Shown here piece by piece: positions 1-64,000 of a stretch of 64,000 nucleotides of DNA. How positions within the stretch are numbered: the stretch's first letter is position 1; every line of letters begins with the position of its first letter. Made by a program: the position numbers and the translations under genes. The notes beneath the pieces were generated by a model. It had not been told where the DNA came from and did no database searches. It saw nothing but the letters and a program-made list of their open reading frames with translations. The DNA is from Terriglobia bacterium (GTDB lineage Bacteria; Acidobacteriota; Terriglobia; Acidiferrales; UBA7541), in contig JAIQEV010000009.1 of the NCBI GenBank assembly GCA_020073585.1, forward strand, positions 1 through 64,000, in the 5' to 3' direction.

Positions 1-65
1 GGGTCAGCAGCCCCCTATCATAACCGAAAACGTTTCCGCGGGTGGCGAGCTATACTGAATCTGTT

Positions 66-1532
66 GTGAACATCGTCCTCATCGCCACGTATGAGCTGGG
101 ACGGCAGCCCTTTGGCCTGGCCTCCCCGGCGGCTTGGCTGCGCGAGCGCGGCCATCGCGTCGCCTGCCTGGATCTCTCGCGGCAAGCCTTCGACGAGGAG
201 GCCATTCGCGCGGCGGAGATGGTCGCCTTCCATGTGCCCATGCATACCGCGGCGCGGCTGGCCATTCCCCTGATCGAACCGGTGCGGCGGCTGAATCCGG
301 CGGCCCATCTCTGCTTCTACGGCCTCTACGCTGCGATGAACGAAGCGCACCTGCGCGGGCTCGGCGTCGCGACCATCCTGGGCGGAGAGTTCGAGGAAGG
401 GCTGGCCCAATTGGCGACCCGTCTGCCAGAGCGTTTGGCGCAGCAGCGGAGCGGCGCGGCGACCGGCCGTGAAGCGCAAGCCGAACCGGTGATCTCCCTG
501 GCGCGGCAGATGTTTTCCGTGCCGGACCGCGGCGGTCTGCCGCCGCTGCGCGGCTATGCCCACGTCGTGCTCTCCGAAGGCGAACACCGCATCGCCGGTT
601 ACACCGAAGCCAGCCGCGGCTGCAAACATCTCTGCCGCCACTGCCCGATCGTCCCTGTCTACAACGGCGTCTTCCGCGTTGTGGACCGCGACGTGGTTCT
701 CGCCGACATCCGCCAGCAGGTGACCGCGGGCGCCGCGCACATCACTTTCGGCGATCCCGATTTCTTCAATGGTCCCGGCCACGCGCTGGCTCTGGCCGAA
801 GCCCTGCACCGCGAATTCCCGCAGCTCACCTACGACGTAACCATCAAGGTCGAGCACCTGCTGCAGCACGAGCGACATCTGGTTGCGCTGCGCGATACAG
901 GCTGCCTCTTCGTCACCAGCGCCGTGGAATCGCTCGATGATGCCGTCCTCGAAAAGCTGGCCAAGGGCCACACGCGCGCGGAGTTCCTGCGCGTGGTGGA
1001 GGTGTTTCGCCGGCTGGGCCTGACGCTGCAGCCCACGTTCGTGCCGTTCACGCCCTGGACCACCCTGGAAAGCTATCTCGATATGTTGCAGGTCCTGCGC
1101 GAGCAGGACCTGGCGGCAAATGTCGCGCCGATCCAGCTCGCCATCCGCCTGCTGATTCCAGCGGGCTCGCGCCTGCTTGAGCTCCCGGACATCCGGCAGC
1201 TCGCCGCGCCGTTCGATGCCCAGGCCCTGGTGCATCCCTGGCGGCATCCCGATCCGCGCGTGGACGCGCTCTGCGATGAGGTGCAGCAGATCGTCGCCGC
1301 CAGTGAGAAACTGAAGCGACCGCGCCACGCCATTTTCGAACGCATCCTGCGCGCGGCGGAAGCTGCGGCGGGCGTGCAGGCCGCGGAAGCGGCTCAGCCA
1401 GTGCTTGTGGCGCGCGCCGCCATCCCTTATCTCAACGAGCCCTGGTACTGTTGAGCCGAGCCCTCGCGGGACCAGTTGGTCCCCATCGCTCAGGCCAGGG
1501 AAGCGCTGAGTAAAGCCGAGTCGTTCGTCTAG
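66..1532 (+). CDS. B12-binding radical SAM selenoprotein with CUAEP tail
   Basis: A cobalamin-binding-type N-terminal domain (from NIVLIATYELGRQPFG, about residues 2-160) precedes a radical SAM domain whose [4Fe-4S] motif CKHLCRHC gives Cys186, Cys190 and Cys193. The frame meets TGA at 1452-1454 directly after a Cys codon. Reading on gives C-U-A-E-P and 22 more residues to TAG at 1530-1532, for 488 aa in all. A C-terminal CUAEP/CCAEP tail is a known hallmark of a radical SAM (seleno)protein family, so the TGA is read here as selenocysteine. A SECIS-like hairpin follows at 1468-1483. Start GTG 66 is chosen because the family begins close to the NIVLIA strand; GTG 42 is an alternative, and neither has a clear ribosome-binding site. 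The next gene begins 10 nt downstream and is probably co-transcribed. Substrate unknown. Confidence 0.85.
1452..1492 (+). promoter_or_regulatory. Predicted bacterial SECIS element for the CUAEP protein
   Basis: The UGA at 1452-1454 is followed after 13 nt by a perfect 6-bp stem, GGGACC (1468-1473) and GGTCCC (1478-1483), with the tetraloop AGTT. TGAGC at 1452-1456 can also pair with GCTCA at 1488-1492, which places the UGA at the base of an extended stem, as in E. coli fdhF. A G within the first two loop bases and a distance of about 14-30 nt from the UGA fit known bacterial SECIS elements. Function is inferred. Confidence 0.75.
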
Positions 1533-1542
1533 CAGGTCACCG

Positions 1543-2874
1543 ATGGATCAGGGCACAAGCAACAAGAAGCGGTTGCTGCTCTTCACCAGCAAGCTGGGCT
1601 ACCAGACGCGCAGCTTCGCCGAGGCCGCGCAGAAGCTCGGCGCGGAGCTGGTCTTCGTCACCGACCGTTGCGGCCGGCTGGACGATCCCTGGGGCGACCA
1701 CGCCATTCCCGTGCATTTCGAAAAGCCGGAAGCCGCCGCGGCGGCCGTGCTGCAGGCGCAGCGCGGGCAGGCGCTGGACGGGGTGCTGGCGCTGGGTGAC
1801 CGTCCGGCGCTGGCCGCGGCCTACGCCGCGCGGGGGCTCGGCGTGCTGCACAATCACCCCGCGTCGGTGGAAGCCTGCCGCAGCAAGCAGCGCATGCGCG
1901 AAGTTTTTCGCGAGGCGGGGATGCGCGTGCCGTGGTTCCGCGTGCTGCCGCTGGTGCCGGCGCCGGAGCCTGCGCTGGCGGGCATTACGTTTCCCTGCGT
2001 GCTCAAGCCGCTGTCGCTTTCCGCCAGCACCGGCGTGATCCGCGCCAATTCGCGCGAGGAGTTTTTCGCCGCGGCGGAACGCATCCGCCGCCTGCTGGAG
2101 TCGCCGGAGATGCAGGCCACGCACGAGGCGCATCTCGACCGCATCCTGGTGGAAGGCTACATCCCGGGCCGGGAAGTTTCCGTCGAGGGCCTGCTGACGG
2201 AGGGCGCGTTGCGCGTGCTGGCCATTTTCGACAAGCCGGAGCCGCTGGAAGGCCCGTTCTTCGAAGAGACGATCTACGTGACGCCCCCGCGCCTAAGCGC
2301 GGACGAGCAGCACGCCATCGCGCGCGCCGCGCAGGAGGCCGTGCGCGCCCTGGGCCTGCTGCACGGAGCGGTGCACGTGGAGTTGCGCGTGAATGACGAC
2401 GGCGTGTGGCCGCTGGAAGCGGCGCCGCGGCCCATCGGAGGACTGTGTTCACGCGCCCTGCGCTTTCAGGCGGACCCCGCGGCCGAACCCATTTTTCTGG
2501 AGGAACTGCTGCTGCGCCACGCCCTGGGCCTGCCGGGAAGCGACTGGCCGCGCGAGCGCGCCGCCTCCGGGGTGATGATGATTCCGGTGCCGAAGAGCGG
2601 CGTGCTGGAGAAGGTTGCGGGAGAAGAGGCGGCGCGGGCCACGCCCGGAATCACCGAGCTGCAGATCACCGCGCGGCTGCACGACTACATCGCCGCCTGG
2701 CCCGAGGGTTCGAGCTATCTGGGATTTCTGTTTGCGCGGAGCGAGAGCGCGGCCGGGGTGGAAGCGGCATTGCGCCAGGCGCATGCGCGATTGCACTTCA
2801 CGCTGGCGCCACGCCTGCCGGTGGAGCACCCGGCCGCGCGATCAACGGCGACCGGGGCCGGGCGGCAGGATTAG
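1543..2874 (+). CDS. ATP-grasp domain protein
   Basis: A 443-aa protein with the layout of ATP-grasp carboxylate-amine/thiol ligases. An N-terminal Rossmann-like part begins LLLFTSKLGYQTRSF. The ATP-grasp core includes FPCVLKPLSLSASTGVI (lysine and glycine-rich loop), ILVEGYIPGREVSVEGL and the metal-binding VWPLEAAPRPIGG. It follows the CUAEP radical SAM gene by 10 nt and probably acts in the same pathway, ligating a carboxylate made or modified by that enzyme; this is inferred from linkage only. Its stop codon overlaps by 4 nt the stop of the convergent yggX-like gene. No substrate can be named. Confidence 0.8.
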   Translation: MDQGTSNKKRLLLFTSKLGYQTRSFAEAAQKLGAELVFVTDRCGRLDDPWGDHAIPVHFEKPEAAAAAVLQAQRGQALDGVLALGDRPALAAAYAARGLGVLHNHPASVEACRSKQRMREVFREAGMRVPWFRVLPLVPAPEPALAGITFPCVLKPLSLSASTGVIRANSREEFFAAAERIRRLLESPEMQATHEAHLDRILVEGYIPGREVSVEGLLTEGALRVLAIFDKPEPLEGPFFEETIYVTPPRLSADEQHAIARAAQEAVRALGLLHGAVHVELRVNDDGVWPLEAAPRPIGGLCSRALRFQADPAAEPIFLEELLLRHALGLPGSDWPRERAASGVMMIPVPKSGVLEKVAGEEAARATPGITELQITARLHDYIAAWPEGSSYLGFLFARSESAAGVEAALRQAHARLHFTLAPRLPVEHPAARSTATGAGRQD

Positions 2875-3203
2875 CCCTTGGCTTTGGGGGCCACGTAGCC
2901 TTCCGGCAGCTTCGCGCCTTCTCCGAAGAAAAACTGCTCCATCTGCTCTTCCATGATCTTCTGCGAGTTGGGGTCCAGGGGATTCAGCCGGTATTCGTTC
3001 ATCAGCATCTTGGAATATTCTACCCACATCTTCCAGGCGTCTTTCGAAACGTTCTCGTAGATGCGCTGACCCAGTTCGCCCTTCCAGGGAACGCGATCCA
3101 GCCCCGGCAGCTCTTTGCCGATCTTCACGCACTTCACCATGCGCGTTCCCGGCTTGACCGGCTCCGGTGCTGGTGGCTGCGAACCGCAACAATCGTTGGC
3201 CAT
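2871..3203 (-). CDS. yggX: YggX-like Fe(2+)-trafficking / oxidative damage protection protein
   Basis: A 110-aa protein. From about residue 22 it matches the YggX fold (VKCVKIGKELPGL, then GELGQRIYENVSKDAWKMW, then LNEYRLN-type and EQMEQFFF segments), a small cytosolic family linked to iron delivery and protection of Fe-S clusters. The start is set at ATG 3203, preceded by a strong GAGGAGGA ribosome-binding site at spacing 4-5. A short N-terminal extension MANDCCG, absent from the E. coli protein as I recall it, adds a vicinal Cys pair to the family's single conserved Cys. It is convergent with the ATP-grasp gene and divergent from the isomerase gene. Confidence 0.85.
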   Translation of the reverse strand: MANDCCGSQPPAPEPVKPGTRMVKCVKIGKELPGLDRVPWKGELGQRIYENVSKDAWKMWVEYSKMLMNEYRLNPLDPNSQKIMEEQMEQFFFGEGAKLPEGYVAPKAKG

Positions 3204-3345
3204 GCTCTCCTCCTCGGACCCAAACTCTAAACATACTGCAAGTTGGCCAAAATTCCTAGGGCCGCGCGGGTGGACTTGCGCCGGGACCCCGATTTTGAGA
3301 CAAAAGAAAGGGTACTTCGCAGCGGGGCCCCAGGAGGCTGTGGCG

Positions 3346-5076
3346 GTGCTTCCCACGCAGAGGATCGTTCCTGGAGTTCTGGAATCCGCATTTCGCCGCG
3401 AATGCGAAGCGCTGCTCACGGAAAACGTTCTCGCCCGGCTGTGGGCAAGAGATTCCTCGCTCTGGCCTCCTTCTCCAGAAAAAAACGGAGCGGCACAGGA
3501 AGGATTCAGCTGGCTGGACCTCCCGGTCAGCATGGGGCCGAAGCTGCCGGAATTGGCCGAGTTTTCCGCGGAAATCGAGAAGGACGGCATCCGCGACATC
3601 GTCAATCTCGGATTTGGCATCTCCCATATTGCCCCGGAAGTGGTTACCCGGGCTTTCCCCGTGCCGGCCGGACGGAGGTTCTTCGCGCTGGACAGCACCG
3701 ATCCCGCATCGGTCCGGGAAGTGGCCGAGGCCATCGAAATCCGCAAGACGCTGTTCCTCGTGGCCGGAAAATCGGGTAAGTCCCTCGACACCCATATTCA
3801 TTTTCTCTACTTTTTGGACCGCCTCAAGTCGGCCGGGGTAAAACGTCCGGGCGAGCACTTCGCGGCCGTTGCGGAAGAACATTCGTATCTAGATCAAATT
3901 GCCAGGCAGTATGGGTTTCGAAAAAGGTTTCTGGACCCGCCGGGGCTGGGAGTGCGTTATTCGGTTTTTTCCCATTTTGGGCTCGTGCGGGCGGCGCTGT
4001 GGGGACTGGACCTGCCGGCTTATCTCGCCGCGGGAGCGGCCATGCACCGGGCATGCGGTCCGGATACTCCCCCGGAGCAGAATCCGGCGCTGGCTCTCGG
4101 CGCGCTGCTGGCCACGGGAGTCATCGAAGGGCGCGATAAGCTGCTGCTTCATGCCAGCCCGCGCATTGCCTGGCTCAGCCAGCGCATCGAACAACTCATC
4201 GCGGCCGGCACAGGGAAGCAGGGAAGCGGGATCGTGCCCGTGGTGGAGGATTGGGAAAACGACGGGGATTCCTCCTCGACATGGGGCATCACCGCACTCC
4301 TGCGCTTGCAGGAAGAAAGCGCTCCGGAACTCGAACGCCGCGTGGCCGGCGCACGGGAATCCGAACAGCCCTTCGTGGAGATTCTCCTCAACTCGCCGCT
4401 GGAAGTGGGTGCGGAATTTTACAAGTGGGAGGTAGCCACGACGCTGGCTGCTTACCTGCTGGGCGTGGCGCCATTCGAAATCCCCGCCGTGCGGGAGAGC
4501 GAAGCGCGAACCGCGGAGATGCTGGAGGGCGTGCAGACGCAGCGTGGATTGCCGGCGGCGACGGCGCGCGTGTGCGAAGCCGGCCTCGAACTGTACGCCG
4601 AAGGCGCGGCACGCCAGCAGATTTCGACGCTCAGTCTGGCGGATGCGCTGCAGACCTGTTTCAAATTACGCCAGCCGGATTCCTACCTGGCGCTGCTCAG
4701 TTTTCTCCCGAACAACGCCCGGATCGAGGAAGGCCTGCGTGCGCTGCGCCGGCAACTCTCCCGGACGCTGGGCATTCCCGTCCTGCTGAGTTTCGGTCCG
4801 CGCTACCTCTATTCCCTCGGACAGTTGTATAAAGGCGGTCCGGACACCGGCCTGTTCCTGATGCTGACGGCGGCCCAGGAGCAGGATGTGCCCATTCCCG
4901 GGGCCGGCTATACCTTCGGGCAGTTGCAGATGGCGCAGGCGCTGGGCGATCTGGACTCGCTGGTGCGGCTGCAGCGGCCTGCCATCCGGCTGCACCTGGC
5001 GCAGGGCGCCGAAGCGGGGATGGAACAACTGGAGAAGGCCGTGCACCGGGCACTGGCGCAGGCCCGGCGGGCCTAG
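3346..5076 (+). CDS. pgi: Glucose-6-phosphate isomerase-like protein
   Basis: A 576-aa sugar isomerase (SIS-domain) protein resembling the isomerase half of the bifunctional transaldolase/glucose-6-phosphate isomerase proteins. Recognisable parts are the phosphosugar-binding loop LFLVAGKSGKSLDTHIHF, the segment GVRYSVFSHFGLVRAALWG, and a long C-terminal SIS-like half ending in a segment rich in charged residues. GTG 3346 is preferred because AGGAGG (3332-3337) lies 8 nt upstream; GTG 3340 is less likely. No transaldolase half is attached and none lies in the window. Glucokinase follows after 93 nt, so the two form a glucose-entry pair. Confidence 0.75.
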   Translation: MLPTQRIVPGVLESAFRRECEALLTENVLARLWARDSSLWPPSPEKNGAAQEGFSWLDLPVSMGPKLPELAEFSAEIEKDGIRDIVNLGFGISHIAPEVVTRAFPVPAGRRFFALDSTDPASVREVAEAIEIRKTLFLVAGKSGKSLDTHIHFLYFLDRLKSAGVKRPGEHFAAVAEEHSYLDQIARQYGFRKRFLDPPGLGVRYSVFSHFGLVRAALWGLDLPAYLAAGAAMHRACGPDTPPEQNPALALGALLATGVIEGRDKLLLHASPRIAWLSQRIEQLIAAGTGKQGSGIVPVVEDWENDGDSSSTWGITALLRLQEESAPELERRVAGARESEQPFVEILLNSPLEVGAEFYKWEVATTLAAYLLGVAPFEIPAVRESEARTAEMLEGVQTQRGLPAATARVCEAGLELYAEGAARQQISTLSLADALQTCFKLRQPDSYLALLSFLPNNARIEEGLRALRRQLSRTLGIPVLLSFGPRYLYSLGQLYKGGPDTGLFLMLTAAQEQDVPIPGAGYTFGQLQMAQALGDLDSLVRLQRPAIRLHLAQGAEAGMEQLEKAVHRALAQARRA

Positions 5077-5169
5077 GGACAAGCCGCGCCATGGGGCACG
5101 GATGCTCCCGGATACGCTCGCAAACGGATTGCTGGAAGGCGGTTCCGGCGCAGTGACAGGGGAGGAATT

Positions 5170-6156
5170 GTGATTCTTGCGGGGGACGTCGGTGGAACGA
5201 AGTGCAATCTCGCCCTGTTCGCGGAGAAAAACGGGAAGCTCGCGCCGGTGCTGCTGCGGCGCTTCGCCAGCCACGAGTACGCGCAGTTTGATTTGCTGGC
5301 CGGGGAGTTCCTCAGGCAGGCCGAGGCGTATTGTGCCGGCGATCCGATCGTCGCCGCGGGATTCGGCGTGGCCGGCCCCGTGGTGCACAACCGCGTCCAG
5401 GCCACCAACCTGCCCTGGGTGGTGGACGGCCGGGAACTCGCGGAGAAACTGCGCGTCGCGCAGGTGGTCCTGCTCAACGATCTTGCCGCGACCGCGCACA
5501 GCCTGGCGCATCTTCCGCCGCAGGATTTCTGCGTGCTTAATCCGGGAACTCCGGAGCCGGGCGGCACGAAAGCCCTGCTCGCCGCGGGCACCGGCCTCGG
5601 CCAGGGCATTCTGTTCTGGGATGGCGCGCGCTATCGCGTCGCGCCCAGCGAGGGCGGGCACAGCGATTTCGCGCCGCGCACCGAGCAGCAGATCGAATTC
5701 CTGCGCTTCATGCGCCAGCGCCATGCGCACGTCACCTGGGAGCTGATTCTTTCCGGGCGCGGCTTCAAGACCATCCACGAGTTTCTCGGCCCCGCCGTGC
5801 GCCATCCCTCCTTCGACGATCCGGAGGGCGATCCGGCTCCGGAAATCACCCGGCACGGCCTCGCGAAAACCTGCCCGGTGTGCGTGGCCACCCTGGATTT
5901 CTGGGTCGCCATCTATGGCTGCGAAGCGGGCAACCTGGCGCTCAAGGTGCTCGCTCTCGGCGGCGTCTATGTGGCCGGCGGCATCGCCGCAAAGATCATC
6001 GAGAAGATCAAGGACGGAACGTTTTTGAAGAACTTCTGCGACCGGGAAGAGAAGTTTGACGAGATGATGCGGAATATTCCCGTTTCGGTCGTTCTCAATG
6101 AGGATGCGCCGCTTCTCGGCGCGGCCTATCAGGCCCTGGCGGCCGCCCGGAAATAG
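5170..6156 (+). CDS. glk: Glucokinase
   Basis: A 328-aa cytosolic glucokinase of the GlkA/E. coli Glk type, phosphorylating glucose with ATP. Visible motifs are the phosphate-binding GDVGGTKCNLALF at the N-terminus, LLNDLAATAHS with the catalytic Asp, ALLAAGTGLGQG, and PSEGGHSDFAP. The start is GTG 5170, with GGAGGA ending 3-4 nt upstream. It lies directly downstream of the glucose-6-phosphate isomerase gene, consistent with a shared role at the top of glycolysis. Confidence 0.9.
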   Translation: MILAGDVGGTKCNLALFAEKNGKLAPVLLRRFASHEYAQFDLLAGEFLRQAEAYCAGDPIVAAGFGVAGPVVHNRVQATNLPWVVDGRELAEKLRVAQVVLLNDLAATAHSLAHLPPQDFCVLNPGTPEPGGTKALLAAGTGLGQGILFWDGARYRVAPSEGGHSDFAPRTEQQIEFLRFMRQRHAHVTWELILSGRGFKTIHEFLGPAVRHPSFDDPEGDPAPEITRHGLAKTCPVCVATLDFWVAIYGCEAGNLALKVLALGGVYVAGGIAAKIIEKIKDGTFLKNFCDREEKFDEMMRNIPVSVVLNEDAPLLGAAYQALAAARK

Positions 6157-6242
6157 CGGCGCAGAGGAAGGGAAGTGGCGGCCCGGAAAACCGGCGCGCC
6201 GCAAGCCTTTCCGTTTTCCCGAGCGCTTGCTAGGCTGTCCGC

Positions 6243-6791
6243 GTGAGCTTCCTGGGCCAATCCTTGGCGGAGTGGAAACCGGTCTCGCGCATCGCGGGCA
6301 TCGCCTGGCTCTGTTTCTACGGCTTGTTTCTTCTGTATGCCGCCAGCGACCGCAGCGGCTTCCTGTTTCCGGATTACGTGAACCTGCTGATCCACGAAGC
6401 CGGGCATATGCTCTTCAGTTGGGCCGGCTACACCCTCATGATTCTGGGCGGAACGCTCGGCGAACTGCTCGTGCCGCTGCTCTGCGCCGCCTATTTCGCG
6501 TGGCAGTGCGAGACGACCGGCGCGGCCTTCTGTAGTTTCTGGTTCTTCGAAAATTTCCCCTACATCGGCGCCTACATGGGGGACGCGCGCGCGGAGGCGT
6601 TGCCGCTGGTCGGCTCGGGTGATCACGACTGGAACATCCTGTTCAGCCAGTGGGGACTCCTGCCGCAGGACCGCGCCATCGGCAGCTTCGCCTCCGCCGT
6701 GGGCTGGGCCGGAATGCTGGGCACGGTGGCCTGGCTGGCGTGGCGCATCTGGCAAAGCCCGCGTGCGGCGCAGAGCGGGCCGGAGTTGTAA
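6243..6791 (+). CDS. Small integral membrane protein with HEAGH motif
   Basis: A 182-aa protein with about four hydrophobic segments (near residues 15-35, 55-95, 98-115 and 155-175). Segment two carries LLIHEAGHMLF, an HExxH zinc-protease signature placed at a membrane helix as in M50-like intramembrane metallopeptidases. A second metal ligand cannot be assigned with certainty; ENFPYIGAYMGD and GSGDHDW later in the chain are candidates. The start GTG 6243 has only a weak ribosome-binding site. I do not recognise a named family. Peptidase activity is a hypothesis resting on the HEAGH motif alone. Confidence 0.7.
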   Translation: MSFLGQSLAEWKPVSRIAGIAWLCFYGLFLLYAASDRSGFLFPDYVNLLIHEAGHMLFSWAGYTLMILGGTLGELLVPLLCAAYFAWQCETTGAAFCSFWFFENFPYIGAYMGDARAEALPLVGSGDHDWNILFSQWGLLPQDRAIGSFASAVGWAGMLGTVAWLAWRIWQSPRAAQSGPEL

Positions 6792-6901
6792 CCCTTCGCG
6801 GGCGTATCAGACCTTACATATCTTTGGTAGACTAAGATGCTTCTACTCTTTTGCGGTCCGCCGCTATCGCACATGCCCTTGTGCGCGTCCGGGAGTCATT
6901 C

Positions 6902-8395
6902 ATGAGCAGTGCCGTTTCCACGCAGGTTCGAGAATTACAGAATTATATCGGCGGGAGCTGGCAGCGCTCCAGCGCCACCGAATATTCCAGCGTCACCAAT
7001 CCGGCTACCGCGGAGATCCTCGCGCGCACCCCGCTTTCCACCCCCGCCGACGTGGACGCCGCGGTTCAATCGGCTGCCGCGGCCTTTCCCGCCTGGCGCC
7101 GCACGCCCCCCGGCGAGCGCATCCAGTATCTCTTCAAGCTGAAAAATCTCCTGGAAGAGCACCTCGACGAACTGGCCAGGCTCATCACCCTGGAAAACGG
7201 CAAGACCTTCGCCGAAGGCAAGGCCGAGTTGCGCCGCGGAATCGAAAACGTGGAAGTGGCCTGCGGCATCCCCATGATGATGCAGGGCTACAACCTGGAA
7301 GACGTCACTCCCGGCGTGGACGAGACGCTCATCCGCCAGCCGCTGGGCGTCGTCGCGGCCATCACCCCGTTCAATTTTCCGGCGATGATTCCGTTCTGGT
7401 TTCTGCCTTATGCCATCGCCTGCGGCAATACCTTCGTGCTCAAGACCTCGGAACGCGTGCCGCTCACGATGATCCGCGCCTACGAGCTTCTGGAAAAGAC
7501 CGGCCTGCCTAAGGGCGTGGCCAATCTGGTGAATGGCGGGCGGAACGTCGTGGACGCGCTGTGCGATCACCCGCAGGTGCGCGCCATCAGCTTCGTCGGC
7601 TCCACGCCCGTGGCCAAGCACGTCTACCTGCGCGCCGCGGCCAGCGGCAAGCGCATGCAGTGCCAGGGCGGAGCGAAGAACCACGTCATCGTGCTGCCCG
7701 ACGCGGACATGGACCTGGCCAAGCAGATCATCAGCGACAGCGCCTTCGGCTGCGCGGGGCAGCGCTGCCTGGCCGTTTCCGTGGCCGTGACCATCGGCGA
7801 AGCCCAGAAGACGTTCCGCGACGCCATCGCGGATGCCGCCGCAGCCATCCGCATCGGCAGCGGCCTGGACGCCGGCGTGCAGATGGGGCCGGTGATTTCC
7901 AGGGAGAGCAAGCAGCGCATCGAATCGCTCATCGGCACGGGCGTGCAGGAAGGCGCCAAGCCGCTGGTGGACGGACGCAACGCCAAAGTCGCCGGCCACG
8001 AGGAAGGGCATTTCCTGAAGCCCACGGTTCTCGACGGCCTTTCCGCGACCAGCAGCCTCGCGCACACGGAGATTTTCGGCCCGGTGCTGAGCCTGATCCA
8101 TGCCAACTCCATGGACGAAGCGTTCGAATTCCTCCGCCGCAGCCCCTACGGCAATCAGGCTTCGCTGTTTACCGGCAGCGGCGCCGCCGCGCGGCGTTTT
8201 CGCTACGAAGCGCCCGCCGGCAACATCGGCATCAACATCGGCGTGGCCGCGCCCATGGCCTACTTCCCGTTCAGCGGCTGGAAGGAAAGCTTCTTCGGGA
8301 TTCTGCACGGGCAAGGGCGCGACGCAGTGGAGTTCTACACCGAGTCCAAGGTCGTGATCGAACGCTGGTCGCGGCAGGAGACGCGCAAGTTCTAG
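6902..8395 (+). CDS. mmsA: Methylmalonate-semialdehyde dehydrogenase (CoA-acylating)
   Basis: A 497-aa aldehyde dehydrogenase of the MmsA/IolA group, which converts methylmalonate semialdehyde or malonate semialdehyde to propionyl- or acetyl-CoA in valine and inositol catabolism. Visible are the N-terminal YIGGSW, the cofactor region [29 protein letters not shown], the nucleophile Cys in [12 protein letters not shown], and the C-terminal [13 protein letters not shown]. These segments are specific to this ALDH subfamily. ATG 6902 gives the usual N-terminus. The stop is TAG, and an open in-frame stretch follows it (see findings). Confidence 0.92.
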
Positions 8396-8821
8396 CTGCG
8401 GCTGGAAATTTGCAACCATTGCAATCGCGGGCGCTACTCGGTCAAGCGCGAGAACGGCGTGCACCACTTCCACTCCCTGCTGAGCGAGTTCCTAGAGCCG
8501 CGCTGAACCCGTTCTTCGTGCGGGAAAGCCCTGCGGCTGGGTGAAAGTTCTCAGCCGGAACGAGCCAAATCACTCACCTGGCGCGGTGCGCCTCGTCCCG
8601 GATTCTCTATCTTGCACAGTCTCAATCCTTTTCTGCACTTCCCGGTTCGGTACCCGGCATGCTCGAATTTCTGCGGGGAGCTATGGAAAGTTAGAGGGGG
8701 CTAGTACGCGCATTCGCGGCTGGTGCTTCCAATAGGAACGGGAGGTAAATCGTTTCGAAACATGTTTTGTGCTGCCTGCGTCCGCCCTCCACAGACACTC
8801 CCCGAAGCGAGGGAGGTTCCC
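8396..8821. other. Intergenic region between mmsA and the Hsp20 gene
   Basis: A 426-bp gap with no supported gene. The first 110 bases stay open in the mmsA frame after its stop and encode a Cys/His-containing tract ending at TGA 8503-8505. The rest shows no start codon with a ribosome-binding site, no terminator with a T-tract, and no recognised promoter. Confidence 0.5.
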
Positions 8822-9364
8822 ATGATCGAGACCACGGAAAAGAAGTCCGCCAGCTTGCTCCCGGTGCCCTTCGAGGAGATCGAAGATTGGCCGGTACGCA
8901 TGCAGGAATTTTTTGACATGATCGCCCACAGGCCGTTCGAGCTTCTGGAGACACGGCCGCGTATGTGGCGGGAATTCGAAAGCTTTTTCCGGCCGGAGGC
9001 GGAAGTGCTGCATCCCGTGCACGTCCGGCTGTTTGAGACCGACGAAGATCTGGTGCTCCGCGCCGAGGTCCCGGGTTTCACCGAGAAGGATCTGAACGTC
9101 ACGGTGGAGCCGGGCCGCGTAATCATCGCGGGCAAGCGCGAGCACAAGGAAGAGAAGGAATTCAAGGAAATCAAAGGCGAGAAGAAGGAACTGACCCCCT
9201 ACTACAAGGAGCGGTACGTCAACCAGATCTACCGTTCGGTCAAGCTGCCCATGGATATCCGGGCGGAAGGCGTGAAGGCCACGCTGAAGAACGGCATCCT
9301 GGAGCTCACACTGCCCAAGGTGGCCCCGGTGAAAAAAGTTCATGTGGAAGTGAAGACCGCATAA
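8822..9364 (+). CDS. Small heat-shock protein, Hsp20/alpha-crystallin family
   Basis: A 180-aa ATP-independent holdase. The alpha-crystallin domain runs from about residue 60 (PVHVRLFETDEDLVLRAEVP) to the end, including the signature AEVPGFTEKDLNVTVEPG and the C-terminal LKNGILELTLPKV. The first 55 residues form the variable N-terminal arm (MIETTEKKSASLLPV). ATG 8822 is chosen over upstream codons because GAGGGAGG precedes it and the alpha-crystallin spacing is then normal. A strong intrinsic terminator follows 23 nt after the stop, so this is probably a single-gene unit. Confidence 0.92.
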   Translation: MIETTEKKSASLLPVPFEEIEDWPVRMQEFFDMIAHRPFELLETRPRMWREFESFFRPEAEVLHPVHVRLFETDEDLVLRAEVPGFTEKDLNVTVEPGRVIIAGKREHKEEKEFKEIKGEKKELTPYYKERYVNQIYRSVKLPMDIRAEGVKATLKNGILELTLPKVAPVKKVHVEVKTA

Positions 9365-9387
9365 CAACTGGAAACACAGTGCTTCGA

Positions 9388-9417
9388 GGGGCGCAGTCAG
9401 GGACTGCGCCCTTTTTT
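9388..9417 (+). terminator. Rho-independent terminator after the Hsp20 gene
   Basis: A perfect 10-bp GC-rich stem, GGGCGCAGTC (9388-9397) with GACTGCGCCC (9402-9411) and a short loop, is followed immediately by six T residues (9412-9417). Confidence 0.9.
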
Positions 9418-9475
9418 CTGCGTGCGGTGCGTTTGTTTCCGCCCTCTTCAGAAGGCGGGTTTTTCTTTCTTCGGG

Positions 9476-10864
9476 TCAAACGGAGCTGGTCCGCGGATAG
9501 CACTCGGCGATTTCCGGGGCCGCGCTCGTTCCGGAGGCCCGCTCGCCGCCGCTCTCCTCGGCGGGGAAGTGCGGGAGGGTGCGCGGCCAGGGTTTGCGGC
9601 GACGGTAGTTGCGCGCCAGCTCCAGGAAGATGCCGATGTCGCGCTCCAGGTCGGACTGTGTTTCGTCGCAGTAGAAGTTGCGGATGGGGATCTCGGCGTG
9701 GTCCTTGCTGATCAGGGGATAGATCGCCTCGCCGACGATTCCGTTCATGCAGGTGAACGGGCTGATGTCCACGATGCCGTCCACGCCCTTCTTGGCCAGG
9801 TAGATGCTCCGCCCGGCGTTTACCGTCATCTCCCCCAGCGCGCCGCCCGCCGGAAGATACGGCTCGGCAAACTCCAGCACCTCGCCGATATCCTCCGGCT
9901 CTTCATAGCCGCGGAAATCTGCGGCGAAGAGCGCGCGCAGATCCTCTTCGTCCTGGCGCTGGAAATGCGTGCGGATCGTCGAGCGCAGCATCTGTCCGGA
10001 AATCCGCTTGCCCTTCAGCTTGAGCATGCGCCGCTCGTCCGCATTCGCGTACCAGATCCACTCCGTGATATCGCTCATCCACACTTCCGCGCCGTAGCGC
10101 TCCAGCAGGCGCACCAGCTCCTGGTTGCTGTAGGTGTTCAGGCGGCAGTAGATCTCGCCCACCGCGCCGATCAGCGGCCGCTCCGGATCGAAGCGCACCG
10201 GCACCATGCGGAAGCGGCGGCGCGCCCGGCGCAGGCTGGCTTGCAGCTTGCGCATCTGCACTCCGTCGTTCGGCCAGGGAACCTCCAGGCAGCGGCAGAC
10301 GTCCGCGACGCTGGCCTCGTGCGCCGCGTCGGCGTCGCCCGGCGTCGTCTCGTACGGCCGCGTCTTCAGCAGGCATTTCAGCAGCAGGTCTCCGGCGACG
10401 AGCGCGCGCCAGGCGCTGCGCGCAAACAGGTGCGAGGCCGGTCCGAAGTCGCTGTAGCCGGTCTCGCAGGCCGGGGCCAGGATGGTGACGCCCGCGTAGC
10501 CGAGCGTTGCGAACACCGACTTCATCAAAGGCACGTACTGCCCGAAGCGGCAGGGACCCTGGCCGGTGGCCATGAAGAAAGCCACTTTGCCCGGATCGGT
10601 CCCCGGCTGCTCCAGAATTTTCACGCAGTCGCCCATGGTGACTCGTGCCGGATAGCATTCGTCGCCGCAGGTGTGGCGGGCGCCCAGCGCGCGCGTGCGT
10701 TCGTCCGAAGGCGGCGTCGCTTCCGCATCCAGCCCCAGCGAGCGCAGCATGGCCGCGAAAATCTGCGTGCTGCCGTCGCTCATGCGCGGAATCCACACCT
10801 TCTTCCCGGCGAGAGGGTGGGACGCCGGGATTTGCCTGGGGCCTTTCACTGGGCTGGTGCGCAT
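9476..10864 (-). CDS. 2-hydroxyacyl-CoA dehydratase activase-related protein (C-terminal module)
   Basis: A 462-aa protein corresponding to the last third of the large acyl-CoA dehydratase activase-related proteins, which in many bacteria are about 1,400-aa single chains. Recognisable are a Cys-rich CGDECYPARVTMGDC near residue 65, ATGQGPCRFGQY, and a C-terminal VDISPFTCMNGIVGEA segment typical of the dehydratase/benzoyl-CoA reductase D superfamily. Its start overlaps the end of the upstream activase gene by 19 nt, so the two are translationally coupled and probably form one complex. No dehydratase substrate gene is nearby. The exact reaction is unknown. Confidence 0.8.
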   Translation of the reverse strand: MRTSPVKGPRQIPASHPLAGKKVWIPRMSDGSTQIFAAMLRSLGLDAEATPPSDERTRALGARHTCGDECYPARVTMGDCVKILEQPGTDPGKVAFFMATGQGPCRFGQYVPLMKSVFATLGYAGVTILAPACETGYSDFGPASHLFARSAWRALVAGDLLLKCLLKTRPYETTPGDADAAHEASVADVCRCLEVPWPNDGVQMRKLQASLRRARRRFRMVPVRFDPERPLIGAVGEIYCRLNTYSNQELVRLLERYGAEVWMSDITEWIWYANADERRMLKLKGKRISGQMLRSTIRTHFQRQDEEDLRALFAADFRGYEEPEDIGEVLEFAEPYLPAGGALGEMTVNAGRSIYLAKKGVDGIVDISPFTCMNGIVGEAIYPLISKDHAEIPIRNFYCDETQSDLERDIGIFLELARNYRRRKPWPRTLPHFPAEESGGERASGTSAAPEIAECYPRTSSV

Positions 10865-13800
10865 CGCAGGATTCCTTTGCTGTCCAGATAGGCTTCGCAG
10901 CGCGTCAGGTAGCCGGCGTCGTTGCCGTGCCCGTCAAACTGCAGGACCAGATAGGGCGCCTGGGCCGCTTCGCGCAGGAAATGCTTGATGAAGGAGTCCG
11001 GGCCGCATTTGAAATTGGTGATGTAGATGATGTGCAAGCGCGGGTTCCGGCGCGCCAGGCTCCCCGTGGCCAGGATGCGCCGCCCGGAGTTCCAGAACAT
11101 GTTGGGATGCAGGGTGTCGGAGGGCTGCGCGTCCAGCGGCAGGAAGTCCATGGGCAATACGTTCACGCCGTAGAGATCGCGCAGCTTGCGCGGGATGTCG
11201 CAATTGCTGTTGCGGTCGTACAGGTTGTACGGGCGCCCCACGAGCAGCACGCCCGGTTCGCCGCTGCGCTCCAGGGTGTCCCAGGCCGCGCGGCCCGCCT
11301 CCAGCAGCTTTTCCGAGAACTCCGCCTGCGCGGCATAGGCCGCCTCCACGGCGGCATCGCTGGCCCAGCGCCGCACGCCCAGCCGGGAGAAATATTCGCC
11401 GAGCTGCTTCTTGACGTGCCCGCGCCCCAGCCGGAAATAGACCGTGGGCGCGAGGATCTGCCCGGCCTGCGGCGCGAAGTCCGGCGCCGCGCGGATGACG
11501 AAGGGCAGCGTCTGGTTCCACGGGCAGAGGTACGAGGCCACCTTGGTGTTCGGCGCTTCCATGTCCAGCACGTTGGGCAGGAGCACGTAGTCGGCCGGCG
11601 CGTAGTCCGCGCAGCCATGCAGCAGCGCGTGCACATGGCCGTGCGCCAGTTGCACCGGGTAGCACGGCTCGGCCACGCTCAGCTCCGCGCTTTGCCCCTC
11701 CACCGGCCGGGAGACGACCACCGCGAAACCCAGCTCTTCGAGGTAGCGCCGCCAGAACGGGAAGCGGTCGTAGAAATACATCGCCCGGGGAATGCCGATG
11801 CGCACTCCGCGGACGGAGCCAGTCCGCCCGCCGTTCTCCGCTTCGGGATACCCGTCGTCCAAGAGGCGCTCGCGCAGCGCCAGCAGGTCTTCCAGGACCG
11901 GCTTGCGGCTGGTGCGCGCGCGCTTGCGGAACTTGTCCGAGCACTTGTCGCCCCAGTAGGTCTTCTGCCCGTCCACCTTGATCTCTTTCATCTCGCAGTA
12001 GTTGGAGCAGGCTTTGCAGGTGAACTCCCGGGTTTCGAAATGCGCCTGGTTCAGGTCATAGCCGCGGAAGGTGGAGACGGAGCCAATGCGCGCGCCCGCG
12101 CTCGTGGTTCCGGCGGCTGCGGCCGAGGCGGCAACCGCTACGGCGCGCGGTTTTGCCCGGCAGACCTCCTGCGCGATCAGCGCCATGCCGATGGCGCCGA
12201 TCACGCCGTTATGCGGCGGCACGATGATCGGCTGGCCGAGGATCTGCGAGAAGGCCGCGGCCACGGCGTCGTTGTACGCCGTCCCGCCCTGAAAATAGAT
12301 GACCTTGCCGATCTTGCGGTTGCGCACCACGCGGTTGAGATAGTTCAGGGCGATGGAGTAGGCCAGCCCCGCCGCCAGGTCCTCCAGCCGCGCGCCGCGC
12401 TGCATCCAGGCGGTGACGTCGCGCTCCATGAACACCGTGCAGCGCTCGCCGAGGTGCACCGGCGCGGCCGAAGCCAGCGCCAGCCGCGCGAACTCCTCCT
12501 TGATGGAGATGCCCATGCGCTCGGCCTGCTCCTCCAGGAACGAGCCGGTGCCCGCGGCGCAGGCTTCGTTCATCGCGAAGTCCACCACCACCCCACGGTC
12601 GATGGAGATGAACTTGGAATCCTGCCCGCCGATTTCAAAGATAGTGTCCACCGTGGCGTCGCGTTCTTCCTCGCGCGCGCCGGCCAGCGCGCGCCCGCGC
12701 ACCAGCCGTTCGTGCACGTACAGCGCGCCGGTCTTGTGCGCGGTGATCTCGTCGTTCACAGTGTCCGCGCCGACCAGCTCGCCGATCAGCTCCCGCCCGG
12801 AGCCGGTCGTGCCCACGCCGCAGATGGTGATGCGCGCGCCGAGCAGGCCGTCGATCTCGTGCAGCCCTTCGTTCACCACCTCGATCGGCCGCCCCGCCGT
12901 GCGCAGGTAGATCTGGTGCAGGAGGCGCCCGTCTTCGTCCAGCACCGCGAGATTGGTGCTTACCGAACCGATGTCGATCCCCAGATAGGCGGTAAGCCGT
13001 CCGCGGCCCGCTTCCGGCAGCGGCTCGGTGCGCGAAGCTTCGGGATGATCGCGCAACAGCAGCACGCGCTGCAGGGAAAGCGGCTCGAGCGGAGCGCTGA
13101 CCTCCGCCGCGGCGGTTTCCCGCCCCGTTACGTGCCTGCTCCACGCGGCGGGCGGCTTGCGGCTCTCCTCGTATTCCAGCAGCGCGCAGCCGAGCGCGCC
13201 GAGCCACGCATACCACTCGGGCACGAAGAGATCGCCGGGCGCCAGATGAAAGGCGTCGCGCAGGGCCTGCACCACCCCGGCGTTCTGCGAGACCGCGCCG
13301 ATCAGCGCCACCCGCGGCACCACCGCTTTGCCCTTCACGATGTTGCTCTTGAAATTCCGCGCCACCGCCTCGCACAGCCCTTTCAGCACCTCCCCGGTGC
13401 CGTAGCCGCGCTGCTGCGCATGGATCATGTCGGACTTCGCGAAGACCGAGCAGCGCCCGGCAATCTGCGCCGCGCGCTTCGCTTCGCTCACGACCGCGCC
13501 GATCTCCTCCACGCGGTAACGCAGCCTTGTCGCCTGCTGGTCGAGGAACGAGCCCGTCCCCGCCGCGCACTCTCCGCTCGTCGAATAGTCCACAATGCCC
13601 GCGGAAGCCGCGCCGTCCCCGTTGCTGCCGCCGTTGCCGGCGCCCGCTCCGCCCAGGCGCATATACTTCGAGCTCTCCCCGCCGATTTCGAACACCGTGC
13701 GCACGCCGGGGTACAGCCGGGCCACGCTGCAGGCGATGGCCTTGAATTCGTTTTCCACCGGTGCGTGGGCCACGCGCGCGGCCAGCCGCGCGCCGGAGCC

Positions 13801-14073
13801 GGTCACGCGCATGCCGCTCAAGCGCGTGCGCGGCACGCAGCGGTAGATCGCCTGCAGCGATTCGCGGACGCACTGCACCGGATTGCCCAGCGTACGGCGA
13901 TAGCTGGAGACGGCGAAAGACAATCCCGCAGCGTCCGTGAAGTCCACGGGAATAGCCTGGAATCCGCAGCCCGCGGCCTGCAGTGCGGCGAGAACGTCCG
14001 CATCTTCCGCTGGTACAGCGGCGGCCCATTTGATGCTGACACTGCCTAGGTCCAGCCCAAGGAAAATGCCCAT
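10846..14073 (-). CDS. Tandem BadF/BadG/BcrA/BcrD ATPase-type activase with DUF2229
   Basis: A 1,075-aa protein with two ASKHA-fold activase domains. The first begins LGLDLGSVSIKWAA (residues 4-300); the second begins AYLGIDIGSVSTNLAVLDEDG (about 370-630). Each carries a CAAGTGSFLD/EEQA helix with the Cys that binds a shared [4Fe-4S] cluster, followed by a CxVF segment (GRCSVFAKSD, ERCTVFMERD). The remaining C-terminal part matches DUF2229 (CKACSNYCEMKE, AMYFYDRFPFWRRYLEELGF). In the family, ATP-driven one-electron transfer activates 2-hydroxyacyl-CoA dehydratases or related enzymes. It is co-transcribed with the overlapping downstream gene. The target enzyme is not in the window. Confidence 0.85.
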   Translation of the reverse strand: MGIFLGLDLGSVSIKWAAAVPAEDADVLAALQAAGCGFQAIPVDFTDAAGLSFAVSSYRRTLGNPVQCVRESLQAIYRCVPRTRLSGMRVTGSGARLAARVAHAPVENEFKAIACSVARLYPGVRTVFEIGGESSKYMRLGGAGAGNGGSNGDGAASAGIVDYSTSGECAAGTGSFLDQQATRLRYRVEEIGAVVSEAKRAAQIAGRCSVFAKSDMIHAQQRGYGTGEVLKGLCEAVARNFKSNIVKGKAVVPRVALIGAVSQNAGVVQALRDAFHLAPGDLFVPEWYAWLGALGCALLEYEESRKPPAAWSRHVTGRETAAAEVSAPLEPLSLQRVLLLRDHPEASRTEPLPEAGRGRLTAYLGIDIGSVSTNLAVLDEDGRLLHQIYLRTAGRPIEVVNEGLHEIDGLLGARITICGVGTTGSGRELIGELVGADTVNDEITAHKTGALYVHERLVRGRALAGAREEERDATVDTIFEIGGQDSKFISIDRGVVVDFAMNEACAAGTGSFLEEQAERMGISIKEEFARLALASAAPVHLGERCTVFMERDVTAWMQRGARLEDLAAGLAYSIALNYLNRVVRNRKIGKVIYFQGGTAYNDAVAAAFSQILGQPIIVPPHNGVIGAIGMALIAQEVCRAKPRAVAVAASAAAAGTTSAGARIGSVSTFRGYDLNQAHFETREFTCKACSNYCEMKEIKVDGQKTYWGDKCSDKFRKRARTSRKPVLEDLLALRERLLDDGYPEAENGGRTGSVRGVRIGIPRAMYFYDRFPFWRRYLEELGFAVVVSRPVEGQSAELSVAEPCYPVQLAHGHVHALLHGCADYAPADYVLLPNVLDMEAPNTKVASYLCPWNQTLPFVIRAAPDFAPQAGQILAPTVYFRLGRGHVKKQLGEYFSRLGVRRWASDAAVEAAYAAQAEFSEKLLEAGRAAWDTLERSGEPGVLLVGRPYNLYDRNSNCDIPRKLRDLYGVNVLPMDFLPLDAQPSDTLHPNMFWNSGRRILATGSLARRNPRLHIIYITNFKCGPDSFIKHFLREAAQAPYLVLQFDGHGNDAGYLTRCEAYLDSKGILRCAPAQ

Positions 14074-14428
14074 CGCAGTGGCCTCACTTCCGGAAGTCGC
14101 GGCGCCATGGCATCAAGGTTGGTGGAGCGATTGGGAAAGTATTAAATCCAGGTCCGGCGATCGGTTCCGGTACCAGGACTATTAATCCGCACAGAGGTAA
14201 GGAGCAACTCGCAGACCAAAAGTGCTCTCTGCCGGCATTCGATCTGTCTGCCTGTTGGTGCTCAGGCGATAGAAAGACGCGGTTTATCGCCGCAATGAGG
14301 GCCTCTGCGGGCTCTCTGGACAGGTCCAGAACCCCACCCGCTTCGCGGGTGCGCCGAATTGCGCACGATTGTGGCATTTGGCTGATTCCAAACCGATTGA
14401 CTCCGGAGATCCCATGTGCTCACGGGAA
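14074..14428. other. Intergenic region upstream of the activase gene
   Basis: A 355-bp gap between the activase start and the end of hoxW. It contains a perfect 7-bp hairpin, CACCCGC (14335-14341), loop TTC, GCGGGTG (14345-14351), without a T-tract. It may help end hox-operon transcription. No supported gene or promoter was recognised. Confidence 0.4.
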
Positions 14429-14905
14429 TCAAATCCTAACTGCCCGGCTTTCCGCTGTGCGCTGCGTCACAAAGGCTTCGATCTTCCCGAGCGCTTCCGG
14501 CAGGGCGCGCCGCACGGGTTCGGACAGCTCTTCCGCCAGTGAGAAGGATTGCCCGCCGATGAGCAACGCGAAGGCGCGGCGCGGCGCGCGGCCATAGAGC
14601 AGGCGCGTGAGGCCGAGCAGCGCGGCAGGTTCCAGGTGGTGGGTCAGCGTTGCCGCCGCCGCGCGCGCCGCAGCCACGGGCTCGAGCGAGACGCTTCCCG
14701 GCGCGGCCGTGGCGGAAGCATCCACAAACAGCACGGTCTCCGCGCGGCTCATGCGTTCCGCCAGTTCCGGCGTCAGTTGCCGGCAAGTCACCACCTCATT
14801 CTCGGCGGCAGGGAGCCGCGCTTCGAGCGCCTCGGCAATCCGCCAGCCCGCGGCATCATCGCCGCGCAGCGGATTGCCGCAGGCCACAATCAGCACGCGT
14901 CGCAT
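14429..14905 (-). CDS. hoxW: [NiFe] hydrogenase maturation endopeptidase (HoxW type)
   Basis: A 158-aa protease of the HyaD/HycI/HoxW family that clips the C-terminus of the large subunit after nickel insertion. It starts VLIVACGNPLRGDDAAGW, in which the Glu/Asp of the G-N-x-L-x-x-D-D segment is a nickel ligand. It also contains LFVDASATAAPG (second ligand Asp) and THHLEPAALLGL with the His ligand. ATG 14905 overlaps the hoxH TGA by one base, indicating translational coupling, and GGAGGG sits 4 nt upstream. It is the last gene of the hox operon. Confidence 0.9.
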   Translation of the reverse strand: MRRVLIVACGNPLRGDDAAGWRIAEALEARLPAAENEVVTCRQLTPELAERMSRAETVLFVDASATAAPGSVSLEPVAAARAAAATLTHHLEPAALLGLTRLLYGRAPRRAFALLIGGQSFSLAEELSEPVRRALPEALGKIEAFVTQRTAESRAVRI

Positions 14906-16329
14906 CAATCCCTCCGCACTTCATCGCGCAGGGCGCCGTCCGGCCCGACCAGCCGCACCACTAGGGGCATGGCGCCGGCCGCATGCGTCGAGCAGCTCAG
15001 GCAAGGATCGAACGTGCGGATCACCGCCTCCACGCGGTTCAGCATTCCTTCGGTCAATTTTTCGCCGCGCACATACTGTCTGGCCACCTGCAGAATGCCG
15101 CGGTTCATCGCCAGGTTGTTGTGGCCGGTGGCGATCACCAGGTTGGCCCAGGTGATCAGCCCCTGCTCATTCACCTTGTAATGGTGCAGCAGCGTGCCGC
15201 GCGGCGCTTCCGCCACGCCCACGCCCTCGGCGTTGTTGAGCGCGGCGTTGGCGCGCACGTGCGGGCTGAGAATCTCCGGGTCCTCGAGAATCCTGAGGAT
15301 GCTTTCGATGGCGTGCAGGATCTCGATGAGCCGCGCATAGTGATAGTGAAACGAGCTGAGCACCGCCCCGCGCTCGATCTCCCGGAACTCCACCCATTCC
15401 TGCTCCGCCAGCGGCGTGCCGCAGCGCTCCGCGATGTTCAGCCGCGCCAGCGGGCCCACGCGGTACATCCCTCCGGGATAGCCCAGCGGTTTGTAGTAGG
15501 GAAACTTCAGGAAGGTGAAGGGCTCGACCGCTTCCTCTATGAACTCCGCGTAGCGCGCCGGATCCAGCTGGTCCGCCACAATCGCGCCCTGCGCGTCGGT
15601 GATCCGCAGCTGGCCATCGTAGTATTCCGCCTGGCCTTCCGCCGTGACCAGTCCCAGAAACAGGCTCGGGAAATTCGCGAACGTGCGGATCTCCTCGCGG
15701 TACTTTTCCAGGTTTTGCTTGAACCATACCAGCGTGCTCTGCGCCGTCCCCAGCGCTTCCGGAATCATCGCCAGCATGCGCTCGCGCTTTTCCCCGGAGA
15801 GCGGCTCGCTCACTCCGCCGGGCACTACCCATCCCGGATGGATGCGTTTGCCGCCCAGCAGCTCGATGATCTGCTGCCCGAACTGGCGCAGGCGAATCCC
15901 GCTGCGGGCCAGCTCCGGATGCGCGCCGGCCACGCCGAGGATGTTGCGCTCCGCGGGGTCCGCATCCATTCCCAGCAGAAGGTCCGGCGAAGCGAGATAG
16001 AAGAAGCTGAGCGCGTGCGACTGGACCACCTGCGCGAGATTCAGAATGCGCCTTAGCTGCACCGCCACGGGCGGAACGCGGATGGCCAAAAGCGCGTCGC
16101 ACGCCTTGGCCGAAGCGAGCAGGTGGCTCACCGGGCAGATGCCGCAGATGCGCGCCATCAGGTTGGGCATTTCATAGAACGGGCGCCCTGCGCAAAACGT
16201 TTCGAAGCCGCGCAACTGCGTCACATGAAAATAGGCTTGCTGCACCACGCCCTGGTCGTCGGTCTGCAGCGTGATCCGCGCGTGGCCTTCGATCCGCGTC
16301 ACCGGATCGATGACAATCTTCTTTCCCAT
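14905..16329 (-). CDS. hoxH: NAD-reducing [NiFe] hydrogenase large subunit
   Basis: A 474-aa catalytic subunit. The [NiFe] site ligands are Cys62 and Cys65 in [10 protein letters not shown] and Cys443 and Cys446 in DPCLSCSTH. The 25 residues after His449 form the C-terminal extension expected to be removed by HoxW. The N-terminus ([16 protein letters not shown]) is typical of group 3 enzymes, and with HoxE, F, U and Y present the complex fits group 3d bidirectional, NAD-coupled cytosolic hydrogenase. It begins 9 nt after hoxY. It could evolve H2 in fermentation or consume it when reductant is scarce; the sequence does not say which dominates. Confidence 0.95.
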
Positions 16330-16338
16330 GCCGTTCTC

Positions 16339-16872
16339 CTACGCCCCGAACCGCGTTCCGCTGGTCACATCCGGCTTGCGCCCCGCCAGCAGCTCGCGCA
16401 GCACGCTGTAAATGGTCTCTGCGGAAGGCGGGCAACCGGGCACATGGACGTCCACGAAAACCACTTCATGCACCGGCCGCACCTGCGGCAGCAGCTGCGG
16501 CACGCCCTGCCCCAGGACCTGCAGCAGCGCCCCCGCCGCATCCCCGTAAGCGCGCCGCAGCACCTTCTCCGTGCCGAAGGAATTGCGCATTGCCGGCACG
16601 TTTCCGGTCACCGCGCAATCTCCCAAGGAGACCAGCATCCGCGTCCGTGCGCGGATCCGTCGGATCTTCTCCGCATCCGCGTCGCTGCTCACCGCTCCTT
16701 CCACCAGCGTGATGTCCACGTCCGCCGGAAACGTCTTTTGGTCCACCAGCGGACTGTAGACCAGTTCGCACTGCCCGGCGATTTCCAGCAGCCGTTCGTC
16801 CATGTCCAGAATCGACATGTGGCACCCCGAGCAGCCGTCCAGCCATACCGTCGCAAGCTTTTTCCTGTTCAT
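16339..16872 (-). CDS. hoxY: NAD-reducing hydrogenase small subunit
   Basis: A 177-aa small subunit that carries the proximal [4Fe-4S] cluster passing electrons from HoxH to the diaphorase module. The cluster Cys residues are seen in [11 protein letters not shown] (two), [10 protein letters not shown] and VPGCPPSAE. There is no twin-arginine signal and no C-terminal extension, as expected for a cytosolic group 3 enzyme. ATG 16872 overlaps the hoxU stop in an ATGA arrangement, so translation is probably coupled. Confidence 0.93.
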
Positions 16873-17588
16873 CGGTCCCCACCCCGCATCACGCTGAGGT
16901 GCATCAGGAAATCCCGGCTCTTCGGAAGCTTGGTGCCGACCTTGTTCTTCTCGAAGAGGGCGCCGGTCGGGCAGACCTGCACGCACTTCCCGCAGCTGGT
17001 GCAGGTTTCCGAGGTTCCCCAGGGCTGGCTCAGATCGGTGATCACCCGCGAATGGACGCCGCGCCCCATCAGGTCCCACGTGTGCGCGCCTTCGACCTCG
17101 CCGCACACGCGCACGCACCGCGTGCAGAGGACGCAGCGGTTATGGTCCATCGAAAATCGTTCGTGGCTCCCGTCCACCGGCAGGGCGGGGAAGCGGTAGG
17201 GGAATTGCACATGGTCCAGCCCGTGCAATTGCGCCAGGGTCTGCAGCTCGCAGGCGCCGTTGGCCACGCACACGGCGCATACGTGGTTGCGCTCGGCGAA
17301 GAGCAGTTCCAGGATCATCCGGCGGTATTTCACCAGCCGCTCGGAATGCGTGGTCACCGCCATTCCTTCTTCCACGCGGGTGACGCAGGCGGGCAGCAGC
17401 CGGTTGCTTCCTTTCACTTCCACCAGGCACATGCGGCACGCGCCGATATCGCCCACGCCGTCCAGATGGCAGAGCGTCGGAATCCACGCGCCGGCGTCGC
17501 GCGCCGCCTCCAGAATCGTCTGGTCGGCGCGCGCGCTCACGTCCATCTCATCAATCACCAGCGTTTTGACTTCCGCAGCGGGGTTCAC
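16869..17588 (-). CDS. hoxU: NAD-reducing hydrogenase diaphorase subunit gamma
   Basis: A 239-aa iron-sulfur protein related to the N-terminal part of NuoG. It has an N-terminal [2Fe-2S] ferredoxin domain ([18 protein letters not shown] and a later Cys), a His/Cys N-terminal cluster region ([15 protein letters not shown]), and two [4Fe-4S] motifs ([27 protein letters not shown]). GTG 17588 overlaps the hoxF stop as GTGA and gives the usual length of about 239 aa; an upstream extension in the same frame would run far into hoxF and is rejected. It links HoxY to HoxF. Confidence 0.92.
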
Positions 17589-19228
17589 GCGCGCACCTCC
17601 GCGGCCGCTCCGCATTCGCACACCCCGGCGCGGCAGCGTTTCGCTTCGATGTGCTCGAGATATTCGTCCTGGAAATAGCGCAGCGTGCTCAGGACCGGGT
17701 TGGGCGCCGCCTGGCCCAGCCCGCAGAGGCTTGTCGCGCCTACCATGTCGCACAGGGAGATCAGCATCTCCAGGTCTTTATGGGTGGCCCGCCCGTCGCA
17801 GATCCGCGTCAGCATCTCGTGCATCTGTGCGGTTCCCGCGCGGCACGGGATGCATTTCCCGCAGGACTCCGCCATGCAGAACTCCATGAAAAAGCGCGCC
17901 ACGTTGACCATGCACGACGTGTCGTCCATCACCACCATCCCGCCCGACCCCATGATCGAGCCGAGTTCGCGGAGCGATTCGTAGTCCACCGGGCGATCCA
18001 GAAACTGTTCCGGAATGCAGCCGCCGGAAGGGCCGCCGGTCTGCACCGCCTTGAATTTCCGCCCCTCGGGCACGCCCCCGCCGATCTCGAAGATGATTTC
18101 GCGCAGCGTCATCCCCATGGGCACCTCAATCAGGCCGTTGTTCTTCACCTTGCCGCTTAGCGCGAACACCTTGGTGCCTTTGCTCTTCGGAGTGCCCAGG
18201 GCCGCGTACCACTCTGCGCCGCGGCGCACAATGGCCGGCACACTGGCGAAAGTTTCCACGTTATTGATCAGCGTGGGCATGCCCCAGATGCCGGACTGGG
18301 CCGGGTACGGCGGGCGCGGCCGCGGCGTGCCACGCTTCCCCTCGATGGACGCAATGAGCGCGGTCTCCTCGCCGCAAACGTAGGCTCCCCCGCCGATCCG
18401 CACTTCGATGTCGAAGCTGAACGCCGTGCCGCAGATATTGATTCCCAGAAGTCCGAGCTGCCGCGCCTCGCCGATGGCCGTTTCCAGACGTTTCAGCGCC
18501 AGCGGATACTCCGCGCGAACGTAGAGGTAGCCGCGGCTCGCACCCACGGCGTACCCCGCGATGATCATTCCTTCCAGCACCCGCTGCGGGTCGCTTTCCA
18601 GCACGCTGCGATCCATGAATGCGCCCGGGTCGCCTTCGTCGGCATTGCAGACGACGTACTTCACGGCGCTGTCCGTCTTTGCCACCGTCCCCCATTTCAG
18701 CCCCGTGGGGTAGCCCGCTCCGCCCCGCCCGCGCAATCCGCTGCGCGAAATCTCCTGAACGACCGCAGCCGGGGTCATTTCCGTGAGCGCGCGAATCATC
18801 CCTTTGTAACCGTCCGCCGCGATGTATTCCTCGATCTTTTCCGGGTCCAGCTTTCCGGAGTTTTCCGTCACGATATGGACTTGCCGCTGGAAAAAAGCCT
18901 GGTCGCGCGAGCACTGCAGCCGCCGTAGCGGCTCGCCGCCGGCGCTTCGGACGATCGCCGGGGCATCTTCCGGCTTCACATTGCGGTAAAGAACGCCGCC
19001 GGGTTCCACGGAGACGAGCGGACCCGCCGAGCACAATCCCATACAGCCCGTTCCGCGCACCCGGCAGGAGGCGCTCGCCTTTCGAGCCTCCTTCTCCAGC
19101 GCTTCCTTTAACGCATCGCTGTGTTGCGAGAGGCAGCCCGCGGCCAGGCAGACGTTCACTTCATGCCCACCCGCCGCCCGCGCGTTTTTCGTCCCGGCCG
19201 CAATCCGTTCCAGCTCTTCAAGCGTCAT
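17585..19228 (-). CDS. hoxF: NAD-reducing hydrogenase diaphorase subunit alpha (NuoF-like)
   Basis: A 547-aa flavoprotein that exchanges electrons with NAD(H). It has an N-terminal thioredoxin-like [2Fe-2S] domain ([22 protein letters not shown]), the NADH-binding [13 protein letters not shown], the FMN region [28 protein letters not shown], and the C-terminal [4Fe-4S] motif [12 protein letters not shown] plus [10 protein letters not shown] 19228 gives a standard N-terminus and overlaps hoxE by 11 nt. Together with HoxE and HoxU it forms the diaphorase half of the hydrogenase. Confidence 0.94.
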
Positions 19229-19724
19229 GGGCCAGCCACCTTTCCAGGCGTTCCTGCACCTGCTTCGCGCTGGCTTCGCGCGCCACCTCCCCATCGAAAA
19301 TCGTGACCGGCGCCAGGCTGCACGAACCCATGCAGCGCTCGGCCAGCAGGGAAGCAGTTCCATTCGGTGTCGTTTCTCCCGGCTTTACGCCGAGAACCTC
19401 TTCCGCCCGCGCGAGAAGTTGCGCCGCTCCCTTGATATAACAGGCCGTGCCCATGCACACGTGGCATTCGTGCTGGGCTGGCGGTTTCAGGCTGAAAAAG
19501 TGATAGAAGGTCGCTACGCCGTAGGCCTGGCTGAGGGGGACGCGGAGGGAGGCGGCGACAAACTTCAGCGCCTCTTCGTCCAGATACCCGAACAATTCCT
19601 GGACCGTGTGCAGCGTTTCGATCAGCGCTTGGCGCGCATGCCCGTGGCGCCGCATCGTGCCGTTCACGATCCGCCAGCGCTTGTCGTCCGAGGGCAACGG
19701 CGGCTGTGCCGCGTGGACGCTCAT
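19218..19724 (-). CDS. hoxE: Bidirectional hydrogenase diaphorase subunit (NuoE-like)
   Basis: A 168-aa [2Fe-2S] thioredoxin-fold protein homologous to NuoE. The cluster Cys residues are in [13 protein letters not shown] and [12 protein letters not shown]. The N-terminal helices match the family ([21 protein letters not shown]). ATG 19724 has an excellent ribosome-binding site (GAAGGAGG, spacing about 7). It is the first gene of hoxEFUYH-W. The five structural genes overlap or nearly touch, which indicates one transcript. Confidence 0.93.
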
Positions 19725-19971
19725 CGGCCCCTCCTTCTCGCGTTCTTTCCGCGAAGCGAGCGCTTCACTTGAGAGGCGAGGCGTTTGCACGCAGAACTGC
19801 ACTTCATTGCGCGCGGCCGGGATTACTACTCTGCGGTGAACTGCAAGAAGGGCGAAGGGTCCGTTCCCGGCTCCGTACTCCCGGCCCGCCAGGGGTAGCG
19901 GGCTTGCTGGGGTACGCCGTGATTATAGCGCGCAATGACCTCGCCCGGCGCAGGTTTCCTTCGCAGGCGGG

Positions 19972-20769
19972 CTATTGCGCCTGAGCGGGCGCCGGAGCGG
20001 CGGGCGGAGCGGCAGGGGTCTTATGCCGGCGGTGAAAGAGTGCGCGCAGGATGTCCGGATAGAATTCACGGAGCACGTTGTAGCCGCTGGTATAGGCCAG
20101 ATTAATGCCCCAGTTCTGGAAGACGCCGCTGGCCGAGCGATCCTGTCGCGGGTAGTAGGCCGTGGAAATCGAGCCGGAGATGAGCTGGCCGAGCACGAGC
20201 GGCACGTTAAAGGTCGAGGAGCCGGAATCTCGGCGCGAGATGACCGTCCGCTCCGCGGCGTACCATGCCCGCGCGCCGAACGAGCCCGTGCCGCGCCGGA
20301 AATACCGGGGGTCTTCTTTCAGGACCGCTGGAAGAATCCCCACGATGAACAGGCTCGAACTAGCCTGGTCTCCTTCCGCCGCCAGGAAGCGCTTGCCGTA
20401 GGCGTCCCAGCCCTGGCCGTAGTGCGGCTGGCCGTTTGATGCCTGCTGAAGAGCGGCCTGAAACACATTTCCTGCATGCGCGCTGAAATCGAACATCTGA
20501 TGCCAGGCGAGGACGTATTTCTCTTTCGATGTCAGCGGGTGTTGCTGGCCGGGAACCTCATTCGTGGTCGTGTAGTTGGGGATGATTCCGAAAATGTGCT
20601 TGGGATTCTCTTCTGTGCCCGTCTGCGGCGCCTCGGCCGGTTTTGGTTGCTGCTGTTGCGGCGCAGGGGTCTGTTGGCCCTGCTGTGCGAGAACCTGTGC
20701 TCCGGCCTGCACCGCCGCAAACAGGAGAAGAATTGCGGTCGCGGTTTGCAATATTCCTGAACGCTTCAA
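19972..20769 (-). CDS. Secreted protein of unknown function
   Basis: A 265-aa protein with a clear Sec signal peptide (ILQTATAILLLFAAVQAGA), then a Gln/Pro-rich linker (residues 26-50), then a body containing HIFGIIPNYTTTNEVPG, and a Pro/Ala-rich C-terminus. The body resembles exported hypothetical proteins that I associate with acidobacteria, but I cannot name a family. It alternates short hydrophobic and Gly/Ser-rich stretches and may be outer-membrane associated. It lies alone, with non-coding DNA on both sides. Confidence 0.75.
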   Translation of the reverse strand: MKRSGILQTATAILLLFAAVQAGAQVLAQQGQQTPAPQQQQPKPAEAPQTGTEENPKHIFGIIPNYTTTNEVPGQQHPLTSKEKYVLAWHQMFDFSAHAGNVFQAALQQASNGQPHYGQGWDAYGKRFLAAEGDQASSSLFIVGILPAVLKEDPRYFRRGTGSFGARAWYAAERTVISRRDSGSSTFNVPLVLGQLISGSISTAYYPRQDRSASGVFQNWGINLAYTSGYNVLREFYPDILRALFHRRHKTPAAPPAAPAPAQAQ

Positions 20770-21083
20770 AATTCCTCCGAGGCAGTTAGCGCCGAGCCTT
20801 TTGAGTTGCGCACGTCAAACACGCCATCTTACTCCAAGCGTGCAGCGAACCCGAATGTTCGGCTGGCGGAGACGCCGGTCCTGGATCTATGTGACCACGA
20901 AGCAGTCATCGCTATGCCAGCCATTCTTTCACGGAGCACGAGCAGTTCCATTCGCTTTGGTCGTGGTGTGGCATAGACCGCTGCAAAAGGGCCATTTCGC
21001 GCAGTGGTAGCCCCCGGAGGGCCCTCTCCGCTGGCATCCCCTTGCTAATCTATAACATAGTCGGAGGTGGCTGTGGCATGAGA
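20770..21083. other. Intergenic region, divergent promoters
   Basis: A non-coding stretch of about 310 bp between two divergent genes. A good -10-like TATAAC at 21051-21056, without a matching -35, lies just before the structured leader that starts near 21063. No gene is supported here. Confidence 0.4.
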
Positions 21084-21164
21084 GTTGCCCCGTATCTTCA
21101 CGGGTTTACGGTGCATCCTTAGCCGGCGCCATGGAAACACATCGGCGGCCTAAGCGACTGCACC
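21075..21164 (+). ncRNA. Candidate structured 5' leader RNA (possible riboswitch)
   Basis: Nested pairing is visible in the leader of the 21198 gene. A short hairpin is CCCGT (21089-21093) with ACGGG (21100-21104). Downstream a long arm is closed by GGTGCA (21110-21115) with TGCACC (21159-21164), then CTTAG (21118-21122) with CTAAG (21150-21154), CCG (21123-21125) with CGG (21146-21148), and CCATG (21129-21133) with CAT-C-GG (21140-21145). The internal and bulged bases could bind a ligand. I could not match it to a known riboswitch class. The start codon lies 33 nt after the arm, behind an AGGGGGA ribosome-binding site. Confidence 0.45.
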
Positions 21165-21197
21165 ATTTTGACCGATAGAAGATAGGGGGAGTTTCAT

Positions 21198-21680
21198 ATG
21201 AAAGTTTACCGAGACGTTGCTACCCTAGCTAGTCTCCAGGTGATCTGTTTTCTTCTGCTCACCTATCTGGAACCCGACTTTTTCTTCCTGCATCTCTATC
21301 AGACCATCATCTACATGGCCATTCTGCTCATGCTCTTCTACATGGAGGACCGCTGGGCGTATATGATCGGCATGCTGGCTCCAGCCGCGTGGCTGATCAT
21401 GGCCTTTGCCACGGGCATGCTCGGTGGGGCCTTGCGCCAGCTCTTCCGTCTGGCGCAGGTGCAGTTGCCCAGCAATCAGGTGAGCCTGCTCGCCGCCGTC
21501 ACCGCGCTTCTGGCTCTGACGATGATCGGCGTCTGCGGTTACCACTGGAAGCGCTCCTTTGCCGGTCTGGGCAAAGGCCTCAGCACCTTCCTGGTGAGTT
21601 TCGGCGTCGTGCTGGTCTACTACGGCATTCTGGTGGTCTGGTTCTGGCAGATGATTCCCAATCCCGCCGCGAAGGGCTAG
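21198..21680 (+). CDS. Four-helix integral membrane protein of unknown function
   Basis: A 160-aa protein with four hydrophobic segments (about residues 8-30, 33-75, 95-115 and 130-155), short polar loops and no recognisable catalytic motif. ATG 21198 is supported by AGGGGGA about 7 nt upstream. It follows a strongly structured leader, so ligand- or temperature-dependent control of translation is possible; a small transporter or accessory membrane subunit would fit that arrangement. It stands alone in its unit. Confidence 0.75.
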   Translation: MKVYRDVATLASLQVICFLLLTYLEPDFFFLHLYQTIIYMAILLMLFYMEDRWAYMIGMLAPAAWLIMAFATGMLGGALRQLFRLAQVQLPSNQVSLLAAVTALLALTMIGVCGYHWKRSFAGLGKGLSTFLVSFGVVLVYYGILVVWFWQMIPNPAAKG

Positions 21681-21876
21681 CCCCCCAAGCCGTTCCTTCG
21701 CAGGACCACGCGGAGCGGGAAGGCAGTTCGGGCGGAGGTTTCAAGAGCGAGACTCCCTCCGCCCGGAACTGCACCTGCATTTTTCCTCGCAGAGCACCCC
21801 GGGCAGTTGCGCTTGCCCCTATTTCCGCTTTCCCCTGAAATCGGATAGCATTTCTGCGCCACATTGGAGGCGCACC

Positions 21877-22899
21877 GTGAAGGCCGCAATCCTGCACGAC
21901 TACAAACAGCCGCTCCGCATCGAGGATGTCCCCCGGCCCGAATGCGCCGCGGACGAAGTGCTGATCCAGGTCGAAGCCTGCGGCGTCTGCCACTCCGATC
22001 TGCATCTGGCCGAAGGCGGCTGGCCGCAGCTGCTCAGCGCCGTCACCGTGAAGAAGCCGCTGGTCATGGGCCACGAAGCCGTCGGCCGCGTGGTGGAGAA
22101 GGGGCGCGACGTCGCGCAGTTCGCGCTGGGCGACCGCGTCGGCGTGGCCTGGATCTACTGGAGCTGCGGCCAGTGCCGGCTCTGCAAGGAAGGCCTGGAG
22201 AATCTCTGCCCGCGCCAGATCATCACCGGCGTCACCGTTGACGGCGGATACGCGGAGTTCGTCAAGGCCAAGGCCAGTCACGTCACCAGGGTTCCGGAAA
22301 CTCTTTCCGCCCAGGAGGCGGCGCCGCTGTTTTGCGCCGGCCTGACCGTCTATCGCTCCAGCAAGAAGGCGGGCATCCGCCCGGGCCAGCGCGTGGCGGT
22401 CTTCGGCATCGGCGGGCTCGGCCACCTAGCCGTGCAGGTCGCGAAAAGTTTCCAGGCCGAGGTGATCGGCATCGACGTCACGGAAGAGAAGCTGGCCTTG
22501 GCGCGCTCTCTCGGCGCGGACCACGCGCTGAATGCCGCGGCCGGCGATTTTGCGGCGCAGCTCAAGAAAGTGGGCGGTCCGCACGTGGCCCTGGTCACCT
22601 CGGCCGCCAAAGCCGCCTACGACCTGGCCTTTTCCTCGCTCCGCCCGGACGGCACTCTGGCGGTCATCGGCCTCCCCGCGGAAGATCTCACGTTTCCGCC
22701 CATCGTCATGGTGGCCCGCGAGACGCGCATCGTGGCTTCTTCGGTGGGCACGCGAGCCGACTTGCGCGAACTGCTCGATTTGGCCGCCGCCGGCAAAGTC
22801 CGCTGCCACAGCGAAGCCCGCCCCCTCGCGCAAATCAACCAGGTCTTCGACGACATGCGCCACGGCCGCATCCTCGGCCGCGTCGTCGTCCGCGCCTGA
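21877..22899 (+). CDS. Zinc-dependent alcohol dehydrogenase
   Basis: A 340-aa medium-chain dehydrogenase of the AdhP/AdhA type. The catalytic zinc ligands are in ACGVCHSDLH and MGHEAVG with a later Cys. The structural zinc site is CGQCRLCKEGLENLC. The NAD(P) Rossmann motif is VFGIGGLGHLAVQ, followed by IGIDVTEEKL, whose Asp favours NAD. GTG 21877 is preceded by TTGGAGG. The DmpA-type peptidase gene begins 59 nt downstream, with no obvious functional link. Confidence 0.9.
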   Translation: MKAAILHDYKQPLRIEDVPRPECAADEVLIQVEACGVCHSDLHLAEGGWPQLLSAVTVKKPLVMGHEAVGRVVEKGRDVAQFALGDRVGVAWIYWSCGQCRLCKEGLENLCPRQIITGVTVDGGYAEFVKAKASHVTRVPETLSAQEAAPLFCAGLTVYRSSKKAGIRPGQRVAVFGIGGLGHLAVQVAKSFQAEVIGIDVTEEKLALARSLGADHALNAAAGDFAAQLKKVGGPHVALVTSAAKAAYDLAFSSLRPDGTLAVIGLPAEDLTFPPIVMVARETRIVASSVGTRADLRELLDLAAAGKVRCHSEARPLAQINQVFDDMRHGRILGRVVVRA

Positions 22900-22958
22900 G
22901 CCACCGCGCCACGGCGCGGTTCTTGGAAACAGAATTCGCTGTTTCGGGAGAGGGCACC

Positions 22959-24137
22959 GTGAATACATCGGCAAAAACAAGATGGATCGTACTCTTCGCC
23001 TCTGCCTTCCTTCTTCTTCTGCCCGTGCGCGCTGCGGCCCAGGCCAATTCCGCGGCCGAGCCGCGCCCCCGCGCCCGCGATTTGGGCATCCGCCCCGGCG
23101 CCTTCGACCCCGGCCCGCTCAATGCCATCACTGACGTGGCCGGCGTGCGCGTTGGCCAGGTGACCATCACGGAGGGCAACAGCGTCCGCACCGGCGTCAC
23201 CGCCATCCTCCCGCATCCCGGCAACCTCTTCCGCGAAAAAGTGGCCGCGGCGGTTTACGTCTATAACGCCTTTGGAAAATTGGTCGGCTCGACCCAGGTG
23301 CAGGAGCTTGGCCAGCTCGAAACGCCCATCCTTCTCACCAACACCCTCAGCGTCTGGGACGCCGCCGCGGCCATGACCGGCTGGATGCTCGCCCGCCCCG
23401 GCAATGAAGAGGTGCGCAGCATCAATCCCGTCGTCGGGGAAACCAACGACGGCTGGCTCAACGACATCCGCGGCCGCCACGTCAGGCCCGAGCACGTTCG
23501 CCAGGCCCTCGAGAGCGCCCGCGAAGGCGCGGTCGAGGAAGGCTCGGTGGGCGCTGGCGCGGGCACCATGGCCTTCGGGTGGAAGGGAGGCATCGGCACC
23601 AGTTCCCGGCGCATCGCGGCCGGTAAGAGCGGCTATACCGTCGGCGTGCTGGTGCAGACCAACTTCGGCGGCTCGCTCACCATCGACGGCGTTCCCGTCT
23701 GGCGCGAACTCCAGCCGCCGCAGGAGCGCGCGGCACTGGAGCGCCCCTCAGAACAGCCCGCAAAGTCCGGCGACGGCTCCTGCATGATCGTCGTCGCCAC
23801 TGACGCGCCCCTCGACGCCCGCCAGCTCCACCGCCTCGCCGCACGCGCCGTCTTCGGCATGGCTCGCGCCGGCTCCTCCGGCAGCAACGGCAGCGGCGAC
23901 TTCGTCATCGCCTTCTCTACCACCAACCGCATCGCCACGGACGCCGCTTCCCAGTCCATCACGCTTCTCCGCGACGACGACCTCTCTCCGCTCTTCGAAG
24001 CAACCATCGAAGCCACCGAGGAAGCCATCGACAACTCGCTCCTCCGTGCCACCACGGTGCGCGGCCGCGATGGCCACGCCGCCGAAGCCCTCCCCATTGC
24101 CAGACTTCGCGAACTCCTATCCCGCCACCCGCGGTAG
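22959..24137 (+). CDS. Secreted DmpA-family aminopeptidase (peptidase family S58/P1)
   Basis: A 392-aa N-terminal-nucleophile-type peptidase that self-cleaves before its catalytic Ser. The Sec signal is WIVLFASAFLLLLPVRAAA. Conserved blocks are LNAITDVAGVRVGQ, VRTGVTAILPHPG, NDGWLNDIRGRHV, FGWKGGIGTSSR and GSCMIVVATDAP, with Ser274 as predicted nucleophile, then NGSGDFVIAFST. Family members release N-terminal D- or L-amino acids, or beta-amino acids from short peptides. The start is GTG 22959. A paralogue with the same layout occurs at 59461, also with Ser274. Confidence 0.88.
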   Translation: MNTSAKTRWIVLFASAFLLLLPVRAAAQANSAAEPRPRARDLGIRPGAFDPGPLNAITDVAGVRVGQVTITEGNSVRTGVTAILPHPGNLFREKVAAAVYVYNAFGKLVGSTQVQELGQLETPILLTNTLSVWDAAAAMTGWMLARPGNEEVRSINPVVGETNDGWLNDIRGRHVRPEHVRQALESAREGAVEEGSVGAGAGTMAFGWKGGIGTSSRRIAAGKSGYTVGVLVQTNFGGSLTIDGVPVWRELQPPQERAALERPSEQPAKSGDGSCMIVVATDAPLDARQLHRLAARAVFGMARAGSSGSNGSGDFVIAFSTTNRIATDAASQSITLLRDDDLSPLFEATIEATEEAIDNSLLRATTVRGRDGHAAEALPIARLRELLSRHPR

Positions 24138-24272
24138 CCCCGAAACGGGCTTCCGCGCGGACCCTGTTTGTATTGCTCTGCGCTGTCCTTCATAATCCGT
24201 TCAGAATGAGGAATTGCCCGGCCGCAAAGCGCTCCGCCGCGACCTTGGCAGGCTCCCGCATTCGCGCCGTCC

Positions 24273-24728
24273 ATGAGCAAGCCAGCAACATCGGCCCGTG
24301 ATTTGCGCATCGACCTGGCATCCAAGCGGGAGAGCGAGCTCTTCAAATGGTTTCTGGCTTGTCTGCTCTTCGGCAAGCCTATTCAAGCGGAGATTGCCGG
24401 ACAAGCCTGCCAGGCGCTGGTGGCCGCGGGGCTGACCAGTCCCGGCGCGGTTCGCCGCGCCGGGTGGGACAAGCTGGTGCTCCTGCTGGACCGCGCGCAC
24501 TACGTCCGCTACGACTTTTCCACGGCCACAAAACTTCTGGAAGTCTGCCAGGAGCTGCAGCGCCGTTACGGCACACTGACCAATCTCCTGGCGCAGGCGA
24601 AAACCGCAGCGGAGCTTTCGCGCAAGCTGCAGGAGTTCAAGCACATCGGTCCGGTCACCGCGCGCATTTTCCTGCGCGAAATCCGTCCCATCTGGTATCC
24701 GCGATCCGCAGCGCCCGAGAAAAAATAG
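24273..24728 (+). CDS. Helix-hairpin-helix (HhH-GPD-like) protein
   Basis: A 151-aa protein that looks like a reduced HhH-GPD DNA glycosylase. An alpha-helical N-terminal part (LFKWFLACLLFGKPIQ) precedes the hairpin-like FKHIGPVTARIFLREI near residues 122-137. The usual endonuclease III features after the hairpin, a catalytic Asp and a C-terminal Cys cluster, are absent, so catalytic activity is doubtful. It may be a DNA-binding or regulatory derivative. ATG 24273 has only a weak ribosome-binding site. Confidence 0.7.
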   Translation: MSKPATSARDLRIDLASKRESELFKWFLACLLFGKPIQAEIAGQACQALVAAGLTSPGAVRRAGWDKLVLLLDRAHYVRYDFSTATKLLEVCQELQRRYGTLTNLLAQAKTAAELSRKLQEFKHIGPVTARIFLREIRPIWYPRSAAPEKK

Positions 24729-24971
24729 GCCCGGGGCGCGCGGAATATCCGGCTTGGCCTGCCTCACGATCGAAGTGAGTGGCGCCCCGCGTATGGACTT
24801 CTCGGCTTTTCTCTGCTATCTCTTCTCCCTGGCGGCGCGGCCTGCAGGAGTGGAAGGCATCTCTCCCCACGCGCAGTGAGCGCGGGAGTGAGGACCGTGA
24901 CTTCCTCTCGACTGTTTTGCCCGAAGACGATCGATGCTTCCTGTGCCAGGAAGCAAAAATATGGAGGGTCC

Positions 24972-25439
24972 ATGTTCGAGCCACCGAAGGAACAGCAGCA
25001 AGATAGTTCGAAATCGCTTTGGATCGGTGTGGCGGTGGTCGTAGCCGTCCTGGCCGGCGGAGCGCTGTTTTATATGTCCCAGCACGGCGCTAAGGCTCCC
25101 GCTGCCGCGGCGCCCGTCGCCGCAGCAGGCCCCGCCGATCCGGTCCACGATTTGAAGATCCAGCGCGCCACCATGGACAAGGACCGCACCGGAACCGTCG
25201 CCGTCTGGCTGGTGAGCATCGAAAACCGTTCCGCCTCCTACGCCTACAGCAACATCCAGTACGAGACCAGTTACATGGGCGCCGACAACAAGGCCATCCT
25301 GGTCAACCAGGGCACCATTCCCATCACCATCGGCCCCGGCGAACAACTGAACCGCGAAGTTCGCGACGCCCTCTACCCCAGCGGCACCGCCTGGTTCAAG
25401 TTCAAGATTACCGGCGCGAAAGCCGCCGCGCAGCAGTAG
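24972..25439 (+). CDS. Membrane-anchored protein with extracytoplasmic beta domain
   Basis: A 155-aa protein. A short cytosolic tail rich in Gln and Lys is followed by one transmembrane helix (about residues 17-37), an Ala/Pro linker, and a domain (VHDLKIQRATMDKDRTG onward) with alternating hydrophobic residues. That domain ends near ITIGPGEQLNREV, resembling small immunoglobulin-like or FxLYD-type beta domains. ATG 24972 is chosen because GGAGG lies just upstream. Function unknown. Confidence 0.72.
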   Translation: MFEPPKEQQQDSSKSLWIGVAVVVAVLAGGALFYMSQHGAKAPAAAAPVAAAGPADPVHDLKIQRATMDKDRTGTVAVWLVSIENRSASYAYSNIQYETSYMGADNKAILVNQGTIPITIGPGEQLNREVRDALYPSGTAWFKFKITGAKAAAQQ

Positions 25440-25588
25440 GCCGCTTCGAAGCTCGCTTGCGGCGCGTGCACTCCGGGTTTTTTGCAGTCGTTTCGATGGG
25501 TGCCCTTTCGGCCATTGTGTATTTTTTTTGGCCGGCGGGGCATCGTTTTTCCTGACTACCTCTGGCATCCGCCGGGGCGCACACTTAG

Positions 25589-26233
25589 GTGACCGTGAGC
25601 GACGGCAAAGCTGGCAGTTTCATCACGCACTTGGTTGGCAGGGTTCACTCGCGCCTGATCTTTGACCGGCGCAAAATCGTTCTGGCGCGGCAACTCGCCG
25701 CCCTACTTCCCCCGGGTAGCCGTCTTCTGGATGTGGGCTGCGGCGACGGCTCTCTGGGGGCCCTTCTCCGCGGACTGGTTCCCGGCTTGCACGTGGAAGG
25801 CGTCGAAGTCCATGCCCGCCCCGGCTGCGCCGTCCCTTTTCAGCTCTTTGACGGCCAGCATCTGCCTTTTCCCGACAACTCCTTCGACGTCTGTCTCTTC
25901 GTTGATGTCCTTCACCATTCGCAGACCCCGCTCGTCATTCTGCAGGATGCCTGCCGGGTCAGCCGCAAATTCGTTCTCATCAAGGACCATTTTTCCGAAT
26001 CTCGCTTCGACTACTGGACCTTGCGCCTTATGGATTGGGTAGGGAATGCGCCCCACGGTGTCTCCCTCCCCTATAACTACTTCTCGCGCGCGCAATGGGA
26101 CGACGCCTTTCGCCGCTCCTCCCTCGTGCCGCGTTCCACGCAGACGCACCTGCCCCTTTACCTGCCCCCTCTTTCCTGGCTCTTCGGGAGCGGCTTGCAC
26201 TTCATTTCACTTTTGGAAAAGAAAGACGGATAG
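25589..26233 (+). CDS. Class I SAM-dependent methyltransferase
   Basis: A 214-aa protein of the Methyltransf_11 type. Motif I is LLDVGCGDGSLGALL, followed by the acidic end of strand 2 in VEGVEVHAR and the post-I FDVCLFVDVLHHS, with DHFSESRFDYW later. The substrate is not evident. The start is GTG 25589; GTG 25595 is also possible. The C-terminus is close to and convergent with the aldo/keto reductase gene. Confidence 0.82.
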   Translation: MTVSDGKAGSFITHLVGRVHSRLIFDRRKIVLARQLAALLPPGSRLLDVGCGDGSLGALLRGLVPGLHVEGVEVHARPGCAVPFQLFDGQHLPFPDNSFDVCLFVDVLHHSQTPLVILQDACRVSRKFVLIKDHFSESRFDYWTLRLMDWVGNAPHGVSLPYNYFSRAQWDDAFRRSSLVPRSTQTHLPLYLPPLSWLFGSGLHFISLLEKKDG

Positions 26234-26254
26234 CGGCGCGCAGCGCCGCCCGCT

Positions 26255-27316
26255 CTACGCCCACCGCCGGAAGAAGAGCGCCTGCCGCGCAATCGCCTCG
26301 GTCTTCTCCGCCAGAGCAGCGAGCTGCTGCTCGCTCAGCGGCGTGAACGCGCGCGCCAGCTTCACGTTTTCCTCCAACTGCGCCACGCTGTCGCACCCGA
26401 TGATTACCGTGCTCACGGGCAGCGAGAGCACGTAGTACAGCGCTTCCTTCATCGTCAGCGTCCCGGGCCCCTTGGCCGGACCCTCGAAGGGCGAGTACCC
26501 GCCCGGCTGCGGCTTCCACGCGGACAGGATGCGCCCCCGCGCCGGTATCTTCATGCCGATGATGCCCATCTGCCTGTCCACGGCCATGGGCAGGAGTTTT
26601 TCCATGAAGCTGAGGTGGTGTTTGTCCGCGGCGTTCAGCGCTAGCAGGATCTGGTCGAAAGGGAAGCGGCGCAGGCATTCCATCAGCAGCTCCGGGTCCG
26701 TGTGCCCCGTCACGCCCAGGTAGCGCACCAGCTTCTGCTCGCGCGCCTGCTGCAGCGCCTCGATCGCCCCGCCCTTCGCGAAAATCCGCTCCACGTCGTC
26801 CGGCGTGGTCACGTGGTGCAGTTGCCAGGCGTCCAGGTGATCGGTGTTGAGCAGCTTCAGCGATTCCTCCAGCAGCCGCAGCGACCCGTCGCGCGTGCGG
26901 TCGTGCGTCTTGCTGGCCAGATACGTCTGGCCGCGCCGGCGCTTCATCACCTGCCCGATGTAGCGCTGGCTCCAGCGCTCGCTGCCGCCGTACTGCGCGG
27001 CCGTGTCGATGTAGTTCACGCCCAGGTCCAGCGCGCGCTCCACGATGGCCGCGGCCGTCTCTTCGTTGTGCGGCTGCTCGATCGCCGCTTGCCCGCCCAG
27101 GCTGAAGATTCCCGTGCGGTAGCCCGTGCGCCCCAGGTTGCGTGTGGGCATGGCTTCCGCCGTGGCTGGGTTGTCGGGAAATGCCCGGGGCGCCGGTGCC
27201 GCGTTCGCCCCGTTGTCCAGCAGTCCCTGCGCAACAATGCCCGCCGTCACCGCCCCGCTTTTCTTGAGGAAATCCCGCCGCGAGGATCCCATTTTTTCTT
27301 CGGAGTTGTCTTGCAT
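26255..27316 (-). CDS. Tat-exported aldo/keto reductase
   Basis: A 353-aa oxidoreductase. The N-terminus has a twin-arginine motif SSRRDFLKKSG (Arg13, Arg14) and an Ala-rich h-region, so it is exported folded, probably with its cofactor. The AKR barrel follows from TRNLGRTGYRTG. The catalytic tetrad is visible as Asp in YIDTAAQYG, Tyr in the same segment, Lys in YLASKTHD and His in WQLHHVT. ATG 27316 has GGAGGT 6-7 nt upstream. A second, longer open frame on this strand is a shadow. Confidence 0.88.
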   Translation of the reverse strand: MQDNSEEKMGSSRRDFLKKSGAVTAGIVAQGLLDNGANAAPAPRAFPDNPATAEAMPTRNLGRTGYRTGIFSLGGQAAIEQPHNEETAAAIVERALDLGVNYIDTAAQYGGSERWSQRYIGQVMKRRRGQTYLASKTHDRTRDGSLRLLEESLKLLNTDHLDAWQLHHVTTPDDVERIFAKGGAIEALQQAREQKLVRYLGVTGHTDPELLMECLRRFPFDQILLALNAADKHHLSFMEKLLPMAVDRQMGIIGMKIPARGRILSAWKPQPGGYSPFEGPAKGPGTLTMKEALYYVLSLPVSTVIIGCDSVAQLEENVKLARAFTPLSEQQLAALAEKTEAIARQALFFRRWA

Positions 27317-27509
27317 GACGGACCTCCAGCCAGCACCACGAGGAAGGAGCAATGTGCCCGGAGGGAATCGCCTCCGATGCTTTCCCGCGGAGGAATCCCG
27401 GGGCACTGTGCACAGGATAAGACGTGTCGGTAAGCGTTGCAAATGCGGACAGGCAGCCTGCGGAACTTTTCGATAGACTCTCTTCGCAGGGTGCGTGTAG
27501 CATCGGGCT

Positions 27510-27692
27510 ATGAAGTGCGCCATCGCAGGCTGTTCGCAGGAAGCGCCCCGGCAATGCGTCGAGTGCTCCCGCTCCTTCTGCGACAATCACATCGAGATCT
27601 GCAGCTGGTGCCAGGCGTTCGTATGCTTAGAATGCCGGGACGAGCACGATTCCAACAATCCCCTGCACGAGGAAGGCGCGCCGGGTTCCTGA
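27510..27692 (+). CDS. Small Cys/His-rich zinc-binding protein
   Basis: A 60-aa protein with nine Cys and several His in paired spacing: C3, C8, C16, C19, C24, H27, C31, C34, C39 and C42. This resembles B-box/AN1-like double zinc sites. The acidic tail DEHDSNNPLHEEG is unstructured. The density of metal-ligand pairs argues for a real gene even though the ribosome-binding site before ATG 27510 is weak. Two tandem zinc sites would suit a protein or nucleic-acid interaction role. No named family is claimed. Confidence 0.65.
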   Translation: MKCAIAGCSQEAPRQCVECSRSFCDNHIEICSWCQAFVCLECRDEHDSNNPLHEEGAPGS

Positions 27693-27891
27693 GCAAAAGC
27701 GTCAGCGGACGTAACTTTCTCCCCCTCTGCCCCACAATGCGTTAGGCGAGTCCTGCCAGGATCCTCGCAGCAAGCCCATGCCTGCCACCGGAACGCGTGT
27801 CTGCTACAGACTCCCTCAAGGACTTGGACGGGTGTAGACTTGCCGCGCCCGGGAATTCCACACACGGTCCTGCAGGGCATTGGAGGATCTC

Positions 27892-28923
27892 TTGCGCGTA
27901 CTTCTTGCTCTTTCGGCCCTCGCCGCCATCCTGGCTGTAACGCCGGCCGCGGCCCAGCAACCTGCGAAAAATGCCAGCAGCGATCCAGAGCACATTTTTT
28001 TTACCGAGCCGGTGCAGAGCCCCGTCACGGTTGTCACCGAACCGGTCCCAGGTTCCGAGTTTCCCCTGCAACTGATTTACGTCCAGACGGTGGACGGTCT
28101 GTACGCCCCCATCGGCCTGCGCAAGCCCGCGGGCAACGGCCCCTTTCCCCTCATCGTCTTCGCGCATATGAACGGCGGCCTCGGCGCGCAGTGGATCCGC
28201 GAGTGGACCCGCAACGGCAGCTGGACGCTCGAGCAGTTCCTGAAGGCCGGCTACGCCGTGGTCTGGATGCGCTACCGCGCCGAAGTGCAGGAGGGCTACG
28301 GCATCCGCCTTGTCGAAGGCCGACAGGAGGGGCGGCAGATCTTCAACCGCGGCCCGTTCGAATACGAAGACGCCATCTCCATCATCAAGTTCATGAAGAC
28401 CCTGCCCTTCGTCGATCCTGACCGCGTCGGCTATCTCGGCCTGAGCCACGGCGGCGAGATGCTGATGAAGATCGCCTCGGAGTACGGCGGTCTGCGCGCC
28501 GGCATCGCCAGCGAGCCCGCCTCCATGGACTACCTGGCGCGCCGCCCCAAGCCCCGCGATCCCCACGCCCCGCCCATTCCGGAAACCCTGCCCGTCAACA
28601 CCGCGGAAATGCTGCGCAATGCCGTCGAAGAGCAGCGCGCCCGCCTGGACATGGCCGTGGCCATAGCGCGCATTCGCGCCTTCAAGATGCCCATTCTGAT
28701 CCAGGGCCGCGACCGCGATCACAACCAGGCCATCTTCCGCCTTACCTACGAATTACTGCGCGAGGCCGGCAAGGACGTCGAGTGGAAATCCTACGACCAC
28801 GGCGAGCACGGCTTCGTCTTCGTCCGGCGCAACGCCCAGGGCCTCTACGCCCCCGACCCCGTCCAGCTCCAGATCGTCCAGGACTCCATCGCCTATTTCG
28901 ATCGCTACCTGAAAAAGCCGTAG
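27892..28923 (+). CDS. Secreted alpha/beta-hydrolase (S9/dienelactone hydrolase-like)
   Basis: A 343-aa exported esterase or peptidase-like hydrolase. The signal peptide LRVLLALSALAAILAVTPAAAQ begins at TTG 27892, with GGAGGA 4-5 nt upstream; TTG 27880 is less likely. The nucleophile elbow is GLSHGGEM, the acid is probably in IQGRDRD, and the catalytic His is in YDHGEHGF. The long segment after the strand with FAHMNGG fits prolyl oligopeptidase-like or acyl esterases. The substrate cannot be stated. Confidence 0.8.
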   Translation: MRVLLALSALAAILAVTPAAAQQPAKNASSDPEHIFFTEPVQSPVTVVTEPVPGSEFPLQLIYVQTVDGLYAPIGLRKPAGNGPFPLIVFAHMNGGLGAQWIREWTRNGSWTLEQFLKAGYAVVWMRYRAEVQEGYGIRLVEGRQEGRQIFNRGPFEYEDAISIIKFMKTLPFVDPDRVGYLGLSHGGEMLMKIASEYGGLRAGIASEPASMDYLARRPKPRDPHAPPIPETLPVNTAEMLRNAVEEQRARLDMAVAIARIRAFKMPILIQGRDRDHNQAIFRLTYELLREAGKDVEWKSYDHGEHGFVFVRRNAQGLYAPDPVQLQIVQDSIAYFDRYLKKP

Positions 28924-28982
28924 AGTCGTGCCGGGCGCCGAATTCTGCCTGCGCTTGGCAGAACCTCTCGCGGCTGGTGCTG

Positions 28983-29001
28983 TATATCGCAATACGATAT
29001 A
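28983..29001. promoter_or_regulatory. Palindromic operator of the MarR-type gene
   Basis: A perfect inverted repeat TATATCG-N5-CGATATA overlaps a -10-like TATAGT at 28998-29003, whose expected transcription start coincides with the ATG at 29010. No ribosome-binding site lies between, so the mRNA may be leaderless. Autoregulation by the encoded MarR protein is inferred. Confidence 0.65.
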
Positions 29002-29009
29002 GTACCCGT

Positions 29010-29477
29010 ATGCGTAAGGCCGTTGAAAACGCGCAATACCGGGCGCTCGCCGAGTTCCGCTACCGCATTCGCCAATTTCTGCGCCGCAGCGATGCCGCTG
29101 CGCAAGAGGCGGGGCTCGAGCCGCAGCAGTATCAGATGCTCCTGGAGATTCGCGGGCTCGCCCCGGGGCAGGCGGCCACCATCCGCACCCTCGCTGAACG
29201 GCTCTTCCTTCGCCACCACAGCGCCGTCGAGTTGATCGACCGCCTGGAAGCCAAGGGATTCGTTGTCCGTACGCGCAGCAGCGTGGACCGCCGCCAGGTG
29301 CTGGTCTCCCTGCTCCCGCGCGGGGAACGCCTGCTCGAACATGTTGCCCGGTTGCGCCTCGAAGAGTTGCGCTCCTTCGGGCTCACCCTGGTCGAAGCAC
29401 TCGGCGCTTTACTGGAGAGCAGTGGAAAAGTGCGGCGGGTGAAGAAACGCGCTCGAAAACGCAAAGTCAGCCGCTGA
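29010..29477 (+). CDS. MarR-family transcriptional regulator
   Basis: A 155-aa winged-helix regulator. The core runs EPQQYQMLLEIRGL, the recognition helix segment RTLAERLFLRHHSAVELIDRLEAKGFV, then the wing RTRSSVDRRQVLVSLLPRG. The C-terminus is highly basic (KVRRVKKRARKRKVSR). ATG 29010 sits directly behind a palindromic operator and promoter-like -10 with no Shine-Dalgarno. The regulated target beyond itself is unknown; the upstream hydrolase gene is a candidate. Confidence 0.88.
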   Translation: MRKAVENAQYRALAEFRYRIRQFLRRSDAAAQEAGLEPQQYQMLLEIRGLAPGQAATIRTLAERLFLRHHSAVELIDRLEAKGFVVRTRSSVDRRQVLVSLLPRGERLLEHVARLRLEELRSFGLTLVEALGALLESSGKVRRVKKRARKRKVSR

Positions 29478-29571
29478 TCGTCGCCATGGCTGGCAATCCG
29501 TCGTTGGAGGAGTCCGGAAAGGGAGGGCATCACATGAAGGGACTGAAATCCAGTGACGTGTCAAAAGTTAG

Positions 29572-29612
29572 ATGGCGCGCCCGGGGAGACTCGAACTCCC
29601 GACCCTCTGCTT
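29572..29612. repeat. Distal att repeat: 41-bp copy of the tRNA-Arg 3' half
   Basis: These 41 bases are identical to 42347-42387, the 3' half of the intact tRNA-Arg(UCU) gene from the anticodon loop to the CCA end, in the same orientation. The next base differs, and the 5' half of a tRNA is absent. This is the usual scar of site-specific integration into a tRNA gene. Confidence 0.85.
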
Positions 29613-30248
29613 GGCTCTGCGGACTTTTTGAACCCCGGTTTTGTATGGTATTCGGCCGTTAGTGGACCCAAGTTGGACCCAAATCCTGCCAGAAAGAATT
29701 GCATGGTTGCGGGGGACTGCAACGTACTCAAGATTTCTCGGATTCCGTTCCGGTTTGCAATTCTCCATGGCGCCGCTGCATGTCATCGGGAAAAACGGCG
29801 ACACCGTAGAGACTGTGCGCGAATTGATCGCGGTGCCGCCGTGGATCGCAGCAGTTTTTCAAGTCTACATGCGCACACGCCCCGTGGAGGAACCGGCATT
29901 CAGGACAGTGTTTAGCTACAGGTAGTGAAGCTGATGTAAATTTTGACGGCTCATAGATTTACCACTGGCACGACAATCAAATAAATTGCGGCTGCATATT
30001 TTTGTGGGTCTTAGTACTCAGTACTATGCGCTATTTTGCGCAATTTCCAGGTCTTGGCGCGAACATCCGCTCGCTAGAATTCCTGCTGCTTAGTTAATTG
30101 CATCGCTTAACTGCTTTATATTGTGCGGCTTACCGTCATCCCGGGCTGCAATGAACACAGGCTTCCATGGGCCCACCGGTAACGGCAAATCGAATGCTCC
30201 TAATTGGACCAGGTTCCGGTCGATAGCCATTTTCAAGAGACTGAAATA
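29613..30248. other. AT-rich island edge and promoter region of the cytochrome operon
   Basis: A 636-bp stretch with no supported gene. The open frame over the att site that reads GETRTPDPLL is a familiar artefact of translating tRNA sequence. It contains a perfect 7-1-7 palindrome, TAGTACTCAGTACTA (30012-30026), and a hairpin TGCGC-N6-GCGCA (30027-30042), which may be operator sites for the cytochrome operon. Confidence 0.5.
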
Positions 30249-31688
30249 ATGAAGAAGAGGGTAGTACAGCACCTCATCTATGCCGCAATTCTTGTACTCA
30301 GTGCAGGAAACCTGGTGGACGTACTTGCCCAGCATCCGGAGGTCAAAACCGGGCCGGACGGGAAAGCTCCCGATTTTGGCTCCTGCCAGGACTGTCATGC
30401 CGCAAAATCCGCGGGCCCTGCCGTTCACGCCGCAGTCCAGATGGGATGCGACTCGTGCCATGCGATCACGCGATTCGGCAAGCAAATCGACGTCACCCTG
30501 ACCGCGGAAGGCAACGATCTTTGCTACACCTGCCACCAGGACAAGCGGCCCCAGGCCGGGCAGCTCTCCCTGCATACGCCGCTCCACAAGGAACGGTGTC
30601 TCACCTGCCACGAGCCGCACAGCAGCCCGAACGTCAATCTCCTGCGGCAGCCGACCGACAAGAGTGACGCCGCCGGAAATCTTTGTCTGAGCTGCCACAA
30701 GAACATTGCCGCGCAGATACAGAAGCCGGTAAAACACCCGGCAGTGGACGCGGGCTGCGGCGCCTGCCACGCCACGCACAAGAGCGAGCCTTCCGGCAAG
30801 CCGGAGGGCATCTTCCATCTGACGGCGCCGCAGCCGGACCTGTGCCTCACCTGCCACGACGCCGCGGAGGCCGGCATCCAGAAGGCGCACAGAGGCCAGC
30901 CCTTCGCGCGCAGCCGTTGCAGCGAATGCCACAATCCGCACGGCTCCGACCGCCCCAAGCTGATCAATAACTTCATGCACGCGGCCTTCGAGGGCGACTC
31001 CTGCTCCACCTGCCACACGGAGCCGAAACCGGGACAAGCCGCTGTGGAGCTGGTGGAGGGCGCCCGCCGCAAGCTTTGCCTGGAGTGCCATGCGGATGTT
31101 CAGGAAAGCTTGACGCGGGCCAAGGTGAAACATCCGGCGCTCGAGACCGATTCCGGTTGCGTGGCCTGCCACAGCCCGCACGCCGCCACGTACCCGCACC
31201 AACTCCGCCGAGGACCCGCCAAGACCTGCATGACCTGCCACAAGGACGTCGCCGAAGCGGCAGTGATGAAAGCGTATTCGCACCGCCCGGTAACGGAACT
31301 CGGCTGCGCGACCTGCCACCAGCCGCATGGAGGAGAGCGCAAGCGCTTCCTGCGCGCGGAGACGAATGATCTTTGCCTGGCCTGCCACGACATCCGGGGC
31401 ATGGAAGCCGTGCAGCTTCACGAACGCACGAAGGAGCCGCTGCCGCTATTCGGGGGAGCGGTGAGCATCGATCCGGGTTTTCTCAAGTCGGTCAAGACGA
31501 TCCAGTTGGATGCGGCGCGGGAAAAGGGCCATCCCATTCTCGCTCGCCACCCCGTTCGCGGCGATCATCCGCTGGTCAAGAACCTGACCTGCCTGACCTG
31601 CCATCAGCCGCATGCCGCCAACGGGTCGGCAAGACTGTTTGTGAAGGACATAGCGGACGGGCAGGAGCTATGCCGGACGTGTCACTAG
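30249..31688 (+). CDS. Sixteen-heme c-type cytochrome (doubled CXXCH type)
   Basis: A 479-aa exported multiheme cytochrome with 16 CXXCH motifs, the last being the C-terminal residues CRTCH. The Sec signal covers about residues 1-28 (IYAAILVLSAGN). Many motifs read CHEPH, CHNPH, CHSPH or CHQPH, the doubled CXXCH_C pattern, with extra His residues that can serve as distal heme ligands. Such proteins are periplasmic or surface electron conduits. ATG 30249 gives the signal peptide; the upstream in-frame ATG does not. A strong ribosome-binding site for the next gene overlaps the end, so an operon is likely. Confidence 0.93.
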   Translation: MKKRVVQHLIYAAILVLSAGNLVDVLAQHPEVKTGPDGKAPDFGSCQDCHAAKSAGPAVHAAVQMGCDSCHAITRFGKQIDVTLTAEGNDLCYTCHQDKRPQAGQLSLHTPLHKERCLTCHEPHSSPNVNLLRQPTDKSDAAGNLCLSCHKNIAAQIQKPVKHPAVDAGCGACHATHKSEPSGKPEGIFHLTAPQPDLCLTCHDAAEAGIQKAHRGQPFARSRCSECHNPHGSDRPKLINNFMHAAFEGDSCSTCHTEPKPGQAAVELVEGARRKLCLECHADVQESLTRAKVKHPALETDSGCVACHSPHAATYPHQLRRGPAKTCMTCHKDVAEAAVMKAYSHRPVTELGCATCHQPHGGERKRFLRAETNDLCLACHDIRGMEAVQLHERTKEPLPLFGGAVSIDPGFLKSVKTIQLDAAREKGHPILARHPVRGDHPLVKNLTCLTCHQPHAANGSARLFVKDIADGQELCRTCH

Positions 31689-31699
31689 GAGGGGAAGCG

Positions 31700-32812
31700 A
31701 TGAGGAGAAACAGGAAAAACAGGGATTGGCTGCCCGCGGGAATCGCGATCATTCTTTTGCTGCTGGGCCCCACTGGCGCTCTTTCCGCCGCGCCCGGAGG
31801 GGATGACTCGAGCGCGGCACTGCTCTCGACGCCCCCGCAGTCTGTCTGGCCTGCTCCTCCCGATCCTCCCCGAATCCGCTGGATGAGCCAGATGTCCAAG
31901 TTCTCGGACTTCACGGGAAAAGACCAAAAAAAGAAGCGGAACTGGTTCGCAGCGGCGGCCGGCGCGCCCTCGAAGGAAACCGAGCAACAAAAACGGCTGG
32001 GCAGCCCCTTTGGGATCACCATCGATTCCCATAACCGGATCTTTGTCGCCGACTGGATGGCGGGCGGCGTGGTGGTCTTTGACAGCGAGACTCACAAGGT
32101 GGACATCTGGGGCGCCGCCACCGGATTGCCCCTGCGCATGCCCATCGGAGTCGCCGTGGACGACCAGGGCCGGCTGTTTGTCTCCGACAGCGCTCTGCAC
32201 GTGATCTACTGTGTGTCGCGCGAGGGCAAACTCCTTGCCCAGTTTGGGCAAGCCCAGTTGCAGAAGCCTACGGGCCTGGCCATCGACAAGAACCGCAGCC
32301 TGCTCTATGTGACCGACGTGGCCGCGCACCGCGTCGCGATCTTCAACCTTCAGAATTTTGAGCTGGTGAAAACCATCGGGGGGCCGGGGCCCGGCAGCCA
32401 GCCCGGCCAGTTTCGCAGCCCGCTCGCGCTGTCCGTGGACCGCCGCGGTTTCCTCTACGTCGTGGATACCTTCAACCACCGCATCCAGATCTTCGACCGC
32501 CTGTGGCGCTTCGTCAGCGCCTTCGGCACGCAGGGTGACGGCCCGGGAATGTTTTCCCGCCCCAAGGGCATTGCCGTGGATTCCGAAGGACACATCTACG
32601 TTGCGGACGCGGAATTCAACAATTTCCAGATCTTCGATGCCAAAGGGCGGGTCCTGATGTTCGTCGGCACGCAAGGCGTCCGGCCGGGACAGTTCACTTT
32701 GCTCGCCGGGCTGTGCATTGACGAGCAGGACCGCGTTTACACCACGGAACAACGCGTCAATCCGCGTGTCCAGATTTTCCAGTACCTCTCGCAGCCGGAA
32801 TCGAAAAACTAA
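31700..32812 (+). CDS. Secreted NHL-repeat beta-propeller protein
   Basis: A 370-aa exported protein. A Sec signal (IAIILLLLGPTGALSA) and a Pro-rich linker precede about six NHL repeats with the recurrent pattern G-[IV]-A-[IV]-D...[LI]-[FY]-V-[AS]-D...[IV]-x-[IV]-F, for example GIAVDSEGHIYVADAEF and ALSVDRRGFLYVVDTF. NHL propellers bind partners rather than catalyse. ATG 31700 has AGGAGGGGA upstream, 11 nt after the 16-heme gene, so the pair is co-translated. Two other NHL genes sit in the same island beside cytochromes. Confidence 0.9.
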   Translation: MRRNRKNRDWLPAGIAIILLLLGPTGALSAAPGGDDSSAALLSTPPQSVWPAPPDPPRIRWMSQMSKFSDFTGKDQKKKRNWFAAAAGAPSKETEQQKRLGSPFGITIDSHNRIFVADWMAGGVVVFDSETHKVDIWGAATGLPLRMPIGVAVDDQGRLFVSDSALHVIYCVSREGKLLAQFGQAQLQKPTGLAIDKNRSLLYVTDVAAHRVAIFNLQNFELVKTIGGPGPGSQPGQFRSPLALSVDRRGFLYVVDTFNHRIQIFDRLWRFVSAFGTQGDGPGMFSRPKGIAVDSEGHIYVADAEFNNFQIFDAKGRVLMFVGTQGVRPGQFTLLAGLCIDEQDRVYTTEQRVNPRVQIFQYLSQPESKN

Positions 32813-32916
32813 AAGGAGGTGAACCGGGACAACCAGACTGCAGTCGTTTCAGCAGTGCCCGTTCCCCTTCACGGGAATGGAGAATCAGGTATCTCTCAAG
32901 ATTACGGAGGAATAGA

Positions 32917-33603
32917 ATGATTCATCGAAAGCTAATGATCGCTGCGGCGCTCGTTCTCTTGGGCGGATCGGCGGCCATGGCCAACAAAGCGGCTCTGACC
33001 GGCGACACGCAACACGGCGCAGTGGGCACGACACCCTGTGGAGGCTGCCACACCCCGCACGCAGGCCTGAACGGCAACTCCCTGCTGTGGGTGAAGAGCG
33101 TGGGCACCAGCACTTACACAGTGTACACCTCGGCGTCGCTCAAGAACACGTCGTCGAACATCACCTCGCCCGGCAACGGTTTGCTCGTCGCGGGCACGCC
33201 ATCAAACAACACGCTTCTCTGCATGAGCTGTCATGACGGTGCCCTGGCTGCCACCAATAGCGTCACTCTGACAACCACAAACTATGGCACGGTTGGCGCG
33301 GCTCTCAGCACCAGCGCACTGCTGGATGTTGGCGCTGGCGGCAACCTCGGCAACGATCACCCCGTCAACCTGGCGCACAACCCCACCCTGAACACAACCC
33401 TGGCAGCCGTTGCCGCAGTCACGGGCGCGGGCCTGCAACTGTACACGGGCGGCACCGCAACCAACTTCGTGGAGTGCGGCACCTGCCACAATCCGCACCA
33501 GGGGCCGACTGGAGTGACCAACACTCCCAAGAGCCTCTCGTTGGGCTACTACCTCCGAGTGGCCAATAATACCTCGCAACTCTGCACGACCTGCCATCTG
33601 TAG
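32917..33603 (+). CDS. Tetraheme c-type cytochrome, OmcE-like
   Basis: A 228-aa exported protein with four CXXCH motifs: CGGCHTPH, CMSCHDG, CGTCHNPH and C-terminal CTTCHL. The order HTPH, then LLCMSCHDG, then GNDHPVN, then VECGTCHNPH, then LC-CH matches what I remember of OmcE-type tetraheme nanowire subunits, where the DHP histidine acts as a heme ligand. The chain is unusually poor in charged residues and rich in Thr, Asn, Gly and Ser, as expected for a filament-forming surface protein. The signal is at residues 1-22. The start has CGGAGGA 6 nt upstream. Assembly into filaments is inference. Confidence 0.88.
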   Translation: MIHRKLMIAAALVLLGGSAAMANKAALTGDTQHGAVGTTPCGGCHTPHAGLNGNSLLWVKSVGTSTYTVYTSASLKNTSSNITSPGNGLLVAGTPSNNTLLCMSCHDGALAATNSVTLTTTNYGTVGAALSTSALLDVGAGGNLGNDHPVNLAHNPTLNTTLAAVAAVTGAGLQLYTGGTATNFVECGTCHNPHQGPTGVTNTPKSLSLGYYLRVANNTSQLCTTCHL

Positions 33604-33673
33604 GCGTGAACCGGGCGTTGCCGGGAGGGGGCAATCTATGCCCCTCCCGCGCGAGGCCTGCGGGGAGGCGCAA

Positions 33674-35512
33674 ATGCCAGAACAAGGCCACATCTCGAAA
33701 CTGCTGCTGGCGACAGCCGCCGCCTTGTTCGTGCTGTCGCCGCTATGCCCTGCTCAGGAATCTCCATGGTCGCTCACCGGCGATGTCACCACCGGCTTCG
33801 CGACCAACTATGTCGTTGACGGCGGCGAGTTCCGCAATTCCGTCACCCCTTTCAACCTGAACCTGAATCTCGATGGCTACCTGGGGCATCCCGACTTCCT
33901 CAGTTTTTCGCTCCGCCCCCAGCTCCTCGCCGGAGAAAACGCTCCGCAGGCCGGTTTTGGCGGACAAAACGGCTATACCGCCAGCGTTCGTTTGCTACGC
34001 CGCCGCGCCTTCCCGCTTACCGTCAGCTATTCCGATTATCGCCTGGACTCCATGGCCTACGGAGCGCTGCTGGGATTGGACGCTTCCCGCTACCGCACAC
34101 GCTATGAGGATTTGAGCTTTACCTGGCAACTGCGCTTCCGCAGGCTGCCGCGCATTACCCTGTCTGCCGTGCATGCCAATTCGCAGGTCAAACCAGAGCT
34201 CATCGTCCTGCCCACGCAAACGTCGCGCGACAATAATTATGGCGTGCAGTTTGATTATGCCCGCTGGGGCTGGGGCTTCCAGGGCGAATGGAGGCGCACC
34301 CGGCGCGCGCTGGACTCCTTCGCTCCCCAAATGTCCACCCTGACCAGCCTGAGCACCGATCAGGACTCCAAGTGGGCTTACTTCAATGCCCAGAAACACT
34401 TTTCCGCCCTGAACCTGTTTTCCATCTCCGCCGGGCGCCGCGACGTGGATGAGTTGCTGAATCACCTCGTACCCCTGCAGCACGAAGGCTATTACACCAA
34501 TCTGACCACTTCCCTTGCCGGCCGTTCGCGCTGGAGCGCGCTGTTTCAGGCTGCCTACAATTCCGACCGCAGCGGGATCTTTCAGCAGGGCCCCCTGCCG
34601 GTAACCCCAGGGGCGGGCATTGCCATATTTTCCACCGGGATCTCCACCTTCACGGCGTCCTCGGACGCCCACTACGATGTTCACAAAAACTGGAATCTGT
34701 TCGGCGGCCTGCACTGGACTCAGGCCCGCAATCGAAATCTGGGCGAGCCCCGATTTGCGGAAAGCATTCTGTCCAGCAACGCTGGCCTGGGCTTTCACAA
34801 GAGGTTTTCCTGGGCGAATCTCAACAGCAGCTACGCTCTGAGCTACGCCTTCCCGACTTCCGCGCCGCCCACGGTCAATTACAGCTCCATCGGACACGCC
34901 TTCAGCCTTCAGGCGGATCGCGGCAACTTGGAGAAGCTGGAGTTGAATGGTGTCGTCAGCGCCGGCATCAACCGCATCACCAGCGACATTTTCCTCCAAA
35001 GAAGGGATGTTCTGGCCGAACTGGGGCTGGCCCGCAGAATGAGAAATTATATCCTCCGCGGGCGGTTCGGCTACCGCACGGCGGAAGTTCAGGATTTCTC
35101 GACGTACAATTACCACGACTGGTCGTTCCAAATCGGCGCGGAGCACCGTCGTTTCGGCGCCAGTTATCATCGCAATATGATTGGCGGCACTTCCGTCACC
35201 CTGGGCGGCTCGTCGCTTGGGAATCCCCTGCTGCGCCGTTTCCTTTCCACGTCGCGCACCCAGGGTCTTACCGTCAACCTCATGCCCTGGCGGAACTTGC
35301 ACGCTCAGGTGAATTGGATGACACTGGGTCAGGTTCTGGACGGTTCGCTGCGGAACCAGAGTCATTATCTGGATTCCTCACTGGGATACAATTTCCGGCA
35401 AATGACTTTGGACATCGGATATGCGCGCTACGACCAGGATCTGCTCGGTCTGGCGGGAGTCGCCCGCAGCAGCTTCTATGTCCGTTTGAAGCGGTCTTTC
35501 CGCGTCTTCTGA
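33674..35512 (+). CDS. Outer-membrane beta-barrel protein
   Basis: A 612-aa protein with a signal peptide (LLLATAAALFVLSPLCPA), then long alternating amphipathic strands throughout, and a C-terminal aromatic residue (RSFRVF) typical of BAM-inserted barrels. There is no plug or TonB box. Size and position between multiheme cytochromes suggest the porin of a porin-cytochrome conduit, analogous in role to MtrB or OmbB, but I see no clear sequence match to either. ATG 33674 (GGGGAGG, spacing 5) is preferred over ATG 33638 because it gives a normal signal peptide. The next gene follows its stop by one base. Confidence 0.8.
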   Translation: MPEQGHISKLLLATAAALFVLSPLCPAQESPWSLTGDVTTGFATNYVVDGGEFRNSVTPFNLNLNLDGYLGHPDFLSFSLRPQLLAGENAPQAGFGGQNGYTASVRLLRRRAFPLTVSYSDYRLDSMAYGALLGLDASRYRTRYEDLSFTWQLRFRRLPRITLSAVHANSQVKPELIVLPTQTSRDNNYGVQFDYARWGWGFQGEWRRTRRALDSFAPQMSTLTSLSTDQDSKWAYFNAQKHFSALNLFSISAGRRDVDELLNHLVPLQHEGYYTNLTTSLAGRSRWSALFQAAYNSDRSGIFQQGPLPVTPGAGIAIFSTGISTFTASSDAHYDVHKNWNLFGGLHWTQARNRNLGEPRFAESILSSNAGLGFHKRFSWANLNSSYALSYAFPTSAPPTVNYSSIGHAFSLQADRGNLEKLELNGVVSAGINRITSDIFLQRRDVLAELGLARRMRNYILRGRFGYRTAEVQDFSTYNYHDWSFQIGAEHRRFGASYHRNMIGGTSVTLGGSSLGNPLLRRFLSTSRTQGLTVNLMPWRNLHAQVNWMTLGQVLDGSLRNQSHYLDSSLGYNFRQMTLDIGYARYDQDLLGLAGVARSSFYVRLKRSFRVF

Positions 35513-35513
35513 G

Positions 35514-36560
35514 ATGCCTCGAGCCTTCCAAGCCGCCGCGCTCGTCGCCTGCCTCCTTTTCCTGGGCGGCAGCCCCCGTCCCTCCACGGCTGCGCCGCCG
35601 TCCCCCTCCGCGGACAGTCCCGCGCCTCCTTCCGTCAGCCAGGGCGCGATCGACTTCGTGCGCACCGTGGGCGTGAACGAGGTTCACGAGTTGACCAAGT
35701 CGCACTCCCTCTGGGGCAAACTCCTCAATCTGGTGGCGGGCGCGCCGCAGCTTCCTTCCGTGGCCCGCCCCTACGGCGTCACCGAGGACTCCACTGGCCG
35801 GCTGCTCTTCACCGACACCGAGCTGGGGGTCGTGCACATCCTGGACCTGGAAAAGCGCAAGTACCTGCGGATTGCCGGCAAGAAAGGGGAAGGTTTCGTT
35901 TCCCCCATCGGAGTGGCCGTGGACGCCGCCGACAACATCTATGTTTCCGATTCCGCGCAAGGACGCATCTACGTCTTCGACGCCAAGGGGAAGTTCCTCC
36001 GCTTGTTCTCCGGCGGACAGGGCGCCGCGCTGCAACGCCCCACAGGACTGGCCATCGACGCCGGGCGCAAGCTGCTCTATGTCACGGACACCCTCCGGCA
36101 CCAGATCCTGGTTCTGGATCTGGACGGAAACTTCGTGCGGGCCATCGGAAGCCGCGGCACGGCTCCCGGACAGTTCAATTTCCCCACCGCGCTGACTCTC
36201 GCCGCCGGCCATCTCTACGTCGTGGACGCCATGAACTTCCGCATCCAGGTGCTGACGCCGGAAGGCCAGTTTGTCCGCAGCTTCGGTCGGCTGGGCAATC
36301 AGAATGGGACGCTCAACCGGCCCAAGGGCATTGCCGTGGACAGCGATGGGAACATCTACGTCGTGGATGCGCTCTTCGAGGCCGTGCAGGTCTTCAATCT
36401 CGATGGCCGCTTGCTCAGCTACTTCGGCTCCACGGGGGTCTACCCCGGACAATTCGTACTGCCTAGCGGGCTGTTCATCAGCAAGCGCGACCGCATTTAC
36501 GTCGCCGATTCCTTGAACCGGCGCATCCAGATTTTTCATTACCGCAGGGTGAAAGACTAG
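35514..36560 (+). CDS. Secreted NHL-repeat beta-propeller protein
   Basis: A 348-aa exported protein with an N-terminal signal (FQAAALVACLLFLGGSP) and about six NHL blades, including GVAVDAADNIYVSDSA, GLAIDAGRKLLYVTDT and GIAVDSDGNIYVVDAL. The body is clearly a paralogue of the 31700 protein. It starts one base after the barrel gene and ends directly before the 12-heme gene, so all three are translationally coupled. A role as a scaffold for cytochrome docking at the cell surface is inferred from repeated pairing in this cluster. Confidence 0.9.
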   Translation: MPRAFQAAALVACLLFLGGSPRPSTAAPPSPSADSPAPPSVSQGAIDFVRTVGVNEVHELTKSHSLWGKLLNLVAGAPQLPSVARPYGVTEDSTGRLLFTDTELGVVHILDLEKRKYLRIAGKKGEGFVSPIGVAVDAADNIYVSDSAQGRIYVFDAKGKFLRLFSGGQGAALQRPTGLAIDAGRKLLYVTDTLRHQILVLDLDGNFVRAIGSRGTAPGQFNFPTALTLAAGHLYVVDAMNFRIQVLTPEGQFVRSFGRLGNQNGTLNRPKGIAVDSDGNIYVVDALFEAVQVFNLDGRLLSYFGSTGVYPGQFVLPSGLFISKRDRIYVADSLNRRIQIFHYRRVKD

Positions 36561-38420
36561 ATGCGCGCCGAGAGGACACAATCACTCGGCATTCGTCCGG
36601 CTGCCGGGCTGCTTCTCCTTCTGCTTCCCCTGCTGCTGGGGCTTCCCCGCGCCGCACAGGGCCAGTCGGCGCCCGTGGTCGGCACCAAGCATGACCTCTC
36701 AGTCCCCGGGACGGTGAGCGGCCAGCCCTGCGTTTTCTGCCATACTCCGCACGACAGTTACGTTGCCGAGAAGCCCGATTGGAACCATCTGCTTTCGATT
36801 CAAACCTACACTCTGTACACGAGTACCACAACCAAAACCGTCATGCAGCAGCCCAACCAGTCCTCCAAGCAATGCCTGAGCTGCCATGATGGTACCGTGG
36901 CTCTCGGGCAGACCAAGGCTCAGGGCCTGCTCAACACTTCGCGGATTCTTGGCGCGGGGAAAAATCTCGGCGCCAATCTCAGCAACGACCACCCTATCAG
37001 CTTCACCCCGGTCAGCGACGGCCAGCTCGCTGCGTCGCTCTTTCTGACCCCTCCGGCCACCAAGGACCCCGCCGTGAAGCTGGTGGCGGGGGCCGTGGAA
37101 TGCACCACCTGTCATAACCCGCACATACCGAACAAGGACACGGTGGTTCCCAGCTTCCTGGTTCGCTCCAACGCTTCCAGCGCCATCTGCCTGGCCTGCC
37201 ATGACCCCTCCCAGCCGCGCCCCAACCGCTTGCAGGGATGGACCACAGGCTCGCACGGCACGGCTACCAACACCACGCCGGCCGCCGCGGGCTTCGGCGC
37301 CTACGGGACCGTGGCCCTGAACGCCTGCCTCAATTGCCACCTGCCCCACAATACGCCGGCCAACTCCAGCCCGCGCCTCCTGCGCCAATATGAAGAGGCC
37401 GCCTGCAGCCCCTGCCACAACGGCACCAACCTCACGCCCGCGCTGCTCAACGTGATGGGCGAGTTCAGCAAGGTCTATGCGCACCCCACGACCACCGTCA
37501 GCGGTCTGCACGAGGCCAACGAGAACGCCTTCCCCTTGAACGCCAACCGCCACGCGGAATGCCCCGATTGCCATAACGGGCACGCCGCCGCGAATGCCGG
37601 CGGCGCAGCCCTCCCGCCGGGTGTGCAATCGGCGCTGCTGGGAGCCACGGGGGTAAGCAACGCGGGAGGCGCGGTGAACCCGCAGCCGGCCAACAACGAG
37701 TACGAGGTGTGCTTCAAGTGCCACGCCGACAGCACCGGCAAGCCGCAATCCTCCGCGTATTCCGTCTACGGATACACGCCCTTCCGGGTGACCTTCGCCA
37801 CGTCCACGGATCCGTACAACGTGCGCCTGCAGATGCAATCCACCGCTTCCAGCCACCCCGTCACGCATGCGCGCAACAGCCCCTACCCGCAGTCCAGCCT
37901 GCGCGTCAACATGCTGACCCTCAGCTACACCGCGGGCCGGGCTATGGGCACCCAGGTCTACTGCACCGACTGCCACACCAACAATCAGGACCGCAATTTC
38001 GGCGGCCTGGGGCCCAACGGGCCGCACGGCTCCGCCTATCCGCACATCCTGGAGCGCAATTACCAGGTGAACACGCCTCCGGCGACTCCCGGCGGCACTT
38101 TCCCGAGCCTCACTTATTCCGCCGGAATCAACGGTCCGTTCGCCCTTTGCGAGAAATGCCACGAATTCACGAACAGCATTTTCCAGGACGCGACCTTCCG
38201 GCACAACATTCACAGCATTGGCGTCGGCGCTTCTTGCGCCATTTGCCACTCGCCCCATGGCGTGGCCAATTCCTCCGCCAACATCGGTCCGCGCCTGGTG
38301 AACTTCGACACCCATTTCGTCGGGCAAAACTCCGGCCGCCCCATTCAGTTCAACAAGGCCGGGCGCTACTGTGACCTCGTCTGCCACCAGCAGGCTCACG
38401 ATAGCGGGATGACATACTAA
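36561..38420 (+). CDS. Twelve-heme c-type cytochrome with OmcE-like N-terminal module
   Basis: A 619-aa exported cytochrome with 11 CXXCH motifs and one C-terminal CXXXCH (RYCDLVCHQQ). The signal is AAGLLLLLLPLLLGLPRAA. Residues 35-220 repeat the tetraheme pattern of the 32917 protein: CVFCHTPH, QCLSCHDG, SNDHPISF, VECTTCHNPH, then SFLVR and ICLACHD. The remaining eight motifs form a second domain. ATG 36561 abuts the NHL stop codon. A strong hairpin follows at 38437. It may cap, anchor or feed electrons to the tetraheme protein; this is inference. Confidence 0.9.
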   Translation: MRAERTQSLGIRPAAGLLLLLLPLLLGLPRAAQGQSAPVVGTKHDLSVPGTVSGQPCVFCHTPHDSYVAEKPDWNHLLSIQTYTLYTSTTTKTVMQQPNQSSKQCLSCHDGTVALGQTKAQGLLNTSRILGAGKNLGANLSNDHPISFTPVSDGQLAASLFLTPPATKDPAVKLVAGAVECTTCHNPHIPNKDTVVPSFLVRSNASSAICLACHDPSQPRPNRLQGWTTGSHGTATNTTPAAAGFGAYGTVALNACLNCHLPHNTPANSSPRLLRQYEEAACSPCHNGTNLTPALLNVMGEFSKVYAHPTTTVSGLHEANENAFPLNANRHAECPDCHNGHAAANAGGAALPPGVQSALLGATGVSNAGGAVNPQPANNEYEVCFKCHADSTGKPQSSAYSVYGYTPFRVTFATSTDPYNVRLQMQSTASSHPVTHARNSPYPQSSLRVNMLTLSYTAGRAMGTQVYCTDCHTNNQDRNFGGLGPNGPHGSAYPHILERNYQVNTPPATPGGTFPSLTYSAGINGPFALCEKCHEFTNSIFQDATFRHNIHSIGVGASCAICHSPHGVANSSANIGPRLVNFDTHFVGQNSGRPIQFNKAGRYCDLVCHQQAHDSGMTY

Positions 38421-38436
38421 GCCCTGCGCCCGTAGC

Positions 38437-38471
38437 CAGCCGGCCTCGCTCCAGCGGAACGAGGCCGGCTG
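38437..38471. terminator. Bidirectional hairpin between convergent cytochrome genes
   Basis: A perfect 12-bp GC-rich stem, CAGCCGGCCTCG (38437-38448) with CGAGGCCGGCTG (38460-38471), and an 11-nt loop. There is no T-tract on either side. Its position between two convergent genes supports a role in ending both transcripts. Confidence 0.65.
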
Positions 38472-38505
38472 ACCCGGGACAGGCTGTTCGGCTGTTCGGA
38501 ATCTT

Positions 38506-39354
38506 CTACTTGATCCAGCCGTTCGAGTGCAGGTGGCAGTCGTGACACGCTCTGGTCACGTTGTGGTCATGATCGACTGGGGCGCTGTTGTCGCGGCGAT
38601 GGTGATTGGTCCGCGTATGGCAGACATTGCAGGCCCCGTTGTACCAGCGGCTGCCCGGAGTCGTGGGGTCGGCAATCAACGGTTGTGCCCACTGGTTCTG
38701 CGCGGCTGTCGCCGGGGTGCGGTTGTCATAGAAAACCACCTTGCGCACTTGATCGGAGGCTGAAGGAGGATCGGTCTTGACGCAGGCGGGGTCGTTGGCG
38801 ATTCCACTCGAACAGTAGTAGCCGGTCATCACGTCGTCGGTGAATTTCGTCCTGCCTGTTCCGCCGTTGTCGCCGTTCGTATCCACGATAACGGGCCTGC
38901 GGATGCGGGCAAGGCCATCCGTTGAACTGGCCTCCTGCACCCAATCGCCCACGAGCATCCAGTTGCCATAGCCGTTGGGGGGATTCAAAGTCTCTGTGCC
39001 CTCCGCCTTTGCGTATCGGTGCGGGCTATGACAGCCGAGGCAACTGATCTTCCACGTGCCGTAGTTGGTCCGGGAATTAAAGTGCGTGGCCACCTTCACG
39101 GCGGTCTTCCCCGTTTGAGGATCCGTATACGTGCCGTTGTGACAGCTCAAACACAGGGCCTCGATGGCCGCTTCTCCGCGGGTCACCACGGTCCCGCCGT
39201 GCATATTGTGGCAGTAGGCGCAGGGCATCTTCAAACTTCGCCCAACGGAATTGAACGGCGGCGGAGTCGCCTGCGACCGAATGGCTGCCGGATAGGCCAG
39301 GAGTGTCCCCATTATGGCGAGTGAAGACCATAGAGTTGTACAAGTTCGGTTCAT
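38506..39354 (-). CDS. Pentaheme c-type cytochrome
   Basis: A 282-aa exported protein with five CXXCH motifs: CAYCHNMH, CLSCHNG, CLGCHSPH, CNVCHTRTNHH and CHDCHLH. The signal is WSSLAIMGTLLAYPAA. Between the third and fourth motifs lies a heme-free stretch of about 110 residues with Gly/Thr-rich sequence and two extra Cys (YYCSSG, DPACVK). The start overlaps the NHL lipoprotein stop by 4 nt as ATGA. It is convergent with the 12-heme gene and belongs to a second, minus-strand operon of the island. Confidence 0.9.
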   Translation of the reverse strand: MNRTCTTLWSSLAIMGTLLAYPAAIRSQATPPPFNSVGRSLKMPCAYCHNMHGGTVVTRGEAAIEALCLSCHNGTYTDPQTGKTAVKVATHFNSRTNYGTWKISCLGCHSPHRYAKAEGTETLNPPNGYGNWMLVGDWVQEASSTDGLARIRRPVIVDTNGDNGGTGRTKFTDDVMTGYYCSSGIANDPACVKTDPPSASDQVRKVVFYDNRTPATAAQNQWAQPLIADPTTPGSRWYNGACNVCHTRTNHHRRDNSAPVDHDHNVTRACHDCHLHSNGWIK

Positions 39355-40352
39355 GGCAATGCTCCTGCGTTCCGAAAGACTTCGATGCGTTTGAGCATGT
39401 TGTTCGTCACGTACAGGTCCTGGGATTTCGGGTCGAGGAACAGATCCAAAGGCAATTGAAGCTGGCCCGGTCCATCGCCGAAATCGCCCAGCTTCTTCAC
39501 CAGCGCCCCGGTGTTCCGGTCGAATACATAGACCTGCCCCAGAACAGACTCGGCCATGAAGATGTGCCCCCGGCCATCCACAGCAAGTCCTTGCGGACGG
39601 GAGAACAGGGCCGCTGGATCGACCGGTGGGGCGGGACCACCATCAATCTGTTTGAGGAGTGTGCCGCTGTAGCTGTACACCTGTATTCGCGCGGGCGCCG
39701 CGGGCGTGGACCAGCCATTGGGGTCGCCGTAGTCACTCACCACGATTTCCTTGTTCACTTCATCCACGGCGATTGCGACCGGGCTGAGCAGAGGCGGGTC
39801 GCTTGGGGACGGAAAGGTCCGGATCGGATTTCCCTTGAAATCGAAAACTTTGACCTTTCTCTCTCCGGAATCCATGACGAACACCAGCCCGAGATCTTGA
39901 TCCAAAGCGATGTCGCTCGGTATGCGGATGCTGCCCGGCTGGCCCGCAGGCGTAAAACCTAGATTGTATTGAAATTCGAGCGTTTTCCCGGATCCGCCGG
40001 AAGAGCCCTGGAGTCTATAAACCTCGACATTCTGCGTCGTGGAATTCCCAACGAAAACGAAGTTGGACCGGTACGCGATTCCCATGGGGGCGCTGGGAAC
40101 CTCGTAGGTCCATAGAATCTCGAGATTTCTTTCATCGAGCGCAAAGATCATTCCTTGCTGGCTGTCGGTCACAAGGATTTGGCCAGGGGGGCCATCCGTA
40201 ATGCGCATTGGGGACACCAGGATTGGCGGCGGCGTCTGGGCTCTCGGAACAGGGGCTGAAGCGCATGATGAAAGCATACAGATTATAATGACCGCTACCC
40301 AAACTGCCCGGCAGAGTTGCACCGTAAGTGATTTCTTACCAATAAGTTTCAT
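39351..40352 (-). CDS. NHL-repeat lipoprotein
   Basis: A 333-aa beta-propeller protein with a lipobox (CMLSSCASAP, lipidated Cys about residue 30), so it is membrane-anchored. Blades include MGIAYRSNFVFVGNS, DIALDQDLGLVFVMDSG, VAIAVDEVNKEIVVSDYG and GLAVDGRGHIFMAESV. The start at 40352 has GAGGTGA about 8 nt upstream. It is translationally coupled to the pentaheme cytochrome, repeating the NHL-plus-cytochrome pairing of the plus-strand operon. Confidence 0.88.
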   Translation of the reverse strand: MKLIGKKSLTVQLCRAVWVAVIIICMLSSCASAPVPRAQTPPPILVSPMRITDGPPGQILVTDSQQGMIFALDERNLEILWTYEVPSAPMGIAYRSNFVFVGNSTTQNVEVYRLQGSSGGSGKTLEFQYNLGFTPAGQPGSIRIPSDIALDQDLGLVFVMDSGERKVKVFDFKGNPIRTFPSPSDPPLLSPVAIAVDEVNKEIVVSDYGDPNGWSTPAAPARIQVYSYSGTLLKQIDGGPAPPVDPAALFSRPQGLAVDGRGHIFMAESVLGQVYVFDRNTGALVKKLGDFGDGPGQLQLPLDLFLDPKSQDLYVTNNMLKRIEVFRNAGALP

Positions 40353-40686
40353 GGCTTTATCACCTCAGCAAACTCATCAAACCTGCGCCTTAGCCCGACC
40401 ACTCTTTGACCATCAGCTAGATCGTCTCAATTGCGAAATAATGTCGGTAAAGTATTTGTGTTCCATACAAGCACGTGGCTAGCCATCGGACGAAAACGAT
40501 TATTTATTCAAGATGAGTGGAATCAATTACTTACAGAGAAAATGGTCGCGAACCAGACCTCTAGGCGTGCGCCAAAACACACATGCAGTGTGAAATTATC
40601 ACTAATAGCTCCCTGCAAATGGTTCTTTTCGTAACACGTCCGATTACGAGAGCAGCCAAGGTTTCCGACAGGCTTACAGCGCCGGA
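40353..40686. other. AT-rich promoter region of the minus-strand island operon
   Basis: A 334-bp gap upstream of the NHL lipoprotein gene. It is markedly AT-rich compared with the flanking genome. No gene with a ribosome-binding site is supported, and no promoter element could be fixed with confidence. Confidence 0.4.
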
Positions 40687-41466
40687 TCATCTCTCAAGCG
40701 TGGCCCATAGCCGGAATCTGGAGCCGGCCTGCAGGTCAATCTGGCGAGACCAATCCTTGTAGCCAATCCGCTTGACTCTGACCGGGTGCGTGCCCGGCTG
40801 CAGCTTTAGCAGAACCGGGCAATTGCCCATGAACTTGTCGTCCACGTAGAGGTCTGCGCCATCCGGATTGGAGAGGACTTTGATCGTGCCCGTATCGGGC
40901 ACGGGCCACACGAATGCCGCGGCCGCCTGTTCCGCATCACTCTCCGCGCCGGATTTTTTTGCCAGGGTCGTGGCAACCCCCGGAGGGATGGACTGCCGTT
41001 CTTTCTCGTCCACAAAAACGGGGAATTGCGTAACCTTCCCGAGGGCGATGAGAATTGCCTGGTAATTGTGCTTGTCCGCCTGCAAGAGCAGCCCGGAACT
41101 GCTTCCCTCGGCCGTGGTGTATTGCATGCCAATGAAATGCCCACGCTTCCTATGGAAGGGACCGAAGCGGGGCAGCGGAGCGACCGGGATATGAACGGCG
41201 GCCATGCTCCCGACCCGCCGCTGGGCTTCTTGTCCGTAACTGAGCGCGGTGACAGCGCTGGGCCGAATTTCGATCTGCCGGCCGTCTCTCAAGGTAAACA
41301 AGATGAAGCCGGAAGTGACCGAGAGCCGGTTGTTCCAGTCGTTGGGATCAACCGCCGCGGCGATCATGCCGCCTTTGTAGCGTATGCGCTCGAAGGTATC
41401 GCCATGGGCGCAATTCACGAATACCGTACTGAGAAAAGTGAAAAGCAGAATTTTTGCGATTTGCAT
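40687..41466 (-). CDS. Secreted PEGA-domain protein
   Basis: A 259-aa protein. The N-terminus (MQIAKILLFTFLSTVFVNCAHG) is a signal peptide, possibly with a lipobox-like VNC. The middle section, from RIRYKGGMIAAAVDPNDW, has no match I recognise. The C-terminal 65 residues form a PEGA domain (GTIKVLSNPDGADLYVDD, then VLLKLQPGTHPVRVKRIGY), a surface-associated beta module. ATG 41466 is chosen because it begins the signal peptide; an upstream extension would be hydrophilic and unlikely. It lies at the tRNA end of the island. Confidence 0.75.
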   Translation of the reverse strand: MQIAKILLFTFLSTVFVNCAHGDTFERIRYKGGMIAAAVDPNDWNNRLSVTSGFILFTLRDGRQIEIRPSAVTALSYGQEAQRRVGSMAAVHIPVAPLPRFGPFHRKRGHFIGMQYTTAEGSSSGLLLQADKHNYQAILIALGKVTQFPVFVDEKERQSIPPGVATTLAKKSGAESDAEQAAAAFVWPVPDTGTIKVLSNPDGADLYVDDKFMGNCPVLLKLQPGTHPVRVKRIGYKDWSRQIDLQAGSRFRLWATLER

Positions 41467-42346
41467 GAAGTCTTTGAAGGCTGGAGAGGCAGTGGCGGAC
41501 GGGGTCCGTATCCAAAAAGAAAAACGTGCACCCAGGATGTGAGCAATTCCCTTTCTGCGGAAACGACCTTCTCTCATATCCGAGCAGGTCGTCTTGCACT
41601 GGTTCTCTATCGCATTTGAAGTTCCAGCGGGCTCCGCAGTAAAGGCTTTGGATACATAGTCGAAGCCAACGAACGCCGAAAAGGCATGTTCCAGAGTGAA
41701 CGTCGGTGGCGTTTCTGTTCCGATAACAACTAGGGGGAAAAACAGCAGCAGAAAGAAAAAACGGTTCCTGTGAAATTTCTAATCTGCTCTGCAGCGGCTG
41801 AAGCAAGACCCGCATCGCGAGCGGCCTCGGTTTTCTTATCGAAATCCGTCACCGCACTCGATGGAAGCAGTCTGTTGTTTCGACACCGCGAACATTCCTG
41901 AGCATCATGGCCAACAGATTAACCCGCCAACTCCATGAACAAGGGACTGCACCCTTGAAATGAGCGTCATCCAGAATAGGCATGGTCAGGAAATATCAAA
42001 GAAGAATCGCGTACATACCGGGAAAGAACCGCGAGCTTTTGACATTACTGAAGACTGGATTTTCTCACTGCCCTTGCGCGTGGCCCAGGCCCGCGGCAAA
42101 TTGAGCACGCCCGACACGCCTGCTGCGAAGATTTCATCTTTATTTGAGATTGTGACTGCGGCCTTCTCCGACTTAAAGGATGAAAAGTATGATTTAGATG
42201 GGGGGTGTTGCTTGCCTGGCCATCTCTTTCAAGAACCTCAAGGCTCATGGCTTCGGCCCGGGAGCTTTTTCTCATTCCGCCGTTGGTAAGCCAGAGGTAA
42301 ACCACGCACCTCGTGCGGATTCGGATCGTGCATTTTCCCCAATAAA
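41467..42346. other. AT-rich island end next to tRNA-Arg; no integrase found
   Basis: About 880 bp with no recognised gene. This is where an integrase gene would normally sit. A 109-codon open frame at 41960-42289 (plus strand) has no ribosome-binding site and no familiar motif. The region is AT-rich, with short scattered frames on both strands, consistent with decayed mobile DNA. Confidence 0.45.
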
Positions 42347-42387
42347 ATGGCGCGCCCGGGGAGACTCGAACTCCCGACCCTCTGCTT
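42347..42387. repeat. tRNA-proximal att repeat (41 bp)
   Basis: This segment overlaps the 3' half of the intact tRNA-Arg gene and is identical to 29572-29612. It defines the second boundary of the putative island. Confidence 0.85.
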
Positions 42388-42424
42388 AGAAGGCAGACGC
42401 TCTTTCCAGCTGAGCTACGGGCGC
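42348..42424 (-). tRNA. tRNA-Arg (anticodon UCU)
   Basis: A complete cloverleaf: acceptor GCGCCCG with CGGGCGC, D-arm GCTC/GAGC, anticodon stem TCTGC/GCAGA with loop CTTCTAA (anticodon TCT, reading AGA), a 5-nt variable region, T-arm GGGAG/CTCCC with TTCGAGT, discriminator G and encoded CCA. Its 3' end points towards the cytochrome island. Confidence 0.97.
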
Positions 42425-42490
42425 CTATAACTCATTTTAGCCCGATTTTCACCATTTACGTCTATGCTGCCGAAAAAGCCTGTTCGACAC

Positions 42491-43246
42491 TCACCATAGC
42501 TCTTTCGGCAGCGGCAGCCCCTCGAAATCGTCCTTCGCCAGCGGCTCTTTCGGTCTGACGCCCATGCCTTCCATCAATGCATAGAGCTGCCGCAGGTGCT
42601 GCGCCGCATGCCACGTGGTGCGCTCCAGCAGTTCCGCCGCGCTTTGCCGCCCGTAGTAGGTCTCCACGTCGCCCGCGAAGGCTTCCGCGCGCGTCCACCA
42701 CTCCGCCAGCCGCTCCCGCACCGTCGCGCCATAGCGCGCCAGCGACGCCGCGTCGCGCATCTCCCCCGGCGCGGTCTCCTGCAGCCAGCTTTCCGGATAC
42801 GTCCGCGTCTCCAGCGCGTCGCGGTATGCCGCGCTCAGCCGGAACAAGTGATACGCGAGATCGCGCACCGTGCGCTCGCGTTCCGGCACCTTCGCCTCCA
42901 GCCCCGCCGGCGGCACCTCCGGGATCGCGCGCCGCGCCGCCTCCACAATCCGTTCCAGCCGCCGCGCCAGCTCCGCCACCGCCAGCTTCTTCTCTCCGCT
43001 TTTCCCGTGGCGTTGCTCTTCAACGCCCACAAATCGCGCCAGCTCTTCCGGGTTCCATCCATGGAACAGCCGCTCGCCGTCCGTCACTACCGGCACCATG
43101 CGCATCCCGCGCCGCTCGAGCTCTTCCACCGCGGCGGCATTGCCCTCCACGTTCACCGCCTCAAACGCCACTCCCCAGGACGAAAGCAACTCTTTCGTCT
43201 TCGCGCAGGAGCTTCAACCCGGCCGGTAATACAGGCGCATCGCCAT
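42491..43246 (-). CDS. Glutaredoxin-DinB fusion selenoprotein (UxxC)
   Basis: A 251-aa protein when TGA at 43216-43214 is read as selenocysteine. It begins MAMRLYYRPG-U-SSCAKTKELL, a glutaredoxin active site in which the first Cys of the usual RPGCSSC is Sec11 and the resolving residue is Cys14. The thioredoxin fold continues through VEELERRGMRMVPVV (cis-Pro) to about residue 75. The rest is a DinB-like four-helix domain with metal-ligand His in RDLAYHLFRL and TTWHAAQHLRQLY, the fold of bacillithiol/mycothiol transferases. A SECIS-like hairpin follows the UGA. Without recoding, only a TGA-interrupted pseudogene would remain. It is divergent from mgtA. Confidence 0.85.
43171..43216 (-). promoter_or_regulatory. 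Predicted bacterial SECIS element in the glutaredoxin-DinB gene
   Basis: On the minus strand the UGA (43216-43214) is followed after 14 nt by a perfect 8-bp stem, GACGAAAG (43199-43192) with CTTTCGTC (43186-43179), and the loop AGTTG. A lower helix CTCC/GGAG is also possible. Spacing and loop match those of the CUAEP gene's hairpin. Confidence 0.75.
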
Positions 43247-43430
43247 CCCTTGTGCTTCTCCTTGCGCATGCGGCGCAGACCAATTCGCTCCGCCAATCTA
43301 GCCCGCCCCCGCCCCCCTGTCCAGTTCGCCCGCGGCTGACAGGCAAGTGCGCCCCGTGCCATACTCGACTCGCGCCCCGTCCTCCGCTGGCTTGCCGGGC
43401 GCGCACGGGGCCCCTTTCGGTGCAGCGCAC

Positions 43431-45941
43431 ATGCCCATACTGGCCGAGCCCGATCTCACCAAGGCGCCGCAGGAAGAAGGACTGACTGCGCACCAAGCCG
43501 AAGAGCGCCTCGCGCAGTACGGCCCCAACGACCCCAGCCCGCGCGTTAGCCGCTCCGAATTCCTCGAATTCCTCCACCTCTTTTTCAATCCCCTCATCGT
43601 CATCCTGCTGATTGCCAGCACCGTCGCTGCGTTTCTCGGAGAGCTGCTGAACGCCGGCCTCATCTTTGGCATGGTGCTGGTCGGCGTCGGCATCAATTTT
43701 GTCCAGACCTACCGCTCCAAGCGCGCCGTCGAGCTGCTCCGCGCGCGCGTCGCTCCCACTGCCACCGTTCTCCGCGACGCCGCCTGGCAGGAAATCCATC
43801 GCAGTGAAATCGTGCCTGGCGACCTTGTCCGCCTCTCCGCCGGCGACCTCGTTCCCGCTGACGCCCGCCTGCTCGTCGCCCGTGACCTTTTCGTGCAGCA
43901 GGCTGCCCTCACCGGCGAATCCATGCCCGTGGACAAAGAAGCGCTCCCGCGGCCCAGCGATCTCTCCGCAGGCCCCGCCGCCCCCGACCTCGTCTTCCTC
44001 GGCACCTCGGTTGTCAGCGGCACGGCCCTCGCCCGCGTGCTGGTCACCGGACCGCGCACGGCCTTCGGCTCCATCGCCGAGCGCCTGGCCATGCGTCCCG
44101 AAGAGACCGAATTCGAGCGCGGCTTGCGCCTGTTCGGTCTGCTCATCATGCGCACGGTCTTCTTCCTGGTGCTGTTCATCCTGGTCCTGCGCGTGGCCCT
44201 GCACAAGGACGCCCTCGAATCCCTGATCTTCGCCGTGGCCCTCGCCGTCGGCCTCACTCCCGAATTTCTCCCCATGATCACTTCCGTCACTCTGGCCAAG
44301 GGCGCGGTGCGCATGGCCCAGGTCAAGGTCATCGTCAAGCACCTCTCCGCCATCCAGAATCTCGGCAGTATTGACGTCCTCTGCAGCGACAAGACCGGCA
44401 CGCTCACGCGCGGCGAAATGTCGTTGGAAAAAATACTCGACGCCGCCGGCCAGCCCGCCGAGCGCCCCCTCCTCCTCGCCTATCTCAACAGCAAGTTCGA
44501 AACCGGCATCCGCAGCCCCCTGGACGCCACCATCCTGCAGGCCCAGGTCTCGCACGCCGAGGAATATTCCAAGCGCGATGAAATTCCCTTCGACTTCGAG
44601 CGTCGCCGCCTCTCCATCGTCGTCGACCAGAAATCCGCCGCCGGATCGCGGCACCTGCTCATCACCAAAGGCGCTCCTGAAGGCATCCTGACCTTGTGCG
44701 TGGCCTGCGAGATGGACGCCCAGCGCGTGCCGATGGACCAAGCGGCGCACCAGCGCTGCGCCCAGCTCTACCAGACGCTGTGTGCCGACGGCTTCCGCGT
44801 TCTCGCCGTCGCCTGGCGCGAAGTCCAGCTCACCGATGGCCTCTCCGTCCAGGACGAAAGGGAACTGACTCTTGCCGGCTTCCTGGCCTTCTCCGACCCG
44901 CTCCGTGAGGATGCCGCCTTGGCGCAGCAGGCCCTGGTACGCGATGGCGTGCAGCTGAAAATCCTCACCGGCGATAACGAGCTCGTCGCCCGCCATATCT
45001 GCCAGCAGCTCGGCGTTACGGATCCCCCCACCGTGCTTGGCGAGGAGCTCGAGCACACCAGTGACGCCGCACTCGGCCACGTCGCCGAGCAGACCATGCT
45101 CTTCGCCCGCATCTCTCCCATGCAGAAGCACCGCGTCATCCTGGCCCTCAAGCACCGCTCCCACGTCGTCGGCTACATCGGCGACGGCATCAACGATGCC
45201 CCCTCTCTGCACGCCGCCGACGTGGGCATCTCCGTCTCTACCGCCGTGGACATCGCCCGCGACGCCGCCGACCTCATCCTCGTCGAACCCGGCCTCAACG
45301 TCCTGCATGGCGGCATCATCGAAGGCCGCAAGGCCTCCGCCAACGTCCTGAAATATCTGCTCATGGGCACCAGCTCCAACTTTGGCAACATGTTCAGCAT
45401 GGCCGCCGCTTCGCTCTTTCTCCCCTTCCTGCCCATGCTCCCCCTGCAGATCCTCCTCAACAATTTTCTCTACGACCTCGCCCAGGTCACCATCCCCACC
45501 GACAACGTCGAGGACCAGCAATTGCGTTCCCCGCAGCGCTGGGACCTGCGCCTCATCCGCAACTTCATGCTCGCCATCGGCCCCGTCAGCTCCCTCTACG
45601 ACTTCCTCACCTTCTACGTCCTCCTCGCCGTCTTCCACGCCAGCGAGCCGCTCTTTCACACCGGCTGGTTCGTCGAGTCCCTCGCCACTCAAACCCTGGT
45701 CCTCTTCGTCATCCGCACCATGGGCCATCCGCTGCGCAGCCGTCCCAGCCGCCCGCTCACCGTCACCACTCTGCTCATCGTCCTCATCGGCGTCTTCCTT
45801 CCGTTCTCACCGGCCGCGCATATCCTCGGCTTCACCGCGCTCCCCGCAAAGTACTTTGCCTTCCTCATCTTCGCCGCCGTCACTTATCTGGTCCTCGTCG
45901 AACTCGTGAAGCGCCGCCTCTTCGCCGCCCACCGTCCCTGA
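43431..45941 (+). CDS. mgtA: Magnesium-translocating P-type ATPase (MgtA/MgtB type)
   Basis: An 836-aa P3B-type ATPase that imports Mg2+ at the inner membrane. In order: N-terminal actuator helices, LTGES (actuator domain), VGLTPEFLPMITSVTLAKGAV (the transmembrane segment diagnostic for MgtA/B), phosphorylation site DKTGTLT with Asp320, LTGDN, GDGINDAPSLH near residue 585, and a C-terminal six-helix bundle. ATG 43431 is chosen because upstream sequence in frame is low-complexity and lacks family similarity. No leader with an obvious Mg2+ sensor was recognised in the 184 bp before it. Confidence 0.9.
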   Translation: MPILAEPDLTKAPQEEGLTAHQAEERLAQYGPNDPSPRVSRSEFLEFLHLFFNPLIVILLIASTVAAFLGELLNAGLIFGMVLVGVGINFVQTYRSKRAVELLRARVAPTATVLRDAAWQEIHRSEIVPGDLVRLSAGDLVPADARLLVARDLFVQQAALTGESMPVDKEALPRPSDLSAGPAAPDLVFLGTSVVSGTALARVLVTGPRTAFGSIAERLAMRPEETEFERGLRLFGLLIMRTVFFLVLFILVLRVALHKDALESLIFAVALAVGLTPEFLPMITSVTLAKGAVRMAQVKVIVKHLSAIQNLGSIDVLCSDKTGTLTRGEMSLEKILDAAGQPAERPLLLAYLNSKFETGIRSPLDATILQAQVSHAEEYSKRDEIPFDFERRRLSIVVDQKSAAGSRHLLITKGAPEGILTLCVACEMDAQRVPMDQAAHQRCAQLYQTLCADGFRVLAVAWREVQLTDGLSVQDERELTLAGFLAFSDPLREDAALAQQALVRDGVQLKILTGDNELVARHICQQLGVTDPPTVLGEELEHTSDAALGHVAEQTMLFARISPMQKHRVILALKHRSHVVGYIGDGINDAPSLHAADVGISVSTAVDIARDAADLILVEPGLNVLHGGIIEGRKASANVLKYLLMGTSSNFGNMFSMAAASLFLPFLPMLPLQILLNNFLYDLAQVTIPTDNVEDQQLRSPQRWDLRLIRNFMLAIGPVSSLYDFLTFYVLLAVFHASEPLFHTGWFVESLATQTLVLFVIRTMGHPLRSRPSRPLTVTTLLIVLIGVFLPFSPAAHILGFTALPAKYFAFLIFAAVTYLVLVELVKRRLFAAHRP

Positions 45942-45984
45942 CGTTTCGGGGTAGGTTTCTGCGTGCGCGCTTGCCGGGTGGGTC

Positions 45985-46013
45985 TTGACAATTATCCGTT
46001 ATGTCAGTAATAT
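45985..46013 (+). promoter_or_regulatory. Consensus sigma-70 promoter of the GbsR/MarR-type regulator
   Basis: A perfect -35 TTGACA (45985-45990) and a near-perfect -10 TAATAT (46008-46013) with a 17-bp spacer. The downstream operator overlaps the end of the -10, as expected for autorepression. Confidence 0.85.
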
Positions 46014-46027
46014 CTGTTGTGACAGAA
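46012..46027. promoter_or_regulatory. Operator 1, upstream of the regulator gene
   Basis: ATCTGTTGTGACAGAA, an imperfect palindrome that matches operator 2 at 46598-46613 in 14 of 16 positions. It lies between the -10 and the start codon. Confidence 0.7.
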
Positions 46028-46035
46028 ATAACTGT

Positions 46036-46575
46036 ATGAGCCAGCTAGGCAACGCCAAAAAACAGTTCATCCTGCACTGGGGCGAAATGGGCGCCCGCTG
46101 GGGGATTAACCGCACCGTCGCCCAGGTCCATGCGCTTCTCCACGTTTCTGCCACTCCCTTAACTGCCGAGGAGATTGCCAAGACCCTCCATGTGGCCCGC
46201 TCCAATGTCAGCACCAGCATCCGCGAACTGCAGGGCTGGGGGCTGGTTCGCCCGGTGCACGTCCTCGGCGACCGCCGCCAGCATTACGAGTCCATCAAGG
46301 ACGTTTGGGAGATGTTCCGCATCATCATCGACCAGCGCAAGAAGCGCGAGATCGATCCCACCCTGGAGCTCCTCCGCCTGTGCATCGCGGACCTCCGCCA
46401 GGGGAAAGAAGCCGATGCCTATACCCGGGAGCGCCTCGAGGAGATCTACGAGTTCTTCGCCGACGTCGAGGCGCTGTACACCGACGTGCGGCAATTCCCG
46501 GTGGCCACGCTGCGCAGCCTGGTCAAGGCGCGCGGCGCGGTTCGCAAATTGCTCTCTTTGAAGCTCGGCCGCTAG
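46036..46575 (+). CDS. GbsR/MarR-type transcriptional regulator
   Basis: A 179-aa regulator of the GbsR subgroup. The N-terminal extension is QFILHWGEMGARWGINR; the winged helix-turn-helix covers PLTAEEIAKTLHVARSNVSTSIRELQGWGLV with wing HVLGDRRQHYES; a C-terminal helical dimer or effector region follows. ATG 46036 is chosen over the upstream frame because it lies just after the promoter and operator. Matching operators upstream of it and of the next gene indicate autoregulation and control of the NmrA-like reductase. Confidence 0.88.
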   Translation: MSQLGNAKKQFILHWGEMGARWGINRTVAQVHALLHVSATPLTAEEIAKTLHVARSNVSTSIRELQGWGLVRPVHVLGDRRQHYESIKDVWEMFRIIIDQRKKREIDPTLELLRLCIADLRQGKEADAYTRERLEEIYEFFADVEALYTDVRQFPVATLRSLVKARGAVRKLLSLKLGR

Positions 46576-46597
46576 GCTCTTTTTTTTTGCTATGTAG

Positions 46598-46613
46598 TTC
46601 TGTCGTGACAGAA
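46598..46613. promoter_or_regulatory. Operator 2, upstream of the NmrA-like gene
   Basis: TTCTGTCGTGACAGAA, with 7-bp arms TTCTGTC/GACAGAA around a 2-bp centre. It is the better-conserved copy of the site at 46012-46027. Confidence 0.7.
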
Positions 46614-46686
46614 AAGACTGACGTAAGAAGCGGATGCTTGCCCCGGCCGGGCTGCCGGCCCTTTCTCCGCATCCCGGGAGGTACCA

Positions 46687-47640
46687 ATGATGCAGGACAC
46701 CACAGTTAACCCCGCCACCGCACCCGGCGCGCCGTTGCATGTTGTTACCGGTGCCTTCGGATTTTCCGGCAAATACATTGCCCTGCGCTTGCTGGAGCGG
46801 GGCATCCGTGTGCGCACGCTGACCAACCACCCAAATGGGGACTCTTCCCTGCGCAGCCGGATCGAGGTGGCCCCGCTCAATTTCAGAAATGTGGCAGAGC
46901 TGGCCCGCAGCTTGCAGGGCGCGACGACAGTCTATAACACCTATTGGGTGCGCTTCGCCCGTGGAAGGACGAACCACGAAACTGCCGTCGAAAACACGAA
47001 AGTGCTCATCCGCGCTGCGGCGCAGGCGGGCGTGCAACGCATCGTGCACGTCAGCATCACCAACCCTTCGCCAGCTTCGCCTTTGCCGTACTTCCGGGGA
47101 AAGGCCGTGGTGGAGGAGGCTATCCGCTCTTCCGCGCTGTCCTACGCCATCCTGCGGCCTGCGGTGGTCTTTGGAGCGGAAGACATTCTGCTCAACAACA
47201 TCGCCTGGATGCTAAGGCGTTTCCCGGTCTTCGCCCTGCCCGGCAAGGGCGATTACGGGTTGCAGCCCATTTTCGTGGAGGATCTGGCCGCGCTTGCCGT
47301 CGACAGCGGCCGTAGCCGCGAGAATATCGTGGTGGACGCAGTGGGCCCGGAGACCTACTCCTATGCTGATCTCGTGCAGCTTATTCGCGGCACGATCGGC
47401 AGTCGCAGCCGCATCGTGCGCATCCCCGCAGCCGGAGTTGTCCTCGCTTCCTGGCTGCTTAGCCGCATGGTCAACGATGTCGTTTTGACGAAAGATGAAG
47501 TCAGCGGCCTTATGGCCAATCTGCTCATCTCCAAAGAATCGCCAACGGGCAGCACGAGTCTTCGCGCGTGGCTGCAGGCACATGCCCGCACAACCGGAAA
47601 GAACTACGCCTCGGAACTTGAACGGCATTACCGGTCGTAA
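46687..47640 (+). CDS. NmrA-like NAD(P)-binding reductase (atypical extended SDR)
   Basis: A 317-aa Rossmann-fold protein. Its cofactor motif is VVTGAFGFSGKYIALRLL and it continues with VENTKVLIRAAAQAGVQRIVHVSI and YAILRPAVVFG, typical of the NmrA/complex I NDUFA9-like group. The canonical SDR YxxxK is replaced by the PYFRGKAVVEEAI segment, where a Tyr and Lys may still act. GGGAGG precedes ATG 46687. The shared operator links its expression to the upstream regulator, a typical redox- or electrophile-response pair. Substrate unknown. Confidence 0.85.
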   Translation: MMQDTTVNPATAPGAPLHVVTGAFGFSGKYIALRLLERGIRVRTLTNHPNGDSSLRSRIEVAPLNFRNVAELARSLQGATTVYNTYWVRFARGRTNHETAVENTKVLIRAAAQAGVQRIVHVSITNPSPASPLPYFRGKAVVEEAIRSSALSYAILRPAVVFGAEDILLNNIAWMLRRFPVFALPGKGDYGLQPIFVEDLAALAVDSGRSRENIVVDAVGPETYSYADLVQLIRGTIGSRSRIVRIPAAGVVLASWLLSRMVNDVVLTKDEVSGLMANLLISKESPTGSTSLRAWLQAHARTTGKNYASELERHYRS

Positions 47641-47776
47641 GTTTTGATGCGTTGGCCGTGCGGCCCTCCGAGCGCTCCTGGCTTCGGGAAGGGAAGACGC
47701 CCTTGAGAAAACTCACTTCCGCTGACTCTTCTCCGAACGCTTCCGTGCGTCCCCCGATTCCCGTACAATCCACCCC

Positions 47777-48367
47777 ATGAATCCCCTCGAGATGCTTGGC
47801 ATGGGCCTCGGCGCGGGGTTTTCTTCCGGCCTGAACCTCTACGCCACCGTGGCCACCCTCGGCCTCCTCCAGCGTTTCGGAGTGATTCACCTGCCCGATC
47901 CCCTGCGCGTCATCGCACACCCCGCCGTTCTCGCCATCGCCATTGTCCTCTATCTCGTCGAATTCCTCGCCGACAAAGTCCCCTACCTGGACACCGTCTG
48001 GGACCTCGTGCACACCTTTATCCGCCCCCCGGCCGCCGCTCTTCTCGCCTACGGCGCCCTCGGTGGCGTCGCGCCCTCCTGGCGCTGGGCCGCCGCGCTC
48101 CTCGCCGGCAGCGTCGCCCTCACCGCCCACGGCACCAAAGCGTGCACCCGCGCCGCCGCCAACACCAGCCCCGAGCCTTTCAGCAACTGGATGCTGAGCC
48201 TCGGCGAAGATGTACTGGCCGTCTGGCTCTCCTGGCTCGCGGCAACCCATCCGATCCTGACGGCCGCTGTTGTCGCCGCGCTCCTCGTCCTCTCCATCTA
48301 CCTCCTCGCGCACCTCTTCCGTTTCCTCCGCCGCGCCCTAGCCACCCTCACCGCGCCCCGCCAATAA
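47777..48367 (+). CDS. DUF4126 integral membrane protein
   Basis: A 196-aa protein with about five transmembrane segments. It matches DUF4126 at GLGAGFSSGLNLYATVATLGLLQRF at the N-terminus (Gly-rich helix, here given in outline) and in the loop EFLADKVPYLDTVWDLVHTFIRP. The function of the family is unknown. ATG 47777 has only a weak ribosome-binding site. It stands alone between the reductase and the BNR protein. Confidence 0.82.
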   Translation: MNPLEMLGMGLGAGFSSGLNLYATVATLGLLQRFGVIHLPDPLRVIAHPAVLAIAIVLYLVEFLADKVPYLDTVWDLVHTFIRPPAAALLAYGALGGVAPSWRWAAALLAGSVALTAHGTKACTRAAANTSPEPFSNWMLSLGEDVLAVWLSWLAATHPILTAAVVAALLVLSIYLLAHLFRFLRRALATLTAPRQ

Positions 48368-48561
48368 CACTGCGTCGCAGTCCTTCCCGGCGCCGTCATT
48401 CTGGGCGAAGCGATCGAAGCGGTGTGCCTGCTGTCCGGAGCGTGCCGTCTTGCGGCCTGTTTTGGGCGAGTACCGAGCGTTCACTTGACTTTGTATTGCT
48501 TTGGCAGTACAAGAGCGGCATCCCCGCACTATTCCCCAAGGATTGTTCAAGGAGACCGACG

Positions 48562-50058
48562 ATGAATATTCTTCTGCGGACGGCGGCCCTGTCAGCGGCC
48601 TGCCTGCTCTGCGCCGTTCTTGCTCCCGCGCAAAACAACGTCCAGCGCAACCCGACTTGGTGGGCCAAGTATCAGTATCTTTCCCAAAACGGCGCCTCCG
48701 CCGGCTGCGGCGCCACGAAGTCTCTCACCGTCGGCAGCAACGTGGACGTCTCCAATGAATGCGGCCCGCAAAGCGAAACCTATATCACCCTGAATCCGGC
48801 AAAACCGAAGTCCCTCGCGGCCGGCTCCAATGAGATTTTCCGGCTTCCCATGCGCGGCTTCTTCTCTTCCGACGGCGGTTCGAATTGGGGCGGCGTGGAT
48901 GTTCCGTTGCCGCCTCCCCTGCAGGGCACCAACGATACCCGCTTCGGCTCCGATCCCTCCCTGGCCTACGATACCCGCGGCAATCTCTTCTACGGATTCA
49001 TCGTCGTTTACTTCGGCAACGGCTCCGGCGTGAACGGCACGCAGATGGCCGTGGCTCGCTCCACCGACGGCGGAATGACCTACCCGCTGCTTTCGCTGTT
49101 CGAATTCCAGAGCGGCTCGAATCATTTCAACGACAAGCCGATAATCACGGCCGACACGAATGCCTCCAGCCCCTTCCGTGACAACGTGTACATTGCCTGG
49201 GACGCGGCCTCCGGCGGCAGTTCGAGCGGCGGCATTCGCCTGGCACGCTCCTCGGACAATGGTTTGACCTTCTCCACCACGCGTGTGGACAACCCCTCCG
49301 GTCCCGGGCAGGGAATCGGCGCCGTCCCCTTTGTCGGTCCTGGCGGCGAGCTCTATGTCGCCTGGAACGATTACCAGAACAACCTGATCGCCTTCAACCG
49401 TTCCTTCGACGGCGGCGTCACCTGGGACGCGCAACGCACCATCGCCCCCAAGACGGTCGCCTTCGACATCGGCATTCCTGCCGAGCTCTACCGCCGCGCT
49501 TTGGTCTATCCTGCATGCGACGCGGACCGCTCCACCGGCCCGCATCGCGGGCGCCTGTATTGCTCGTGGATGGATCTCACACCCGCGGGTGTCACCGACA
49601 TTTTCCTCTCCTACTCCGACGACCGCGGCGCCACCTGGTCGGCCCCCCGCCCGGTCACCGACGAGTTCACCCAGCTCGTGGACCGCTTCAATCAATGGCT
49701 TTCGGCCGACCCGGTCACCGGCGATGTCAACCTCTCCTTCTACGACACTCGCAACGACACCACTGGCTCGCGCTACATGACCGATACCTATTTCTCGCAG
49801 TCCACCGATGGCGGCGCGTCCTTCCGCTCTCCCAACGTGCGCGTCTCTTCCGTCAGCTCCAACGAGCATGACTGCGGCGGCCTCTTCCCGTGTCCGGGCA
49901 TTAACTACGGAAACCAGCAGGGAGACTACGAAGGGATTGTTTCCTATGGAAGCGTTTCGCACCCGGTGTGGACCGACAGCCGCCGCCAGCTCGAGGCCAC
50001 CTCCGGATGCCGCACCAATCTCTTCATGGAGGAAGTCTTCACCGCCACGGTGAAGTAG
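48562..50058 (+). CDS. Secreted BNR-repeat (sialidase-like propeller) protein
   Basis: A 498-aa exported protein with a signal peptide (TAALSAACLLCAVLAPA) and at least five Asp-box/BNR motifs (S-x-D-x-G-x-[TS]-[FWY]: SSDGGSNW, STDGGMTY, SSDNGLTF, SFDGGVTW, SDDRGATW, STDGGASF), which build a six-bladed propeller. The sialidase catalytic Arg triad and Tyr cannot be assigned, so glycosidase activity is uncertain. ATG 48562 has AAGGAG upstream. A terminator-like hairpin follows. Confidence 0.85.
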   Translation: MNILLRTAALSAACLLCAVLAPAQNNVQRNPTWWAKYQYLSQNGASAGCGATKSLTVGSNVDVSNECGPQSETYITLNPAKPKSLAAGSNEIFRLPMRGFFSSDGGSNWGGVDVPLPPPLQGTNDTRFGSDPSLAYDTRGNLFYGFIVVYFGNGSGVNGTQMAVARSTDGGMTYPLLSLFEFQSGSNHFNDKPIITADTNASSPFRDNVYIAWDAASGGSSSGGIRLARSSDNGLTFSTTRVDNPSGPGQGIGAVPFVGPGGELYVAWNDYQNNLIAFNRSFDGGVTWDAQRTIAPKTVAFDIGIPAELYRRALVYPACDADRSTGPHRGRLYCSWMDLTPAGVTDIFLSYSDDRGATWSAPRPVTDEFTQLVDRFNQWLSADPVTGDVNLSFYDTRNDTTGSRYMTDTYFSQSTDGGASFRSPNVRVSSVSSNEHDCGGLFPCPGINYGNQQGDYEGIVSYGSVSHPVWTDSRRQLEATSGCRTNLFMEEVFTATVK

Positions 50059-50076
50059 AAAGTGAGCGTTCCGAGC

Positions 50077-50107
50077 GGGAAGGGGCGGACTCCGGTCCGC
50101 CCTTCCC
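50077..50107. terminator. Hairpin between convergent genes
   Basis: A GC-rich stem of about 13 bp with one bulged G: GGGAAGGGGCGGAC (50077-50090), loop TCCG, GTCCGCCCTTCCC (50095-50107), then a short GTTT. It separates the BNR gene from the convergent oxidoreductase gene. Confidence 0.6.
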
Positions 50108-50141
50108 CGTTTCTGCCCCGTGCTTCCCGCCGGTCTATGCT

Positions 50142-51992
50142 TTAGAGCAAAGGCAAGACTTCGCTGCTCGTCCGCACTCCCGACCCAATGGCGCTTTCGT
50201 TCGCCGGGCTGGACTCCACGTCCTGTCCGCCAAACGATATCCGCCCGACCTGCTGCCGCGCGTAATACCGCGGCGAGGGCACACGGATCGCCTGGCCGCC
50301 GTTCATGATCGGGGCGCTGAAGGGCCAGCCCGGTTTCGGATAGACCATGCTGTGTCCCCAGCGATAGAGGTAGACGTCGCTCACGTCGCGGTTGAAGTCG
50401 AAATTGCGCCCCGCGAGCACGCGATTCAGGTCCGCCCGCAGCGAATCCTCGTAGCTCGAGAACGGCGTTGTCAGCAGCTTGATCCGCTCGTTGGGCTGAT
50501 CCGCGGGCGACGCCGTGTTCCCTCCGTAGAATGTCAGCACCGTCGGCCGGTTCGGGTTCGCGCGGTCGGGGCCGACCCAGTCCGCAACGACGAAATCCGC
50601 CCAGTACTGGCTGCCCCAGTAGTAGGCGTCGTAGCCCAGGTCCACCACCGGCGCCGCGCTGCGCAGCGTGACGTTGGCTACCATCACGGGGCCCAGCGTC
50701 ACCTCGTCGTAGGCCGCAAATTGCGACGCGCTGAACAGATGCTCGCAGGCCGTGCGCGCGGTGTGCGCCTGCCCCGCGAAAATCACCGCCTTGGCCGTTG
50801 CCCGGTAGAACTGCCCGTTGCTGAAATAGACCACGCTGGCGTTGCTCGCCGCCGTGTCCCCGCGCACCACCATGGCTCCCTGCCGGATGCGCACGTTGTT
50901 GCCGGGGTCGTCCATCGCCGCCAGGTTATACGGATTGTTCAGGATCTCCGCATCGGTGCTGCCGCTGATCGCCGTGGGGATCAGCCACTTCACGATGTGC
51001 CGCAGCATTCCGGAGTTTCCGCCGGGATACGCGAATTCCGGATAGTACTCCGCACCCAAAAAGCTGATCGAGGTGTACGCGGAGACCTGTGTGGTCATCC
51101 CATCCAGCGCGTCTACCGCATAGCGCGTGTAGAAATCGGAAACCGCCGGGTGGTAGTTCTGAACCTGCGTCAGGTAGTAGTCGAATGTCATCGGCGAGAG
51201 ATAGTCGTATTTCGGATCGCTGTTGTCCGCCGGGTCCGTGGGCGAGCCGGGCTTGAGATACCAGTTCATCAGGTCCTGCCGTGCCGCCTTCAGGTCATTC
51301 ACGATATTGGTGGGGTAGGGAACGCTGTGCAGTCCCTTTCCGTATGTGTCCACGTTCCAACTGCTCGTGCCGGGGTTCACGTAGGGCGTCGCGCCGTCAA
51401 AAAAATAGCTGTAGAACGGTCCGGGCACGACGTAGTTCTGCCAGAGGATTCCCGTCGTGTTGTAAATGTCGTCCAGAAAAGGAGCGTACGGCTGCACGGC
51501 GTACGCCGTCGCCGTGGACGAAATGTCCGGAATCGGTGCCGCGTCATCGCGGTTCGCGTTTCCTCCCGGAGTAGCCTGGCCGTCGAGGATCAGGATCTTG
51601 GTCCCCGGCCGCTGCCGCGTGATGTAGTACGCCGCCGAGCACCCCGACATGCCGCTGCCGACGACAATCACTTCGTAGTTTCCATTGTCCGCCAGGATCG
51701 GCTGGCTTCCCTGGTAGCTATCGCAGGGCGACGGCGAAATCAGCACGCTGTCGGTCTTGAACGTCAGCCGCCCGTCGCGCAGCCAGTGCCCGATATTGAA
51801 CACCGAGGGCAGATTCCCGCCGCGCAGTACCCGCGGGTCGCTGCCGATCGAGCCGTCGCAAGGATAGGTGGTGGTTGCCGCATAGAACTTCATGGGGAAG
51901 GAGGAGCCGACCGCCGCCGTGCCCGCGGCAATCAGCATCCCGTTGATAAAATCACGCCGCCGGATTTCGTCGTCCCTGGTTTTATGAGTCAT
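50142..51992 (-). CDS. Tat-exported FAD-dependent oxidoreductase, spermidine dehydrogenase-like
   Basis: A 616-aa flavoprotein. A twin-arginine signal IRRRDFINGMLIAAG lies at residues 10-24. The FAD-binding motif YEVIVVGSGMSGCSAAYY (about 105-122) is followed by ILILDGQ. The overall layout and the Tat motif RRDF-NG resemble NAD(P)-binding proteins annotated as spermidine dehydrogenases, but there is no direct support for polyamine as substrate. The C-terminal cofactor-binding part includes GRISFGGQDVESSPANESAIGSG in outline. It is convergent with the BNR gene. Confidence 0.82.
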   Translation of the reverse strand: MTHKTRDDEIRRRDFINGMLIAAGTAAVGSSFPMKFYAATTTYPCDGSIGSDPRVLRGGNLPSVFNIGHWLRDGRLTFKTDSVLISPSPCDSYQGSQPILADNGNYEVIVVGSGMSGCSAAYYITRQRPGTKILILDGQATPGGNANRDDAAPIPDISSTATAYAVQPYAPFLDDIYNTTGILWQNYVVPGPFYSYFFDGATPYVNPGTSSWNVDTYGKGLHSVPYPTNIVNDLKAARQDLMNWYLKPGSPTDPADNSDPKYDYLSPMTFDYYLTQVQNYHPAVSDFYTRYAVDALDGMTTQVSAYTSISFLGAEYYPEFAYPGGNSGMLRHIVKWLIPTAISGSTDAEILNNPYNLAAMDDPGNNVRIRQGAMVVRGDTAASNASVVYFSNGQFYRATAKAVIFAGQAHTARTACEHLFSASQFAAYDEVTLGPVMVANVTLRSAAPVVDLGYDAYYWGSQYWADFVVADWVGPDRANPNRPTVLTFYGGNTASPADQPNERIKLLTTPFSSYEDSLRADLNRVLAGRNFDFNRDVSDVYLYRWGHSMVYPKPGWPFSAPIMNGGQAIRVPSPRYYARQQVGRISFGGQDVESSPANESAIGSGVRTSSEVLPLL

Positions 51993-52169
51993 GAGAGTGC
52001 TCCTTGAGGAATATTTGAGAGGAGTAACAACCGGGAATACTGCGGAATCTAGTCCTCTGGCGAGGGTTTTGCAAGGTTATTTATTTTTAGCAGGGATGGC
52101 CGCAGGCAGGATGCCGGAGGGAACATGCCGGGCGGCGCAGCGGCCTCCCGGCATGTGCAGCGTCTCCGG

Positions 52170-54251
52170 TTACTTCAGGTAAACCGCCAGCCACTCCAGA
52201 AACGTCTTGTACCAGAACCCGCTGTTCTGCGGCTTCAGCACCCAGTGCCCCTCGTCCGGGAAGACCACCAGCTTCGATGGCACGTCCTGCCGCTGCAGCG
52301 CCGAAAACAGTTCCAGGCTCTGCGTGTACGGCACGCGGTAATCCAGCTCGCCCGCGATCACCAGCGTCGGCGTCTTGAACTTCCCCAGCTCCCCCGCATA
52401 CGTCACCGGCGCCCACTTGCGATACCCCTCCGGATTCCCCCACGGCGTGCCTTGCATGTCGTGCTCTTCGAACCACAGCTCTTCGGTGGCGTACATGGAC
52501 ACCTTGTCGTACACCCCCGCGTGGCTGATGATGGCCTTGAAGCGGCCCGTGTGCGTGGCGATCCAGTCGGCCATATACCCGCCATAGGATCCGCCCGCCG
52601 CGGCCATCCGTGTGCCGTCCATAAACGCATACTTCGCGAGCGCGGCGTCCACGCCCTTCATCACATCCTCATACGCCTTCCCGCCCCAATCCCCCGTGAT
52701 CTCATCGGTGAATTTCTGCCCGTAGCCCGTCGAGCCCCGCCGGTTGATCATCAACGTCACGTATCCCGCCCCCGAAAACATCTGCGCGTTCCAGCGGTAG
52801 CCCCAGGAATTTCCCCACATCGTCTGCGGCCCCCCGTGCAGCAGCACCAGCACCGGATACTTCTTCGTCGCATCGAACTTCGCCGGCCGGATCAGCATCG
52901 CTTGCACCTTCGTCCCGCCCGCGCCCTCGAACCAGAACGTTTCCGGCGCGTTCATCTCCAGCGTGGCCAGCAGCGCGTCGTTCTGATGCGTAAGTTGCCG
53001 CACCCCGCTTCCGTCGCTCCCCGCTGCAAAGACTTCCGCCGGCATCGCCAGGCTCGAGCGCGTGAACACGATCGTCTTCCCGTCGCCGCTGACGCTGATC
53101 CCGCTGTTGAACCCTTCCGCGATGATCTTCTTTGGTTCCACCCCGGCCCGCGCCGGTGCGGCATACAGCGGCATGAGCGTTTCGTTCTCCGCGCTGAAAT
53201 AGATCGTCTTGCTGTCCGGCGACCACGCCAGCTCATCCGGATTGCGGTCGAAGCCCGGCGCGATGTGCGTGTGCACCCCGTTCTTCCGGTCATACAGCAT
53301 CAGCCGCCAGCGGTCGGATTCGTAGCCGGCCCGCGCCTGCGAGCGGTAGGCGATCCACTGCCCGTCCGGCGAATACGCCGGGCCGCCGTCGAACCCGGTG
53401 TTCGTCGTGATGCGCTTCGCTTCTCCCCCCGCCGCCGGCGCCACGAACAGATCCCCGTTCGTGCTGATCGCTTCCACTTTGTCCGTCACCGCCACGAAAC
53501 ACAGCTCCTTGCTGTCCGGAGAAAACGCGATGTCCGCCGCCCCGCCGCGCTCGTCGGGCGGCACGTCGTAGTTCGCTCCCGCCGTCAGGTCCCGCGGCGC
53601 CGCGCTTCCGTCCGCCGGCACTACAAACAGGTGTCCGCGCTTGCCCTCGTTCCAGTGCGTCCAGTGCCGGTAGAGCAGGTGCTCCGCGACGTGCGCCTTC
53701 ACCTTGCTCTTCTCCTTTTCCGCATCGCGCGTCCGGTTGCACTCGTCATCCTTGCAATCCGGGTATACCGCCGACGTGAACGCGATCGTCTTCCCGTCCG
53801 GCGACCATTTCACGATGTCCGCCCCCGTCGCGAGGCTGGTCAGCGCCCGCGCCTCGCCGCCCTCCATCGCCAGCAGGTACACCTGCGAATCCCCGCTGCG
53901 CGCCGAAAGAAACGCCAGCGTCTTCCCGTCCGGCGACCACGCCGGCGAACTGTCCCGCCCGCTGCGCGTCAACTGCACCGCCGCTCCGCCCCCCGTGGCC
54001 ACCAGCCAGATATTGTGGCTGCTGCGGTTGGCCTCCAGGTCCGGCGTCGTCACCGTGTACGCCACCCACTTGCCGTCCGGCGAAACCTGCGCCTCGTGCA
54101 CCCGCTGCATGCGCATCAAATCCTCGAACGTGATCGTGTGCTTCGCCCCGGCCGCTACCGTCGCAGCCCCCTGCGCCCGCGCTCCCGCTCCAAAGCCCAG
54201 CCCCGCTACCACGAAAATGATTGCCAGAACGATTCGCTTCCTGCTCTTCAT
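52170..54251 (-). CDS. Secreted prolyl oligopeptidase-family (S9) peptidase
   Basis: A 693-aa exported serine peptidase. The signal is RIVLAIIFVVAGLGFGAGA. Residues 40-430 form a beta-propeller with TolB/WD-like repeats (VSPDGKWVAYT, WSPDGKTLAFLS, FSPDSKELCF). The C-terminal alpha/beta-hydrolase has the nucleophile in GGSYGGYMADW (about Ser556), Asp in GELDYRVPY and His in PDEGHWV, as in dipeptidyl or acylaminoacyl peptidases. ATG 54251 is chosen because GGAGAA lies just upstream and the signal starts there. It probably degrades peptides in the periplasm. Confidence 0.92.
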   Translation of the reverse strand: MKSRKRIVLAIIFVVAGLGFGAGARAQGAATVAAGAKHTITFEDLMRMQRVHEAQVSPDGKWVAYTVTTPDLEANRSSHNIWLVATGGGAAVQLTRSGRDSSPAWSPDGKTLAFLSARSGDSQVYLLAMEGGEARALTSLATGADIVKWSPDGKTIAFTSAVYPDCKDDECNRTRDAEKEKSKVKAHVAEHLLYRHWTHWNEGKRGHLFVVPADGSAAPRDLTAGANYDVPPDERGGAADIAFSPDSKELCFVAVTDKVEAISTNGDLFVAPAAGGEAKRITTNTGFDGGPAYSPDGQWIAYRSQARAGYESDRWRLMLYDRKNGVHTHIAPGFDRNPDELAWSPDSKTIYFSAENETLMPLYAAPARAGVEPKKIIAEGFNSGISVSGDGKTIVFTRSSLAMPAEVFAAGSDGSGVRQLTHQNDALLATLEMNAPETFWFEGAGGTKVQAMLIRPAKFDATKKYPVLVLLHGGPQTMWGNSWGYRWNAQMFSGAGYVTLMINRRGSTGYGQKFTDEITGDWGGKAYEDVMKGVDAALAKYAFMDGTRMAAAGGSYGGYMADWIATHTGRFKAIISHAGVYDKVSMYATEELWFEEHDMQGTPWGNPEGYRKWAPVTYAGELGKFKTPTLVIAGELDYRVPYTQSLELFSALQRQDVPSKLVVFPDEGHWVLKPQNSGFWYKTFLEWLAVYLK

Positions 54252-54395
54252 CTTCGTTCTCCTTTTCCGCGCAACTCCCACCCGTTATTCTGCCCCCAAA
54301 CACCTCGCCGAAAAACTCCCTTAGAACCTACAACCGAAAACTTAAACGCAATACTGAATTCCTAGAACTGAAAACTGATAACTGATGACTGAAAA

Positions 54396-55688
54396 CTATC
54401 CCCTCCCCCGCACCGCCGCCCAGTTCAGCGTCGCAACTACCAGCATCCCGCCCACCACCAGGAACTCGCTGCGCCCCATCCGCGTCAGCATTACCATCGT
54501 GAACCCCAGCCCCACCGCCGCGAACAGATACGGCGCCGGCAGCCGGAATCTCGCTCCCCCCGGATCTTTCCGCCGCAGCCACGGCACCGCCACCGCCATC
54601 GCCCCGTACACTCCCAGCCGCGCCACCGCCGAGAGCACCGCATTCCACTGGAACGTTCCCAGCGCCGCAAACCCGAACAGCAGCCCCGCGTACAGCCAGA
54701 TCGAGATGTGCGGCGTGCGGTAACGCGCATGCACCCCCGCAAAAAATTTCGGAAAGTCCCCCTGCCGTCCCAGCGCATACGTGATCCGCGGCGCGTGCAG
54801 CATATTCGCGCTCAGGTAACCGTACGTCGACACCAGCGCCGCCAGCCCCATCGCCGTCGCTCCCCACGGCCCCAGAAACACCCGCGCCGCATCCCCCAGC
54901 GGCCGCGCCGAGCCTCCCGCTCCCGGCAGCGTCACGATCACCACGTACTGCACCGCCGTGTAGATCGCCGCCACGATGGCCAGCGCCACCAGCAGCGCCA
55001 CCGGAGTATCCCGCCGCGGGTCCCGCGCCTCCCCTCCCACGAACAGCGCGCCCTCGAACCCTCCGTAGGCGTACACCATCAGCAGCACGCTCGCCATCCA
55101 GTCCCCGCGCGAAGCACCCGGCAGCGCCAGCGGCAGCCGCAGCGCCGGATGCACAATCCACACCGCCAGCAATCCCCCCACCACGAAGAACGACAGAAAC
55201 CCCACCTTCACCGCCGTGAAGATGTTGCTCACCGTGTTCCCCAGACTTACGCCGAAGTGATTGAAGACCGCCAGTTGCCCGATCAGCGCTGCCAGCATTC
55301 CCAGCCGCGGCCCCGGCCGCCCCAGCACCGGAAAAAACTGCGCCGCATAGGTCACGAAGAGGTTCGCCGCCGCCGCCGGCGCCGCAATCCGCGTCAGCCA
55401 CGTCAGCCACGCCATCACCAGCCCGGTGAACTGCCCGAAAGCTTCCCGCGCGTACAGATAGACCCCGCCGGTCTCTTCATACCGCGAGGAGATCTCCGCG
55501 ATGCACGCCGCGATGACCGCGATCCCCGCTCCGGCCATCATCCCCGCCAGCGGGCTGTACCCGCCCAGCCGCCCCGCCAGCAGCGACGGCAAGCCGAATA
55601 TTCCCGCCCCGATGATCGAATTGACCATCAGCGCCGTCAGGCTCCACCGGCTGATCGTGCGCACCAGACCCGTCTGCCCGTCGGCCAC
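54396..55688 (-). CDS. APC-family amino acid permease
   Basis: A 430-aa inner-membrane transporter with about 12 transmembrane helices. The first helix carries the substrate-binding NSIIGAGIFGLPSLLAG, and helix 6 contains YAYGGFEGALFVGGE, both typical of the APC superfamily. GTG 55688 is preferred because GGGGAG lies 6 nt upstream and the preceding in-frame sequence is Arg/Pro-rich and not membrane-like. It is divergent from the aminotransferase and close to peptidases, which suggests amino-acid uptake and use. Confidence 0.85.
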   Translation of the reverse strand: MADGQTGLVRTISRWSLTALMVNSIIGAGIFGLPSLLAGRLGGYSPLAGMMAGAGIAVIAACIAEISSRYEETGGVYLYAREAFGQFTGLVMAWLTWLTRIAAPAAAANLFVTYAAQFFPVLGRPGPRLGMLAALIGQLAVFNHFGVSLGNTVSNIFTAVKVGFLSFFVVGGLLAVWIVHPALRLPLALPGASRGDWMASVLLMVYAYGGFEGALFVGGEARDPRRDTPVALLVALAIVAAIYTAVQYVVIVTLPGAGGSARPLGDAARVFLGPWGATAMGLAALVSTYGYLSANMLHAPRITYALGRQGDFPKFFAGVHARYRTPHISIWLYAGLLFGFAALGTFQWNAVLSAVARLGVYGAMAVAVPWLRRKDPGGARFRLPAPYLFAAVGLGFTMVMLTRMGRSEFLVVGGMLVVATLNWAAVRGRG

Positions 55689-55865
55689 TCTGGGCTCCCC
55701 CCGCCGGCTTCTCCGCGGCGGAAACTGCCGTGCTCCCGCAAAACTCTCCGGGAAACGGCGCCAGAGTAGCACAACCCCCAAAACTGTAGGGGTCGAGTGC
55801 CGCACAGGTATCCGGACCGTGTGGCCCGCCCGCCGACTCTGCTACAATCGCCCTCCGGACACCGC

Positions 55866-57203
55866 ATGACCACTCGATCCGCGCTGTTTCCGCGAAACTT
55901 CAAGAAGGACTATCCCGTCGCCGTGCGCGGCGAAGGCTGCTGGATCATTGCCGCGGACGGCCAGCGCTATCTCGACGCTGCCGGCCAGGCCGCCGTCGTC
56001 AATATCGGCCACGGCGTCCCCGAGATCGGCCGCGCCATGGCCGCCCAGGCCTCGCAAATCGCTTTCGCCCACACCTCCCAATTTCACAACGAACCTGCCG
56101 CGCGCCTCGCCGCGCGCCTCCTCGCTCTCGCCCCGCCCTCCTTCCGCAACGGCGGCCGCGTCTATCTCGTCTCCGGCGGCAGCGAAGCCACCGAAACCGC
56201 CATCAAGCTCGCCCGCCAGTATCATCTCGAGTGCGGCGACACCCCCCGTTATCGCGTCCTCTCCCGCCGCCAGAGCTATCACGGCAGCACCCTCGGCGCC
56301 ATGACCGTCAGCGGCAACGTTGGACGCCGCCTCCCCTATCTCCCGCTCATGCCCGAATGGGGGCACATCGCTCCCTGCTTTTGCTCGCGCTGTCCCTTCG
56401 ACCTGCGCTATCCCGACTGCCACCTCGCCTGCGCCGACGATCTCGACACCCGCCTGCGCGAAACCGGCGCTCACGACGCCGCGGCCTTCCTCTTCGAGCC
56501 CGTAGTTGGCGCCACCCTCGGCGCCGCCGTCCCGCCCGCCGACTACGCCGCGCGCATCGCCGAGATCTGCCGCCGCCACGGCCTCCTGCTCATCGCCGAC
56601 GAAGTCATGACCGGCCTCGGCCGCACCGGAAAACCCTTCGCTGTCGAGCACTGGGGCCTCGAGCCCGATCTCATCACCGTCGGCAAGGGCATCGGCGGCG
56701 GCTACGCCCCGCTCGGCGCCGTCCTCGTCGGCCCGCGCGTCGTCGCCGCTTTCGAGCGCGGCTCCGGCGCTTTCGCCCACGGCTTCACCTATCAGGCCCA
56801 TCCCGTCGCTGCCGCCGCCGGCAACGCCGTCCTCGACTATCTTGAGACCCACCGCCTCTTCGACCGCGTCGCTCCCGCCGCTGCCTCGCTCCGCGCCGCC
56901 CTCGCTCCGCTCGAATCCCACCCCCACGTCGCCGAAGTCCGCGGCCTGGGCCTGCTCCTCGGCATCGAGTTCGTCCGCGACAAAGTCGCGCGCACGCCCT
57001 TCGATCCCTCCGCGGCCATCGCCGAAAAAATCCGCCGCGCCGCCATGGACGAAGGCGTCCTCACCTATCCCTCGCAGGGTTGCGTGGACGGCTCCCGCGG
57101 CGATCATCTCCTGCTGGCTCCGCCGTTCATTCTGTCCGGCGAGGAAGCGCGCACCATCGCCCACGCTCTTTCCACCGCGCTCGCTCGCGTCTTTTCCACC
57201 TGA
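55866..57203 (+). CDS. Class III PLP-dependent aminotransferase
   Basis: A 445-aa aminotransferase of the 4-aminobutyrate/ornithine group. Motifs are VSGGSEATETAIKLAR (PLP phosphate binding), LLIADEVMTGLGRTGK with the Asp that contacts the pyridine nitrogen, and ITVGKGIGGGYAPLGA with the Schiff-base Lys (about residue 274). A Cys-rich insert (PCFCSRCPFDLRYPDC, near residues 173-188) is unusual for soluble aminotransferases and could bind metal. ATG 55866 is the usual start. The donor cannot be named. It is followed closely by the M28 peptidase gene. Confidence 0.88.
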   Translation: MTTRSALFPRNFKKDYPVAVRGEGCWIIAADGQRYLDAAGQAAVVNIGHGVPEIGRAMAAQASQIAFAHTSQFHNEPAARLAARLLALAPPSFRNGGRVYLVSGGSEATETAIKLARQYHLECGDTPRYRVLSRRQSYHGSTLGAMTVSGNVGRRLPYLPLMPEWGHIAPCFCSRCPFDLRYPDCHLACADDLDTRLRETGAHDAAAFLFEPVVGATLGAAVPPADYAARIAEICRRHGLLLIADEVMTGLGRTGKPFAVEHWGLEPDLITVGKGIGGGYAPLGAVLVGPRVVAAFERGSGAFAHGFTYQAHPVAAAAGNAVLDYLETHRLFDRVAPAAASLRAALAPLESHPHVAEVRGLGLLLGIEFVRDKVARTPFDPSAAIAEKIRRAAMDEGVLTYPSQGCVDGSRGDHLLLAPPFILSGEEARTIAHALSTALARVFST

Positions 57204-57215
57204 GAGGGGACCCAC

Positions 57216-59480
57216 TTGCCTTCACTCATCTCGTGCCGGACTGCCAACTCACGCCGCCCCGCGCTCTTCCTTCTTGCCGCCGCCGCGCTCCTTCTCGCCG
57301 GCCGCGGCACGCAGCTCCGCGGCCAGGAACAGCCCGCCGCGCCTCCCGCCGCTGCCAAAGCCTCCATTCGCGGCTTTACCCCGCAGCATGCGCAGCTCGA
57401 ACGCCAGCTCGAAACTCAGTTCCAGTCCATTCCTTCCCCGGAGAAGGCCCGCGCCTGGCACCGCGAGCTCACCGCCGAGCCCCATCCCGCCGCCTCCGCG
57501 CGCAACAACCAGCTCGCCGACTACATCGCCGAGGAGTGGCGCAAGCAGGGCTGGGAAGAGGTCGTCCTGCGCCGCTATGACGTCCTGCACTCCCGCCCCC
57601 GCAGCGTCTCGCTCGAAATGGTCGCCCCCATGAACTACAAAGCCGGCCTCCGCGAAGACGCCTACCCCGCCGACCCCGACACCAAGAATCCCGCCGTCTC
57701 CGGCGCCTATTTCGGCTATTCCGCTTCCGGCGAAGTCACCGCCGAAGTCGTCTACGCCCACAGCGGCAACCCCGAGGACTACGACCTCCTCCGCAAGAAC
57801 GGCATCAGCGTCAAAGGCAAGATCGTCCTCGTGCGCTATTCCAATCCCTACAGCTATCGCGGCTTCAAGGCCCTCACCGCCGAGCGCGAAGGCGCCGCCG
57901 CTCTCCTCATCTACTCCGATCCCGCCGAAGACGGCTACACCCGCGGCAAAGTTTTTCCCGACGGTCCCTGGGGCCCCGAGAGCCACATTCAGCGCGGCGC
58001 CATCACCTACGACTACATCGTCCCCGGCGACCCGCTCACCCCCGGCTGGCCCTCGCTCCCCGGCGCCAAGCGCATCCCCATCTCCGAAGCCCGCTCCCTC
58101 CCCAAGATCATGGCCCTCCCGCTCTCCTGGCGCGATGCCCAGCCTCTGCTCGCAAACATGACCGGTGCGGAAGCCCCCAAAGAGTGGCAGGGCGCCCTCC
58201 CCATCACCTATCGCTTCACCGGCAGCGTGAAAGCCCACGTAAAAGTGGACATGGACACCAGCATCCAGCCCTACACCGTCGTCGAAGCCCGCATCAAAGG
58301 CAGCGAGCTCCCCGACGAATGGGTGCTCCTCGGCAATCACCGCGACGCCTGGGCCTTCGGCGGCGTGGATCCCTCCAGCGGCACCGCCTCCCTCCTGGAG
58401 CTCACCCGTTCCCTCGGCGAGTTGAAGAAGCGCGGCCAGCGCCCCCGCCGCACCATCGTCGTCTGCAGCTGGGACGGCGAGGAGTACGCCCTCACCGGCT
58501 CCACCGAGTGGGGCGAGCAGTTCGCCGATCATCTGCGCAAAAATCTCGTCGCCTATCTCAACGTCGACGAATCCGTCTCCGGCGCCGCCGCCACCGCCGG
58601 CCCCGACGGCCTGAGCTTCAAGCCCGACGCCGTCGGCTCCCTGGCCCCCATGATTGTCGAGGCCTCCCACGACGTCCGCATGCCCTCCGGCCGCAGCCTC
58701 TACGATTCCTGGCGCGCCACCCGCATGCGCGACGATAAATCCTCATCCCTCCCCGACGACTCTTCCCTCGTCGAAACCCGCATCGGCAGCGGCTCCGACC
58801 ACACCGTTTTCCTCAACCATCTCGGCCGCCCCGTCGCCAATCTCACCTTCTCTGGCGATTACGGCGTCTACCACTCCCAGTACGACGACCATTTCTGGAT
58901 GGCCCGCATCGGCGATCCCGCCTTCGAATATCACATCGCCCTCACCCGCATCTGGGGCCTCCTCGCCCTGCGCCTCGCCAACGCCGATGTCCTGCCCTTC
59001 GATTTCGCTTTCTATGGCCAGACCCTCGCGCAATTCCTCGACGAGCTCGCCCAGCATTCCCGCGTCCCCGCCAGCCTGGACCTCCAGCCCCTGCGCGCCC
59101 GCCTCGCCGAATTCCAGCGTGTCGGCGGCGAACTCAACGCCTCGCTGCACAAAGCCCTGGCCGCCGGCGCCCTCGAGGAGGGCCTCGTTCCGGACATTAA
59201 CGACCGCTTCCTGCGCGTCGAATCCAACTGGCTCAACGAAGACGGCATTCCCGGCCGCCCCTGGTTCAAGCACCTCCTCTACGCCGCGCGCTACACCTAC
59301 GCGCACCTCGAGTACCCCGGCCTGACCGAGGCCGTCGAGCAGGGCGACTGGAAGACCGCCCAGGAACAATTGTCGCTGCTGGAAAAAGCCGTGGAAAAAA
59401 ATACCGAACTATTGCGTGTCGCGCGCACCGAACTGGACGAAATGGAGGCTCTTACCCCGCATGAGAAACCTTCGCGCTAA
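57216..59480 (+). CDS. Secreted M28 metallopeptidase, glutamate carboxypeptidase II-like
   Basis: A 754-aa exported zinc peptidase with a signal peptide (ALFLLAAAALLLAG), a PA (protease-associated) domain around residues 160-260, an M28 catalytic domain, and a transferrin-receptor-like helical dimerisation domain at the end. Co-catalytic zinc ligands are visible in LLGNHRDAWAFGG, GGVDPSSGTAS, WDGEEYALTG, NVDESVSG and GSDHTVFLNH. The start is TTG 57216, preceded by GAGAGGGG. The stop overlaps the downstream peptidase gene by 20 nt, so the two are co-translated. Confidence 0.92.
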   Translation: MPSLISCRTANSRRPALFLLAAAALLLAGRGTQLRGQEQPAAPPAAAKASIRGFTPQHAQLERQLETQFQSIPSPEKARAWHRELTAEPHPAASARNNQLADYIAEEWRKQGWEEVVLRRYDVLHSRPRSVSLEMVAPMNYKAGLREDAYPADPDTKNPAVSGAYFGYSASGEVTAEVVYAHSGNPEDYDLLRKNGISVKGKIVLVRYSNPYSYRGFKALTAEREGAAALLIYSDPAEDGYTRGKVFPDGPWGPESHIQRGAITYDYIVPGDPLTPGWPSLPGAKRIPISEARSLPKIMALPLSWRDAQPLLANMTGAEAPKEWQGALPITYRFTGSVKAHVKVDMDTSIQPYTVVEARIKGSELPDEWVLLGNHRDAWAFGGVDPSSGTASLLELTRSLGELKKRGQRPRRTIVVCSWDGEEYALTGSTEWGEQFADHLRKNLVAYLNVDESVSGAAATAGPDGLSFKPDAVGSLAPMIVEASHDVRMPSGRSLYDSWRATRMRDDKSSSLPDDSSLVETRIGSGSDHTVFLNHLGRPVANLTFSGDYGVYHSQYDDHFWMARIGDPAFEYHIALTRIWGLLALRLANADVLPFDFAFYGQTLAQFLDELAQHSRVPASLDLQPLRARLAEFQRVGGELNASLHKALAAGALEEGLVPDINDRFLRVESNWLNEDGIPGRPWFKHLLYAARYTYAHLEYPGLTEAVEQGDWKTAQEQLSLLEKAVEKNTELLRVARTELDEMEALTPHEKPSR

Positions 59481-60651
59481 TTTTCCGCTCGTCGCGCTCA
59501 TCTTCCTGTTGGCGGCCGTTTCCGCGCTCGCGCAAACCCCCGCGCCCAAGCCCCGCGCGCGCGACCTCGGCGTCCCCTTCGACGGCGCTCCCGGCTCGCT
59601 CAACGCCATCACCGACGTCGCTGGCGTCACCGTCGGCCACACCACGCTCATTTCCGGGGAAGGGAAGCTGCACGTCGGCCAGGGCCCCATCCGCACCGGC
59701 GTCACCGCCATCCTCCCCCGCGGCAAAGACACCATGATGAATCCCGTCTTCGCCGGACGGTTCTCCCAGAACGGCAACGGCGAAATGACCGGCACCACTT
59801 GGGTCGAGGAGTCCGGCTTCCTCGAAGGCCCGGTGATGATCACCAACACTCACAGCGTCGGCGTCGTCCGCGACGCCGTCATCCAGTGGCGCGTCACCCA
59901 CGGCCAGCCCGATCCCACCGGCTACTGGTGGTCGCTTCCCGTCGTGGCCGAAACCTGGGACGGCTGGCTCAACGACATCAACGGCTTCCACGTCAAGCCC
60001 GAGCACGCTTTCCACGCCATCGATTCCGCCAGCTCCGGCCCCGTCGCCGAAGGCAATGTCGGCGGCGGCACCGGCATGGTCTGCAACGAATTCAAAGGCG
60101 GCATCGGCACCTCCTCGCGCAAGCTCGCGGCGAAAGACGGCGGCTACACCGTCGGCGTCCTGGTCCAGTGCAACTACGGCGTTCGCCCCAACCTGCGCAT
60201 CGCCGGCGTCCCCGTCGGCAAGGAAATTCCCGAGGACCCCGCCTACGCCTCCGCCCATTTCGACGAACTCGACCGCGGCTCCATCATCGTCGTCGTCGCC
60301 ACCGACGCCCCGCTCCTCCCGCACCAGCTCAAGCGCCTCGCCCGCCGCGTCTCCCTCGGCCTCGGCCGCAACGGCAGCATCTCCGGCAACGGCTCCGGCG
60401 ACATCTTCATCGCCTTCTCCACCGCCAATCCCGCTGCCGCCAAATCCGAAGGCCTTGCCAACCTCACCATGCTCCCCAACGACCGCCTCGATCCCGTTTT
60501 CCAGGCCACCGTCGAGGCCGTCGAGGAATCCGTCGTCAACGCCATGGTCGCCGCCGACACCATGACCGGCATCGAAAACCACCGCGTCATCGCCCTCCCC
60601 CACGACAAACTCCGCGCCGTCCTCAAAAAATACAACCGCCTCGCCCCGTAG
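59461..60651 (+). CDS. Secreted DmpA-family aminopeptidase (S58), second copy
   Basis: A 396-aa paralogue of the 22959 protein. The signal is FPLVALIFLLAAVSALA. Conserved blocks are LNAITDVAGVTVGH, IRTGVTAILPRGK, GWLNDINGFHVKPEH, EFKGGIGTSSRKL and DRGSIIVVVATDAP, with Ser274 as predicted nucleophile after self-cleavage, then NGSGDIFIAFST. ATG 59461 overlaps the M28 gene, which makes a two-peptidase operon: M28 and DmpA would together free amino acids from peptides in the periplasm, with the permease and aminotransferase nearby. Confidence 0.9.
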   Translation: MRNLRANFPLVALIFLLAAVSALAQTPAPKPRARDLGVPFDGAPGSLNAITDVAGVTVGHTTLISGEGKLHVGQGPIRTGVTAILPRGKDTMMNPVFAGRFSQNGNGEMTGTTWVEESGFLEGPVMITNTHSVGVVRDAVIQWRVTHGQPDPTGYWWSLPVVAETWDGWLNDINGFHVKPEHAFHAIDSASSGPVAEGNVGGGTGMVCNEFKGGIGTSSRKLAAKDGGYTVGVLVQCNYGVRPNLRIAGVPVGKEIPEDPAYASAHFDELDRGSIIVVVATDAPLLPHQLKRLARRVSLGLGRNGSISGNGSGDIFIAFSTANPAAAKSEGLANLTMLPNDRLDPVFQATVEAVEESVVNAMVAADTMTGIENHRVIALPHDKLRAVLKKYNRLAP

Positions 60652-60695
60652 GGGCACGGCACCGCTTGCCCCGGACAGCAGTCGGGGCCGTGCCC
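60652..60695. terminator. GC-rich inverted repeat after the DmpA gene
   Basis: GGGCACGGC (60652-60660) and GCCGTGCCC (60687-60695) form a 9-bp stem with an inner CCG/CGG helix. GTCTTTGTT follows. It may terminate the peptidase operon or be an intergenic repeat. Confidence 0.5.
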
Positions 60696-60778
60696 GTCTT
60701 TGTTCTCGTTTACCCGCCGGGCTGTGCCTGGGCGCACACCCACCCGTTTCTTCTGCCATTCCTAGTCGTTGCTTTTTC

Positions 60779-60840
60779 CTGTCATTCCGACCGGAGTCCC
60801 GGCGTTTTTTGCCGGGACGTAGTGGAGGAATCCCTCTTTG
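60779..60840. repeat. Intergenic palindromic repeat of acidobacterial type
   Basis: The unit begins TGTCATTCCGACCGGAGT and ends GAGGAATCCCTCTTT, and contains an 8-bp palindrome, GTCCCGGC (60796-60803) with GCCGGGAC (60811-60818). From memory, such TGTCATTCCGA...GGAATC elements recur in acidobacterial genomes. Only one copy was noticed in this window. Confidence 0.5.
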
Positions 60841-60892
60841 CGGCAGCAAATTGTAAATACGGAAATAGCCCGGTTCGGATGCCCGCCCGGAC

Positions 60893-61501
60893 TCATTCCG
60901 GGGACGCTCCGTCTTCGCGAGCTCGCACGATGAAACGCTCCGGCGCCGGACCAACATAGTCGAACGGGAAGCACGTGATCAGCGTCAGCTCCCGCCGGTT
61001 CGACGGCCGTAAGACCTCCATGTCCGTAGGCGGGACGACGTACGTTGCTTCCACTCGATACCGGTAGGACCCGCTGCTGGTCTCCAATGTGATGACGTCT
61101 CCGGTTCGAATCTGGCGCAGGGAACGGAAGAAAGTGTCGCGATGCCCGGCGAGTGCGACGTTGCCCCATTCCCCCGGCATCGGTGTTTCGGGCAGATGCC
61201 CAACCCCTCGCCGCAGGACCGCGGACGAATCGCCTTGCAGAATGATGGCGCGCACTCCCACGCTCGGTATCTCCATCTGCCCGACGACTTCGCCGATGGT
61301 TCGCAGGTGTGGTTCTGCCAGCGGAGCGCGATCCTTGAATTTGCGCAGCTCAATCGCTTGATACGCTTGCCCCTCCGCGAGGACATACCCGGCGTAACTC
61401 GCGGCGAGAACGCCCGTCAGCAGAAAAATGTAGGACGCCCACCAAAGACCGATGGAGATCAATCTGCGCGATCCTGCGGGCGTGCGTCCGGCAGCGTTCA
61501 T
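60893..61501 (-). CDS. Class D-like sortase
   Basis: A 202-aa membrane-anchored transpeptidase. One N-terminal transmembrane helix (residues 15-40, WWASYIFLLTGVLAASY) precedes a sortase beta-barrel with His120 in NVALAGHRDT, Cys177 in TLITCFPF and Arg189 in PERFIVRA, so the full catalytic triad is present. ATG 61501 overlaps the VWFA stop as ATGA. It is co-transcribed with the VWFA gene and lies near an LPKTG-tailed protein, which is its probable substrate. Finding this in a diderm is uncommon. Confidence 0.92.
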   Translation of the reverse strand: MNAAGRTPAGSRRLISIGLWWASYIFLLTGVLAASYAGYVLAEGQAYQAIELRKFKDRAPLAEPHLRTIGEVVGQMEIPSVGVRAIILQGDSSAVLRRGVGHLPETPMPGEWGNVALAGHRDTFFRSLRQIRTGDVITLETSSGSYRYRVEATYVVPPTDMEVLRPSNRRELTLITCFPFDYVGPAPERFIVRAREDGASPE

Positions 61502-62502
61502 TGCCGGCCTCCATTGGGTTGGGTCGGCGGCACTTTTTCCGGCGGCAGGGAATAGCCCGCTCGAGTTCGCACCCGCACCTTCCCGCGGCCTGGCGCGGTT
61601 ACCCGAACCTTGATCTTCCGGAAGGAATCCCCCTTGATTCGTTTCTCCGGCGCATACCCCAGCGTGTACTGTTCGCGGAGATCGCGGGCTATTTCTTTGG
61701 CGATCTCCGAGATCTTCTGCCCGGCGCGCGGGAAAAATGCAATCCCCCCGGTGTCATTGCATAGCCGTTCGAGGACCCGCGGGTTCTCCTCTTCTCCGGA
61801 GTCTCCCGCCAAGGCGATCGAATAAATTACGGCGTGAGCTTGCCTTGCCAGGGTTAAGACCTCCCCATATTTATAATGGCTGGCATTGTCGCCGCCATCG
61901 CTCACCAGGATCAGCGCTTTCTTTTCCTGCTTGCCAAGTTCCAGGTGTTTCAACCCTGCGGCCACCGCGTCATACAGGGCGGTCTGGCCCCGCGCGGAAA
62001 CTGCGGCCACAGCTTTTTCCAGAACTTTTGGGTCGCTCGTGAAGGCTTTTCCGTCGAGCAATCCGATGGACACCTTATCGCTGAAATCCACCACGAACAT
62101 CTCGTCTGCGGGATTGCTCGAATGCGCAAACGTGGTTACTGCGGTGACCACTTCGGGCAGCTTGGGACCCATGCTGCGGCTGTGGTCCACGAGCAAGCCC
62201 ACGGTCACCGGAGTATCTTCCTCCACGAACAAGGTGATTCTCTGCAGTCTCCCCTCTTCATAAACGCTGAAATTCTGTTCCTGCAGCCCGGAGACAAATT
62301 CACCTTGCGCATCCGTCACGCTTACGGGAAGAACCACGAGATTCGTGCTGACCGTGATCTTGGCCTGCTCCGCGGCCCGCGCTGCGGGAAGCGTGGGCGC
62401 GGACACCATATCGGCGCAGAGCAATACGGCGGGCAGAAGCGCGGACAACAGGTGCATTCCGGAGAGCAGTCCCGGGCGGCGCGGCCCGTGGATGGCATTC
62501 AT
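61498..62502 (-). CDS. Secreted VWFA-domain protein (acidobacterial type)
   Basis: A 334-aa exported protein. After a signal peptide (LLSALLPAVLLCADMVSA), a short beta domain (KITVSTNLVVLPVSVTDAQG) typical of the acidobacterial VWFA-related family precedes the von Willebrand A domain. The MIDAS motif DHSRSMG is intact (Asp-x-Ser-x-Ser), with later Thr and Asp ligands likely in GQTALYDAV and LVSDGGDN. ATG 62502 has GGGGAGG upstream. It is translationally coupled to the sortase. There is no LPXTG tail of its own. Confidence 0.9.
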   Translation of the reverse strand: MNAIHGPRRPGLLSGMHLLSALLPAVLLCADMVSAPTLPAARAAEQAKITVSTNLVVLPVSVTDAQGEFVSGLQEQNFSVYEEGRLQRITLFVEEDTPVTVGLLVDHSRSMGPKLPEVVTAVTTFAHSSNPADEMFVVDFSDKVSIGLLDGKAFTSDPKVLEKAVAAVSARGQTALYDAVAAGLKHLELGKQEKKALILVSDGGDNASHYKYGEVLTLARQAHAVIYSIALAGDSGEEENPRVLERLCNDTGGIAFFPRAGQKISEIAKEIARDLREQYTLGYAPEKRIKGDSFRKIKVRVTAPGRGKVRVRTRAGYSLPPEKVPPTQPNGGRQ

Positions 62503-62572
62503 GATGAGACCTCCCCGGGCCGCGGCATACGGGAATTCCATCAGGTCCGCGGCCCGAAGGGCCTGGGTAAGT

Positions 62573-63262
62573 CTACGCGAGTTGCTTCGCCAGCAGCCTC
62601 AGCCCGAAGGCTGCGCCGATGGAGAGCACGCCCAGCAGGCCGATCAGGGGAATCGAGCTGCCGGTCTTCGGCAACTCCTTAGCCGCTGGCGCCAGCGCCG
62701 GACTCGGCGCTTGCGCGATCTGCAGCGGAATGGTCTGGATCGCTTCCGTTACCGGCTCTTCTTTCTTTTCCGGCGTTATCGCAATCAGCGGTACGGTGGC
62801 TAGAGTACTGGGGGTGGGTTCCACGGCCTCTGCGGGTACGATTTCCTTCGACACCTCGGCCAGTTGTATGGCCCGGCCCTTCGGATACACGAATTCTTGC
62901 CCGAAGTTGTCGCCCGGATAAAACCACGCGCGCAGGGCGCTTGTGGTTTCGCCTGGCATCTCGCGGAACTTAATCACCGTCTCTCCGGTTGGCGTCAGCC
63001 GGTAATTGGGAATCGCCAGGATCGTCGTAATCAGTTCTGTCCCGTCTTCGTTCCAGATCTCCACGATATGCCGGTACGAAGCGGAGTCAAAAAGTTTGAA
63101 CGTGTAGGTTCCCGCCGGGAGCACTTTCCCGGGGATCTCGATTGGTTGATTGAAAGTAAGGATGGTCTTCTTGTTCCATTGGTCTGCTCGAGCGGCATTG
63201 AAAAGCATGCCGGCAAGCAGAGAAAGCGCAAGTCCAACGAATACTGCCTTTAGCAAACGCAT
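62573..63262 (-). CDS. Secreted protein with C-terminal LPKTG sortase signal
   Basis: A 229-aa protein. A signal peptide (AVFVGLALSLLAGMLFNAARA) precedes a beta-rich domain (residues 27-140, WNKKTILTFNQPIEIPG), then a Pro/Ala-rich linker, then a complete cell-wall sorting signal: LPKTG at 197-201, a hydrophobic helix, and Arg/Lys near the end (LRLLAKQLA). The start at 63262 has AGGAGA upstream. The VWFA and sortase genes follow on the same strand, so it is probably the sortase substrate. What it is attached to in a diderm envelope is unknown. Confidence 0.88.
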   Translation of the reverse strand: MRLLKAVFVGLALSLLAGMLFNAARADQWNKKTILTFNQPIEIPGKVLPAGTYTFKLFDSASYRHIVEIWNEDGTELITTILAIPNYRLTPTGETVIKFREMPGETTSALRAWFYPGDNFGQEFVYPKGRAIQLAEVSKEIVPAEAVEPTPSTLATVPLIAITPEKKEEPVTEAIQTIPLQIAQAPSPALAPAAKELPKTGSSIPLIGLLGVLSIGAAFGLRLLAKQLA

Positions 63263-63644
63263 ACGTAATTTCTCCTGAAACGCCGGACCAGGACAATCCC
63301 GCCCCTGCGAGCGCTCCGGTTACACTCGCCTTTGTCGCCACGTCCGGTCTTTTTCCCAACTTCATTTATATTCTTTCTGGAGGATAAATCAGTGACCCCA
63401 ATCACACCGCGAGGGGCCCGCGCTAAAGCCTGGAACTCTTTCTGTTTCTATTCTTTAGGAGTGATGGGATTCCGGGCGGAAGTGCCGAAAGAAAATGATT
63501 TTGGCTCGCCCTTGCCTGGCGGCGCACCACATTGCTGGGGAACTGCGGATTTATGAATCGCCCGAACTCGATACCACGGGCCCCGGGAGGACTACCTCGT
63601 CTGCGCCTCTGCGTTCGCTTTCTTGCTCGCGCGAAAAATCCGCG
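63263..63644. other. Intergenic region, no gene recognised
   Basis: A 382-bp gap between the LPKTG gene (promoter side) and the end of the gcvT-like gene. Short open frames exist on both strands without ribosome-binding sites. No structured element was noticed. Confidence 0.4.
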
Positions 63645-64000
63645 CTAAATCACCGGCGTCGCCGTTTTCCGCGGCGGATTGAAGAAAGGCAGCGCCACCA
63701 CCTTCGCCGGCACCGCGTGCCGCGCCGCCTCCACCGTCAGCTCCATCTGCAGCACCGTTCCCGGCGCGGCATGCTCCCGCGCCACGCTCGCCAGCGCGAT
63801 CATCCTCTTCAGCGTCGGCGACCATGTCGTGGACGTCGCCTTGCCCGCCTGCTTCCCTTTGCTGTACACCGGCACGGCCACCCGCGACGCCATGCTCGGC
63901 ACCTGCGGCGCCAGCCCGATCTTGTCGTACAGCGCTTCGACTTCGTTCCAGTCGATCTCCAGCCCCACCAGCGCCCGCTTGGCTCCCGTTTTCGCCTCCC
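63645..64000 (-). CDS. gcvT: GcvT-like aminomethyltransferase, C-terminal part (cut by window end)
   Basis: The visible C-terminal 118 residues match the barrel domain of the glycine-cleavage T protein family: KRALVGLEIDWNEVEALYDK, later GKQAGKATSTTWSPTLKRMIALA and GTVLQMELTVE. The reading frame is open to the last base, so the 5' part lies beyond the window. The alternative is a YgfZ-like or other aminomethyltransferase-family protein; the catalytic domain needed to decide is missing. No gcvH or gcvP is visible. Confidence 0.8.
   Translation of the reverse strand, partial: EAKTGAKRALVGLEIDWNEVEALYDKIGLAPQVPSMASRVAVPVYSKGKQAGKATSTTWSPTLKRMIALASVAREHAAPGTVLQMELTVEAARHAVPAKVVALPFFNPPRKTATPVI

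Follow-up and report, generated by a model that had tools for sequence, protein, structure and literature searches.

A redoxin–DinB fusion gene with an in-frame UGA codon

The DNA analysed here (the window: one stretch of 64,000 nucleotides from the genome of a soil acidobacterium) contains on its minus strand a gene that joins a glutaredoxin-like domain, with a UGA codon very probably read as selenocysteine (Sec) in its redox motif, to a DinB-like domain, and that stays hidden from mechanical calling of open reading frames (Table 1). Translation from ATG 43246 gives MAMRLYYRPG-UGA-SSCAKTKELLSSWG..., and the frame then continues without interruption to a second UGA, which we take as the stop; both ATG 43246 and ATG 43240 are candidate starts. 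A preliminary description of this DNA had read RPG-U-SSC from ATG 43246 in a frame running through to 42491, and had remarked that standard gene calling starts after the UGA. The translation bears out the first point, and the second is likewise confirmed, as the called frame begins at TTG 43189, past the UGA, so that the active site is lost. The length of the fusion frame is in itself weak evidence, because the DNA is GC-rich and a frame of 302 amino acids runs antisense to the gene.

Table 1. Features of the fusion gene and its surroundings, in positions of the window
Feature	Coordinates	Strand	Basis or detail
Full fusion coding region, 251 aa	42491..43246	minus	Translation and relatives; stop TGA 42493-42491
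Truncated ORF, TTG start 43189, without active site	42491..43189	minus	Mechanical ORF calling
NrdH/glutaredoxin-like domain, residues 1-76	43019..43246	minus	PF00462; structures 1h75, 3zit, 7c10, 7c12
UGA codon 11, very probably read as selenocysteine	43214..43216	minus	TGA in 78/92 distinct fusions, TGC/TGT in 14/92
Cys14, resolving cysteine of UxxC	43205..43207	minus	Cys in 90/90 aligned rows
Predicted SECIS hairpin, 8-bp stem, 5-nt loop AGUUG	43179..43199	minus	-8.9 kcal/mol, loop 22 nt after UGA
DinB/YfiT (S-transferase-like) helical domain, residues 88-239 approximately	42530..42985	minus	Structure match and sequence profile
His133, first of putative metal-binding triad	42848..42850	minus	His in 90/90 rows
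His213, putative triad	42608..42610	minus	His in 89/90 rows
His217, putative triad	42596..42598	minus	His in 90/90 rows
tRNA-Arg(TCT), neighbour outside the system, 66 bases downstream	42348..42424	minus	Rfam match

The tRNA-Arg gene is the sole Rfam match at gathering score within the window. Divergent from the fusion gene lies a magnesium-translocating P-type ATPase (positions 43347-45941, plus strand; TIGR01524, 886.7 bits, above its cut-off). Elsewhere in the window, positions 36561-39354 hold two proteins with several CxxCH haem-binding motifs recognized by eye, and next to these lies a protein that matches NHL/ScyF below threshold (39354-40352).

Distribution of the family and identity of codon 11

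A search of 61 genomes recovered two same-genus relatives, 70-71% identical to the window protein and with one TGA each, and otherwise only short redoxins. A third relative from Acidobacteriota (G071), which belongs to another family and is 35% identical, retains the UGA along with much the greater part of the stem discussed below. Scanning named genome contigs gave 30 loci, with titles that are mostly Rokubacteria and otherwise Binatota, Acidobacteria, Terriglobia, Blastocatellia, Tectomicrobia, Lambdaproteobacteria and Alphaproteobacteria; all 30 records are titled as metagenome assemblies, and these taxa are the titles as deposited. The contig scan used the amino-acid patterns [YF][YT][RQ]PGCSSC and [AL]KTKE[LF]LS[SD], and therefore favoured those residues but not any choice of codon. 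An earlier scan of genome contigs with the window protein alone gave no match, and plasmid records gave none to one alphaproteobacterial family member.

Profile searches extended the family, whose members occur in several uncultured bacterial groups. Among 399 genomes from the class of the window there were 4 full-length matches, and among 396 from its phylum there were 2 (own genome included in both); the class to which a Rokubacteria record belongs gave 48 from 95 genomes, and the phylum to which the Binatota record belongs gave 2 from 247. Every one of these matches contains exactly one internal TGA, at the position of codon 11 (4/4, 2/2, 48/48 and 2/2, respectively). A fifth group behaves differently: in the class of genome G759, which we call alphaproteobacteria-like on the strength of the title of locus L079 and the likeness of L079 to L076, 32 of 385 genomes hold 33 full-length matches, of which 19 have TGA, 10 TGC and 4 TGT at the same place. 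Outside this class TGA is found in 59/59 distinct fusions, window included, and it is this conservation that goes beyond chance. Cysteine homologues, for which the preliminary description had proposed a search, number 14 TGC or TGT genes among 92 distinct fusions; the notion of a family without a Cys form was accordingly rejected, since 14 of the 33 matches in the G759 class lack TGA. One genome, G1400, has both a Sec copy (L193) and a Cys copy (L174). In a quick tree of 90 rows, Sec and Cys must have been exchanged four times or more, with many open forks in the part concerned.

The counts rest on the following accounting. Merging identical proteins reduced 89 six-frame hits (of at least about 200 model positions) to 59 distinct ones, and L151, which was read by hand (motif RKG-U-ASC, spanning 1-235 of the model), brings these to 60, including L143 and L075. 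Since L076 (the same gene as L152) belongs to the G759 class, 59 of the 60 lie outside it. Alignment A7 comprises 59 rows, namely the 60 without L151 and with L076 included; the tree leaves out L143, L151 and L152; and L075 was left out of alignment A8 and of the codon analysis while being kept in A6, A7 and the tree. The frame-broken L079/L080 and the partial L078/L142 do not count as full-length (L078 and L079 are in A6), and L162, which duplicates the gene L189, was removed.

At least four genomes of the Rokubacteria class that carry the full fusion also encode DinB-only paralogues without the redoxin half (L118 in G815, L119 in G816, L120 in G813 and L121 in G817), whose upstream gene resembles a VCBS-repeat protein by eye. 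In one alphaproteobacterial assembly, two contigs (L079 and L080) carry the same fusion with a frame break within the redoxin part.

These data bear directly on whether the UGA might be a true stop, with the gene either yielding the TTG-started truncated protein or decaying. Mechanical ORF calling does return such a product, and a few members are damaged: besides L079/L080, L143 contains an additional in-frame TAG and is truncated, and L075 has apparent frame errors in its DinB part. Relatives with frame-disrupting mutations around the UGA had been named in advance as a sign of a pseudogene. Yet the frame ahead of the UGA is conserved despite these few damaged members, records whose titles name several phyla retain the UGA, there are Cys forms, and the stem downstream is under constraint at the RNA level (see below). 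We therefore rejected the stop or pseudogene reading, to which we assign a negligible probability.

A hairpin downstream of the UGA is constrained at the RNA level

Published limits for bacterial SECIS elements allow a loop of 3-9 nt whose first two positions include a G, a stem of 4-16 bp, a spacing of 16-37 nt and an energy of at most -7.5 kcal/mol (PMC13188914, section 5), and the hairpin in the window falls inside all of them. In the three same-genus sequences the DNA after the UGA is near-identical, including the stem GACGAAAG/CUUUCGUC except for its outermost base. With Met, Trp and Sec set aside, an alignment of 27 rows has 58 columns in which amino-acid conservation is 90% or more; in only four of these is the codon invariant too, and three of the four sit in the hairpin (ACG 17, GAG 19 and TCG 22). 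At 31 rows the alignment indicated constraint on the stem and no compensatory change.

Compensatory changes appear in the larger alignment. Over 59 rows (51 distinct, L076 included), 90.7% of cells in the eight-pair stem are paired; in 7 rows one pair has become C-G in place of A-U, and in 12 the neighbouring pair has become G-C in place of A-U. Changes on both sides of a pair affect 19 cells, against a shuffled mean of 7.6, and 0/500 shuffles reach as high a value for this quantity, for cells paired or for the covariation score, although relatedness among the rows inflates both the shuffle and the covariation tests. The number of pairs changed on both sides is not unusual (422/500 shuffles as high). 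When the structure is slid by one column, 16 cells are also changed on both sides, yet just 40% of cells are then paired. The protein follows these changes: a CGN codon at 18 (Arg18) goes with GCG at codon 22 (Ala22) in 7/7 cases, against 4/53 for other codons, so that covariation between residues 18 and 22 runs by way of the RNA. In terms of folding energy, 33 of the 59 rows of A7 reach -7.5 kcal/mol in a fixed window, and in 23 of the 59 a strict scan finds an uninterrupted stem that reaches the same energy (shuffles, 11%). Folded one sequence at a time, the 61-base region gives unremarkable z-scores (-0.44 to -0.66 for three sequences). On the evidence of these alignments, we conclude that the proximal stem is under RNA-level constraint.

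The position of the SECIS element differs within the family

Of the 19 Sec genes in the G759 class, 18 have a degraded proximal stem, with 4 to 6 of its 8 pairs left, and in none of these 18 does the proximal hairpin reach -7.5 kcal/mol. The same 18 genes have a different hairpin further downstream, in which 92.4% of cells are paired (59.7% at most when the structure is slid) and three pairs, amounting to 9 cells, are changed on both sides. This distal hairpin reaches -7.5 kcal/mol in 15/18, and its loop lies 36-37 bases after the UGA, at the edge of the published range. Such a hairpin is present in only 1 of the 14 Cys genes, which as a group are 42.0% paired at the distal place and 42.9% at the proximal one, no better than slid versions; likewise, TCG at codon 22 occurs in 18/19 Sec genes and in 0/14 Cys genes. 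The hairpin being well paired in Sec genes and poorly paired in Cys genes, the RNA element goes with selenocysteine and not with the protein. At the distal place, the 59 rows of A7 are 64.7% paired with no excess covariation.

Two genes of this set stand apart. L152 (the same gene as L076) has the proximal type only, and L192 (L192:4043-4099) has the distal hairpin preceded by a remnant of the proximal consensus (ACGAAAGAGTT); the two are possible intermediates of a move of the SECIS element. Judged by these comparative pairing patterns, the place of the predicted SECIS differs within one gene family.

Selenocysteine machinery in genomes that hold the fusion

The window's genome encodes SelB (359.7 bits, above the curated cut-off) and a tRNA-Sec with anticodon TCA. 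At a threshold of E<=1e-9, which was our own choice, tRNA-Sec is found in 11 of 16 holders examined and not in the remaining five (G071, G748, G750, G759 and G1046), where incomplete assembly is a possible cause. One relative has two tRNA-Sec genes about 3.6 kb apart (G009:C2:1112064-1115807). The window's genome also has a second glutaredoxin-like gene, without DinB and with the motif QPG-U-IFC (L002:1501-1710, equivalent to G000:C88:9181-9390), which probably contains selenocysteine as well; short redoxins with TGA similar to this gene occur in several relatives.

Domains, folds and conserved residues

Assignment of the N-terminal half is straightforward: PF00462 matches the window protein at 44 bits (cut-off 22.9) and 57/57 family rows at E<=0.01. 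For the C-terminal half, Pfam scores on the window protein fall below the cut-offs (18.0 of 23 bits for DinB, PF05163; 18.3 of 24.8 for DinB_2, PF12867), while DinB_2 matches 53/57 family rows at E<=0.01. Because the Pfam cut-offs are not reached and both the fold and the His triad are present, we call this domain DinB-like.

An AlphaFold2 model built from 57 family rows has a mean pLDDT of 91.1 and a pTM of 0.85, with a weak linker at residues 80-84. Matches of its DinB part to DinB/YfiT proteins span about residues 86-239, the best being PDB 6iz2 (Z 15.2, rmsd 2.3 over 141 residues), followed by 3gor (Z 14.2) and 1rxq (Z 13.3), both of which are also recovered by sequence profile (E 0.00069 and E 0.0065, respectively); matches to 8f5v, a mycothiol S-transferase with mycothiol and zinc (Z 12.6), and to 2nsg (12.0) lie below the value of about 13 at which the tool advises caution for helical bundles. 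Residues 1-76 match 3zit (Z 13.3), 7c12 (12.7) and 1h75 (12.5). Structure matches to glutathione S-transferases (GST), of middling quality, were set aside as reflecting a shared layout only.

According to excerpts of PMC5815605, three histidines are the only residues common to eight bacillithiol transferases of B. subtilis. His133, His213 and His217 of the window protein correspond to the triad as given there, both in order and in HxxxH spacing.

Gene neighbourhood

Among Rokubacteria the same flanking genes recur, with up to 27 of 59 loci sharing them, which is what common descent predicts. In the G759 class the commonest neighbours appear in just 3/32 loci. Outside Rokubacteria one cluster of neighbours, short-chain dehydrogenase-like by eye, occurs at unequal positions in 5 loci, including Binatota L053 and acidobacterial L146; we gave it no weight. 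Neighbour clustering yielded no conserved gene neighbour that would support the pathway proposed below.

A proposed chemistry and its alternatives

The preliminary description had read the first residue of the redox motif in a fusion protein as Sec, and it is supported by the relatives and their Cys forms, by the compensatory changes in the stem, by the Sec machinery and by the confident two-domain model. That the gene encodes a selenoprotein fusion we regard as virtually certain. We are also confident, a step less firmly, of its identity as a selenoprotein with a redox domain and a domain with a putative metal site; this second confidence covers identity only, and the first two alternatives weighed below contest the coupling of the domains rather than the selenoprotein.

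UGA 11 is very probably decoded as Sec through the SECIS hairpin inside the coding sequence, giving the NrdH/glutaredoxin-like domain a Sec11-Cys14 redox pair. The DinB domain would bind a divalent metal through His133, His213 and His217, and in the mechanism that we envisage a small thiol activated at this metal could be added to an electrophilic substrate or exchanged on a disulfide one. The selenolate might then attack or reduce the resulting mixed disulfide or adduct, to be regenerated through Cys14 by a donor of the thioredoxin-reductase type. NrdH-type redoxins draw their electrons from thioredoxin reductase. As far as sequences and models can indicate, a coupling of the Sec-redoxin to thiol-transfer chemistry in the DinB domain is a tentative reading, to which we give somewhat less than an even chance.

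We rate about equally the alternative that the two domains work independently, the protein being a general NrdH-like disulfide reductase whose DinB part serves only in metal binding, dimerisation or targeting. The closest resemblance of the glutaredoxin part to stand-alone redoxins would fit this arrangement, as would the DinB-only paralogues in at least four fusion-holding genomes of the Rokubacteria class (G813, G815, G816 and G817) and the lack of a conserved neighbour hinting at a dedicated substrate. Pulling the other way, the fusion is kept across several phyla (by titles as deposited) with its His triad almost invariant, suggesting catalysis or ligand binding at the DinB site, and the predicted pTM appears compatible with a fixed arrangement of the domains.

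The preliminary description had named bacillithiol and mycothiol S-transferases among the DinB-fold proteins. A bacillithiol-specific reading would make the protein a Sec-bacilliredoxin fused to a bacillithiol transferase, an idea encouraged by excerpts of PMC5815605 in which eight divergent DinB/STL proteins of B. subtilis are metal-dependent bacillithiol transferases. The bacillithiol marker BshC is found in 6 of 18 holders, and these are all six of the Acidobacteriota holders tested, the window's genome included; it was not found in any of the 12 holders from outside Acidobacteriota. GshB is found in 4 of 20 holders (G748, G759, G760 and G1046), of which the three tested for BshC lack it, and the Rokubacteria holders tested have neither BshC nor GshB that we could see. 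By this marker a bacillithiol link would extend to the Acidobacteriota holders and not to the 12 others examined, and since thiol-biosynthesis markers differ among holders, no single small-thiol partner is indicated. Dependence across the family on bacillithiol or on a glutathione-type thiol alone is unlikely by these markers, and the bacillithiol-specific reading of the fusion is, in our estimation, improbable.

Returning to the coupled mechanism, its fullest form would make the protein a single-chain seleno-thiol transferase with a GST-like layout and two chemistries, in which the metal-activated thiol of the DinB site and the selenolate of the redoxin would act in turn on one substrate, conjugation being followed by reductive release. 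In this complete form we consider the proposal rather unlikely. As a separate point, the SECIS element of the family has probably moved between two positions in the gene, the amino acids following the RNA.

Relation to known families

Several known groups share parts of this architecture. Selenoprotein glutaredoxins have the same glutaredoxin fold and UxxC motif, and cGrx1 of Clostridium oremlandii (7c10/7c12), whose natural form carries Sec to judge by a cited title, is among the best matches of the glutaredoxin part; the window protein adds a DinB domain of about 150 residues. NrdH-redoxin likewise shares the fold, as the match to 1h75 indicates, but the corresponding model TIGR02194 matches only weakly (46 bits, against a cut-off of 85.75), and the window protein differs in having Sec for Cys and in being a fusion. 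The UXX-star families and the HUGP/GUXX-star fusion of NCBIfam are also glutaredoxin-like selenoproteins, one of them a fusion, whereas their models reach only 40.4 of 66 bits (NF041212) and 27.5 of 325 (NF045501), and the partner domain differs by name. Among the NCBIfam models listed for the window protein, none reaches its cut-off. The DinB/YfiT superfamily, which includes BstA-H, mycothiol S-transferase and mycothiol-dependent maleylpyruvate isomerase, shares the fold and the His triad with its HxxxH, and the window protein is set apart from it by the N-terminal Sec-redoxin. For two-domain DinB members, excerpts of PMC5815605 name DinB first, followed by a second domain with another function.

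A 2026 review (PMC13188914) covers 119 prokaryotic selenoprotein families, including glutaredoxin, UXX-star and other fusions. Its Table 1 lists Sec-glutaredoxin as experimentally verified, under PF00462 and with no DinB domain mentioned; its family table has no DinB entry, and the word DinB is absent from its text. By word count, DinB is also absent from the main texts of PMC1794560, PMC5029168 and PMC12013277. Literature searches at the level of titles and the starts of abstracts gave no such fusion among the matches listed; PMC12013261 and candidates from groundwater genomes fall outside that scope and could mention the family. We conclude that this is a real selenoprotein family, absent from the published selenoprotein lists searched.

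The family adds to the known selenoproteins one with a full-length copy in 48 of the 95 Rokubacteria-class genomes examined. It also illustrates clearly how RNA structure and protein residues can be linked, in that K18R together with S22A follows the pairing of the stem. Finally, its natural Sec/Cys pairs, with both forms in one genome, offer a test of what selenium gains.
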